Positions 1-45,624 are shown, numbered from the stretch's first letter. The stretch: 45,624 bases of DNA from Nitrososphaerota archaeon (GCA_031274765.1 JAISPR010000009.1:1-45624); one strand, 5' to 3'. Translations and numbers: made by a program. The notes: generated from the sequence alone by a model not told the origin.

Positions 1-273
1 TTTATGGTTATGTTGGGGGTTTGTTTGATTTGTTTTTTGATTTGTTGGTTTTGTTTGGGTGTGAGTTTGCTTTTGTTTTTGGGGTAGGGTTTGGGTTTGT
101 GGTTTTCTGTTTTTTGGTATTGTTTGTAGATTTTTGTTGTGGAGCTTTTGGCTGATGTCTTTTATTTTGGTTAGGATTGTTTTTTCTGTTTCGCCTCGTT
201 TTTTTGCTTCGATTATCATTTGGCGTTTTTCGTTTGATATTGGTCGCATGATGGAGTAATCGTTAACTCTCAT
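1..273 (-). pseudogene. IS630-family transposase, N-terminal fragment, frameshifted
   Basis: Read on the minus strand from an ATG at 273 (second ATG at 249), this starts MRPISNEKRQMIIEAKKRGE, the helix-turn-helix opening typical of IS630-type (Tc1/mariner-like) transposases. Near 140-150 the frame breaks. In the shifted frame the reading continues as TTKIYKQYQKTENHKPKPYP and then KSKLTPKQNQQIKKQIKQTP, which is the usual second DNA-binding half of these proteins. The rest runs off the left window edge, so the catalytic D-D-E part is not seen. The frame break makes it a pseudogene unless the assembly is wrong. The coding strand is almost purely A/C, hence the G/T-rich plus strand. Confidence 0.65.
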
Positions 274-962
274 ATATGTTTTGCGTTAATATGACTTCAC
301 GTTGCTATATTAGGGTTTGTAGTTGGTTGTGTAGGTCTATGATTATGTCGATAGTTCTTCTTTGGTGAGTTTTTTGTGTCTGTTTTGTTCTTGGGGTTTT
401 GTGTTGTGTTTGTTTTTGTTCTATCTAAGTTATGTATATGTTTGGTTTAATTTGTGGGTGTGGTTTGTGTGTTTGGGTGTGTGTTTTTGTGGTTTTTTTG
501 TTGGGGTTGTGTGTTTGTGTTTGTGTGGTTGGGTTTGTTGTGTTGTTTTGGTGTGAGGTTTTGTTTTGTGTTTGTTTGTGTTGGTTGGTTGTGTTTTTGT
601 TGGGGGTTGAATCCCTGCGCTACGACTGAACAGTTACCATAAAATAACCTCCAACCAGAGTTGTCGCGTCAGCAACGTGAGATTTTGGACGCATTAAAAG
701 TGAAAAACTGCCACTGTTGATACACATATAATTTTCTCGGGAATTTACGTCTGTAAGGTGTTGGCTGGAAAGATTTCTGGTAACAATGTGTTTGGTGCAG
801 AAAGTCTAAATACTTTATAAACTTGATTGTTTCTCTGTTACCTGGTGTTTTCGAGTAAATGTGTTCCTGTATGCCTAGGTATCCTTATTGTGCGGTACAA
901 TTATTCTTGAGAAAATGTTCTCGAGGCAGTTTTTTTACTTGCGGCTACAAACCAGAGTATTA
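274..962. other. G/T-rich spacer with a possible transposase C-terminal relic at 618-719 (+)
   Basis: From about 360 to 600 the plus strand is nearly all G and T. The open frames here encode only low-complexity V/F/C/L/G runs and I do not call them genes. From 618 to 719 (+) the sequence becomes normal and can be read as NPCATTEQLP, stop, then PELSRQQREILDALKVK and a final stop. That looks like the C-terminal tail of a decayed transposase, but the match is from memory of family style only. I see nothing else up to the MITE at 964. Confidence 0.3.
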
Positions 963-963
963 A

Positions 964-1096
964 GGCCTTTCGCTATTTTAGGTGGGTACACTCATTTGCC
1001 CTTCTTCAAGCTTGCCTATGTTCTCCCTTATGTTTTATATAACATTATGCCGCAACGAAACTTATTGACTCTACCCACCTGATTTGACGAATAACC
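964..1096. mobile_element. MITE family A, copy 1 (133 bp, 8-bp target duplication)
   Basis: A 133-bp non-coding element closely matches 34790-34922 (about 80% identical by eye, same length). Both ends begin with GG, and the ends are imperfect terminal inverted repeats of 24 bp (16 matches by my count) whose inner eight bases AGGTGGGT/ACCCACCT are perfect. The flanks are AGTATTAA (956-963) and TGTATTAA (1097-1104), 7 of 8 identical, which fits an 8-bp target-site duplication. GG ends, about 24-bp inverted repeats and 8-bp duplications are all compatible with mobilisation by an IS1-family transposase. A decayed IS1 element is present at 38753-39535, but its terminal sequence differs. Confidence 0.75.
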
Positions 1097-1200
1097 TGTA
1101 TTAATGCTAAACTATTATGTGTATCTAAAATTTAATACTGTGTGCTAAAAAGGTTGTTATAAAACGATGTACTTTTAACTGTATTGAAAAATGATGCTGA

Positions 1201-2982
1201 TTACATTATTTTTTCCAAATCAACAACAAACCGTTCAAACATTTTTAAACTATTTCTCCAAAAATCTGGCTTTGTTAGATCCAATCCAACAATTTCGCCA
1301 AGTTCTTCAGGTGATTTACTACTGCCTGCAGAGAGCAGGCCAATCAACTTGGGCACAAACCCCGCCCCTTCCTCCATATACCGTTCATAGAGCGCATAAA
1401 CAAACATTTGTGCATACACATAAGGATAATTATAGAAGCGATAGTTTGCCATATAGTAGTGGGGTTTCATTGTCCATTCTGCTTCCATTTCTGGCAGCCA
1501 CTCCACAGCATCGTCAAAAATACGGTTCCGTGCCCGTGTCCAATGCTGGCATATAGTAGGATAATCCAAGAACTCTTCTTTTACGATGGATTCATAGAGA
1601 GCCTGCTCAAACCATACTCGTGCCGTAACCTGAAACGCCGTCATACCCGCCTCATCTAAAACCAGACAAAGAAGCGCTCTCTGTTCCGCAGTTGTTTTTG
1701 CACTTCTAAGCATCAAATCTGTGAGCAAAAGCTCGCCAAAAATCGAGGCTGTCTCAGCAACAATTGAGGGTACATCAATATTTAGACGCGTTTGGTTTCT
1801 GGACATATACCAATCATGAGTGGCATGTCCCAGCTCATGTGCCAATGTAAAGACATCGCTTAGCGTTCCATTGAAACTTTGTAATATATATCCAGATTTG
1901 CCATTGTAGTGGGTTGCACAAAAAGCTCCATTACGTTTACCAAAACGAGGTGATGCGTCAATGTGGCGTTTTTGGAACATCTCCCTAACCGCTTCGGCAT
2001 ATTGGGAACCAAAATTATTGTAGGCTTCTGTAATTATAGTTTGGGCTTGTGAAAAGCTGAATTTTTGTTCTGGCATGCTTGGTAGAGGTGCTGTTATGTC
2101 ATAATTAGACAACACCGGGACATCCATCAATTTTGCCTTCATTTTGAGATAGCGGCGATAGCCAACGGCGCCTTCCGCGATGGTTCCAAGCAGACCATCA
2201 ATTATGCTCTGTTGAATATCATTATTTATTAGGCTAGCTTCCATGAATGATGCATATTTTCGTCGCTTAGTCACTGTCACCCAATCGTTGCAAATGCTTC
2301 GCAGAGCAGATGCAAAAATTTCTCCATCCCTGCCCAGAAGCCCATAAATTGCTCGATTTGCTGATTCTCGCGTGACGCGGTCGGGATGAGACAACAAACC
2401 ATTAGCTTCACCATAGCTAAGCGTCTTTTTCTCACACAGAACCGTCACTTCAAAGAGCCGAGTGTTTAACCATTTACTTTGCAACTCCTCCCACGCATTG
2501 ACGCCAAACTGATCTTTTTCGATAATGAGCTGCTCCTCTACCTCACTAAGTTGATGCTCAACCCGTCGTAGCACACGTTGTAACATATGTCTATAATTAG
2601 CTAAGACAGGGGCATCTATGAGCTGGGGGTTACTTTTTATGAGACCACTTAACTCAAGTGAATAAAATGTCAGTTGCTTGGTGAGTTTAGCTTCAAACTT
2701 GCTTATCCGGTCATTGAATGCTTGTGTATTTATTTGTGTCATATCTGCGGCAAACGCTAAACTTGAAAACAATGAAACATCGCTGATCTTCGCATCAAAT
2801 GTTTCAACTTCCCTGAGGCACTCAAGCAATCCACCCGCAGATAAACCTGCCATTTTACCCCGATATTTTTCTTCAAACATATCTGCACACGCCGCCGCTT
2901 GAGTAATGGCTTGGTTGATCTTTGGGTCTGTCACACCCAAAAAAAGCTCTGATAAATCCCATGTTATTTGTTGTGATGCCAT
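1201..2982 (-). CDS. pepF: M3 family oligoendopeptidase (PepF-like)
   Basis: This is a zinc metallopeptidase of family M3B that cleaves short peptides in the cytoplasm. The 593-residue length is normal for PepF/oligoendopeptidase F. The catalytic motif HELGHATHDWY lies near residues 382-392, giving the two zinc histidines and the catalytic glutamate. The downstream segment VPSIVAETASIFGE supplies the third zinc-ligand glutamate region. No signal peptide is visible, which fits a cytosolic enzyme. The start is an ATG preceded on the minus strand by an AT-rich promoter region. The gene stands alone between the MITE at 964 and the zinc-ribbon gene. The coding strand changes from A/C-rich at the 5' end to G/T-rich at the 3' end, like other genes in the window. 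Confidence 0.92.
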   Translation of the reverse strand: MASQQITWDLSELFLGVTDPKINQAITQAAACADMFEEKYRGKMAGLSAGGLLECLREVETFDAKISDVSLFSSLAFAADMTQINTQAFNDRISKFEAKLTKQLTFYSLELSGLIKSNPQLIDAPVLANYRHMLQRVLRRVEHQLSEVEEQLIIEKDQFGVNAWEELQSKWLNTRLFEVTVLCEKKTLSYGEANGLLSHPDRVTRESANRAIYGLLGRDGEIFASALRSICNDWVTVTKRRKYASFMEASLINNDIQQSIIDGLLGTIAEGAVGYRRYLKMKAKLMDVPVLSNYDITAPLPSMPEQKFSFSQAQTIITEAYNNFGSQYAEAVREMFQKRHIDASPRFGKRNGAFCATHYNGKSGYILQSFNGTLSDVFTLAHELGHATHDWYMSRNQTRLNIDVPSIVAETASIFGELLLTDLMLRSAKTTAEQRALLCLVLDEAGMTAFQVTARVWFEQALYESIVKEEFLDYPTICQHWTRARNRIFDDAVEWLPEMEAEWTMKPHYYMANYRFYNYPYVYAQMFVYALYERYMEEGAGFVPKLIGLLSAGSSKSPEELGEIVGLDLTKPDFWRNSLKMFERFVVDLEKIM

Positions 2983-3207
2983 GTCTGTGCCTCTAAATAT
3001 AATGTGGCCGCTGGGTTATTTTGTGTTATGCTACACATTCACTGCTCACGTACCTCAAATATTTAACACGCCCTGTACAGTGAATCAACCAAACAAAATC
3101 ATAATAACAATAAATTCATATAAATAATTATAAAAAAAATAAAATTAAAAACAGAAAATGGGAACCTAAAGCTTATCTGAGTTATTCACCCAAACGCTAT
3201 AGTTCTC

Positions 3208-3390
3208 TTAACACATCAGTGTCTGTTCCAAGGCGGCAAGAACCAACTTGCAACCTTTTTTAACGGTGACAAAGTCAGATCCACAGACGGGACAAGGGAC
3301 CAACTCATATTCCCCGATAGCGTCGAATTCAAAGGTTGCCCGACATTGAGGACAGGTGAACCGCACTGATGCGACGATTGGTATTTTCAT
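3208..3390 (-). CDS. Small LysW-like zinc-ribbon protein
   Basis: A 60-residue protein starts at ATG 3390, where a good Shine-Dalgarno (GGAGGAG) lies a few bases upstream on the minus strand. A longer frame up to 3456 is open but lacks this signal. It contains two zinc-binding knuckles, FTCPQC and VPCPVCG, spaced as in LysW/ArgW carrier proteins and related ribbons. It lacks the C-terminal EDWGE tail by which LysW carries lysine or arginine intermediates, and ends in TLMC instead. No lysine or arginine biosynthesis genes are nearby. I would call it a LysW-like zinc ribbon of unknown role, perhaps nucleic-acid or protein binding, rather than true LysW. Confidence 0.75.
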   Translation of the reverse strand: MKIPIVASVRFTCPQCRATFEFDAIGEYELVPCPVCGSDFVTVKKGCKLVLAALEQTLMC

Positions 3391-3642
3391 AGTTTCTCCT
3401 CCATTTAATTTTTGAACTTGGTATGCAATTAAGCGTTTGACTGTAGTTGCTGACAACTATATAGAAACAACTTACTTGTATCACTACATATATACCAAAC
3501 TAATGTATTAACTTTATTGTGCAACGCCACACTACAAACACAATCCTGCCCAGCACAACATCAAAACTATCCTCCGCTTCACTTTAGCCCCTCTTGAACA
3601 TAAACTTAAAAATATCCCTATACCTTCTGAAAGAAGAATTAC

Positions 3643-4560
3643 ATGAAAATCGGAAACGTTAACATAAACAATCCATTCGTCCTTGCCCCCATGGCCGCCG
3701 TCAACTGCACTGCCTTTAGAATATTATGCAAAGAAAACAAGGCCGGCCTAGTTTATACCCAAATGTTTGATACAGACATCCTCAAAAACAAATCCAAACA
3801 GGAAATCAAAGATCTCCTCAACATAACAAGATTCGAAAGACCAATAAGTGTCCAATTAATAGGTAACAACGAAGCCGCTCTGATTAAGAGTGTAGGTCAA
3901 ATAGAAGAACACGCAGATATTATTGATTTCAACGTTGGGTGCAGTGAAAAAGAAATTCTCCAACAAGGTTACGGTGCATTTTTACTGTCAAATCTTTCCC
4001 TCTTAGAACGGCTTGTACGAAAAATGGTTAACTCAACAGAAAAACCAATCACAGTAAAAATGCGCATAGGCATGGATGCTCAACACATAATCGCTGTAAA
4101 AGTCGCTACAATGTTACAGAATGCCGGTGCAGCAGCAATATGCATGCATGGTCGAACTGCACAGCAAAAACTTGCCAAAAAAATTAACTGGACAATAATG
4201 AAGCAGACCAAAGAAAAAATCACCATACCTCTGATGGCTAACGGTGATGTTACAAGCTACCAAGGAGGTCTTGAACTTTTGAACAAGACCAGTTGCGATT
4301 TTGTCATGATCGGCAGAGGCGCAAGAGATTGCCCATGGATCTTTGATCCAGAAAAACAACAAATCAATAATACCGGTATAAAACAACAGATCCTGCGTTT
4401 TATCGAATTATACAATGAATATGAAAATCGTGGCTCATCCCAAGAAGTCAGAGAGCATGTTTTTTGGATGTTAAAAGATTATAACACAAAACAAAACACC
4501 CGTGCAGTTCTAAAATTAAGATATATCAAAGATATAGAGCATTTTATCACTTCATTATAG
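3643..4560 (+). CDS. dus: tRNA-dihydrouridine synthase
   Basis: An FMN-dependent enzyme that reduces uridines in tRNA D-loops. The 305-residue protein opens with NPFVLAPMAAVNCTAFR, the start of the TIM barrel. The catalytic cysteine sits in DFNVGCSEKEIL, where most relatives have GCP, so the proline is replaced by serine. KITIPLMANGDV and VMIGRGARDCPW are the usual phosphate-binding strands near the C-terminal half of the barrel. The start is ATG 3643 and a purine-rich stretch GAAAGAAG precedes it. The gene is A/C-rich on the coding strand. It appears monocistronic, followed by about 200 bp without genes and then transposase debris. Substrate position on the tRNA cannot be decided from sequence alone. 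Confidence 0.9.
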   Translation: MKIGNVNINNPFVLAPMAAVNCTAFRILCKENKAGLVYTQMFDTDILKNKSKQEIKDLLNITRFERPISVQLIGNNEAALIKSVGQIEEHADIIDFNVGCSEKEILQQGYGAFLLSNLSLLERLVRKMVNSTEKPITVKMRIGMDAQHIIAVKVATMLQNAGAAAICMHGRTAQQKLAKKINWTIMKQTKEKITIPLMANGDVTSYQGGLELLNKTSCDFVMIGRGARDCPWIFDPEKQQINNTGIKQQILRFIELYNEYENRGSSQEVREHVFWMLKDYNTKQNTRAVLKLRYIKDIEHFITSL

Positions 4561-4776
4561 AAAAACCGGTATCTACAGATGTCTTTTATGTTTATCAAAT
4601 CGTTTCAAAAATAAATCCTCCTAGATTCCAGATATATCCCGATTAACTTGGACGATGGCTCTTTTTTTAGGTGAAAGACCAAATAACTAACGTAACCTTA
4701 TTTCTAACTATGACGGGTGCTCAACCAATGTTATAGCCGAATAGATTAAATTTTAGACAGCAACATAATTATTAAC

Positions 4777-5410
4777 ATGACCCACAGTCACGATTTCCGA
4801 GAAGCAACCCTACATACAAACAAAACAACCACACCATAAAACAAACCTGCCAAACTTTCAACATAACCAAACAAACCTACTACAACTGGAAAAACCAAAA
4901 ACAAAAAACAGGCAACCTCCAACCCAAAAAACACGGCCCGAAAAAGAAAAATCGACCCCCAAAAACTAAAAACCTACACAGAACAACACCCCGACGCCTA
5001 TCTCAAAGAAATCGCCCAACACTTCAACTGCAAAGCCCCATCCATATATGCTGCTATGGTCAAACACAAATTAACCCGTAAAAAAAACTTTCACCTACCG
5101 CGAAAAATCCCCCGAAAACGAATCATCCACTAAACTCTTCTAAACAAGATTCCAGAAGTAAACTGCGCTTATATTGATGAATGCGGCATAAAAAAAGACT
5201 TGGTGCGCGAATACGCCTATACGCCCCGAGGAAAACGCGTCGAAGATACCAAATGTGGACGAAAATTTCACCGCCTAAACATCATAGGGGTCTCTTTAAT
5301 GGTAAGGTGGTGGCGCCTATGTGTTATGAGCATTGACGGCGGGTGCGTTTTTTGAGTGGTGGTTTGAGATGGATTTTTTATTTGTGTGTGTAGTTATGTG
5401 TTTCGGGAAT
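4777..5410 (+). pseudogene. IS630-family transposase, multiply frameshifted, 3' truncated
   Basis: Conserved IS630-type blocks are spread over several frames. A helix-turn-helix part reads TIKQTCQTFNITKQTYYNW, followed by KTYTEQHPDAYLKEIAQHF and SIYAAMVKHKLTRKKNF. The first catalytic aspartate block reads AYIDECGIKKDLVREYAYTP and RGKRVEDTKCGRKFHRLNII. After a further shift come GKVVAPMCYE and ALTAGAFFEWWFEMDFL. At least four frame changes and internal stops are needed to join them. The C-terminal part with the second and third acidic residues is missing, so this is a dead remnant. Clear terminal inverted repeats were not found. The 5' half is strongly A/C-rich and the 3' half G/T-rich on the coding strand. 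Confidence 0.85.
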
Positions 5411-5755
5411 CCAGGATAACAAGCATTACAGCACAACGCAAAACTAAGCTATTCTGTTATATGACTGTTATATGAGAAAATTGTGTTTGTGCTATATGTT
5501 GTTTGTTTTGTGCAATATGTATTAAATAAACAAAGCATAATTAGATTGCTAATGCATTAAATTTTGCATGTAATGGATAGATGTTCGAAAATATCGCTTT
5601 TATTTTTCATATGACCTGTAGCGGCAACAACGCAGAAATCGGTGATAAACGAACTAGAAAACTCAAGTTTCCCTGAGCAAACTGTCCCAAAAGGTTTTCA
5701 CAGCTTTTATGAAACTCGTTTTATGAACCCGGTTGATCTGTGTTTTGTGTATCTG
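5411..5755. other. Intergenic, nothing recognised
   Basis: About 345 bp lie between the transposase remnant and the end of the membrane-protein gene. The sequence is AT-rich. A 65-codon frame from 5642 runs into the opposite gene and has no recognisable features, so I leave it out. Confidence 0.5.
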
Positions 5756-7000
5756 TTAGTATGCTCCCAACAGAGTTGTGTAATCCAAAACGTATCCTAT
5801 GATGCCTGCCACATAGGACAACACCCACATAATTACTAACAGTTTCACTATTTTTTGACTTTTGTCTGGGAAAGTGGTTAGGTTGGGGCGCCAAAGTGCA
5901 ATAAACCACACCCCCAAAATGATGGCTGGAAGCGAAAGCACACTGTGTGCAACAAGTTCTGCGATTTTGAGGGGTGAACTGACGTAGGCTCCAAGTGAAC
6001 TGTCTGCAGGAGACCACATCATAAAAACTGACGCAAAACTAACTAAAGTGGCGATAACCACCGCAGACATCAAAAACCAATGTACAAAATAGTTGCCTGA
6101 TTTTCTAAACCTCATGCTCGCCAAAATCAACCCCATCCAAAAACTTTGCATGAGCATGTTGGCCTCTGCATTACTCAATCCCAGATTTATCCAAATTGAT
6201 GGTATGAACATAGCCCCAAATACCACAACTCCCACAATTATGGTTGCAGAAATCGTTTTTTTTGTTAATGGTGAGAGGCGTAAACTGAGGGCCACTAATT
6301 TCTCTTTTTGCCAAATAATCAGGGTTGAAATCGAGATCACAATCCCAAGTACCAAACCCGAGATAACTAACGCAAAAACTGATCGCTCCAAACCAAAAAT
6401 CTGTCTGTCCCACATGTTGGTGGCGATTGCGCTACAGGTAATTGTTAAGTCCTCAAAATACCAGCCCTCTTTATTTGTATGGTTTTTGGCCACCTCTACT
6501 GAACCGATAAAGAAACCGGTCGCTTTATCCCATTCCTTGACTTGTCTTATTGAATCATTGCCATAGGTTATTGTTCGGGTTGCACCCAATACTTCTTTCT
6601 GTTCTTCACGCTGAATAACTATGTTGGTGGGGTTAGAGGAGTAGTCAAAGAATGTGTCACCCAGACCAAGATTGGCGGGGATGATGGTCCATCCCTCGAC
6701 ATTTCCTTGAGTAAAGTTAAATTTCCAGATTGCGCTCCCCATTGTTCCGTTAGCGTATCTGGTGGTGACATTTACAGAGAACGCGGCTCCGTCGATCGTT
6801 AGAACCTCCATTCGCATCCATCGTACATCATGGGTCGGTGGCATGTTGCCTGTGCCCGTTATGGTGATATCATATTCCATCCAGTCGCCTTCTTTGACTC
6901 CTACGGTTTGGCTTATGTGAGCACCAGCTGTTAGAGTAGTTACTGAAAAGCAAATCATTAGGAGCGCTAAGGTTAAAGGTGCGGCTTTTTTTTGTTTCAT
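5756..7000 (-). CDS. Membrane protein with extracellular beta domain and C-terminal helical bundle
   Basis: A 414-residue protein from ATG 7000; an upstream GTG at 7021 is in frame but less likely. The first 30 residues form a secretion signal or anchor (basic MKQKK, then hydrophobic, ending around TAGAHISQT). Residues about 30-200 are an outside domain with several N-x-S/T sites and a strand-rich look (VGVKEGDWMEYDIT). From about residue 215 to the end I count six or seven hydrophobic segments. I do not recognise a family with known function; proteins of this layout are common as uncharacterised archaeal surface proteins. On the minus strand a TTTTAAA-like TATA box lies about 25-30 bases upstream of ATG 7000, so the mRNA may be leaderless. 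Confidence 0.75.
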   Translation of the reverse strand: MKQKKAAPLTLALLMICFSVTTLTAGAHISQTVGVKEGDWMEYDITITGTGNMPPTHDVRWMRMEVLTIDGAAFSVNVTTRYANGTMGSAIWKFNFTQGNVEGWTIIPANLGLGDTFFDYSSNPTNIVIQREEQKEVLGATRTITYGNDSIRQVKEWDKATGFFIGSVEVAKNHTNKEGWYFEDLTITCSAIATNMWDRQIFGLERSVFALVISGLVLGIVISISTLIIWQKEKLVALSLRLSPLTKKTISATIIVGVVVFGAMFIPSIWINLGLSNAEANMLMQSFWMGLILASMRFRKSGNYFVHWFLMSAVVIATLVSFASVFMMWSPADSSLGAYVSSPLKIAELVAHSVLSLPAIILGVWFIALWRPNLTTFPDKSQKIVKLLVIMWVLSYVAGIIGYVLDYTTLLGAY

Positions 7001-7417
7001 TGTAATGAATTTGACTAACACGCGTTTAAAAGTGTTTTTATCGTTTGTTTATTTGTGTAATTTTTGTGTTATTAGTGGGTTCAAAGCTTTTTATCCCTTT
7101 ATTTTTTTGGGGTCACGGTTAAGCCTTATAACTTTGGCAGTTTGATCCAATACAGCTAAAAAATAATTTTGCCTCAAAAATATTTTAAAAATAAAAAAAT
7201 TATTGTAAAAATAAGCAAAAACCCGCAACAACCTGTAATGTGAATAATTCAAAGTATTTTTTCCCAAACTGTTGAACGTGAGTTATAATGCATAACTGTC
7301 TTTAAATCGACGGTTCGAACCAAAAAACAAGACCTAAAAAAACGCCAAATTTAATCTCGATTTAAATCACCACTTAGCGTAAATGGGTACAAATTGCTTA
7401 TTTGGGGTTTTTGTTGG
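7001..7417. other. Intergenic AT-rich region, promoter of the membrane protein only
   Basis: It holds the presumed minus-strand promoter next to 7000. Otherwise I see only AT-rich sequence and no open frames with recognisable content. Confidence 0.4.
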
Positions 7418-7543
7418 TGCTACGGGCAGGATTTGAACCTGCGAACCCCTGCGGGAAAGGATATCCCATCCGCGGAGGCCAGACCTGCCGGCCAAACGTT
7501 GATCTTGAGTCCTTCACCTTTGACCTGGCTTGGTTACCGTAGC
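7418..7543 (-). tRNA. tRNA-Leu(CAA) with intron
   Basis: On the minus strand the acceptor GCTACGG pairs with CCGTAGC and is followed by discriminator A. The D arm is ACC...GGT. The anticodon stem AAGGA/TCCTT encloses the loop CTCAAGA with anticodon CAA. A leucine-type long variable arm and a T arm GCAGG-TTCAAAT-CCTGC complete it. The mature tRNA is 85 nt. A 41-nt intron at plus coordinates 7463-7503 interrupts it between positions 37 and 38, the canonical archaeal site cut by the bulge-helix-bulge endonuclease. No CCA is encoded. Confidence 0.93.
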
Positions 7544-7752
7544 TTGCAATGCATTACAAAGGGTTCGAATTCTGGCTTATTAAGTATTTGCCGTCATCAG
7601 CGCTGTTTAAGTGCTATCTTGAAGATTTGTCTTCAAGCATTAGCTTTTCTTTGAAAATATTGTTGTCTTAATTGGACTCTTGTTTTCTATATATCTGACA
7701 TTTGAATGCCAGTCGTTATCTGATTGACCTAAACCCAAGTTGTTGCCGACTA

Positions 7753-7893
7753 AGGAACAGCTAAGCGATAATCTGAGAAAAATCGTGTAAAACGAATTGT
7801 TAAATTTGTGGATATGTTAAAACCGCCTCAGATATGCCTCAGATTTACTTGCTAAAAACTGTTTGATCTCGCAAATTATCGCCGAACTGTTCC
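7753..7893. mobile_element. MITE family C, copy 1 (about 141 bp, flanked by TA)
   Basis: A non-coding element whose ends are inverted repeats beginning (A)GGAACAG and continuing to CGATAA, roughly 22 bp. It is flanked by TA at 7751-7752 and 7894-7895, the target duplication used by IS630/Tc1-mariner transposases. A second copy lies in opposite orientation at 44561-44702 and is roughly 85-90% identical by eye. It encodes nothing. The IS630 remnants in this window make an IS630-type helper plausible, although I could not match their ends. Confidence 0.72.
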
Positions 7894-7981
7894 TAAGGCG
7901 GCCGAGGGAATAAAAATAAATTCCGAAACGGAAATAATCTTGTTGCAAATAAATACTATCACATATAATGGAGGTTATCCA

Positions 7982-8434
7982 ATGGATGTCGTCGTTATCT
8001 ATTCAAGTCATCGTAATAACACTGAAAAAGTGGCTCAAGCAATAGCGGACCAACTCAAATGTTCCGCCGTAAAATTAACTGAAAATTTTGACGCCCGTAC
8101 TTTTTTTCTTGCGAGTTACACCTTGATTTTCTTAGGCACAGGTATCAGAGGTGGCGAACCTTATGTTGAGTTGCAAAATTTTATTAAAACCGCAAAATTC
8201 AAAAGTGGAGTGCGGTTTGTGCTCTTTATGACTTGGGCCGGAGGCGGTGCAAGCAATAGGCTGGCCTATGAGGTTGTTAAACGACAACTTGAGGCTATAG
8301 GTCAGAGGCTTGATGATGACTATTTTATTTGTCTAGGTCAAACGTTTGGCTTCACTCACAGGGGTAGACCTAATGTGGGCGATTTGGTCCAAGCCAAAAT
8401 TTGGTCTCAGCAAAAGCTACAATCTGTAGAATGA
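7982..8434 (+). CDS. Flavodoxin family protein
   Basis: A 150-residue FMN-binding flavodoxin-like electron carrier or reductase domain. I start it at ATG 7982, which has GGAGGT seven bases upstream; an in-frame TTG at 7940 lacks this. The N-terminal MDVVVIYSSHRNNTEKVA is the phosphate-binding loop of flavodoxins (T/S-x-x-N-T). The middle FLGTGIRGGEPYVELQNF and VLFMTWAGGGASN supply the isoalloxazine-contacting loops. The redox partner is not evident. The gene stands alone between tRNA-Leu and the rpo region. Confidence 0.88.
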   Translation: MDVVVIYSSHRNNTEKVAQAIADQLKCSAVKLTENFDARTFFLASYTLIFLGTGIRGGEPYVELQNFIKTAKFKSGVRFVLFMTWAGGGASNRLAYEVVKRQLEAIGQRLDDDYFICLGQTFGFTHRGRPNVGDLVQAKIWSQQKLQSVE

Positions 8435-8600
8435 TGCAGGTTTAGTGCATTTTTTGGGTTCAAAAAAACAAGGTTTGGGTGTGGAAGCTTACCTTGACCC
8501 ACAATTTGGTGACGGGTGAAAATACTTAAAAGGGGTTTGTTGTTGGGGTTTTAATTGAAATTTATAGACTGGATAAGATAGTTATGTTGTGATTTTTTGT

Positions 8601-8698
8601 GGCAACCTCCGAAAACCTACATTTTTCCAAAAAGCGCTTGCTGAAAACGGTGTAACTATGTTGTTTGGTTTTCTGAAATGGGGTTTTCGGAGGTTGCC
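8601..8698. mobile_element. MITE family B, copy 1 (98 bp, 4-bp target duplication)
   Basis: The ends are near-perfect 17-bp inverted repeats GGCAACCTCCGAAAACC. They are flanked by TTGT on both sides (8597-8600 and 8699-8702), a 4-bp target duplication. The interior has no open frame. A second copy lies inverted at 18824-18918. The two copies bracket the RNA polymerase gene cluster. Confidence 0.75.
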
Positions 8699-9418
8699 TT
8701 GTTTAATGGTGGTCTGGGTGATTTTGGTGTGTAGTGGGAGACTATCTGAGACCTAGAATTTTTTGTGTTTTGGTGTAATCGGTCGAAGAAAAAGGTGTCT
8801 TTTCTTGTGGTTAATGAATTTATATAATTGAGACAATTTCTTTTTTATTTTTTCTGTAGTGCCCTATTTTTGGTGGTTTTTTTTGAGAAAAACAGGCTAT
8901 TTACAGTAGCGTTCTACTGAAAATGATTGTTTTTTATGAGGGTGATTTTTTCAGCGTTTTTTAGTTTGAACACTTTTTATGTTAGGTATATGTATGGTTT
9001 GAAAAACATGTGTGATTTGATTTTTGATAGTTCAAATTGAGTATTTAGTATAAAAGAATGAAAACTCAGATAAATTAGGTACTGCTGAGTGTTATGAAAA
9101 ACGGGGAATAACGGTCGTTTTACAATTAGGTGCCAAAATTTAGGAAATAGGTGGCGACTTACTGTGTGTAGTACCTAAATTTTGCGGAATTAGGAATACC
9201 ATAAATAATGATGAATTGTCCAAGTTATTTGTTAACTGATCCTAAGTAATCAAGTAAGTAACCGTAAGTAGGCCCTGTTTTTTGCCTGTTTTTTATTTTG
9301 CACAATTAATTTTGATGATGTTTATTTGGTTCGCGCATTTTCGTCGAGCTTTTTTTTGTTATTAGCTCCTTGAAAAGTTTGGAAGCCCTTGTTTTCTGTC
9401 GTATATTTGATGACAACA

Positions 9419-9425
9419 TTTATAT
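9419..9425 (+). promoter_or_regulatory. Putative TATA box for the rpoB operon
   Basis: TTTATAT lies in CATTTATATGTAAGG. Initiation would be expected about 25 bases downstream, leaving a leader of roughly 140 bases before the TTG start at 9590. Confidence 0.45.
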
Positions 9426-9589
9426 GTAAGGTGCGTAGCATGTGTTTGTGCTCTTAGAAAAGTTTGGATTCCTTTTTCGACGCCGGACAGTCCAGCATCG
9501 GAGGAAATGTAAGATGGAAAATACATCACTGCATAAAAATTACAATAATTATTACACTTTTATGTTACATTTATGGGAGAATTAAAAAT

Positions 9590-12500
9590 TTGACAACCAC
9601 CCAAAAAATCCAAAAAGACGATGTCCACAATATCCTAAAAACCTTTTTTGCAGAGAAAGGACTAGTCCGTCAACATCTTGACAGTTACAATGAATTCATC
9701 GACCATGGTCTCCAAGAAGTCGTGGATGAAGTTTGTGAAATTCCAATTGAAGTGCCTGAAAACCCCTACAAAGTCAAACTCGGTCAAATCTGGGTAATTG
9801 ATCCCCAGAGTCGTATCACTGGTCCATATGCAACCGAAGTAGACGGCACAAAACACGAAATCTACCCTATGGAGGCTCGTCTTAGAAACTTGGCATATTC
9901 TGCACCCATTGCTCTTGAGATGACTCCTGTTATTGATGGGCGAGAACAAGATACCGAACTGGTATACATCGGTAACATTCCAGTTATGCTTAAGAGTAAA
10001 CTGTGCTTTTTGAGTCAGCTCAGTCGTGAAGAACTAATCGCTGCCGGTGAAGACCCTGACGACCCTGGAGGCTACTTCGTTGTTAATGGCTCCGAACGTG
10101 TCATCGTTGCTATGGAAGATTTGGCGCCTAATCGTGTCATCGTTGATGTTGACGAGAAAGGAACCAGTCCTGTCTATCAAGCAAAAATCTTCTCCACTAC
10201 CGTGGGTTTTCGTGCTAGAATTGAACTTAAACTGAAATCAGACGACGCTATATATGTCACAATGCCGGGTGTTCCAACAGAAATCCCCTTTGTAGTTATC
10301 ATGCGTGCCCTTAGCATGGAAAAAGATAAAGACATTGCTGAAGCAGTCAGTCTTGACAGTGATATCCAAACTCACCTCAGTGCATCATTTGAGAAAGCCA
10401 TTGGTGTAGACACACCTCAAGACGCTATCTTATTTATCGGAAACCGCGTTGCCCATGGACAAGTCGAAGAATATCGTCTCCAAAAAGCAGAAACTGCTCT
10501 TGACAAAAACTTTTTACCTCACTTAGGCAGAAGCGACAAAAATCGCAAAGAAAAGGCCATATTCCTCGGCGAAATGGCTTACCGTGTTATCCAACTTAAA
10601 ACCGGCAAACGCACCCCCGACGACAAAGATCACTTCAAAAACAAACGTCTCCGACTCGGCGGGCCCCTTCTTGCAGATCTTTTCCGTGTCTCTTTCCGTA
10701 ACCTTACACGCGACATCAAATATCAACTTGAACGCATAGGTGTTAAAGGCCCAATTATAACCGTCTCAGTTGCAGTGCGACCCGGTATTATCACTGAACG
10801 TTTCCAGCACGCACTAGCAACAGGTAACTGGGGCCGAGGCCGAGTTGGTATCACTCAACTTCTTGACCGAACCAACTATATCTCTACACTTAGCCACCTA
10901 AGAAGACTCCAATCCCCCTTAAGCAGAAGTCAACCTAACTTTGAAGCCCGAGACCTACACCCCACCCACTGGGGCCGACTATGCCCAAACGAGACACCTG
11001 AGGGCTCAAACTGCGGGCTTGTAAAAAATCTCGCCTTATCTGCATCTATAGCCGTAGGTGTTAATCCTGACCGCATAAAACAATTACTCTTCGAAATGGG
11101 CACCGTTCCAGCATACGAAGTAACAAACGAACTCCGCATCGGAGGTGCCAAAGTTTTCGTGGACGGAAATATTATCGGTTATTGCAATAACCCTCAAGAA
11201 ATGGTGCAAAGCTTCCGTCAAAAACGCCGCGTCGGAGAGATCTCAACAGAAGTCAACATAACCCACTTCTCTAAACCACAAACCGAGACCGAAGAAGTCC
11301 ATGCCAATTGTGACGAAGGCAGAGTCCGTCGTCCACTAATTATTGTAGAAAACGGACAACCTAAACTACAAAATAAACACCTCGAAAAAATCGGGCTATG
11401 CGAATGGACTTGGGAAGATCTCGTTAAAAACGGTTTAGTCGAATACCTTGATGCCGAAGAAGAAGAAAACGTATTCATTGCTTTGACCTATGATGCCATC
11501 GGACCCAAAACCACACACACTGAAATCGCTACCTATACCATTCTTGGTATATGCGCATCAACCATCCCCTACCCAGAACACAATCAGTCACCACGAAACT
11601 CATACCAAGCCGCCATGGCTAAACAGGCATTGGGCGTTTATGGAACAAACTTCCACCACCGCGTTGATAGCCGTAGCCACATCCTACACTATCCACAAGT
11701 CCCTCTGGTCCAAACCGAAAACATGGACGTTATGGGCTACAAACAACGCCCCACAGGCCAAAACTGTATTGTCGCAGTACTAAGTTTTGAAGGCTATAAC
11801 ATGGAAGACGCTATCATATTTAACAAAGCATCCATCGAACGTGGCCTTGCTCGTAGCACCTTTTATCGTATTTACGAAGCCGAATGCCGCCAATATCTAG
11901 GCGGCCTAAAAGACAAATTTACCATCCCCGAAGCCGGCACCCGCGGATACAGAGGTGAACAATACTATCGACTTCTAGAACCCGACGGGATTATCAGCCT
12001 TGAATCACAAGTAGTTGGCGGAGACGTCTTAATTGGCAGAATTAGCCCGCCAAGATTCCTTGAAGAATACAAAGAATTCGAAGTCAAAGGTCCAAGCATG
12101 CGCGACACCTCAGTTGACATGCGACCCTCCGAAACAGGCATAGTTGATGGCATATTTGTCACCGAAAGCGGTGAAGGAAGTCAACTTGTCAAAGTTCGCG
12201 TTCGCGATCAGCGTGTCCCAGAACTCGGAGACAAATTTGCCTCGCGACATGGACAAAAAGGCGTTATCGGTCTAATAGTTCCTCAAGAAGATTTACCCTT
12301 CACTGAAGATGGTATGGTTCCTGACCTCATCATCAACCCGCACGCTATCCCCAGTCGTATGACCCTTGGCCAATTTATCGAATCCCTTGCAGGCAAAGTT
12401 GCTGCTGCCAGAGGCAAACCCGGCGATGGTACACCATTTAGTAACGAGGGTCCCGATGAAGTACGCAAAAATCTAGTTAAACTTGGCTTTAGTCATACTG

Positions 12501-12964
12501 GTAGCGAAGTTTTCTATAACGGTACAAGCGGCGAAAAATTCGTTGCCGACGTATTTGTCGGGGTTGTCTACTACCAAAAACTCCATCACATGGTCGCTGA
12601 CAAAATTCATGCTCGTGCACGTGGTCAAGTCCAGATGCTCACTCGCCAGCCAACTGAAGGCCGCGCTCGGGGCGGTGGTTTGCGTTTTGGTGAGATGGAA
12701 CGTGACTGTCTTATCGGGCATGGTGCGGCAATGCTGTTGCGTGACAGATTGCTAGAAGAATCCGACAAGTATACCCTCTATATCTGTGAAAATTGTGGAC
12801 AAATCGCCTACTTCGATATGAAGCAGAGGCGCTATGTCTGTAAAATCTGTGATGAAAAGGCCAAAATTGCCCCGGTAATTGTTTCATACGCTTTTAAGCT
12901 GCTTTTGCAAGAGCTTCAAAGCCTCTGTATCACCCCAAAACTTAGACTAAAGGAGAAGGCTTAA
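9590..12964 (+). CDS. rpoB: DNA-directed RNA polymerase subunit B (unsplit)
   Basis: The second-largest RNA polymerase subunit, forming half of the active-site cleft. I choose TTG 9590 as start: GGGAGA lies nine bases upstream, and the following TQKIQKDDVHNILKTFFAEK is the normal N-terminus. The frame is open further upstream, to a TTG at 9464, but that part is unlike RpoB. The length is then 1124 residues, typical for an unsplit archaeal B subunit. VDMRPSETG and the very conserved GDKFASRHGQKG (near residue 880) mark the catalytic core. The C-terminal zinc ribbon has CENCG and CKICDEK. It is followed after one base by rpoA, so the two are co-transcribed. No intein is present. Confidence 0.97.
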   Translation: MTTTQKIQKDDVHNILKTFFAEKGLVRQHLDSYNEFIDHGLQEVVDEVCEIPIEVPENPYKVKLGQIWVIDPQSRITGPYATEVDGTKHEIYPMEARLRNLAYSAPIALEMTPVIDGREQDTELVYIGNIPVMLKSKLCFLSQLSREELIAAGEDPDDPGGYFVVNGSERVIVAMEDLAPNRVIVDVDEKGTSPVYQAKIFSTTVGFRARIELKLKSDDAIYVTMPGVPTEIPFVVIMRALSMEKDKDIAEAVSLDSDIQTHLSASFEKAIGVDTPQDAILFIGNRVAHGQVEEYRLQKAETALDKNFLPHLGRSDKNRKEKAIFLGEMAYRVIQLKTGKRTPDDKDHFKNKRLRLGGPLLADLFRVSFRNLTRDIKYQLERIGVKGPIITVSVAVRPGIITERFQHALATGNWGRGRVGITQLLDRTNYISTLSHLRRLQSPLSRSQPNFEARDLHPTHWGRLCPNETPEGSNCGLVKNLALSASIAVGVNPDRIKQLLFEMGTVPAYEVTNELRIGGAKVFVDGNIIGYCNNPQEMVQSFRQKRRVGEISTEVNITHFSKPQTETEEVHANCDEGRVRRPLIIVENGQPKLQNKHLEKIGLCEWTWEDLVKNGLVEYLDAEEEENVFIALTYDAIGPKTTHTEIATYTILGICASTIPYPEHNQSPRNSYQAAMAKQALGVYGTNFHHRVDSRSHILHYPQVPLVQTENMDVMGYKQRPTGQNCIVAVLSFEGYNMEDAIIFNKASIERGLARSTFYRIYEAECRQYLGGLKDKFTIPEAGTRGYRGEQYYRLLEPDGIISLESQVVGGDVLIGRISPPRFLEEYKEFEVKGPSMRDTSVDMRPSETGIVDGIFVTESGEGSQLVKVRVRDQRVPELGDKFASRHGQKGVIGLIVPQEDLPFTEDGMVPDLIINPHAIPSRMTLGQFIESLAGKVAAARGKPGDGTPFSNEGPDEVRKNLVKLGFSHTGSEVFYNGTSGEKFVADVFVGVVYYQKLHHMVADKIHARARGQVQMLTRQPTEGRARGGGLRFGEMERDCLIGHGAAMLLRDRLLEESDKYTLYICENCGQIAYFDMKQRRYVCKICDEKAKIAPVIVSYAFKLLLQELQSLCITPKLRLKEKA

Positions 12965-12965
12965 C

Positions 12966-15900
12966 ATGGCGCAAACAGAAGAATTAATCCATAAAATAGT
13001 AGACGAAATCTCATTTGGGCTTATTTCACCCAAAGATCTCAGAAAACAGTCTGTTGTCGAAATTCAAACTCCCGATACTTATGACGAAGACGGTGCACCA
13101 ATTACTGCTGGTTTAATGGATGGCCGGCTAGGTACTCTTGAGCCCCGTCAGCGTTGCAAAACTTGTGGTAACACTGCTATTCGTTGTCCTGGACATTTTG
13201 GGCACATTGAACTTGCTGTCCCCATTGTACACATCGAATTCACCAAAATAACCTTTGATATGCTCAAATCAACTTGCCGCACCTGTGGACGCATCCTGCT
13301 AAGCGAGGAAGCCTCTAAGAAAGCTCGTCAACGTATCGAGCGTTTCAACGAACTCTTAGGAACCATCCCTGACGAAGTTTACAAGGAAATCATGGCCGAC
13401 ATCAAAGTTAAGCAATGCCCCTACTGTGCTGCAACCCAGTTCAAAATTACTTTTGAAAAACCAACTAAATTTATCGAGCAGACCGAGTTAGGCTCTGAAC
13501 CTCTCACCCCTAGCATGATCCGCGAAAGACTTGAACGTGTTAGTGATGAGGACCTTGAAATTTTGGGGTTCAACCCCAAAGTTGCTCGTCCTGAATGGAT
13601 GGTTCTTCAAGTCCTACCCGTTCCACCGGTGTATGTGCGTCCATCAATCACCTTGGAGTCAGGTATTCGTAGTGAAGACGATCTAACACACAAACTCGTT
13701 GACATTATTCGTATTAACCAGCGGTTAAAGGAAAACATGGAAGCCGGCGCTCCAACCCTTATCATACAGGACCTAAGTGAATTATTACAGTACCACGTTA
13801 CCACCTACTTCAATAACGAGGCCTCAGGTATTCCGCCTGCACGTCACCGTAGCGGCAGGGCACTTAAAACCCTTAGCCAACGCCTCAAAGGCAAAGAGGG
13901 CCGATTCCGAAGCAATCTTTCAGGCAAACGTGTCGATTTTTCTGCACGTACAGTCATTTCACCCGACCCCAACCTTGACATAAACGAAGTCGGTGTTCCA
14001 AAAGATGTTGCTATGCGGCTCAGTGTTCCCGAAAAAGTTACTGCATGGAACATCGAGGAAATGAAAAAACTCGTCATAAACGGTCCTGAACAATATCCTG
14101 GGGCATTATATATTATCCGTCCCGACGGTAAACGTATTCGCCTTGAATTCGTTGTGGACCGTACAAAAATCGCAGAAGCGGTCGAATTAGGTTTCATCGT
14201 AGAGCGTCACCTCAAAAATGGCGATATAGCTATCTTTAACCGTCAACCCTCTCTTCACCGTATGTCCATAATGGCACATTATGCACGTGTTCTCCCATAC
14301 AAAACCTTTAGAATGCATCTTTGTGTCTGTCCACCTTATAACGCCGACTTTGATGGCGACGAAATGAACCTCCACGTTCCCCAAAGCGAAGAAGCCCGAA
14401 CTGAATCACTTCTACTCATGCAGGTACAAGACCAAATTCTCTCCCCCCGATTTGGCGGACCCATCATCGGCGCCATTAGAGACTTTATCACAAGCGCTTA
14501 CTACTTTACTAAAAAAGGCAACTATCTAACCCGTGGACAAATTGACCGCCTCCTAACCACAACCAACTACCAAGGCGAATTACCCGAACCCGAAATCACC
14601 GAACCCCAACCCCTCTGGTCAGGCAAACAAATATTTAGTTTATTTCTGCCAAAAACCCTCAACTATGTTCTCAAAGCAAACATTTGTCAGGGATGTGCCC
14701 GATGCGAAGAAAGCAAATGCAAAAACGATGCCTATGTCGTCGTCAAAAACGGTCAGTTAGTCTCTGGAATTATAGATCGCCGTAGCATTGGTTCTGAACA
14801 ATCTGAGAGTCTACTCCACAGAATCATCAAAGACTACGGAACACAAGCTGGCAGAGAGTTTCTCAATAACATCACACACATGCTCAAACTCTTCATTTCC
14901 ATGAGAGGTTTTAGCTACACATACGACCAACTCGTTCTCTCGCCCCGTGCACGAAACCGCATGGCAAAAACTATGGAACGCACTCAAAAGAAAATCGACG
15001 AACACATCCTCAACTATCAAAACGGTGTTCTCCCACGTCTCCCGGGCCAAACTCTTGAAGAATCATTTGAAATCTATGTCATGCATGAGCTCTCAACTGC
15101 ACGAGACGAATCAGGCAAGATAGCAGATGACGATTTTACTCTAGAAAACGCCGGTATCGTAATGACCCGTACGGGTGCAAGAGGCAGCAGTCTCAACATC
15201 GGCCAGATGGCTGCTTGTGTCGGTCAGCAGTCAGTTCGTGGCAAACGTATCTTAAGAGGCTATGCTGGACGTGCTCTTCCACACTTTGTACCCAATGACC
15301 CTCGCCCAAGAGCAAGAGGCTTTGTCTATAACAGTTACCAAACTGGTCTTGACGCCATAGAGTTTTTCTTCCACGCTATGGGTGGTAGGGAAGGTCTAGT
15401 CGACACAGCTGTTCGCACGCAACAAAGTGGTTACATGCAGCGCAGACTCATCAATGCCTTAGAGCACATTCGACTGGAATACGACAGCACTGTTCGTGAT
15501 AGTGCAGGCGATATCATCCAGTTCCGTTATGGCGAAGATGGCGTGGACCCCGCTAAGAGCGACCATGGTAAAGCTGTAAACGTTAGCCGTTTAATCGAGC
15601 AAGTAAAACTTGGTGAGGAAAAAGATGGCGAATTAGCTACAACTGATTTCACCAAAAAACAGCTAAAAAGCGTTGAAGATCAGATTACTCCTATATTGCT
15701 AAGCCAGCTTAAACAAAACTTTGCTAAAAATAAACTCACTGCCAAAGGTGTGGAGAAAGCCGTAACTGCAACTGCCAAACAGTATAAACGTGCTTTGATG
15801 GAGCCTGGAGAAGCAGTTGGTATTGTAGCTGCCCAGTCAATTGGTGAACCCGGTACACAGATGACCCTTCGAACCTTCCACTATGCAGGTGTTAAAGAAC

Positions 15901-16805
15901 AAAACGTCACTTTGGGTCTACCGCGTCTCATAGAAATCGTGGATGCCCGCAGAATTCCCTCAACCCCAATTATGACCATTTATCTTATTGGTGACCACGC
16001 TAAGAGCAAAGAGGCCGCTGTTGAAGTTGCACGCAATATCATCTACACATCAATTGAGAACTTGGCATCTGCAATCTATGAAGATCCTGTTCGTGAAGAA
16101 ATTATTATCGAACTCAATAAACAGATGATGGATGACCGCAACATCAGTATGGATGAACTAAAAGAGAAACTTGAACTCCAGAATGCCACTGTAACTATCA
16201 CTGATAACACCGTTGAAATCAAGCCCAAAAAGGCTGAGCAAATCAAACGTATGCTCTCCAAAGTGCCTGGTTTCCAGGTTAAGGGTGTTCCAGATATCAA
16301 ACGTGTCCTAGTTACTGAAGAAAATGGTGAGTGGGTCATTCGTACCGATGGCTCAAATCTTGGTAAAGTATTAGAAGTTGAAGGTGTCGATACTTCTCGT
16401 ACAATCACCAACAACATCCATGAAATCGCCAAAACCTTGGGTGTCGAAGCATCCAGAAATGCATTGGTTAACGAAGCCAAAGGTGTTTTGGAAGACCAAG
16501 GTTTAGATGTTGATGTTCGTCACGTTATGCTCGTTGCGGATATGATGACTACTACAGGTGATGTGCAGCAGATTGGTCGGCATGGTATTAGCGGTAAAAA
16601 GGCTAGTGTGCTCGCCCGCGCCGCATTTGAAATCACTGTTCCAAACATTGTTGAAGCGGCGGTTAAAGGTGAAAGTGATCCTTTAGCTGGTGTGACAGAA
16701 AACGTTATAGTTGGGCAGTCTATACCAATCGGCACAGGTTTAGTTGAACTCTACATGTCAACTTTCGAATGTCAAAATAAAGATGGAGGAAAAACAGAAG
16801 CATGA
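12966..16805 (+). CDS. rpoA: DNA-directed RNA polymerase subunit A, fused A'+A''
   Basis: The largest subunit, carrying the catalytic Mg-binding loop NADFDGDEMN near residue 459. Zinc motifs at the start include CKTCGNTAIRCPGHFGH and CRTCGR. The bridge-helix region is also intact. At 1279 residues it joins what in most archaea are two genes. A' ends and A'' begins around residue 900, and the A'' landmark PGEAVGIVAAQSIGEPGTQM follows near residue 945 without any stop or intein. The start ATG 12966 has AAGGAGA upstream, one base after the rpoB stop. The 3' end overlaps the L30e start (ATGA). Fused RpoA is known in Thaumarchaeota-type lineages and Korarchaeota and is useful for placing the organism. 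Confidence 0.97.
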   Translation: MAQTEELIHKIVDEISFGLISPKDLRKQSVVEIQTPDTYDEDGAPITAGLMDGRLGTLEPRQRCKTCGNTAIRCPGHFGHIELAVPIVHIEFTKITFDMLKSTCRTCGRILLSEEASKKARQRIERFNELLGTIPDEVYKEIMADIKVKQCPYCAATQFKITFEKPTKFIEQTELGSEPLTPSMIRERLERVSDEDLEILGFNPKVARPEWMVLQVLPVPPVYVRPSITLESGIRSEDDLTHKLVDIIRINQRLKENMEAGAPTLIIQDLSELLQYHVTTYFNNEASGIPPARHRSGRALKTLSQRLKGKEGRFRSNLSGKRVDFSARTVISPDPNLDINEVGVPKDVAMRLSVPEKVTAWNIEEMKKLVINGPEQYPGALYIIRPDGKRIRLEFVVDRTKIAEAVELGFIVERHLKNGDIAIFNRQPSLHRMSIMAHYARVLPYKTFRMHLCVCPPYNADFDGDEMNLHVPQSEEARTESLLLMQVQDQILSPRFGGPIIGAIRDFITSAYYFTKKGNYLTRGQIDRLLTTTNYQGELPEPEITEPQPLWSGKQIFSLFLPKTLNYVLKANICQGCARCEESKCKNDAYVVVKNGQLVSGIIDRRSIGSEQSESLLHRIIKDYGTQAGREFLNNITHMLKLFISMRGFSYTYDQLVLSPRARNRMAKTMERTQKKIDEHILNYQNGVLPRLPGQTLEESFEIYVMHELSTARDESGKIADDDFTLENAGIVMTRTGARGSSLNIGQMAACVGQQSVRGKRILRGYAGRALPHFVPNDPRPRARGFVYNSYQTGLDAIEFFFHAMGGREGLVDTAVRTQQSGYMQRRLINALEHIRLEYDSTVRDSAGDIIQFRYGEDGVDPAKSDHGKAVNVSRLIEQVKLGEEKDGELATTDFTKKQLKSVEDQITPILLSQLKQNFAKNKLTAKGVEKAVTATAKQYKRALMEPGEAVGIVAAQSIGEPGTQMTLRTFHYAGVKEQNVTLGLPRLIEIVDARRIPSTPIMTIYLIGDHAKSKEAAVEVARNIIYTSIENLASAIYEDPVREEIIIELNKQMMDDRNISMDELKEKLELQNATVTITDNTVEIKPKKAEQIKRMLSKVPGFQVKGVPDIKRVLVTEENGEWVIRTDGSNLGKVLEVEGVDTSRTITNNIHEIAKTLGVEASRNALVNEAKGVLEDQGLDVDVRHVMLVADMMTTTGDVQQIGRHGISGKKASVLARAAFEITVPNIVEAAVKGESDPLAGVTENVIVGQSIPIGTGLVELYMSTFECQNKDGGKTEA

Positions 16806-17104
16806 TAGACATAGATAAAGCGTTAGCGTCAGCAGTGAAAACTGGTAAGGTATCCTTTGGATCCAATACGGCATTGCAAAACGCCAAAACCGGTAAAGCG
16901 AAAATGATTGTTTTAGCCGCAAATTGTCCAAAAGACATAAAAGAACAGATAGAATATTATGGAGAAATCTCTAAAGTTCCCGTGATAACATATAAAGGTG
17001 GCTCAATGGATCTCGCTGAAATCTGCAATAAACTCTTCATTATCTCTGCGATGAGTATACGTGAAACAGGGGACAGCGACATTCTAAAATTAATCGAACA
17101 ATAA
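16802..17104 (+). CDS. rpl30e: Ribosomal protein L30e
   Basis: A 100-residue L7Ae/L30e-fold RNA-binding protein of the large ribosomal subunit. GKVSFGSNTALQNAKTGKAK is the RNA-contacting N-terminal part, followed by MIVLAANCPKDIKEQIEYY and the closing IRETGDSDILKLIEQ. The start ATG overlaps the rpoA stop by four bases, so translation is probably coupled. The order rpoA, rpl30e, nusA is the standard archaeal arrangement. Confidence 0.95.
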   Translation: MIDIDKALASAVKTGKVSFGSNTALQNAKTGKAKMIVLAANCPKDIKEQIEYYGEISKVPVITYKGGSMDLAEICNKLFIISAMSIRETGDSDILKLIEQ

Positions 17105-17116
17105 AAAATAACAAAC

Positions 17117-17131
17117 GGAGGCGAAAAAATC
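17117..17131 (+). promoter_or_regulatory. Shine-Dalgarno and probable non-standard AUC start of nusA
   Basis: GGAGG at 17117-17121 is followed by seven bases and then ATC at 17129, in frame with NusA. The conserved archaeal NusA N-terminus (S-G-I-K-I-T-C-D-E) is encoded directly after this ATC. Between the upstream in-frame stop at 17102 and ATG 17162 there is no ATG, GTG or TTG in frame. Confidence 0.55.
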
Positions 17132-17566
17132 ACATCTGGCATAAAAATCACCTGCGACGAAATGCGATATATAGCTCTCTTTGAAAGCATCAGTGGCGCT
17201 AGTGTAAAAGACTGCATAATAGATGAAGAACAAGAACGTGCAATATTTATCGTTAACCAAGGTCAAGTTGGTGTTGCTATTGGCAAGGGTGGACGTAATA
17301 TACATACCCTTGAACGTATGACTGGTAAAAAGCATGAGATCATCGAATATAGTGAAGACCCTGCAATGTTTATGAAAAACGCTCTAAAACCTGCTGCTGT
17401 TCGCGAAATTCGCGTCAGCGAACGTACCGATGGTAAAAAGATGGCCGTTATTACAGTTAACCCTAAAGATAAGGGTGTCGCAATAGGTAAAAACGGAAAA
17501 AATGCTGAACGTCTACGCTTTTTAGCGAAACGATACTTTGATATTCAGAACGTAAGCATCACCTAG
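17129..17566 (+). CDS. nusA: Archaeal NusA-like transcription factor (tandem KH domains)
   Basis: A short archaeal NusA of two KH domains that binds RNA and acts in elongation or termination. The first KH loop is AIGKGGRNIHTLERMTGKK and the second AIGKNGKNAERLRFLAKRYF. If started at the first canonical codon (ATG 17162) the protein has 134 residues but loses conserved N-terminal residues. The reading frame upstream encodes TSGIKITCDE, normal for this family, and a strong GGAGG sits seven bases before an ATC at 17129. I therefore annotate 17129 as the probable start, with an unusual AUC initiation codon (145 residues). A mutation or assembly error changing ATG to ATC is the alternative. In many archaea rps12 and rps7 follow; here they do not. 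Confidence 0.85.
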   Translation: MTSGIKITCDEMRYIALFESISGASVKDCIIDEEQERAIFIVNQGQVGVAIGKGGRNIHTLERMTGKKHEIIEYSEDPAMFMKNALKPAAVREIRVSERTDGKKMAVITVNPKDKGVAIGKNGKNAERLRFLAKRYFDIQNVSIT

Positions 17567-18207
17567 TATAGACTCTAAATTTGTCTGGCTAGGTGATAAC
17601 CGTTGCTGGATACTTCGTAGGGGTTATTATGTTCTATGCCTGTGATTATTGGCATATTTACTGCCTGAGTTCCCGTTTTTTAGGCACATTACGAAATTTT
17701 AGGGGTTATTTTAGGCTTATTTTTACGTTTAAACAATGTTGGCGGCTTTTACTTTATTCGATTGTGTGCCTAATTTAGGCACATGAGACAACTTGCCGAT
17801 CGCTATAAAAAAGCCTTAAAATTAAAAAACAGGCGTTTAGCTGGGGCTAATGAAATGGGTGTGTTTAAAAAGTGGGCAGTCAGGTTACTGTGCATAGCTA
17901 TCTGCCGTTGGTTTAACGGCGTATTTTTACTATCTCTGGATAGTGTGATGGCAGATTGGGTTTGTTGTTGGATTGGTGGAACTTTATGTTTTGACTTTTG
18001 TGTTTGTTATGGTATGTGATAGTTTTGGTTGATCGTTTGTTTTTGAGGCTGCGGTTTGAGTGAACCATGTTTGAGCTGAACCAATGTCTATGGTTTATGT
18101 TTGGTAGTTTTGTTGTGTGTTTTGTGTTGTTTGTTGCTTGGTTTAGAAATTTGGAGTGACAATAGTTTGAGTCTGCTTAGGTGTGGTTGTTGAGCCTTTT
18201 TGCAATG
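17567..18207. other. Non-coding region after nusA with TTAGGCACA repeats
   Basis: There is no convincing gene. A 78-codon frame at 17783 begins with a basic stretch but soon turns into low-complexity W/C/F sequence, so I do not call it. TTAGGCACAT occurs at 17680 and 17775, and TGTGCCTAA at 17765, so 17765-17783 is a perfect 9+1+9 palindrome. It could act as the operon terminator or be an element end. The right part is G/T-rich. Confidence 0.45.
17765..17783 (+). terminator. Perfect 9-bp hairpin after the rpo operon
   Basis: TGTGCCTAA, one base, TTAGGCACA. It is 200 bp after nusA. A terminator role is only a guess, since archaeal terminators usually depend on T-runs. Confidence 0.25.
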
Positions 18208-18513
18208 CTATATCGATCGTGCTTCGTAGACCACTACGCAATCTACTTTGATTTGCATAGCTAAATCGTGGCTTTCGACGATTTTGCGCAGTCCCCCTAT
18301 GCATTCTTTGGCTACATTTCCTTTTATATTAATGTGGTATCCTTGGTAGGCTGGGTACATTGCTTTTTGTGGAATCAATGTAATAATGTTCCCGTCTAAT
18401 CCTGGACAACTATCTGCTATCTCTTTGAGCAAGATGACAACTTCAATGAATTTCATGAGATCTTCCCCATGTAGAGAAATAAAAACTTTTAGCTTAAAAA
18501 TCCATATGTCCAT
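18208..18513 (-). CDS. Conserved-looking small protein of unknown function
   Basis: I do not recognise this 101-residue protein. I start it at ATG 18513 because AGGT lies nine bases upstream on the minus strand; the frame is open to 18549 with another ATG at 18531. The predicted structure alternates strands and helices: a first strand (IFKLKVFISL), a helix (DLMKFIEVVILLKEIADSC), then GNIITLIPQ, a glycine-rich turn (AYQGYHINIKG), a helix (AKECIGGLRKIVESH) and a last strand (IKVDCVVVYEA). No membrane segment, metal site or known motif is visible. It is transcribed opposite to both neighbouring operons. The coding potential looks real because the composition is normal compared with the flanks. 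Confidence 0.55.
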   Translation of the reverse strand: MDIWIFKLKVFISLHGEDLMKFIEVVILLKEIADSCPGLDGNIITLIPQKAMYPAYQGYHINIKGNVAKECIGGLRKIVESHDLAMQIKVDCVVVYEARSI

Positions 18514-19210
18514 AATCATTATACCTACCATGAAGTAAGAAACTCTCAATTTTTATACCCTTGGCGCCTTGGTGAGTGTGGCAATTCACCGTTTGTATAT
18601 GTGGGTTTTAATTTTTCTACTGTAAACTTTTTGTCGGGTTTTCCAAGAGAACAAATAGTTTATAGTATATGCTTCACCGGGCAATTGTGTTTTGGATGTT
18701 TTTTGGTAGTCTAGTATTTTTTGGTTATGTTTTGTGTATGATCTAGAAATATACACGGTTTGATTTTGTCGGTTCGAGATATAGTATAAAAATACAACTC
18801 TGATGATACAATGGCTAACTATGAGCAACCTCCGAAAACCCATTTCAGAAAACCAAACAACACCTTACACGGTTTCCCGCAGACGATCTTTGGAAAAATA
18901 TAGGTTTTCGGGGCTCCCTATGGAAACTATGCAACATATAAACCACAATAATACTGCTTATGATAACTGACTAAAAATAGACCTTTTGTGTTTTGAAAAC
19001 GAGTGAAAAATCAATTTTTTTGTAGGAATTTGCTATTCTCTGGCAACCGGGGTGCTCAAAGAGTATTTACATTATCGCTTCTACTAAAAAACATTCAACA
19101 CTGATTTGAATAAGTCCTCTTTGTACACAGGTCATTTCTGTATGCAGCTGTCAAATTGTTTAATAAGCCGTTTTTTCCTATGTTGCATTTCAAGTAGAGG
19201 CATATGCTTA
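18514..19210. other. Region upstream of the SMC operon (holds MITE B2)
   Basis: It holds MITE family B copy 2 (18824-18918) and AT-rich sequence. A frame is open upstream of the SMC-type gene to 19106, but it encodes cysteine- and phenylalanine-rich residues unlike the family and probably is leader. Confidence 0.4.
18824..18918. mobile_element. MITE family B, copy 2 (95 bp, 4-bp target duplication)
   Basis: An inverted copy of 8601-8698 with AGCAACCTCCGAAAACC at one end and a degraded matching inverted end. It is flanked by TATG at 18820-18823 and 18919-18922. The interior is about 75-80% like copy 1 by eye. Confidence 0.72.
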
Positions 19211-21130
19211 GTGTTAATCAGAGAAATTATTGTTGAAAATTTTATGAGTTACGACTACGCCCGAGTGCCCTTAAAGCAGGGTGTTAACGTAATTGGTGGT
19301 CCTAATGGCGCGGGTAAATCTTCCCTTCTACTTGCCATAAGTGTAGGTTTAGGACAAACTAGCACAGAGCGCAGCCGTAAACTCAGTGACCTTATCCGCT
19401 GGGGACAAGACCAAGCCCGCGTCACCCTAATTTTAGATAACACAAAGCAAGGTAACCGACGCCCCGAACCCAAATATAACAAAGATCAACTTTTCCTAAC
19501 ACGACTTTTGCGCCGTGATGGCAAATACTGGTTTGAACTCGAAAACCGTGTTGCCTCAAAACAGGACATCGAGCGGCTTTTGGGTAAATTCGGGGTGGAC
19601 CCCGATAACATGCTCATTATCATGCATCAAAACATGGTCGAACAATTTAGTGTACTAAATAACATAGATAAACTCCGTATGGTTGAAGAAGCAGTAGGCC
19701 TTGAATCTTTCCGCGAAAATGTCGTAGCGGCTAAAACTAAACTTACCCGCATTCTAACACAAGAAGAATCCGTGAGCAAACTACTCGAACAAGCCGAGCA
19801 GACCCTCAACTACTGGCGTGACCAATACGAAAAATTCCAAGAAAAAAAACAGCTTCAACTAAAAAGGCAGTTCTTAGATCGCGAACTGGTTTGGGCTGAA
19901 GTTGAACGTCGAGAAAGCATAGTGAAGAACTTGCAAACTAATTTTAACCGCACACAACAAGCGCTAAACAAAATCGAGGATGAACGTCAAGCCCTCACTG
20001 GCGAGATAGATGGGCAACACATTGAGCAACAAACCCTCAAAGATGAACTCAAACTCATGTTTGAAGAACGCCTCAGTTTAGAGCGCCAAGTCGCCCAAAA
20101 CCAGCGCCAACTTTCCCTTGTGGAACCATTACTCCTCGAAGCCGAACACCTCAAATCACTCACAGATATTAATCAATTCAAACTTTTACGCCCCGAAAAC
20201 CTAAAAAAATTGCTTGAAATATCACAGCAACAAATAGAGAAAACAACCAAACAAATCACTGCCAACCAAACCGTAATGCAACGCCTCGAAGAATCAACTA
20301 ACAAAATCACCACTAAAGCGTTTGACAAACGCATAACCCTTGCCCTTTTGGATTCCAAACAGAGCCGCGCCTCCAAAGAACAAGAAACCACCGAAAACTC
20401 CCTCAAAGAGGCCCAAGAAAACCTCAACATTGCACTTACCCAAGCACAGACAACAGGCGAACGTATTGCCGTAGTCAAATCCACAAACGAAATCCAAGCG
20501 GAAATGGGATTAACCGATGGGCATCTAGGGGCACTCTCAGGCGTCTCAGAGGAAATAGAGCGACAATACGAATCCTACTCAAAACTCTATTTCGAACTCA
20601 AAGAAAAAGTCCAACTCGTTGCTGAAAACCGCGAAAAAACCCTCGAAGAAGTCAAGATCCGCATGACTGCATGGCGCACTGTTATAGAACAACTACTAGA
20701 ACGCGTCAACTTGGAGTACCAACGTATCATGAACCAAACTTTGGCAACAGGTGAAATTCAGCTCTCCAGTGCACAAGACATCACAGCCGCTGGTTTAGAC
20801 ATCTATGTGGGCTTTAAGGGTAGTAAACCTGTTACACTCAACGCTTACACGCAAAGTGGTGGTGAACGTACAACTGCCACGATGGGGTTTTTGTTAGCAT
20901 TACAGCAGCATGTCCGCTCACCCTTTCGAGCCGTTGATGAATACGATATTCATATGGATCCAAAAAATCGTGAAATGATAGCTAAGGTGTTGGTCGCTAT
21001 GATAAAAGATGCTACCTCACAATATGTTGTTATCACACCTAGTCAAATTACTTTTGCACAGCAGGATGCAAATGTCATCACTGTGCAAAGTCTTGATGGA
21101 AAGTCTCTTGTGCGCGAGGTTGCTAAATGA
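19211..21130 (+). CDS. Short SMC5/6-type ATPase (SMC/Rad50 superfamily)
   Basis: A 639-residue ABC-type ATPase with head halves at both ends and coiled coil between. I start it at GTG 19211 (GAGG ten bases upstream), because LIREIIVENFMSYDYARVPL is the family start. Walker A is GGPNGAGKSS (residues 29-38), the signature is QSGGER (548-553) and Walker B is FRAVDEYDIHMD (about 573-584). Several features recall eukaryotic SMC5 and SMC6 rather than bacterial Smc or Rad50: ENFMSYD, the R-S-R-K-L-S-D-L-I block after Walker A, SPFRAVDEYDIHMDPKNRE and TSQYVVITP. The coiled-coil arms are only about 150 residues each. There is no CxxC zinc hook and no room for a normal hinge. Its stop overlaps the next gene (ATGA). 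It likely forms a complex with the two following products. Confidence 0.85.
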   Translation: MLIREIIVENFMSYDYARVPLKQGVNVIGGPNGAGKSSLLLAISVGLGQTSTERSRKLSDLIRWGQDQARVTLILDNTKQGNRRPEPKYNKDQLFLTRLLRRDGKYWFELENRVASKQDIERLLGKFGVDPDNMLIIMHQNMVEQFSVLNNIDKLRMVEEAVGLESFRENVVAAKTKLTRILTQEESVSKLLEQAEQTLNYWRDQYEKFQEKKQLQLKRQFLDRELVWAEVERRESIVKNLQTNFNRTQQALNKIEDERQALTGEIDGQHIEQQTLKDELKLMFEERLSLERQVAQNQRQLSLVEPLLLEAEHLKSLTDINQFKLLRPENLKKLLEISQQQIEKTTKQITANQTVMQRLEESTNKITTKAFDKRITLALLDSKQSRASKEQETTENSLKEAQENLNIALTQAQTTGERIAVVKSTNEIQAEMGLTDGHLGALSGVSEEIERQYESYSKLYFELKEKVQLVAENREKTLEEVKIRMTAWRTVIEQLLERVNLEYQRIMNQTLATGEIQLSSAQDITAAGLDIYVGFKGSKPVTLNAYTQSGGERTTATMGFLLALQQHVRSPFRAVDEYDIHMDPKNREMIAKVLVAMIKDATSQYVVITPSQITFAQQDANVITVQSLDGKSLVREVAK

Positions 21131-21954
21131 CCGCTGACAAGTCTGATAAGAAACTGGGTCAAGAACACCTAGAACGTATTATCGAGATGTGTGTTGCTAT
21201 TGAAAATAATCAAGTTGATCCTTTTACCCTAAATGTGGATGACATCATTTGTGTGGTAAAGCAATATTTTCCCCATTGGGCTTATCCTGATGAACTCGAG
21301 CTTGATGCCAAAGCACTTCATCATCTTGCTTCTGTTATTAAAATCCAAAGCGAATGGGTTAAACAACGTTCCACCTCTCTTTACACCGATCCGTTTCTCT
21401 TAGAGGAAAAAATTCGTCTGACTCCAAAAGAGAGGTTGGTTCAAGTTTTTGCTTCTGCGTGGACGCCATTGGTTGAATTTGAACAGTTAAATCTCTACAA
21501 TATTGCTCAGGGTATGCTTTACTGGAATACATTGGAACCTTTGAGTGAGCGTTGGCGCGATATAGATGTTGCCGCGGTTGAAATCGGTTCGGTGAGTCGC
21601 GATGAATTGGTCAAGCAGCGGGTATTAGGTGATAAGGAATTCAGTGAAGAGCTTACAAACTTCTGGCAGGAACTCAAACTCAAAGTTAAAGAAAAAGGCA
21701 TCGATGGAAAAATCGGTTACTGGGATTTCATTGGAACCGATACCTATCCAGAAACAGTGCAGCGGGCATTTCTTGCAAGTTTTTTAGTTACTTATGGATA
21801 TGCCACCTTAGAAATTGATAGGTTGGAGGAAACGGTGTTCATAGTTCCCTATGAGTTGCTCCATGAGGCAACTTTTAGTGCTCAATGCACCTCGGTTCCC
21901 CTTACGGTGTCTTGTGAAGATTGGCAGAAATGGCGTGAGGGTCAAAAGTTATGA
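21127..21954 (+). CDS. Kleisin-like partner of the SMC-type ATPase (ScpA/Nse4-like)
   Basis: A 275-residue protein I do not recognise by simple identity, but its layout suggests a kleisin. Residues about 30-100 (NQVDPFTLNVDDIICVVKQY, then LDAKALHHLASVIKIQSEWV) follow the ScpA N-terminal pattern, in which helices bind the SMC neck. The middle is less structured-looking. The C-terminal 70 residues (TVQRAFLASFLVTYGYATLE followed by two strands, ETVFIVPYE) look like a winged helix, as expected of the part that binds the other SMC head. The start ATG overlaps the ATPase stop and the stop overlaps the next start, so the three proteins are almost certainly made together. The kleisin assignment is inference. 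Confidence 0.6.
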   Translation: MTADKSDKKLGQEHLERIIEMCVAIENNQVDPFTLNVDDIICVVKQYFPHWAYPDELELDAKALHHLASVIKIQSEWVKQRSTSLYTDPFLLEEKIRLTPKERLVQVFASAWTPLVEFEQLNLYNIAQGMLYWNTLEPLSERWRDIDVAAVEIGSVSRDELVKQRVLGDKEFSEELTNFWQELKLKVKEKGIDGKIGYWDFIGTDTYPETVQRAFLASFLVTYGYATLEIDRLEETVFIVPYELLHEATFSAQCTSVPLTVSCEDWQKWREGQKL

Positions 21955-22562
21955 GTACAAGAAAAAAAGGTCTATATGCAGGTAAAGTCAAAAAAGCGGT
22001 TCAGTTGCTTTTCTATAAACGCCATGTTAAACCCGGGGTGAAGGGTTGGGAACTACATAAGGCGCTGGGTAGCGATTATCCAAAGGTGCTTGATGTTTTG
22101 GATGATTATCTAAAACCTATGAGTATGGAGGTTAAAACTGTTTTTGAAGAAACAAAACCCTCTGAGGAACCCACGCTTGAGGAGCTCGATAAGGCTCGCT
22201 TCTTTGTTGTGTTGCGAGATGATGACACTAAGGATAAACTGATGGGTTGGCGCATAGATGATCTTGCCGGTTTAGTTGTCACAATCAGTTATCTTATTAG
22301 CAAAAAAGGACAAGCAAACCGTAAAGATATCGAAAAAATGTTGGGTGAAAAACTTCCTGGATGGAAAGTAAATTTAAATCTTGATCGTTATATCCGTTAT
22401 GGATATATCATGCAGGATGAACGGGGTCAGTTGTTTTTGGATTGGCGTACACAAGTCGAGGTAGATCAAAAGAAACTGGTTGACATGTTGTTGTCCGTAG
22501 AGAAACAGGCGGTTAAAGTTGCAGAATCTTTGCAAAAAAAACCCGCCGAAGAGGTTCAATAA
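21951..22562 (+). CDS. Tandem winged-helix, kite/MAGE-like third subunit
   Basis: A 203-residue protein with two winged-helix-like units. The first spans about residues 8-85 (KKAVQLLFYKRHVKPGVKGW through ARFFVVLRDD). The second spans about 95-165 (DDLAGLVVTISYLISKKGQA through GYIMQDERGQLFLDWRTQVE). Two winged helices in about 200 residues, next to an SMC-type ATPase and a kleisin-like gene, is the layout of kite subunits (ScpB, MukE, Nse1, Nse3/MAGE). The second unit's closing YIMQ...LDWRTQVEVD recalls the end of MAGE domains. I rate the general kite role above the specific Nse1/Nse3 relation. It overlaps the preceding gene by four bases and is the last gene of the operon. Confidence 0.55.
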   Translation: MSTRKKGLYAGKVKKAVQLLFYKRHVKPGVKGWELHKALGSDYPKVLDVLDDYLKPMSMEVKTVFEETKPSEEPTLEELDKARFFVVLRDDDTKDKLMGWRIDDLAGLVVTISYLISKKGQANRKDIEKMLGEKLPGWKVNLNLDRYIRYGYIMQDERGQLFLDWRTQVEVDQKKLVDMLLSVEKQAVKVAESLQKKPAEEVQ

Positions 22563-22704
22563 AAAAATTAGTGTGTGTAAATATATCTGAGTTTTTCATT
22601 TTTTTCTACTAAGTACTCAGGTTGAACTGCCAAAATTCAATCCACACATATTCTTTAAACCATACAAAATGCCTAAACCAGAAAAAGCATTCAAACTAAA
22701 AAAC

Positions 22705-23020
22705 GGCAGTGTGCCAATAGAATAGTTTTTTGTCGATTAGGTATTTTATGTGTTACCTCTGGCTTAAGAGTAACTTTTCTCTTCAAACCTTGGAAAACTT
22801 GCTAATCAGGTATGGAGTCAATACGAATTTGATTCTGTGTCAAATTAACTATTCTAAATTGGCACACTGCCCTAATTAATTTGGCGCAGAATCAAATTCG
22901 CATCAACTCCATACATAATTGGCAAATTTTCCAGGTTTGAAGAGAAAAATTACCCTTAACCCAGAGGTAACGCACAAACCACTTGCCGGCAAAAAAACTA
23001 TTATATGTTGGCACACCGCC
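22705..23020. repeat. Long imperfect inverted repeat with GGCAGTGTGCC ends (MITE-like family D)
   Basis: The left arm, about 22705-22848, is the imperfect reverse complement of the right arm, about 22877-23020. Shared blocks include GTTACCTCTGG, TCTCTTCAAACC and CGAATTTGATTCTG. The motif GGCAGTGTGCCAA stands at the left end and recurs inverted in the centre (22859-22871) and at the right end (as GGCGGTGTGCC). The left end with its next bases AGAATAGTT also matches the centre inverted, so 22705-22871 by itself looks like a 167-bp element with 23-bp inverted ends. The right half would then be a second, partial, inverted copy. No clear target duplication was found. Confidence 0.7.
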
Positions 23021-23070
23021 CAAAATCTACAACTAACATAAAAGACGTCTATGACTATGCGATCTAGGAA

Positions 23071-23080
23071 GTTTTATACC
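23071..23080 (+). promoter_or_regulatory. Putative TATA box of the 23104 gene
   Basis: GTTTTATACC is centred about 27 bases before the ATG at 23104, so transcription may start at or next to the start codon (leaderless mRNA). Confidence 0.5.
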
Positions 23081-23103
23081 GAGAAGATGCATATACTGCA
23101 AGT

Positions 23104-24387
23104 ATGGATGGCTCTGAGGAAGAAATCTATTCCATAATGTTCACATCACTTAAACATCCAGCCCGCCGCAAAATTCTACGTATGCTAAACGATAAACCCA
23201 TGACATTCATGGAAATAGCCGACCATATCGGCGTATCTAGCTCTAACCTGACTTATCACCTCGAAACTCTAGGTGAGCTCATCTACAAAATGGAAAACGG
23301 CCGATACAAACTTTCTTCATTTGGCACAGCAACCGTTAGCGCCATGAAGGGTGTGGAGGAGGCACCTGAAATTGAACCTAAACGGCACATAAAACTGACC
23401 TTTAAATGGAAAACAATCTTTGCTGTATTGTTGGTCACAATAATCCTGTTTGCCGCCTTCATTGCGCTCCAATTTATCACAATAAATCAGCTCTCAGGTG
23501 ACAAATCCAGAATTGAAGCTCAAAACCAGCAGTTACTCGCATGGGGGGTGAATACAAATAAAGCGGTTGGTTTGCTACAAGACGTCGCACAAATCGACAC
23601 TTCAAAATATGTGGTTAAACTTCTCGATAACACCTTACAGCATCGTAACGACATAGACGTTGCTGAGGAAGTCATCAAGTACTCACTTGCAAGCGGCCAA
23701 AGCACGCTTGATGCAGAATTTCGTTTTCGCGATAACCACTTTTCTTTCTATGAACTCAGACTAAACTATGATTCTCAACTCTATACAAAAGCACAGGTAA
23801 ACGGCATCGGAATCTTACAGACCGCCAAAAATACGATAGATGCCTACAAGACTTATTCTGGAGATGAATACATTGATGAAATGAGCCGGCTTCTTGACAC
23901 TGTTAATCAAACAGGAAATACGGTTGTAACAGCGGGTAACATGAAACTCCAAATCACCATCAAAGGTGAAAGTGCCGAGTTCTTTTGGATGTACACTGAA
24001 AATGGCATAGAGTTCAATGCTAAATGTCTTCGCATGGTTTTTCAAGGGCGTATTTTATTATCTCTCATGGATGGTTATTTCTTTTTCACTGTCGGTAGCA
24101 CGGAGCTAAATCTCAATGAACAGCAAGCTGTGGCTGCCGCTAGAGATTATATAAAAACCCTCACATGGGATATTGATGGAGAAAAAACAAGCGGTTTTAG
24201 TTCCAATGGTGCTCCTGTATACATTGAACTTTTCCCACACCCCCGTGGTAACTCATTAGCGTTAGTCCCCTATTGGTATGTAGTTTTACCTCTTGATAAA
24301 ACCTATCCGGGTGGCATAAACCGTGTTGTTGTTGGAATCTTTGCGGACAATGGTGAAACCGCTGATGTACAGATGTTAAGCGGTTAG
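23104..24387 (+). CDS. Winged-helix regulator with single membrane anchor and outside domain
   Basis: A 427-residue protein. Residues about 5-80 are an ArsR-like winged helix-turn-helix (LKHPARRKILRMLNDKPMTF, then IADHIGVSSSNLTYHLETL). A single strong membrane segment follows near residues 99-125 (WKTIFAVLLVTIILFAAFIA). The remaining 300 residues would lie outside and contain an alpha/beta part that closes with a PepSY-like stretch (QQAVAAARDYIKTL, then PYWYVVLPLD). It probably senses an external or envelope signal and controls genes from the membrane; ligand and targets are unknown. The promoter suggests a leaderless transcript. The 3' end overlaps the convergent methyltransferase gene by 12 bases. 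Confidence 0.8.
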   Translation: MDGSEEEIYSIMFTSLKHPARRKILRMLNDKPMTFMEIADHIGVSSSNLTYHLETLGELIYKMENGRYKLSSFGTATVSAMKGVEEAPEIEPKRHIKLTFKWKTIFAVLLVTIILFAAFIALQFITINQLSGDKSRIEAQNQQLLAWGVNTNKAVGLLQDVAQIDTSKYVVKLLDNTLQHRNDIDVAEEVIKYSLASGQSTLDAEFRFRDNHFSFYELRLNYDSQLYTKAQVNGIGILQTAKNTIDAYKTYSGDEYIDEMSRLLDTVNQTGNTVVTAGNMKLQITIKGESAEFFWMYTENGIEFNAKCLRMVFQGRILLSLMDGYFFFTVGSTELNLNEQQAVAAARDYIKTLTWDIDGEKTSGFSSNGAPVYIELFPHPRGNSLALVPYWYVVLPLDKTYPGGINRVVVGIFADNGETADVQMLSG

Positions 24388-24897
24388 CACGGCGATATAG
24401 CAATTTAGGTTCTCTTCATCAATAAAAGATATTATTTGCATTGTGGTCTGTTCTAATATATCTATAAATTTGTTAATTGCAAATGCTTTTTTTAACCCTG
24501 TTACAACTATTTTGTTGTTTGTTTTCACAGTTCTTCTGAGTTCTGCCATGGCGATTGCAGGGTTGGGTATATTTTGTAGCACTGTAAAAGCGAATCCTGC
24601 TCCAAAACAGCAATCTCTAAACGGTAGATGGTCCGCATCGGCTTGTACCAAAAAAACGTTTTTGAATTGTTTGTTTTGCTTTTTGGCCCTGAGCAAAAGC
24701 TCGTGTGAGACATCTATACCCACAACTATCTCTGCTTGTTTTGCAGGATAAGAAAAAAATAAACCTGAACCACAACCCATATCCAAAACTACTAAACCCT
24801 CTATGTTAACATCTTTGAGGGCTCTTTGATATTTTCTGTTTTGTTCCTCAAAATAGCGTTCATCATAGATTTTGGCTGTTATGTCATAGCGCTTCAT
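24376..24897 (-). CDS. Class I SAM-dependent methyltransferase
   Basis: A 173-residue Rossmann-fold methyltransferase from ATG 24897; the frame is open to 24942 but the N-terminal extension is unlike the family. Motif I is VVLDMGCGSGLF, motif II VVGIDVSHELL, then a post-II acidic VQADADHLPF and motif IV/V AFTVLQNIPNP. This is the Methyltransf_11/25 type, which acts on small molecules or on proteins; the substrate cannot be read from the sequence. It lies tail-to-tail with the wHTH membrane protein. Confidence 0.85.
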   Translation of the reverse strand: MKRYDITAKIYDERYFEEQNRKYQRALKDVNIEGLVVLDMGCGSGLFFSYPAKQAEIVVGIDVSHELLLRAKKQNKQFKNVFLVQADADHLPFRDCCFGAGFAFTVLQNIPNPAIAMAELRRTVKTNNKIVVTGLKKAFAINKFIDILEQTTMQIISFIDEENLNCYIAVLTA

Positions 24898-24992
24898 TAT
24901 GTTACGCTTAACTCTCCAAGTAGTCAACAGGGTTTCACTCAAGAAATCTTATGTACTCAAACCCTGACTAAAATATATTGGCGAAAAAATAA

Positions 24993-25784
24993 TTGCAGGG
25001 TAAAAATAATAAACTCATATTACTAAAAGAACCCCAATTAGCCGAAGCGGCTATCGTAATCGAGAGAGCATTTGCTCAGCGTCATACGTTGCTTGTTGCC
25101 GGTCGTTGTTATGTGCACTACGAGGGTCGAGCAAGTTCGACGTTGGAAAACGGTGAGCGGCTTCTTATTGTCAAATCAGATGGTTCGTTGCTTGTTCATC
25201 GTCCAACTGGGTCTGAACCTGTTAACTGGCAGCCTGCGGGTGGTGTTTTTAATGTCGAAGTTAAAGTTGATAAGCTCGAAATACAGGGTATCCGTAGTAA
25301 ACCCCGTGAAAGTGTGAAAGTGATTTTCGATGAGGTTTTAATGGTTTCTGCTCTTGGTCTTTTTGATGCTGGTGAGTTTTTGTTACATGCAAGTGAAGAT
25401 GATATGCATCGTGCTATACTTTTAAAACCCAGCTTGTTTGAAGAAGGTTTTAAACCCATTAGTTGGGAGAAGCACATTGAGCCGGGGTTTGTAGATATTT
25501 ATGGTGAAGATAAAGACGGTAAACTTGTTATTGTTGAAGTTAAACGGCGTGTAGCTTCCAAAGATGCTGCGCTACAGCTTTCAAAATATATTGAGCCTAT
25601 AAAAGCAAAGGTTAATCGGCCCGTTCGGGCAGTGCTTGCTGCTCCAGGTCTTGCAAAAGATGTACAACGTTTGTTGGTCACGTTAGGTTTGGAGTTCAAA
25701 GTGTTGGATCCCAAAGACTGTGCATTGGTGCTCAAAAAATCGGGTGTATCCAAACTGGAATCCTTTTTTAACTCAGAAAAGTGA
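24993..25784 (+). CDS. nucS: NucS/EndoMS mismatch-specific endonuclease
   Basis: A 263-residue DNA repair endonuclease that cuts both strands at mismatches in archaea and actinobacteria lacking MutS/MutL. The RecB-like nuclease core is in the C-terminal half: PGFVDIYGEDKDGKLVIVEVK gives the D-x(n)-E-x-K metal-binding set, and DAALQLSKYIEPIK follows. The N-terminal half, with WQPAGGVFNVEV, is the dimerising DNA-binding domain. The frame's only plausible start is TTG 24993; no strong Shine-Dalgarno precedes it. In many archaea nucS lies near radA or other repair genes. Here the nearest candidate repair-related system is the SMC-type operon 2.4 kb upstream. Confidence 0.93.
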   Translation: MQGKNNKLILLKEPQLAEAAIVIERAFAQRHTLLVAGRCYVHYEGRASSTLENGERLLIVKSDGSLLVHRPTGSEPVNWQPAGGVFNVEVKVDKLEIQGIRSKPRESVKVIFDEVLMVSALGLFDAGEFLLHASEDDMHRAILLKPSLFEEGFKPISWEKHIEPGFVDIYGEDKDGKLVIVEVKRRVASKDAALQLSKYIEPIKAKVNRPVRAVLAAPGLAKDVQRLLVTLGLEFKVLDPKDCALVLKKSGVSKLESFFNSEK

Positions 25785-26255
25785 GTTCTTAGTTTGATGA
25801 GGGTATTCAAATTTGTGTCTTTGTGCGTGTTTGATTAGTTATTTGTTATCTGAATTTGTTGATGTTTCTGTAGAGTTAATTATGGGTAGTGTGGTGTGGG
25901 CTGTGCGGTAGTTTTAGTTGTTGTTTGAGGTTTTAACGGTTTTATAGTTTGTATTTGTGTATAAGTTTTGAGGGTGTTTGAGTTGTTTGAATCACTGTAT
26001 GAATGTAAAAATGGCGCGAATTACATATATTTTAAACTCAAATAGTTGTAAATTGATTCAAAAATCATTTTAATATTGGATATGTTAATTATGCGTGCAG
26101 TTTTTATCATTTTGTTTGAATTCTTGTTTTGTATTGTTATTGTACAGCTTTTGTAGTATTGTCGGAAGGTGTTGTGTTATGGGTTTAAAATGTCAAGATG
26201 CTTTGAACCACAAGGTTAAAGTTAATAAATGTAAACGTGTTTCCTTTGTGATTGC
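25785..26255. other. T/G-rich spacer before tRNA-Gln
   Basis: Low-complexity T/G-rich sequence down to about 26000, then AT-rich. No gene is recognisable. A 62-codon frame running into the tRNA is discarded. Confidence 0.5.
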
Positions 26256-26328
26256 AGCCCAGTGGTGTAGTGGTCAAGCATAGGGGCCTCTGGAGCCCTT
26301 GACAAGAGTTCGAATCTCTTCTGGGCTA
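26256..26328 (+). tRNA. tRNA-Gln(CTG)
   Basis: The acceptor AGCCCAG pairs with CTGGGCT, with discriminator A. The anticodon stem GGGGC/GCCCT encloses the loop CTCTGGA, giving anticodon CTG (reads CAG, glutamine). The T arm is AAGAG-TTCGAAT-CTCTT. 73 nt, no intron, no encoded CCA. Confidence 0.95.
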
Positions 26329-26680
26329 CTAATAACCTTCTGGTTTATTTCTTGTTATTTGGCGCACTATTGTATGTGCTCTAAATGCTCAAGTTGGTGT
26401 TAATTGTGGTCGTTTGTTTACCTGTTGACAACATGTTGGTTGTTGTCAAATTCTAATTTCGCACTCAATTTTTATTTATTGAAATATGAAGTGGTTTTGT
26501 TTTGATAGTATTGTTGTATTTTTCTGTTTATGTACTATTTTATATGGTGTGGTAATTTTTTGTTGTGTAATCTCACGAGGTGATGAACAATTTATGATTT
26601 TAACCTGAAATTTATGCATGGACAAATCTTGGTATAAGAGTTTAATATCAGACATGCAATAATACACCGTGGTATGTGGC
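26329..26680. other. AT-rich spacer after tRNA-Gln, nothing seen
   Basis: AT-rich without recognisable coding, RNA or repeat signals. Confidence 0.4.
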
Positions 26681-26797
26681 TTGGCAGATTTGAAAGGTTG
26701 TCCTTTTGGACAGGATATAACAAACGACTGCAGAAACTGTGACTACAGTGACAAAAACCATTTTGACCCCGTGTCTGGTCAATGTGTTAAACGTTAA
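26681..26797 (+). CDS. Tiny cysteine-rich protein (38 aa)
   Basis: A short frame from TTG 26681 (GTG 26669 also possible) encodes ADLKGCPFGQDITND, then CRNCDYSDKNHFDP and a last cysteine in SGQCVKR. Four cysteines in CxnCxxCxnC order suggest a small metal-binding or disulfide protein. The composition is much less AT-rich than the flanks, which is why I think it is coding. No family is recognised with certainty and the start is unsure. Confidence 0.45.
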   Translation: MADLKGCPFGQDITNDCRNCDYSDKNHFDPVSGQCVKR

Positions 26798-27136
26798 ATG
26801 CCGTTATCGCATTTTGCGGTCAATAGTCTGATACCCATTTATCATGTATTAAGTTAATTATTTAATCGCTTATTTTTTAGCGACTGATTGCCTGATAAAA
26901 ACTATCTGAAAACTATGTTAATCGCCTTTTGGAATTTCCCATTTCCTGGAAACAAACCTGGAATTCAAATAAAACGACCTAAAATACTGCGAATGTTTAT
27001 TAATTGTGCATCAGGCTGTTATTACCAAATAATAACATCGAAGAACCATTTAACTAAATCTCCGAGGTAGTCAATTATCCCATCACATAAACCACATACA
27101 AAAACAAACCCCCCCGGCTTCAAAAACTACGTACCC
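26798..27136. other. Leader/promoter region of the moe-moa operon
   Basis: No gene. It contains the short inverted repeat GTTATTA-5 bases-TAATAAC at 27018-27036, about 100 bases before moeA, which could be an operator. Confidence 0.3.
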
Positions 27137-28390
27137 GTGAATGAAGCCCTCCAAACTTTTCTCACATCCTACACAAAATACTCCACTTTCATACCAAAAC
27201 CAGAACCCCTAAACCTACAAAATGCCACAAACAGAATACTTGCCCAAGACTACAAAAGCACCATAGACATACCACCCTTTAATAAATCTGCCATGGACGG
27301 CTATGCAGTAATAGCCGCCAACACCAAAAACACATCCCAAAAACACCCCCTCTCACTTGAAGTGGTGGGTACCGCAAACGCCGGCGACACCAACTCATAT
27401 AAAATAAACTCTGGACAAACAGTCGCCATTGCTACAGGCGCTAAAATACCCCCCGGTGCAGACGCAGTAGTTATGATCGAAGACACAGACGGCGATAAAA
27501 AATCGGTAAAAATTTTCAAAGAAACAAAAAACGGCAAAAATGTAATCATCAAAGGTGAAGATATCAAAACCGGACAGCTCCTGCTCACAAAAGGAACCTG
27601 GCTTAAACCCCAAGACATCGGTTTAATGGCCTCAGTAGGCATATCTTCAATAAAGGTTTTCTGCAAACCAAAAGTGGCCGTGTTCTCAACAGGTAACGAA
27701 CTTGTAGAACCCGGAGATACACTGACAACCAACGCCGTTCTCTACGACAGCAACCGCTACATGCTAACTGGCATGATAAACGAATGCGGCGGCGAAGCAA
27801 TAGACCTGGGAATCTGCAAAGACGACCAAACCAGCATACAAAACACACTAAAAAAAGCCCTACAATACGACCTTATCATAATCTCCGGGGGGTCATCGGT
27901 GGGTGAAAAAGATTATGTCCCAAACGTTATAAACCATATCGGCAAACCCGGCATCATAATTCACGGTATCGCCATGCGCCCCGGCTCTCCAACCGCACTG
28001 GGCATTGTTGATGGCAAACCCATCATCTCAACCCCTGGTTACCCCGTAGCCGCTTTTTTTGCTTTTTATACCTTTGGTCGTCCCCTGATTTTTTCGATGA
28101 TTGGCACCCCAGAGCTACCCAAAACATACATAACAGCAAAAATGTCCTCTGGCATCAAATTACGTAAAGATATGCGCGCATTTGTCCGAGTAAAAATTTG
28201 TCCCACAACAAACTCAAAAGGCCTTCTCTGTTATATGGCTGAACCGGTGAGCGCAACGGCGGCAAGTTTGCTATCAACTCTATCGAGTTCTGATGGTGTG
28301 ATAATAGTGGATGGTAAATCGCGGCTTGTTAAGGGTCAAAGAGTTGAAGTACTTTTACTTAACGCCAGGAGTAGTTGCCCTGTTGTTTGA
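27137..28390 (+). CDS. moeA: Molybdopterin molybdotransferase MoeA
   Basis: Inserts molybdate (or tungstate) into adenylated molybdopterin, the last common step of cofactor synthesis. The 417-residue chain has the family pattern. The N-terminal domain opens with ALQTFLTSYTKYS and PPFNKSAMDGYAV, followed by VAIATGAKIPPGADAVVMIE. The MoCF_biosynth domain has VAVFSTGNELVEPG, LIIISGGSSVGEKDYV and TPGYPVAAFFAF. The C-terminal beta domain ends normally. The start is GTG 27137 with no clear Shine-Dalgarno; a leaderless message is possible. It is the first gene of the moeA-moaA-moaD-moaE-moaCB operon and overlaps moaA by eight bases. The coding strand is very A/C-rich, in contrast to the G/T-rich end of the operon. 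Confidence 0.95.
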   Translation: MNEALQTFLTSYTKYSTFIPKPEPLNLQNATNRILAQDYKSTIDIPPFNKSAMDGYAVIAANTKNTSQKHPLSLEVVGTANAGDTNSYKINSGQTVAIATGAKIPPGADAVVMIEDTDGDKKSVKIFKETKNGKNVIIKGEDIKTGQLLLTKGTWLKPQDIGLMASVGISSIKVFCKPKVAVFSTGNELVEPGDTLTTNAVLYDSNRYMLTGMINECGGEAIDLGICKDDQTSIQNTLKKALQYDLIIISGGSSVGEKDYVPNVINHIGKPGIIIHGIAMRPGSPTALGIVDGKPIISTPGYPVAAFFAFYTFGRPLIFSMIGTPELPKTYITAKMSSGIKLRKDMRAFVRVKICPTTNSKGLLCYMAEPVSATAASLLSTLSSSDGVIIVDGKSRLVKGQRVEVLLLNARSSCPVV

Positions 28391-29405
28391 CAAAAATGAC
28401 TTTGCGACTAACCAACCAAAACTAATAGATCGTTTTAATCGGTTTCCCCAAAAATTACGTCTCTCTATCACAGACAAATGTAACATGCACTGCGTTTATT
28501 GCATGCCAAGCGGCAAAATTTCATTGTACCCTAAAAATGAAATCCTTAGCTACGAAGAAATTCAACGATTAGCCACCATATTTGTGGGTTTAGGCGTTGA
28601 GAAGATACGACTCACAGGCGGCGAGCCCTTAGTCAGGCCAGAAATTGAAAAACTGATAAGCGGGCTATCAAAGATAGCTGGACTCAAATCACTGGGCATG
28701 ACTACCAATGGGCTATTATTTAGCCAGAAAGCGGCCCAGCTAAAAGCTGCCGGACTTCAAAGTATAAATATCAGCTTAGATACGCTCAAACCCGATAGAT
28801 TTAAATCAATAACCCGTGTCGATGGGTTCTCACAAGTTTTGTCATCCCTGCAGACTGCGCGGGAGGAAGGGTTTGAGGTAAAAATAAACACGGTGATCAT
28901 TCGCGGCCAAAATGATGATGAACTTGTTGACTTTGCCCAGTTTGCCTCAAATACGGGTTACCCTGTTCGTTTCATAGAATTTATGCCCTTGGATGGTTCA
29001 CATATTTGGGACTTGTCGCTTGTGGTTACCAAAGAAGAAATGTTGCGACGTCTTTATCAAAACGGAATAGAAGTTTTGCCTCTAAATAACCGTTTGTCTG
29101 ATCCCGCTAGACTATACTCCTTCAAGGGCAGAGGCGGATCTATCGGGTTTATTCCGTCTATGAGTGAGCCTTTTTGTGGTGCCTGTGATAGGGTTAGATT
29201 AACTTCGGATGGCAAATTTTTGACCTGTCTTTTTGAAAAGCCATCTAATGATATTAAGCAGTTATTGCGGATGGGCAAATCAGATAAGGTAATTGCTGAT
29301 TATCTAATAGACTGTTACCGCAAAAAACCCTTGGGTCTTGTAGGGTTATTGGAACATAAACCGATTCGGTCAGGTATGAATTTGATGAATACGATAGGCG
29401 GTTAA
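28383..29405 (+). CDS. moaA: GTP 3',8-cyclase MoaA (radical SAM)
   Basis: First enzyme of molybdopterin synthesis; converts GTP to the cyclic precursor together with MoaC. The radical-SAM cluster motif is CNMHCVYC (C-x3-C-x2-C). The second iron-sulfur cluster lies in FCGACDRVRLTSDGKFLTC. The protein ends in the conserved double glycine (MNTIGG), which reaches into the active site. KIRLTGGEPLVRP is the SAM-contacting GGE motif. I place the start at TTG 28383, with GGAG 11 bases upstream, giving 340 residues. The frame is open further into moeA but the extension is unlike the family. Confidence 0.93.
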   Translation: MFDKNDFATNQPKLIDRFNRFPQKLRLSITDKCNMHCVYCMPSGKISLYPKNEILSYEEIQRLATIFVGLGVEKIRLTGGEPLVRPEIEKLISGLSKIAGLKSLGMTTNGLLFSQKAAQLKAAGLQSINISLDTLKPDRFKSITRVDGFSQVLSSLQTAREEGFEVKINTVIIRGQNDDELVDFAQFASNTGYPVRFIEFMPLDGSHIWDLSLVVTKEEMLRRLYQNGIEVLPLNNRLSDPARLYSFKGRGGSIGFIPSMSEPFCGACDRVRLTSDGKFLTCLFEKPSNDIKQLLRMGKSDKVIADYLIDCYRKKPLGLVGLLEHKPIRSGMNLMNTIGG

Positions 29406-29436
29406 TCTTGGTGTGAAATATGGTGGTTAGTGAAAA

Positions 29437-29688
29437 GTGGTTGTTTTGAAAGTACGTCTGTTTGGTTTATTTCGGGAGGTTGTGGGTAGCAAAGAAATCT
29501 TGCTACACTTCAATGATGTTGATGTCACTGTTAGTGCTTTGAAGCGGGGGTTTTTTGATGTATGTCCCGATTTAGTGTCTTTGGGGGTTCTTTTTGTTGT
29601 GGCTGTTAACCGAAAAGTTGTTGGTGATACCGCAAAGGTGACGCCTACAGATGAGGTAGCTCTATTACCTCTTGTGTCGGGAGGTTAA
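29437..29688 (+). CDS. moaD: Molybdopterin synthase sulfur carrier subunit MoaD
   Basis: An 83-residue ubiquitin-fold protein ending in the diagnostic Gly-Gly (PLVSGG), the tail that is thiocarboxylated and donates sulfur to MoaE. The N-terminus VLKVRLFGLFREVVGSKEI is typical. The start is GTG 29437 or TTG 29446, no strong Shine-Dalgarno. It stands three bases before moaE, its partner in the synthase. The activating enzyme (MoeB-like) is not in the window. Confidence 0.9.
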   Translation: MVVLKVRLFGLFREVVGSKEILLHFNDVDVTVSALKRGFFDVCPDLVSLGVLFVVAVNRKVVGDTAKVTPTDEVALLPLVSGG

Positions 29689-29691
29689 TGC

Positions 29692-30129
29692 ATGATTGCT
29701 ATAGTTCAGGATTCTATTGATGTAGCTGCTGTGTTGCGGTCTGTTTCTAGTAATTCTGCAGGTGCAACAGTGCTGTTTTTGGGAACCGTGCGAGATCATG
29801 GTGATGAGGGGGCTGTGTTGGGACTGTATTATGAAGCCTATCAGGAAATGGCTGAAGAGGTTCTCAGAAGCATAGCTCAACAGGCCATTGGGCGCTGGAA
29901 TTTGTTGGGGCTCTCAGTGGTTCACCGTTTAGGAAACCTTGCGGTTGGTGAAGTCAGTGTTGCTATAGCTGCCTCAGCAGAGCACCGGGTTGAAGCGTTT
30001 GAAGCATGTCGTTATGTTATTGATGCTATCAAGAAATCGGTGCCTGTTTGGAAGAAAGAGATATCAGCGGCGGGTTCTATGTGGGTTGAGGGTGTGTTGT
30101 TGGAGGATAATCCTGATGGGTATGTTTGA
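29692..30129 (+). CDS. moaE: Molybdopterin synthase catalytic subunit MoaE
   Basis: A 145-residue catalytic subunit that makes the dithiolene of molybdopterin with MoaD. TVLFLGTVRDHGDEG holds the conserved arginine loop. HRLGNLAVGEVSVAIAASAE and the closing IKKSVPVWKKE carry the active-site lysines. The start is ATG 29692, three bases after moaD. It overlaps moaCB by 14 bases. Confidence 0.95.
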   Translation: MIAIVQDSIDVAAVLRSVSSNSAGATVLFLGTVRDHGDEGAVLGLYYEAYQEMAEEVLRSIAQQAIGRWNLLGLSVVHRLGNLAVGEVSVAIAASAEHRVEAFEACRYVIDAIKKSVPVWKKEISAAGSMWVEGVLLEDNPDGYV

Positions 30130-31027
30130 TGTTGCAGATAAAACCGATACTTTGCGAACTGCTGTTGCGCAGGCTATAGTTATTGTCAGTTCTGAGACGA
30201 TTCGGTTAGTTAGAGAGGGGAAATCTCCCAAAGGTGATATCGTGGAAGCTGCTCGGGTAGCTGCAACTATGGCGGCTAAGAGGACCTCTGATTTGATACC
30301 TTATTGTCATCCCATACCGCTTGATTATATTCATGTTGAGGTTAATCTAAAAGAGGCTTCTATAGAGGTTCAAGTGGAAGTAAAAACTATTTGGAAAACT
30401 GGTGTCGAGGTAGAAGCGCTTGTGGCTGTTTCAATTGGGGCTCTTACTGTTTATGATATGTTAAAGCCTATTGATAAAACTCTTAGTATTGGGTCTGTGC
30501 GGTTGCTTAGTAAAACTGGAGGGATTAAGGGTGTTTCTGGGTTTTCTGGCCGGCAGTTAAAGGCGGCGGTTTTGGTTGTTAGTGACTCTGTCTCGTGTGG
30601 TGAGCGGGAGGATAGGTCTGGTAGGCTTGCGGTTGAGGTTTTGGAGCGGTATGGTTTTGTGGTGGATAGTTATGGGGTTGTGTTTGATGATGTTGGAAAA
30701 ATTGAGGCTGAGCTTAAGCGGTTTTGTGATGATTTGAAGTTGGATTTGGTTGTTACTTGTGGTGGAACGGGGCTTGGTCCGCGGGATGTGACTCCTGAGG
30801 CTACTTTGCGTGTTGTGGAACGGGAGATATTTGTTTCTGAGGCGCTTCGGGTTTATGGTCAGAGGCGGACGCCTATGGCGATGCTCTCAAGGGGTGTGAG
30901 TGGGGTTAGGGGTTGTGCTGTTATTGTGAATTTGCCCGGTAGTCCAAGGGCGGTTTCTGAGGGGTTGGCGGCGTTGTTTCCTGGGATATTGCATGTTTTT
31001 GCGATGCTTGAGGGTCAGGGGCATTAG
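30116..31027 (+). CDS. moaCB: Fused MoaC-MoaB (cyclic pyranopterin synthase + molybdopterin adenylyltransferase-like)
   Basis: A 303-residue fusion. Residues about 1-155 are MoaC, which works with MoaA: MAAKRTSDLIPYCHPIPLDY and VYDMLKPIDK carry the conserved lysine, histidines and aspartate. From about residue 156 (AAVLVVSDSVSCGEREDRSG) a MoaB/MogA domain follows, with VVTCGGTGLGPRDVTPEAT and NLPGSPRAV, which adenylates molybdopterin before MoeA acts. The start is ATG 30116, with GGAGG nine bases before it. Both halves look complete, so this is a real bifunctional chain rather than an artefact. The gene is extremely G/T-rich in third positions, opposite to modA just downstream. Such fusions are known in some bacteria but are unusual for archaea as far as I know. 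Confidence 0.93.
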   Translation: MGMFDVADKTDTLRTAVAQAIVIVSSETIRLVREGKSPKGDIVEAARVAATMAAKRTSDLIPYCHPIPLDYIHVEVNLKEASIEVQVEVKTIWKTGVEVEALVAVSIGALTVYDMLKPIDKTLSIGSVRLLSKTGGIKGVSGFSGRQLKAAVLVVSDSVSCGEREDRSGRLAVEVLERYGFVVDSYGVVFDDVGKIEAELKRFCDDLKLDLVVTCGGTGLGPRDVTPEATLRVVEREIFVSEALRVYGQRRTPMAMLSRGVSGVRGCAVIVNLPGSPRAVSEGLAALFPGILHVFAMLEGQGH

Positions 31028-31129
31028 GTTGGGGTGGGTTGTGGTTGTTTGTTTAGGGTTTGTTTTTGGGTGGTTTGTTTTGGTTTTGTTGTTGGTTGGT
31101 TTCAAGGAATGTTTATATGTTAAATAACC
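31028..31129 (+). other. G/T-rich trailer of the moa operon
   Basis: The region directly after moaCB consists almost only of G and T up to about 31100, then AT-rich sequence with GTTTATATG starts. It probably includes the transcription end of the moa operon (T-runs) and marks the sharpest composition switch in the window. Confidence 0.4.
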
Positions 31130-31159
31130 AATCGATATGACTATAAAATAATATCGATT
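31130..31159 (+). promoter_or_regulatory. Inverted repeat enclosing the modA TATA box (candidate operator)
   Basis: AATCGATAT, 12 bases, ATATCGATT: a perfect 9-bp inverted repeat. The spacer contains CTATAAAATA (31141-31150), a good archaeal TATA box 21-30 bases before the modA ATG. A dimeric repressor here would block TBP directly. The half-site CGATAT is similar in style to ModE-type palindromes, so molybdate control is plausible but unproven. Confidence 0.55.
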
Positions 31160-31170
31160 AGTGGGAACCC

Positions 31171-32022
31171 ATGAATACAAAAAACACCACAATAGCCCTA
31201 ATACTAATCATAACCACCACAGTAATCACAGGATACCTAATCCACACCAACAATACAACCAACCAAACCCCCCAACTACGCATATTCGCCGCCGCCAGCC
31301 TAACCAACGTCATCACCAACATGACCCAAGAATTCGAACAAACAAACAACTGCAAACTCCTCCTCAACTCAGGATCCTCAGGCGCACTCTACACTCAAAT
31401 CACCCAAGGCACACCCTGCGACATCTATATGACCGCAGACAACAAATGGACCAAACAACTAAACACCAACAACCACCTACACCAAAACATAGACTTCACA
31501 AGCAATAGCCTAACAATCATCCTGACCCCCAAAAACCCCGCAAACATAACTTCCATAGCCGATCTAGCTAAACCTGGCGTAAAACTCATCATAGCCGAAC
31601 CCTCTGTTCCCGCAGGCAACTATGCAAACCAAACCATATGGACAATCGATTCCACCTGGGGTAACATCAGCAACCCCAACTATGTCCCCTCCGGCGCTTA
31701 CATCAATTACAACACCAGTGTCTATAACAATATCAGATCCTACGAAACTAACGTAGAAAACGTTGTTGGCCAAATCACACTTTCAGCCACCACTGGACTC
31801 TACGATGCAGGCATAGTATATGCCTCCGACGGCATCTATGGCAATCTGACTGGTCAACAGACCAAATTTCTCAAAATACCCCCCGAAATAAACCAAAAAG
31901 CCATATACAATATAGCCATCATAAAAACAACTAACCAACCCGAACTAGCACAAAAATTTACGAATTTCTGGCTATCCCAACAAGGCCAATCACTGTTAAC
32001 ACACTACGGATTTGGCATCTAA
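31171..32022 (+). CDS. modA: Molybdate/tungstate ABC transporter substrate-binding protein
   Basis: A 283-residue extracytoplasmic binding protein that presents molybdate or tungstate to ModBC. The N-terminus is a membrane anchor or signal (IALILIITTTVITGYLI) without a lipobox cysteine. The mature part starts LRIFAAASLTNV, the ModA hallmark, followed by LLLNSGSSGALYTQI (oxyanion-binding serines), DIYMTADNKW and VGQITLSATTGLYDAGIVYA. ATG 31171 lies about 25 bases after the TATA box, so the mRNA is likely leaderless. It heads the modABC operon, directly behind the molybdopterin genes. The extreme A/C bias of its coding strand contrasts with moaCB. Confidence 0.92.
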   Translation: MNTKNTTIALILIITTTVITGYLIHTNNTTNQTPQLRIFAAASLTNVITNMTQEFEQTNNCKLLLNSGSSGALYTQITQGTPCDIYMTADNKWTKQLNTNNHLHQNIDFTSNSLTIILTPKNPANITSIADLAKPGVKLIIAEPSVPAGNYANQTIWTIDSTWGNISNPNYVPSGAYINYNTSVYNNIRSYETNVENVVGQITLSATTGLYDAGIVYASDGIYGNLTGQQTKFLKIPPEINQKAIYNIAIIKTTNQPELAQKFTNFWLSQQGQSLLTHYGFGI

Positions 32023-32053
32023 GTACATACTCATAAAGTGATCGGTGTAAATA

Positions 32054-32932
32054 TTGACTCAAACAAGCCCTAAAACAAACCAAACAAAGCTTGCTCAATT
32101 AAAAAACCCGCCAAAAAGACTAAATGGGTTTTTTTCATTTATCGATAAAAGTTCACTCGCAATACTTGGACTTATTGTAGGCGCCTATTTTATTTTCATA
32201 ACTCTCCCCATAGCATCTATTTTTCTCAAAATCGATCCAACACAAATTAGCACCCAAATGCAGAACTGGCAAGTTATAAGCGCCATCCAACTCAGCCTCT
32301 ACACCTCAGCAGTTGCAACCCTTCTCGCATTCATCTTAGCAGTGCCATCAGCCTACTTTATGACAACACGCAACTTTCCAGGAAAAACCCTCATCGACAC
32401 CATAATGGATTTGCCTGTGGTGCTACCGCCAGCTGTAGCCGGCATAGCCTTGCTCTATGCTTTCGCACCCCGAGGCGTTTTAGGACCCGTCTTAACCAGT
32501 TTTGGAATAACCCTCCCCGGCTTCACCGCCGCAGTCATCATCGCCGAAGCCTTTGTAGCTTCCCCCTTTTTGTTTAGAGCCGCCAAAACAGGCTTTGAAA
32601 ACCAAAACCGTGATTTCTATAATAGCGCCAGAATTTTGAGCGGCTCTCGAATCCGCGTTTTCTTCACCATATCTCTTCCTCTAACTATTCAAAGCATAGT
32701 CTCTGGAACCCTGCTAACTTGGACCCGTGCCATGGGCGAATTTGGGGCAACCCTAATGTTTGCCGGAAATCTACCCGGCGAAACCACAACCATGCCCCTA
32801 TCCATCTATACCCTGCTCTACTCAAATCAGACTGGCGCTATTATGCTATCGATAATGCTGATTGTCATCTCTTTCACAGTATTAGCCATCGTTAAATTGA
32901 TAGAACAAAAACACTTTGGAGCCAAAAAATGA
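32054..32932 (+). CDS. modB: Molybdate ABC transporter permease
   Basis: A 292-residue integral membrane subunit with about six hydrophobic segments. The conserved permease motif that docks on the ATPase is recognisable at MGEFGATLMFAGNLPGETTT (E-x-G-A-x9-G). PVVLPPAVAGIALLYAFAP is the typical ModB/CysT segment. The start is TTG 32054. The stop overlaps modC by four bases (ATGA). Confidence 0.92.
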   Translation: MTQTSPKTNQTKLAQLKNPPKRLNGFFSFIDKSSLAILGLIVGAYFIFITLPIASIFLKIDPTQISTQMQNWQVISAIQLSLYTSAVATLLAFILAVPSAYFMTTRNFPGKTLIDTIMDLPVVLPPAVAGIALLYAFAPRGVLGPVLTSFGITLPGFTAAVIIAEAFVASPFLFRAAKTGFENQNRDFYNSARILSGSRIRVFFTISLPLTIQSIVSGTLLTWTRAMGEFGATLMFAGNLPGETTTMPLSIYTLLYSNQTGAIMLSIMLIVISFTVLAIVKLIEQKHFGAKK

Positions 32933-34032
32933 TACAAATCAACCACCTTACCAAAACCTTTGGGCAAAAAACAATTCTCAAAGATTTATCTCTCGAAGTA
33001 AAAGACAAAGAAATCCTCTGCCTACTTGGTCCAAACGGTTGCGGAAAAAGCACCCTGCTCAACCTGATTTCGGGGTTGATACATCAAGACAGCGGCAACA
33101 TCTATATTGACGAAATACTGGTAAGCGGACAAATAGGTACAAAAAAAATAAATCTAAAACCTTCCGACCGTAGAGTCGGCTACGTTTTTCAAACAGTATC
33201 TCTTTTTCCCCATATGAGCATTGAAGATAATGTGGCATACGGATTAAAAGCGCTCCATTTGCCAAATAATGAAGTCAAAACCCGAACTAACGGTCTCCTT
33301 GATTTTATAGGCCTAAGCGAATACGCCAAGTATTATCCCCCTCAGTTAAGCGGTGGACAAAAACAACGTGCCGCTATCGCCCGTTCACTGGCAACTGAAC
33401 CCCGCATACTGTTCCTAGACGAACCCGTCTCTGCGGTGGATCCCCAGCTCAGAGAATCCTTTAGAATAGAACTAAAAAACCACTTGCGACGGCTCGGAAT
33501 CACTGTTATCTACGTTACTCATAACCTCTCTGAGGCATATGTTATGGCCGATAGAGTTGCACTTATAGGGAACGGTCATGTGGAACAAATCGGTTGTTCC
33601 ACAGAAATTTTTGATAAACCCGCTTCCAGCTATGTTGCCAAATTCATAGGTAACAACAGTTATGCGGGTAAAGCGCTGGGAATGAACCGCGGTTTGCTGG
33701 AGATTGAAATTAAAGGTGTTCATTTGTATACGGCGTCATCACCCAGTTTAACGGGGAAAAACATCGTTGCAACATTGAAACCAGAAAATATTACCCTCTC
33801 AAAGTTAGAAACTTGCGACTTAGGCGTTGACTTAGCAAACTCTGTTGAAGGTGTCATAACAGAGATGACGCAGATGCGATCTACTGTACAGGTCATTATA
33901 AACATCGGATTTTCCCTGCATGCAAGAGTTCAGATGAGCACTGTGAAGGCGTTAGGGTTAAGCATTGGCGACAAAGTGCAGGTTTGCTTTGACCCCCAAA
34001 TGCTAAACGTGTTCGAGGATACAGATGACTAA
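32929..34032 (+). CDS. modC: Molybdate ABC transporter ATP-binding protein
   Basis: A 367-residue ATPase energising molybdate uptake. Walker A is LLGPNGCGKSTLL, the Q-loop VFQTVSLFPHMS, the signature LSGGQKQRAAIARSLA, Walker B ILFLDEPVSAVDP and the switch histidine VIYVTHNLSEA. After about residue 240 follow small beta domains of TOBE type (VVATLKPENITLSK and the C-terminal 100 residues) that may bind oxyanion and regulate transport. Start ATG 32929. Last gene of the operon. Confidence 0.93.
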   Translation: MIQINHLTKTFGQKTILKDLSLEVKDKEILCLLGPNGCGKSTLLNLISGLIHQDSGNIYIDEILVSGQIGTKKINLKPSDRRVGYVFQTVSLFPHMSIEDNVAYGLKALHLPNNEVKTRTNGLLDFIGLSEYAKYYPPQLSGGQKQRAAIARSLATEPRILFLDEPVSAVDPQLRESFRIELKNHLRRLGITVIYVTHNLSEAYVMADRVALIGNGHVEQIGCSTEIFDKPASSYVAKFIGNNSYAGKALGMNRGLLEIEIKGVHLYTASSPSLTGKNIVATLKPENITLSKLETCDLGVDLANSVEGVITEMTQMRSTVQVIINIGFSLHARVQMSTVKALGLSIGDKVQVCFDPQMLNVFEDTDD

Positions 34033-34199
34033 CACCCTTCTTTTAATAAAAATGAAACAAAACTTTGCAGGTATTTTGGCATCAAAATTTATTGCTCATT
34101 TGTAAAGATATGGCCGGTCTATAAACACGACAAACACATGAAGGATTTAATATGTATTTGTTGGTAGATATCTCATGACCCCTACTCTGAGACTCCTTA
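34033..34199. other. Trailer of modABC, nothing else seen
   Basis: AT-rich with TTTTAATAAAAATG near 34044. No gene. Confidence 0.4.
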
Positions 34200-34808
34200 T
34201 GCATATAGCGGTTGTCGCAGGCGGTTATCCGTTTTATTGTGTGTGTTGTTGATTTTTTCTGTGTTTGTTAACTGTGAATATTGAAGCTTTAACCCTGACG
34301 AGTACGGTGTATATTGGTTCTGAAACAGAGTTTGAACTGCTGTGAACAACGCTGGGTTGGGATGCATGTTACTATTGATCCCAAGAGGCATCTTCTAACA
34401 GCGTCGCTTATGCTTGTTGGCAAGCATTTACAATGGAAGTCGTGGTATGTCAAATTTTTCAAATTGGTTGGGCGCCTGATACGGTTACAATCGTTGTGGA
34501 ATCCGAGACCTTGGAACTTGTCGGTCTCATTGTAACCCCTGTTGCAAGGGGCGATAGCGGGGTGCTTACAAGTCCGGTGACACCTTACATGTCAGATGAC
34601 CTGATTTCAGAAAATGGGACGGTGCAGAATTACGATAACTTTTGTTTATTGGGTGGCGAAATTTCCAGTAACGGCCCGGGTGTAGACAACGTTACTACTC
34701 AGCAGGGGCATATAGCGTTATTTTTCACTCGTAAACCGCTAACAGCGATTTTTCTGCAAAAATATGGCTGTGACATAAAGAAAATAAGAGGCCTTTCGCT
34801 ATTTTAGG
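34200..34808 (+). pseudogene. Decayed secreted/surface protein gene, 3' end cut by a MITE
   Basis: One frame reads from ATG 34200 (MHIAVVAGGYPFYCVCC) through a hydrophobic FFLCLLTVNI, then LTLTSTVYIGSETEFELL, and on through the open stretch 34433-34807 with VNV- and GG-rich blocks such as NYDNFCLLGGEISSNGPGVD. Three stops interrupt it, all TGA. The D/N-Y-D-x-x-L-x-G-G piece resembles repeats in archaeal surface proteins; the function is unknown. The last residues and the TAG stop come from the MITE inserted at 34790. Without the MITE the frame would run on to a TAG at about 34974. The intact part (124 codons) may still be translated, but I regard the gene as dead. Confidence 0.5.
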
Positions 34809-34922
34809 TGGGTACCCTCATTCTTTCTTCTTTAAACGTCTTAGGTTCTCCCTTAGTGTTCCATACAACATTATACCGCAACAAAACTTATTGACCCCAC
34901 CCACCTGATTTGACGAATAACC
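34790..34922. mobile_element. MITE family A, copy 2 (133 bp, perfect 8-bp target duplication)
   Basis: The same element as 964-1096 and in the same orientation. AAATAAGA is present on both sides (34782-34789 and 34923-34930), a perfect 8-bp target-site duplication that defines the ends exactly. The inner palindrome AGGTGGGT/ACCCACCT is conserved. It was inserted into the 3' end of the pseudogene at 34200. Confidence 0.85.
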
Positions 34923-35083
34923 AAATAAGAACAACCCCTATATGCACGCCATTTTGCTGTAAAAACACTGCATAGTGGGAACCTGCTGAGTAGTAACTAG
35001 ACAACGGGTATGTTATTTCAAAAAATAAACGATGATTATTTTTGATAACTAACTTAATTTGAAAAGTGCTCTTTTCTAAAAAA

Positions 35084-36349
35084 TTATTTTTTCAGAGCGT
35101 CTAAATCTACCGCGGCAAACGGTACCAATATTTCTTCACTGTTTAAGCCGCCATGTTGTCCCAAAAAAGTGATTTTTCTCCCCTCCGGATTACTAAACCA
35201 AATCGTTTCTTTGTCATAGGGCAGAACCAAAAGGTTTCCTGCTCGCTCAAAAAATTCACAAGGAGCCTCTCCAATTCCAAATAAACCTGCTTTGACTGCG
35301 TCGTCAGTTTTAAGCACTTGGGCTATAGAGCCGATTTGATAGGTCAAATTCTCTTTAGTTTTTTCGAGTTTCTCTTCTTTTATGTGCAAAAAGATACCTC
35401 TTGGGCTTCCTGTGGGCATAATACATTTACGATTTTTTCCACGCTTCCGATAAGTCAGCGGTTTTTGGGTTCGGCTAAGATACATAGTACTCTTCGGATT
35501 GATGTCTATGGCACCATGGTCTGCGGTTATAAGCATCAGGGTCTTTTTAGCGGTTTTAGTATCAATTTTTTCGACCAGTTCCTTTTGGAGCAGATAGGTT
35601 ATGACTGAAAGTTCCGCAGTGAACTGTTCACTTTTGGGCCCATATTCATGAGATATGGCATCAAGACTGTTTAGATGTACAAAAAAATAACCCTCATTGC
35701 TTCTCTCCAGATTTTTTCTGAGGTTAACAATTAAATCCGTGGTCCTTTGTGCCGGCACCAAGATACTGCCATCAAAAATCAGCTTTGAACACACACTTGA
35801 AGCATATGATGCCTGCATATGTGTAAATGTCTGAACTGCATTATCTTTAAGCATGCGATGGATACTTTTTCCCCTAAACATCAAACTTGGACTAAACCCC
35901 TGTGCAGAAAGATTTTTTTGCTCTACACCAACACGTTCAAACCGTAACGCATCGATTACCCCAACTTCTTTTAGATAAATAAAATATTCAAATACTCCAT
36001 GTTCCTGAGGAGTTAAACCCGTGTTTAGAGTCATCAACGCATTGGTTGTCTGCGAGGGATACACGCTTGTGATGGATGATATAGTGCCTTTGGCGACAAG
36101 TGCAGAAAGAAAACGATTTTGTGGAAGATGTTTTTGGAACTGACTAAACCCAAAACCATCAATTACCAAAAGTACAATTTTGCTATATTTGTCACCTATT
36201 GTTACGTGACTTTTGAGCGGATTAGAATTTGAACCCTGAACTCCCAGCAAATGCAGAATTAACTTGGGTATGTTGGATATGCAGTTTTGATGATATTGCG
36301 GATAGACAAAGCTATTCTCCTTAGCGGATTGAGACTCTTCTGTTGACAT
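35084..36349 (-). CDS. Alkaline-phosphatase superfamily phosphodiesterase / nucleotide pyrophosphatase
   Basis: A 421-residue member of the type I phosphodiesterase/nucleotide pyrophosphatase group. KIVLLVIDGFGF gives the first metal-binding aspartate. SVYPSQTTNALMTLNTGLTP carries the nucleophile threonine. LNSLDAISHEYGP and LMLITADHGAID supply the remaining metal ligands (D, H, D, H), and a late histidine lies in FLGQHGGL. No signal peptide is visible, so it acts in the cytoplasm. The start is ATG 36349. The substrate (nucleotides, lipid head groups or phosphonates) cannot be decided. Neighbours do not form an obvious pathway with it. Confidence 0.85.
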   Translation of the reverse strand: MSTEESQSAKENSFVYPQYHQNCISNIPKLILHLLGVQGSNSNPLKSHVTIGDKYSKIVLLVIDGFGFSQFQKHLPQNRFLSALVAKGTISSITSVYPSQTTNALMTLNTGLTPQEHGVFEYFIYLKEVGVIDALRFERVGVEQKNLSAQGFSPSLMFRGKSIHRMLKDNAVQTFTHMQASYASSVCSKLIFDGSILVPAQRTTDLIVNLRKNLERSNEGYFFVHLNSLDAISHEYGPKSEQFTAELSVITYLLQKELVEKIDTKTAKKTLMLITADHGAIDINPKSTMYLSRTQKPLTYRKRGKNRKCIMPTGSPRGIFLHIKEEKLEKTKENLTYQIGSIAQVLKTDDAVKAGLFGIGEAPCEFFERAGNLLVLPYDKETIWFSNPEGRKITFLGQHGGLNSEEILVPFAAVDLDALKK

Positions 36350-36762
36350 TTGAAAACCTTACAAACATATCCATCCTAAGGTGAGTAGGTGACATAATAA
36401 TTTTTGGTTCTCCTATCTTATGGACTAATTCCTGTTAATTTCTCCTCAATAAATCTAAACTCAAACCAATCCCTATCCTATACATTATTCTCCTGTTGAC
36501 AACGTACCCACACAAATTCACTGATACTGTTCAAACAATTAACAATGATTTCATTAAAACCATGGGCAGGACAAACAAGTTTTATGTGACGTGGCAATTG
36601 TCCAAATATGATTGAAAACAACAAAAACTTGGAAAAAAAATAACAAATACACCCATTTAAAATGGTTAACCCCCCACAAATTCTGATTTTCTACAATGCG
36701 ATAGATTCAAAGCCTTCTAACTCTCCATTGACCCACATAAACAACAAGAGCATAGATGTTAG
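36350..36762. other. Divergent intergenic region, nothing recognised
   Basis: Between two divergent genes and should hold both promoters. AT-rich; no repeat or RNA seen. Confidence 0.4.
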
Positions 36763-37622
36763 TTGAGCAGCCACGTAATAACTCTACCTGATGGACGACA
36801 CCTTGGATACACCATAATCGGCAAAGGTACTCCCGTTATGTACTTTCACGGCACCTCTAGTAGCCGCATAGAAGTCCTCCTTCTAAGACACCTCACCGCC
36901 CAAAATCTACAACTCATAGCCCCAGATCGACCCGGATACGGCTTATCCACCTATAAACCCCAAAAAAACATCTCGGACTTCAATAGCGATATCAATTTTC
37001 TAGCCGACTACCTAGATATCTCAAAATTCAACGTTTTGGGCTGGTCGGTGGAGGAGTTTTTACACTTGCCTATATGGCCTGTTTTTTTCAGCGGATAAAT
37101 CGCGGCGTAGTTGTGGGTACGCCTGATTTACCTTTCGATGCCTCAGTTGCACACAACCTGTTTTTTGCAAAGTATGCACTAAAACTTCCGTTTCTGGGCG
37201 CATTGGCTATGAAAAATATGCGGCGTCAGGTGCTCAAAGCAGATGGTCCAACAGCTTTTTTACGTTCTATTCCCGGCAGACAAATACTTCATGCCTGCTC
37301 AAGTTGCGATTTGAAATTTTTTTCTGATCCTGTTTGGATAAATCTAATGTACCAGTCAATATCTGAAGCTTTTCGCCAAACCGATAGTGTTCGAGTGGTG
37401 TTAGACGAACACCGGCTTTTTCTAACGCCTTGGAATCTCCCTTTTAAAAAGGTTGACGGCAAACTATGGGTTTGGCATGGCGGGGAAGACAAAACCTGTT
37501 CAGTGGCTAACGCATATGGGATAGCACGTAAATTTGAGGGCGCTGGTTTAGAGGTTTTTCCAAAACAGGGCCACTATGTACTATTTGATAATTTAGATCG
37601 CCTGGCTGGGCTTCTGATTTGA
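36763..37622 (+). pseudogene. Alpha/beta hydrolase with single-base frameshift at the nucleophile
   Basis: Two frames together make one complete alpha/beta-fold hydrolase. The first (from TTG 36763) gives VITLPDGRHLGYTIIGKG, VMYFHGTSSSR (oxyanion hole) and LIAPDRPGYGLS, up to NVLGWS. After one base the second frame continues as GGGVFTLAYMACFF and runs to 37622, including the acid region and the last histidine (KQGHYVLF). Joining them at 37047 by adding one G restores GWSGGGVF, the normal G-x-S-x-G nucleophile elbow. So a single G was lost from a G-run in the catalytic motif. It is either a young pseudogene or a sequencing error. The end overlaps the convergent PAP2 gene by 30 bases. Confidence 0.82.
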
Positions 37623-38591
37623 GTTCGGGTCTTCTTTTTTCTTCTGTTTTTCGAGTGGTTTAAGCTGGGGAAGATACTTTCTAATGATGCCGCTTCGTGT
37701 AGAAAGCAACGGCAGAACTCTTTCTACCACTATAAATGCCAGTAACGCATAAGCGATTCCGCCCAAAACATCAACCACGTAGTGCTCGCCTAAATAAACG
37801 GCACTAAACCATACTCCAAAGGGAAAAATGAGGATGGGTAGCGCTTTTTTCTTCCAAATTTTAATGGCAAATAATGAAATGAGAAACGGCAAAGCGGAGT
37901 GCATACTGGGAAATGCGGCATAGAGATTAGAACTTAGAAAATCAAATAATGTTTTGTAGACAGGGATGCCCAAACTTACATCGACAGAGTCGGTTAATAT
38001 ACGGCTTACACCTGAGGAAACTTCAATCCAAGGTGGCGCCACTGGATAGAACAAAAACGTTATAAGTGCACCATAGGTGCAAAGACCAAATGCAACCGTG
38101 TATTTCCAATAGTTTGGGGGGCTGGCTTTCCAGAGGATATAGGCAAATATGGTGGGTGCAAAGAAATGTAATGAATAAAAGAATGCGCCGACGTAGTCAA
38201 GAACTGGTAGGCGGATGGCTTCTTGGAGTAAGATGCAGGGTAGTTGGCCTCCAAAAATTCCCATCTCTAAATTGTAGGGGCCTGCGTGGAGGTTATTTTG
38301 GCTGACTGTGCCAACGATGCCATACATGATTTGGTAGGAGATAAATACCGTGATGAAAGGTAGCCAGTCTTTGAGGAACCGCCAAGTTGTTTTATTGTAG
38401 GCGGCATAAATTAAAAAGGCTAAAACCAAAAATTCAGGGCCTGGTATGATGTGATACTGCAGGCAAAAGATGCCTATGGCCAGTAGATAGGTGACTGGGA
38501 AAAGGAGAGCAAAAAACCGTGAAGAACGGTAATCGAAAGTCAGTTTCTTTTTGTCTTCTTTTTTCTTTTCTTTTTGTTCTTCTTTTTCCAT
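37593..38591 (-). CDS. PAP2-family membrane phosphatase / phosphatidylinositol-type synthase
   Basis: A 332-residue integral membrane protein of the PAP2 superfamily, closest in layout to the PAP2_3 (Aur1/inositolphosphotransferase-like) branch. The motifs AAFPSMHSALPF and LGEHYVVDVLGG carry the catalytic histidines and aspartate. I see at least six hydrophobic segments and charged tails at both ends (MEKEEQKEKKKEDKKK and KPLEKQKKKEDPNSNQ). It probably removes or transfers lipid-linked phosphate. The start is ATG 38591. It overlaps the frameshifted hydrolase tail-to-tail. Confidence 0.85.
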   Translation of the reverse strand: MEKEEQKEKKKEDKKKLTFDYRSSRFFALLFPVTYLLAIGIFCLQYHIIPGPEFLVLAFLIYAAYNKTTWRFLKDWLPFITVFISYQIMYGIVGTVSQNNLHAGPYNLEMGIFGGQLPCILLQEAIRLPVLDYVGAFFYSLHFFAPTIFAYILWKASPPNYWKYTVAFGLCTYGALITFLFYPVAPPWIEVSSGVSRILTDSVDVSLGIPVYKTLFDFLSSNLYAAFPSMHSALPFLISLFAIKIWKKKALPILIFPFGVWFSAVYLGEHYVVDVLGGIAYALLAFIVVERVLPLLSTRSGIIRKYLPQLKPLEKQKKKEDPNSNQKPSQAI

Positions 38592-38752
38592 GCTAAAGAA
38601 TTACCCGCTTAGCCAATAGGTTTCTGAGTTCCTTTAAAGAGTTTTCCCTATTCATGGTTAAACGATAAGGTGTGTCGTGAAGTAGCTTGAGGTCTCAATT
38701 AACCGTTGTCAGCGTGATAGGGCTGGATGTAATCAAATTACTCTAATTTTTA

Positions 38753-39535
38753 GGTCATGTTATTAAATAGTTTATAAACAACATATGTTATCTTCTTAGT
38801 GGTGATAACTGTGGTGAAGATAACAATAAAATGTATACATTGCAATAGTGAAAAGGTAGTAAAAATGGGTAAACAATTAAACGGTGCCCCACGATGCAAA
38901 TGCAATAACTGCAAAAAACTTTTCAAAGACAATACACAAATAAAGGAGTACTACCTCAAACCAAACGATTGATTGTAAAAATGGCCGCAAATGGTAGTGG
39001 TATACGAGATACCGCACGCGTTTTAGATATTAGTCCAAATACTGTTCTAAAAGTTTTAAAAAACAAAAATCACCAAACAAACACAAATCCCAAATACACC
39101 AACCTCACCAACCCACTCACCATATGTCTAGAAATGGATGAGATGTGGGGTAGAGTTTATTGCAAAAAACACCTTGTTGGTTGTGGCATGTCATAGTTCA
39201 TGATATGGGTGATATTGTGGCGTGTGTTTTTGGGATGCGTGAAGGTGAAATGTTAGAAGAGTTTTGGGTTTTATTAAATGGGTTGGATTTGAATGTTGTG
39301 GGTGTATTTTTTGATGATATTTTTGCGTATTATGGAGTTATGGCTGTGGATATTTTGTGTACTGGTAAGTGGAGTGCGCGCGTGTTTGGCGTAAGTATTT
39401 GACTTTTGTGTGGGGTTGTAGTGTTTGGTTTGTATGTTTATTTGTTTTTCTAAGTTTTGGGTTATGCATGTTGTTGTTTTTGGTTTGGTTATGGTTGTGT
39501 TGGAATTTGGGAATAAATTGATTTGAAACATGACC
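38753..39535 (+). mobile_element. IS1-family insertion sequence, complete outline, inactive
   Basis: A 783-bp element. Its ends are inverted repeats starting GGTCATGTT (about 17 of 23 positions match). A perfect 8-bp target duplication AATTTTTA flanks it (38745-38752 and 39536-39543). Length, GG ends and duplication length all fit the IS1 family. The element holds only the broken transposase. Its 5' half is A/C-rich and its 3' half G/T-rich, switching within a few dozen bases near 39130. Confidence 0.9.
38802..39526 (+). pseudogene. IS1-family transposase, broken in at least two places
   Basis: Three overlapping frames give the full IS1 layout. Frame 1 (GTG 38802) has the zinc finger KCIHCNSEKVVKMGKQLNG and CKCNNCKKLF, then stops at 38970. 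Frame 2 has LIVKMAANGSGIRDTARVL and DISPNTVLKVLK, then LEMDEMWGRVY with the first catalytic acid, and stops at 39196. Frame 3 continues WHVIVHDMGDIVACVFG and FFDDIFAYYG, and ends at 39402. A last shift gives CFSKFWVMHVVV up to the stop at 39526. Each junction needs a change of reading frame, so I call it inactive. IS1 naturally uses one -1 frameshift, but not three. Confidence 0.88.
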
Positions 39536-39543
39536 AATTTTTA

Positions 39544-40635
39544 CTGTGGGTGACTGTTTAAGAACTGGATTTTTGTGTTTTTGGTATACGTGCGGGGAAA
39601 TTCGGTTTTCTTGTAAATCCTGTTTTCCAGCACATCTGTAAATTATCTTATCGTAACTTATTAAATATGATTAAACGAACAAAATTATGTGTGTATTGTG
39701 TAAATTTATTTATAAAATGTTGTCTGTGAACGCTTTCGCTTTGGTGATGAACATTATGGCTGGTGTGGTTGAGCGATTTTTATGGAACTTGATGATTTGA
39801 AAGGTCTGCTGTTGGTTTTCCATTTTTGTTGATTATCTGAACGCAAAAATGATTGCACAAGTATCATGTGTCTGCCATGTATTTCTATGTGTTTATATGT
39901 ACTTTATTCGCGTTATGGTTATCTGGGCTGACACATCTTAGCCTGTCAAATAGTGCCAGACATTAGGAATTATTGCGCAGAGGAGTGAAGAAAACCATGA
40001 CTGAAGTTGCCCTAAGATGGCACATTTATCGCTTTGTTACTGTATGGCTGAACCAGCATTATCTTTTATCTTTATTTTAAAATTAAATTATTTGTGTGGA
40101 AAGCAGTATGTGCCCGACAGTTGGGCGGATTTGGCTGCTAACGCCGAGGCGGCATGGGTTAAATATTTTTGTGCCCTCTCAACGTTAGCGTATGGCTAAA
40201 CCCGCTTAACCTCTCTTTTTGCCCTATCTCCACACCAAACTCTGGAGAATTATTTAACATAATTTCTGACAAAGGGCCATTTTATTTACGCTGTAATAGT
40301 GAGCTTAGAAGCAGACAATGATGATTGTACTTGTCTGCTTTAAGCGTCCCTCTCTCTTCCTTAGAGTTCATGTAATGTCTTGGTACGATAAAAATCTGTT
40401 TACATTTAAGCCCTTCATTAATTGCCTATAAATCTCAATTACCCAACAAACCCGATTAAATCAATACATTATTAATGTCGCACAAAACATTTATATTGAA
40501 ACTTTAATAACATCGTTTATTTAATTATGACGCTAAACCTGCTTGCTAATTAATTTTACCCCACGCTATTTTGACAAAATGTAGCTGTACTGCAACCTAT
40601 GACAACAAGCAACAACCACTCAACATAATTGACTA
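39544..40635. other. 1.1-kb region without recognised genes
   Basis: I find no convincing coding sequence. A 60-codon frame at 40017 has no features I recognise. A GTGATGA (39747) with a later TTGATGA recalls box C/C' of C/D sRNAs, but matching D boxes are missing. The 3' part is AT-rich and includes the promoter-distal end of the ParB-like gene. Confidence 0.45.
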
Positions 40636-41106
40636 CTACGTGATACTGTTTAAAAAATTAGTTAAAAATTGCTTTAAGTCGTGGTGCAATTTAACTGCCG
40701 GTTGCCGTAAACCCTCAGTGAATTCCGGACTGGGCTGAAAATAACCATGTTCCGTGAGATAAAAGATAACACTCGAATAATCGCCTGCAAGCGCACATCT
40801 AACCTCTTTCATACCCAGCTCCAAATAGGCATAGTAACGATGATGACCATCTAAAACTGCATATATCTCTCTACGGGGATGTTTCACAACTATTATGGGC
40901 CTGAGCTTTTGGTTCTCACAGAGTTTTTGTTTGTATATATCAATACCCTGCTTAGTCACCTTAGTATCAGCCACCAACTTCTCAATGGGCAACATCACCT
41001 CATATTTAGTCGGATCTATAAATACATCAACATTGATTTCGCTTTGTCCTTTTAACCAACCCGAAAAATCTGCTTTAATGGAATCAAAAAAATCGCTAAC
41101 GGTCAT
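40636..41106 (-). CDS. ParB/sulfiredoxin-fold protein
   Basis: A 156-residue single-domain protein from ATG 41106 (an in-frame GTG at 41115 is possible). The core is the ParB/Srx fold: VMLPIEKLVADTKVTKQGID, then KLRPIIVVKHPRREIYAVLD and the diagnostic DGHHRYYAYLELGM (G-x-H-R nucleotide/phosphate loop). There is no helix-turn-helix after the core as in true ParB, so a role in partition is unlikely. Related stand-alone archaeal proteins include ADP-dependent serine kinase (SerK) and other small phosphotransferases; I cannot choose between them. It lies 98 bases downstream of the PPDK stop, in the same direction. Confidence 0.75.
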   Translation of the reverse strand: MTVSDFFDSIKADFSGWLKGQSEINVDVFIDPTKYEVMLPIEKLVADTKVTKQGIDIYKQKLCENQKLRPIIVVKHPRREIYAVLDGHHRYYAYLELGMKEVRCALAGDYSSVIFYLTEHGYFQPSPEFTEGLRQPAVKLHHDLKQFLTNFLNSIT

Positions 41107-41203
41107 GATAGACACGCAATAGTGTGTAGGCTCAGCAGGTATTAAGGCTTACCCTGCCCGTTAAATCCATAGCCAACCATTCAGCGCCGCCCTTAAACTA
41201 TTT

Positions 41204-44023
41204 TTATGATGCCTTTTTCTCCTTGATGCTTGCCTGCGCTGCCGCTAGACGCGCTACTGGAACTCGATATGGCGAACAACTGACATAATCAAGCTCAATG
41301 CGATGACAAAATTCCACTGAATTGGGCTCACCACCATGTTCACCACATATTCCTATCTTTAAATCCGGCCGGGTTTTGCGACCCCATTCCACAGCAATAG
41401 CCATGAGTCTGCCTACACCTTTGACATCTAAAATTTCAAAAGGGTTGTTTTGAAGAATTTTGTGTTCATTGTAGAAAGGTAAAAACTTGTTCTCCGCATC
41501 CTCTCTTGAAAAACTAAACGTGGCTTGAGTTAGATCATTTGTTCCAAAACTAAAAAATGAGGCTAATTCGGCTAATTTTCCCGCACGCATACAAGCACGA
41601 ACCACCTCAATCATAGTGCCAACAGTATAGGGGATTTTGATGTCCAACTGGTTAGTGACTCTTTGTTCTACTTGTTGGATCATACTGCAGACGCTATATA
41701 GTTCCTGAGCTGTACATACTTGCGGGATCATAATTTCTACTTTCACTGACACTGCTTCTCTGATAAGCTGACCTGCGGCCAACAAAATCGCTTCTATTTG
41801 CATCTCATAGATTTCGGGGTAAGTAATGCCCAATCTAACACCCCGATGGCCCAGCATGGGATTAACCTCACGTAATGTGCGAATTTTCTGCAACGTTTTG
41901 GTTCTTTTTTCAAGTTCATTTCTTTGGAGTTCAGATAGGTGTTTGAGCACAGATTTGTTTTTAGTCAAAACCGGTTCTATTGCGGGATTAATGTTGCGGA
42001 GTGTTTCGGGAAAACTACAAATGTTGTTTAATGTATCCTGACATTTCTCTAATGCTTGGATTTCATGTTGTATTACTTCTTCGGATGGTAAAAATTCATG
42101 GAGTGGCGGATCAAGCAGTCGAATTGTTACCGGATAGCCTTGCATTGAACGTATGATATCCACAAAATCCTTCACCTGGAGCGGTAGGAGTTGCTGTAGT
42201 ATCTCAAAACGTTGAGTTGCTGAATCAGCAAGTATCATATCCTGAAAGAGTCCAATGCGGTCTGCAGCATTAAACATACGTTCTGTGCGGCAAAGCCCTA
42301 TACCCTCAGCTCCGAACTCAAGTGCCTTTTTGGCGTCTTGGGGGGTATCGGCATTGGCTCTCACACCTAATTTGCGGAATTGATCTGCCCAGCCAAGTAT
42401 GGTTGTCATGTTTTCAGTGATTTTTGGTTCTACCATGGGGATTTCTCCAAGCCATATCTTGCCTGAGGTGCCATCGATAGTGAGGATTGTACCTTGTACT
42501 ATTTTGTTGGTGCCCACAGATGCAGTTTTTTCTAAAGGGTTGATTTTTATGTCACCTGCGCCTGAAACACAGGGTTTACCCATGCCTCGAGCGACAACAG
42601 CGGCGTGGCTAGTTTTGCCGCCCACCGCGGTTAAAATGCCCTGAGCTGCAAAAAAACCGTGAATGTCTTCAGGTTTGGTCTGTTCGCGAACTAGAATAAC
42701 TTTTTTTCCGTCTCTGTTTTGTTTTTCTGCATCATCTGCACTAAAAACTACTTCGCCTGAAGCTGCTCCAGGTGATGCGCCCAAGCCCGAGGCGATGGGA
42801 ACTGGGATGTTTTTGGTGTCAATTTGGCGGTATAGCAGTTGGGTTAATTGATCGGGATTTAAGCGTAATAGCGCTTCTTCTTTTGTGAGTAAACCTTCGT
42901 TAACCATATCGATGCTGGTTTTCATGGATGCTGCGGCATTCATTTTGGCGGTTCGAGTTTGTAGCATGTAGAGTTTATTTTCTTGTATGGTGAACTCCAT
43001 GTCTTGAACTTCATGGAAATGGTGTTCCAATGTTTTGCGGATGCTACTTATTTCTCTATACATCTGAGGCATGGTTTGTTGCATTTCTGTGATGGGCTGG
43101 GGTGTGCGGATGCCTGCGACAACGTCTTCTCCTTGGGCTCTTTGTAGGTAATCACCAAAGAGTACGTTCTCGCCGGTGCTGGGGTCTCTTGTGAAGGCAA
43201 CCCCTGTTGCCGAGTTTTTGCTCATGTTGCCAAATACCATGGTTTGGACATTAGCTGCCGTTCCATTGGCAATTTTTGGGGTGATCTTGAATTCACGTCG
43301 GTAGTCGATTGCGCGTTTTCCATTCCATGATGAAAACACGGCTTCTATTGCCATGTAAAGTTGTTGCTTGGGATCTTGTATTAGTGGTTTTCCGGTGTGT
43401 TTTTGGATGATGTGTTTGAAAGTATTGACGAGTTCTTGTATGTCTTTTGTAGAGAGTTCTTGGTCTTGACTGATTTTGTAGTTTTCTTTTAGTTTTTTTA
43501 TGGCCTGATTGAATTCTTTATCGTTGATACCTAGAACAACAGTGCCAAAAAGTGAGATGAAGCGACGGTAACTGTCCCAGCTGAAGTGTTCGTCGCCGCT
43601 ACGGTTGATGAGTCCTTTTATGGTGGAATCGTTTATGCCTAAATTCAATATGGTGTCCATCATGCCAGGCATGGAAATGGCGGAGCCGCTGCGTACTGAA
43701 ACCAAAAGGGGGTTATTGGAATTGCCCAGGTATTGGTTCATTTTTTTCTCCACTTCTGCTATGGCTGTTTGGATTTGGTCGATTAAGCCGGTGGGAAACT
43801 GGTGGTTGTTTGTAAAGTATTCTAGGCAAGTTTCGGTTGTAATCACAAATCCTGGTGGGACTGGGAGGCCGATTTGTGTCATTTCGCAGAGTCCTGCGCC
43901 TTTGCCGCCTAAGAGTTTTTTATTTTTTCCGTTACCTTCCTCGAAGAGATAGACATATTTTCGGGGGGCGGGCTTGGATTGGAGAAAGATTTTTTGTTCC
44001 GTACTTGTGTTTATTTGTTCCAC
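41204..44023 (-). CDS. ppdK: Pyruvate, phosphate dikinase
   Basis: Interconverts pyruvate, ATP and phosphate with PEP, AMP and pyrophosphate; in anaerobic archaea it serves glycolysis or gluconeogenesis. The 939-residue chain has all domains. The N-terminal ATP-grasp part includes LLGGKGAGLCEMTQIGLPVP and RSGSAISMPGMMDTILNLG. The swivelling phosphohistidine domain has GGKTSHAAVVARGMGKPCVS. The PEP-binding barrel has MLGHRGVRLGITYPEIYEMQ, FSFGTNDLTQATFSFSRED and the catalytic cysteine in GICGEHGG. I start it at GTG 44023, with GAGGG six bases upstream; TTG 44026 is directly adjacent. The coding strand is A/C-rich at the start and G/T-rich at the end. Confidence 0.95.
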   Translation of the reverse strand: MEQINTSTEQKIFLQSKPAPRKYVYLFEEGNGKNKKLLGGKGAGLCEMTQIGLPVPPGFVITTETCLEYFTNNHQFPTGLIDQIQTAIAEVEKKMNQYLGNSNNPLLVSVRSGSAISMPGMMDTILNLGINDSTIKGLINRSGDEHFSWDSYRRFISLFGTVVLGINDKEFNQAIKKLKENYKISQDQELSTKDIQELVNTFKHIIQKHTGKPLIQDPKQQLYMAIEAVFSSWNGKRAIDYRREFKITPKIANGTAANVQTMVFGNMSKNSATGVAFTRDPSTGENVLFGDYLQRAQGEDVVAGIRTPQPITEMQQTMPQMYREISSIRKTLEHHFHEVQDMEFTIQENKLYMLQTRTAKMNAAASMKTSIDMVNEGLLTKEEALLRLNPDQLTQLLYRQIDTKNIPVPIASGLGASPGAASGEVVFSADDAEKQNRDGKKVILVREQTKPEDIHGFFAAQGILTAVGGKTSHAAVVARGMGKPCVSGAGDIKINPLEKTASVGTNKIVQGTILTIDGTSGKIWLGEIPMVEPKITENMTTILGWADQFRKLGVRANADTPQDAKKALEFGAEGIGLCRTERMFNAADRIGLFQDMILADSATQRFEILQQLLPLQVKDFVDIIRSMQGYPVTIRLLDPPLHEFLPSEEVIQHEIQALEKCQDTLNNICSFPETLRNINPAIEPVLTKNKSVLKHLSELQRNELEKRTKTLQKIRTLREVNPMLGHRGVRLGITYPEIYEMQIEAILLAAGQLIREAVSVKVEIMIPQVCTAQELYSVCSMIQQVEQRVTNQLDIKIPYTVGTMIEVVRACMRAGKLAELASFFSFGTNDLTQATFSFSREDAENKFLPFYNEHKILQNNPFEILDVKGVGRLMAIAVEWGRKTRPDLKIGICGEHGGEPNSVEFCHRIELDYVSCSPYRVPVARLAAAQASIKEKKAS

Positions 44024-44560
44024 CAAAATCCCTCATACACATATTTTTTGGTATTGAAATAAAGGTGTGTGACTGCAAAAACCAACCAACAGAAATGTGT
44101 TTGGTGGTGTTTTGGTGAATTTTGTTTTGTTGGTGTTGTTTTGTTGGTGTTGTTTTGTTGGGTGATTGTTTTTATTTTGTGGTTGGTTTTTTGGTGTTGT
44201 TTGTGGGTGTGTTTGTTTGTTGTTATCTGATTTCCCGGATTTATTATACATAGGTTGATAGAAATCCGTGAAAAGAACAGGAATTATAAAAATGCCTGTA
44301 AAATATGTCTTAAACAATATGGTCTATGTATAATTAGATCTAAATTATGCATGTGTTTTGTTTAATCGCTAAGCGTTGTTTTGAGGCGTTTTTTAAAAAC
44401 CAAATGCATTTATCAAATAGTTCCCACATTTGTGTATAAATTTTGTGAGAATTTAGGTTGTTAAAGTGTTTGTTGGTTTGTGTTTTTGGTTGTTTGTTGT
44501 AGAGGGTGTTGTTTTGTATAGAATTGTGTTTTGTTTGGTTGTGGGTGTGTCTGGAAGTTA
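44024..44560. other. Upstream region of ppdK, A/C-rich on the minus strand
   Basis: The stretch 44090-44220 has almost only G and T on the plus strand. A minus-strand frame across it encodes N/Q/T/K/P-rich low complexity and is not called a gene. The ppdK promoter must lie in the first part. Confidence 0.45.
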
Positions 44561-44702
44561 GGAACAGTTCGGCGATAATTTGTGAGATCAAACAGTTTTT
44601 AGCAGGTAAATCTGAGGCATATCTGAGGTGGTTTTAACATATCCGCAATTTTAACAGTTCTTTTTTTACACGTTTTTCTCAGGTTATCGTTTAACTGTTC
44701 TT
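44561..44702. mobile_element. MITE family C, copy 2 (about 142 bp, flanked by TA)
   Basis: The inverted counterpart of 7753-7893. It has GGAACAGTT ends, TA at 44559-44560 and at 44703-44704, and shared interior blocks such as TCTGAGGCATATCTGAGG and the complement of GATATGTTAAAACC. No coding content. Confidence 0.72.
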
Positions 44703-44704
44703 TA

Positions 44705-45278
44705 GGTTTGTGTTTTGGTGTATGGGGGAGAAATTCGGTTTTTTTTGATGGGGTTGGTGGTTTTTGGTGGTCTGGGTGGTTTGTTGTTGTTTGGTGTGTG
44801 AATGTTGGGGTGGTGGTGTAAAATGTTTTCTTTGTCGGGTTTTTAATTTGTAAAAATGTTGTTGAAATGTTGAAAGTTGATCAGATGTTGTGGTTTATAT
44901 TGATAAATGGTTTGGTTTGGGTTTGATGGTGTGGGAGGAAAGGTTTGTGTGCTATAAAACGGAATATTTATATCGGGTGATGTTACTTCTAATGAAACTC
45001 AGCTACTATTGCTAGCCCCGTAATTATCACATGGCGGCGGCTCAACCCGTACTGAAACGGCGATTTGCCTTGCAGGGATGATGGTGTTGGCCTCCAATTG
45101 CGGGGACATGAATGTAGACCCGATAAATTGCTCTATTGGGTCTGAATTGGGCTTTGACGTATAGAGTGGAATGTTTCTCCCTCCAAATCCAGTTTAAGTA
45201 ACAGAAATGCGAGGAGAATGTGTAACAATTTCGTACCACACAAAAAACAAAAGTTCCGACAGAACAAACGGAGTGCAC
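44705..45278 (+). promoter_or_regulatory. Upstream and leader region of the 16S rRNA gene
   Basis: The left part to about 44940 is G/T-rich and featureless. GAATATTTATATCGGG at 44962-44977 contains a good TATA box; transcription would start near 45000, giving a leader of about 280 bases. In the leader, 45117-45142 forms a 9-bp hairpin (GACCCGATA/TATTGGGTC). The rest may pair with sequence after 16S to form the processing stem, which lies outside the window. Confidence 0.5.
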
Positions 45279-45624
45279 AACTCCGGTTGATCCTGCCGGA
45301 CCCCACTGCTATCGGGATAGGACTAAGACATGCTAGTCGAGTGATTCAGGCAAAACGAGTCACGGCGCACAGCTCAGTAACACGTGGCTAATCTGCCCTT
45401 TGGACAAGAACAACCCCGGGAAACTGGGGCTAACTCTTGATAGGTGAAGAACACTGGAATGTGTCTTCATTTAAAGAACTTCACGTTATCCTCGTGAAGT
45501 TGCCCAAGGATGAGGCCGCGACCGATCAGGTTGTTGGTGAGGTAATGGCTCACCAAGCCTTTTACCGGTGCGGGCCGTGAGAGCGGGAGCCCGGAGATGG
45601 GCACTGAGACAAGGGCCCAGGCCC
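45279..45624 (+). rRNA. rrs: 16S ribosomal RNA, 5' part (runs off the window)
   Basis: It begins with the universal archaeal 5' end ACTCCGGTTGATCCTGCCGG and continues with AGTCACGGCGCACAGCTCAG and AACACGTGGCTAATCTGCCC. About 345 bases are present. The exact 5' nucleotide is uncertain by one or two bases. Confidence 0.97.

Follow-up and report, generated by a model that had tools for sequence, protein, structure and literature searches.

The operon at positions 19211-22562 of the analyzed window (the whole 45,624-nt stretch of DNA from a Nitrososphaerota archaeon, GCA_031274765.1 JAISPR010000009.1:1-45624) codes for an SMC ATPase, a kleisin and a kite protein. We consider it likely that these proteins constitute the second SMC complex of a bathyarchaeon, homologous to the eukaryotic Smc5/6-Nse1/3/4 core. 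This degree of confidence applies to the explanation as a whole, including the clamp mechanism and the ancestry, both of which are inferred; the homology of each individual subunit was established by computation. To our knowledge, SMC5/6 is the least understood of the eukaryotic SMC complexes and the only one among them that has retained kites. The operon may show SMC5/6 as it was before the eukaryotic gene duplication, and it bears on the origin of that complex.

Organization and conservation of the operon

All three genes, as well as the features within them described below, are on the plus strand. The first gene (19211..21130) codes for a 639-residue SMC5/6-related ATPase, assigned from its sequence, PDB searches and a phylogenetic tree. 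Its start codon is GTG, at the position where homologues start with ATG (MLI[QR]E). The second gene (21127..21954), whose ATG overlaps the SMC stop codon, encodes a 275-residue Nse4-type kleisin identified by Pfam, profile search and hhalign. The third (21951..22562) encodes a 203-residue Nse1/Nse3-like KITE protein with two winged helices, identified by Pfam, a structural model and a fold search. The original prediction had placed three open reading frames here on one strand, and both junctions are ATGA overlaps, as it had described. The motifs that it quoted (ENFMSYD, SPFRAVDEYDIHMDPKNRE and TSQYVVITP) are indeed found in the ATPase. The proposed SMC, kleisin and kite composition is borne out for all three genes, the physical complex being an inference. 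Upstream of the operon there are rpoB, rpoA, L30e and a NusA-like gene; downstream are genes for an ArsR-type regulator, a methyltransferase and, a short distance away (24993-25784), a NucS-type endonuclease.

The closest relatives (89% identity) belong to Candidatus Bathycorpusculum (Bathyarchaeia). At 76 related loci from GTDB genomes, kleisin relatives are present in 75 cases and kite relatives in 73, all the exceptions being contig ends. At 40 deeper loci both partners are always present, and at 35 of these the SMC gene adjoins them in the same orientation; the gene order is also preserved at 10 further loci. The kleisin profile detected the family in 77 of 101 relatives, in 155 of the 397 genomes of the phylum and in 21 of the 28 genomes of the phylum containing a Hadesarchaea genome. 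Broad sampling around a Hadesarchaea genome (394 relatives) added eight strong loci. Contamination is unlikely, because in the latter phylum the operon resides on contigs of 229 and 460 kb. Altogether, the operon is kept at ~118 loci in Thermoproteota and Hadarchaeota. The three-gene arrangement is not due to chance, as the partner genes recur across both related and deeper loci, and its conservation is thus a computationally established property. Since some near-complete genomes of the same genus yielded no match, the complex is not universally essential.

Several neighbouring genes were observed repeatedly. A large Lhr-type helicase gene is convergent to the operon at ~25 mostly deep loci, often right after the kite gene (for example, L131:6845-9685 on the plus strand and L132:6342-9293 on the minus strand). 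The link between Lhr helicases and DNA repair makes this neighbourhood a hint at a repair role, but no more. At 43 loci, both shallow and deep, a 230-residue protein without a significant Pfam match is encoded divergently upstream of the operon (for example, L047:5007-5696, minus strand). It may be a regulator or a fourth partner, although none was seen at that place in the window. One genome (G088; loci L307 and L308) carries two kleisin-kite pairs, the second with a full SMC; the kleisins are 56% and the kites 65% identical. This duplicate pair could represent the start of a paralogue pairing such as that of SMC5 and SMC6.

An SMC5/6-related ATPase without a hinge

Pfam SMC_N matches the ATPase of the operon (5e-33), and domain matches, motifs and the structural model together reveal the features of the superclass: a split head, a coiled coil, Walker A, the signature and Walker B. 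Walker A (GGPNGAGKSS, residues 29-38; 19295..19324) has a core that is invariant in the alignment. The ABC signature (QSGGER, residues 548-553; 20852..20869), located in the sequence and in the tree alignment, is common to SMC5. The segment spanning Walker B and the D-loop (FRAVDEYDIHMD, residues 572-583; 20924..20959) is of the SMC5/6 type according to the PDB search and the head columns. None of the 46 divergent proteins of the family departs from Walker A, the Q-loop Gln, SGGER or the Walker B DE; ATPase activity can therefore be expected, if only by inference.

In the AlphaFold model (pLDDT 88), a helix (residues 165-317) leads to a 10-residue loop and a return helix (328-415), so that the predicted arms are ~150 residues long. 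The loop (residues 318-327; 20162..20191) forms the apex of the coiled coil at the position of the canonical SMC hinge. A conserved segment resembling the SMC joint (residues 416-456; 20456..20578) follows in the alignment, with helix breaks in the model at residues 416-424 and 442-448. Pfam SMC_hinge did not match the operon ATPase, although it did match the canonical SMC in the same genome, and the apex lacks a CXXC hook. SMC_hinge is likewise absent among the 25 commonest families listed for the 46 family members. A stray match in one or two of them cannot be excluded, but their lengths speak against it: relatives comprise 571-705 residues, compared to 1184 for the canonical SMC that the source genome also encodes. 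Computation thus shows an SMC family without a hinge, in which, as far as the model and domain searches can tell, an uninterrupted coil carries an apex loop.

The original prediction considered the ATPase closer to SMC5/SMC6 than to bacterial-type Smc or Rad50, and both profile searches and phylogeny agree with this view. The best matches of the ATPase alone among PDB sequences are SMC5 and SMC6 (~1e-26). The 46-member profile scored highest against SMC6 (246 bits) and SMC5 (237), followed by archaeal Smc (179), SMC3 and SMC2 (~159) and Rad50 (48). The head tree was based on both head halves (66 rows, 413 columns, LG+C20 PMSF) and did not include RecF or RecN; its SMC2 and SMC3 rows were PDB sequences, two other SMC2/SMC3 head sequences having been used as search probes only. 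In this tree, the archaeal family (support 97/96) forms a clade with SMC5 and SMC6 (100/99), canonical SMCs (SMC2, SMC3, Bacillus and archaeal Smc) form another (98/98), and Rad50 and ASRP are set apart (99/99). The grouping with Rad50 that would have refuted the original prediction did not appear; RecF, named alongside it, was not among the rows. The branching order among the archaeal family, SMC5 and SMC6 is unresolved. Removal of the Rad50/ASRP outgroup left a split of 100/100 between canonical SMCs and SMC5/6 with the family. The evidence from AU tests is mixed: a group of SMC5/6 and canonical SMCs that excludes the archaeal family was rejected (p 0.029), while a union of the archaeal family with canonical SMCs was not (p 0.10). 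The SMC5/6 branches are long. At the head columns where the consensus of the family differs from the canonical one, SMC5/6 agrees with the family 13 times and never with canonical SMCs. Foldseek searches with the SMC model matched all SMCs and did not tell their heads apart.

Kleisin, kite and the coexisting Smc-ScpAB

The kleisin consists of an ScpA-N-like N-terminal helical domain (21208..21363), supported by a match to ScpA 6ivh and by hhalign with archaeal ScpA, and a C-terminal winged helix of the Nse4_C type (21649..21876), supported by Pfam and by yeast and plant Nse4. This is the domain composition that the original prediction had read as a kleisin. Pfam Nse4_C matches 28 of the 47 family members (best value 5.6e-9), but the kleisin of the operon itself only at 0.013, so the strength of the assignment lies in the family rather than in the single protein. 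The family profile ranks yeast Nse4 at the top (9e-7), followed by plant Nse4 (3e-5) and the ScpA C-terminal domain (0.004); the N-terminal domain of ScpA is matched at 0.09, over the corresponding N-terminal part. The hhalign alignment with archaeal ScpA (probability 93%) covers most of the protein and identifies the second gene as a kleisin by another route. The operon kleisin is the sole Nse4_C match in the whole genome. The other kleisin of the genome, encoded beside the canonical SMC, matches ScpA and Rad21/Rec8 but not Nse4_C. A diverged kleisin with an unusually long open frame (434 residues) was noticed in an archaeal genome (L304:817-2118).

The kite reading of the third gene is likewise supported, so that the other refuting condition of the original prediction, a lack of kleisin or kite matches, does not hold either. 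Its model (pLDDT 91) displays tandem winged helices, and in Foldseek searches Nse1, Nse3 and MAGE come out on top, followed by archaeal ScpB, MukE and JetB. Sequence support is weaker. The operon kite alone has no significant Pfam match; within the family, MAGE (12 of 47 members, best 2.6e-4) and Nse1 (10 of 47, best 2.2e-4) are the two commonest families, and ScpB is absent from the 25 families listed for the 47 members. We regard the protein as a kite of the Nse1/Nse3 (MAGE) type, weakly supported by sequence and best supported by the fold search with the predicted structure. It has no cysteine and therefore no RING. Neither ScpA nor ScpB is among the Pfam families listed for the second and third genes.

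The source genome has a single SMC of the SMC5/6-related family. On another contig (C118) it also carries consecutive genes for a canonical SMC, ScpA and ScpB; the first two overlap by one base (L198:1495-5771), and ScpB follows. The presence of this separate, complete operon in the same genome makes the three-gene operon a second complex, a coexistence again established computationally. The situation differs in 16 near-complete Thermoproteota genomes from five other families (G103, G111, G119, G127, G134, G142, G160, G170, G175, G106, G136, G129, G154, G210, G190 and G195), which contain the short SMC while lacking any SMC_N match in an open frame of more than 1000 residues. The short-SMC complex may therefore be their only SMC complex.

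Mechanism, alternatives and comparison with known systems

We infer that the complex serves genome maintenance as a DNA clamp driven by ATP, in which two short-armed SMC molecules would engage head to head upon ATP binding. The Nse4-type kleisin would bridge them, its N-terminal helices resting on one neck and its C-terminal winged helix on the opposite head, and two kite copies bound to the kleisin middle would press DNA onto the engaged heads. The inferred stoichiometry of this ATP-gated clamp is thus 2:1:2. As there is no hinge, the ring could be closed only by the heads and the kleisin, or by an unidentified contact between the arms. The likely job, a repair role that is itself inferred, would be on repair or recombination intermediates, alongside canonical Smc-ScpAB; where the complex is the only SMC, it may organize the chromosome as well. 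Eukaryotic SMC5/SMC6 and Nse1/Nse3 would have arisen when the single SMC gene and the single kite gene of such a complex were duplicated, again an inference. We put forward only tentatively, and with more doubt than conviction, a stronger version: that the machine ancestral to SMC5/6 survives in this hinge-less, kleisin-closed clamp, which, as the sole SMC complex, organizes the chromosome alone in several archaeal lineages.

Could the operon instead encode a diverged Smc-ScpA-ScpB condensin paralogue without any special tie to SMC5/6, the likeness being merely an attraction of fast-evolving sequences? The alignment of the kleisin with archaeal ScpA, the indecisive AU test and the inability of Foldseek to separate SMC heads all leave room for such an interpretation. 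Yet three independent subunits all indicate SMC5/6, the diagnostic head columns are one-sided, and the real ScpA and ScpB of the genome are recognized as such, ScpA having no Nse4_C match. In addition, published trees recover the same clade with 100% bootstrap support (PMC9389158). Thus, we find this explanation unlikely.

Even less convincing is a Lamassu-, Wadjet- or MADS-type defence system that senses foreign DNA. PADLOC models mad3 (1.5e-24) and LmuB (5e-14) do match the ATPase, and human SMC5/6 restricts extrachromosomal DNA (PMC10586767), but the PADLOC matches cover only the general ATPase head, and the second and third genes have none. Nor is any effector or nuclease gene conserved with the operon, which is inherited across two phyla, often near housekeeping genes (RNA polymerase, Lhr), unlike defence islands. 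We give hardly any credence to an archaeal Rad50-like or ASRP/coalescin protein accompanied by two unrelated winged-helix regulators. ASRPs are similarly short and archaeal, and the ASRP model matches the ATPase at 51.5 bits, but the NCBIfam cut-off is 300 bits, and published ASRPs lack the conserved neighbours seen here (PMC9389158). Membership of the ATPase in Rad50 or ASRP was rejected on this cut-off and on their separation in the head tree, from which RecF and RecN are absent.

The SMC5/6-related assignment is in line with earlier work. As reported in PMC9389158, which cites Yoshinaga and Inagaki 2021, archaeal SMC5/6-related SMCs are the sister group of SMC5/6 (100% bootstrap). The operon ATPase shares this relationship and is very probably a member of that clade, which, as far as this source goes, has been known since 2021 and is not new here. 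This follow-up paper does not mention a kleisin or an operon for these SMCs. In the open-licence literature, preprints not included, we came across no account of an archaeal Nse4-type kleisin, an Nse1/3-type kite or the missing hinge, which does not exclude a prior one.

Among other systems, archaeal Smc-ScpA(-ScpB) has the same kleisin-SMC architecture and co-occurs in the source genome, but its SMC is long and hinged and its kleisin is of the ScpA/Rad21 type. The operon cannot be assigned to Smc-ScpAB, as it has neither a hinged SMC of the canonical clade nor ScpA or ScpB matches among the families listed. Archaeal Smc-ScpA works without a kite (Jeon et al., PMC7055376), and in the six archaeal pairs that were tested, ScpA was not bound by ScpB (PMC7055376). 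Our results suggest that kites are not absent from archaeal SMC biology, contrary to the kite-less Smc-ScpA, but belonged to another complex. Wadjet JetABC and MukBEF resemble the operon in the SMC-kleisin-kite composition and the kite fold, but differ in the SMC and kleisin families; the second and third genes have no Jet match, and there is no JetD nuclease or conserved fourth gene of the JetD Toprim type. ASRPs (coalescin ClsN, Sph) are short archaeal SMC-like ATPases too, but form a separate clade, have no conserved gene neighbours (PMC9389158) and define a cut-off that the operon ATPase does not reach.

The closest counterpart is the eukaryotic Smc5/6-Nse4-Nse1-Nse3 core, with which the operon shares an SMC5/SMC6-clade head, an Nse4-type delta-kleisin and an Nse1/Nse3-type kite. 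Other membership features are not met: eukaryotes have two paralogues each of the SMC, forming a heterodimer, and of the kite, one with a RING, whereas the archaeal operon has a single gene for each, a kite without a RING, a short-armed SMC without a hinge, and no gene for Nse2, Nse5 or Nse6. The 'miniature SMC5/6' of the original prediction therefore holds in that SMC5/6, rather than Smc-ScpAB, provides the closer counterpart of every subunit, but not in the sense of a scaled-down SMC5/6 with all its parts. Lacking heterodimerism, the RING and the hinge, it is strictly not an SMC5/6 complex but a sister complex, which probably works like the SMC5/6 core, its function and assembly being inferred. 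With a single SMC, an Nse4-type kleisin and an Nse1/3-type kite, the complex is a simple three-protein model of the state before duplication; the missing hinge would test whether SMC function requires a hinge at all, and the lineages in which no other SMC was found provide a natural experiment on what it can do by itself.
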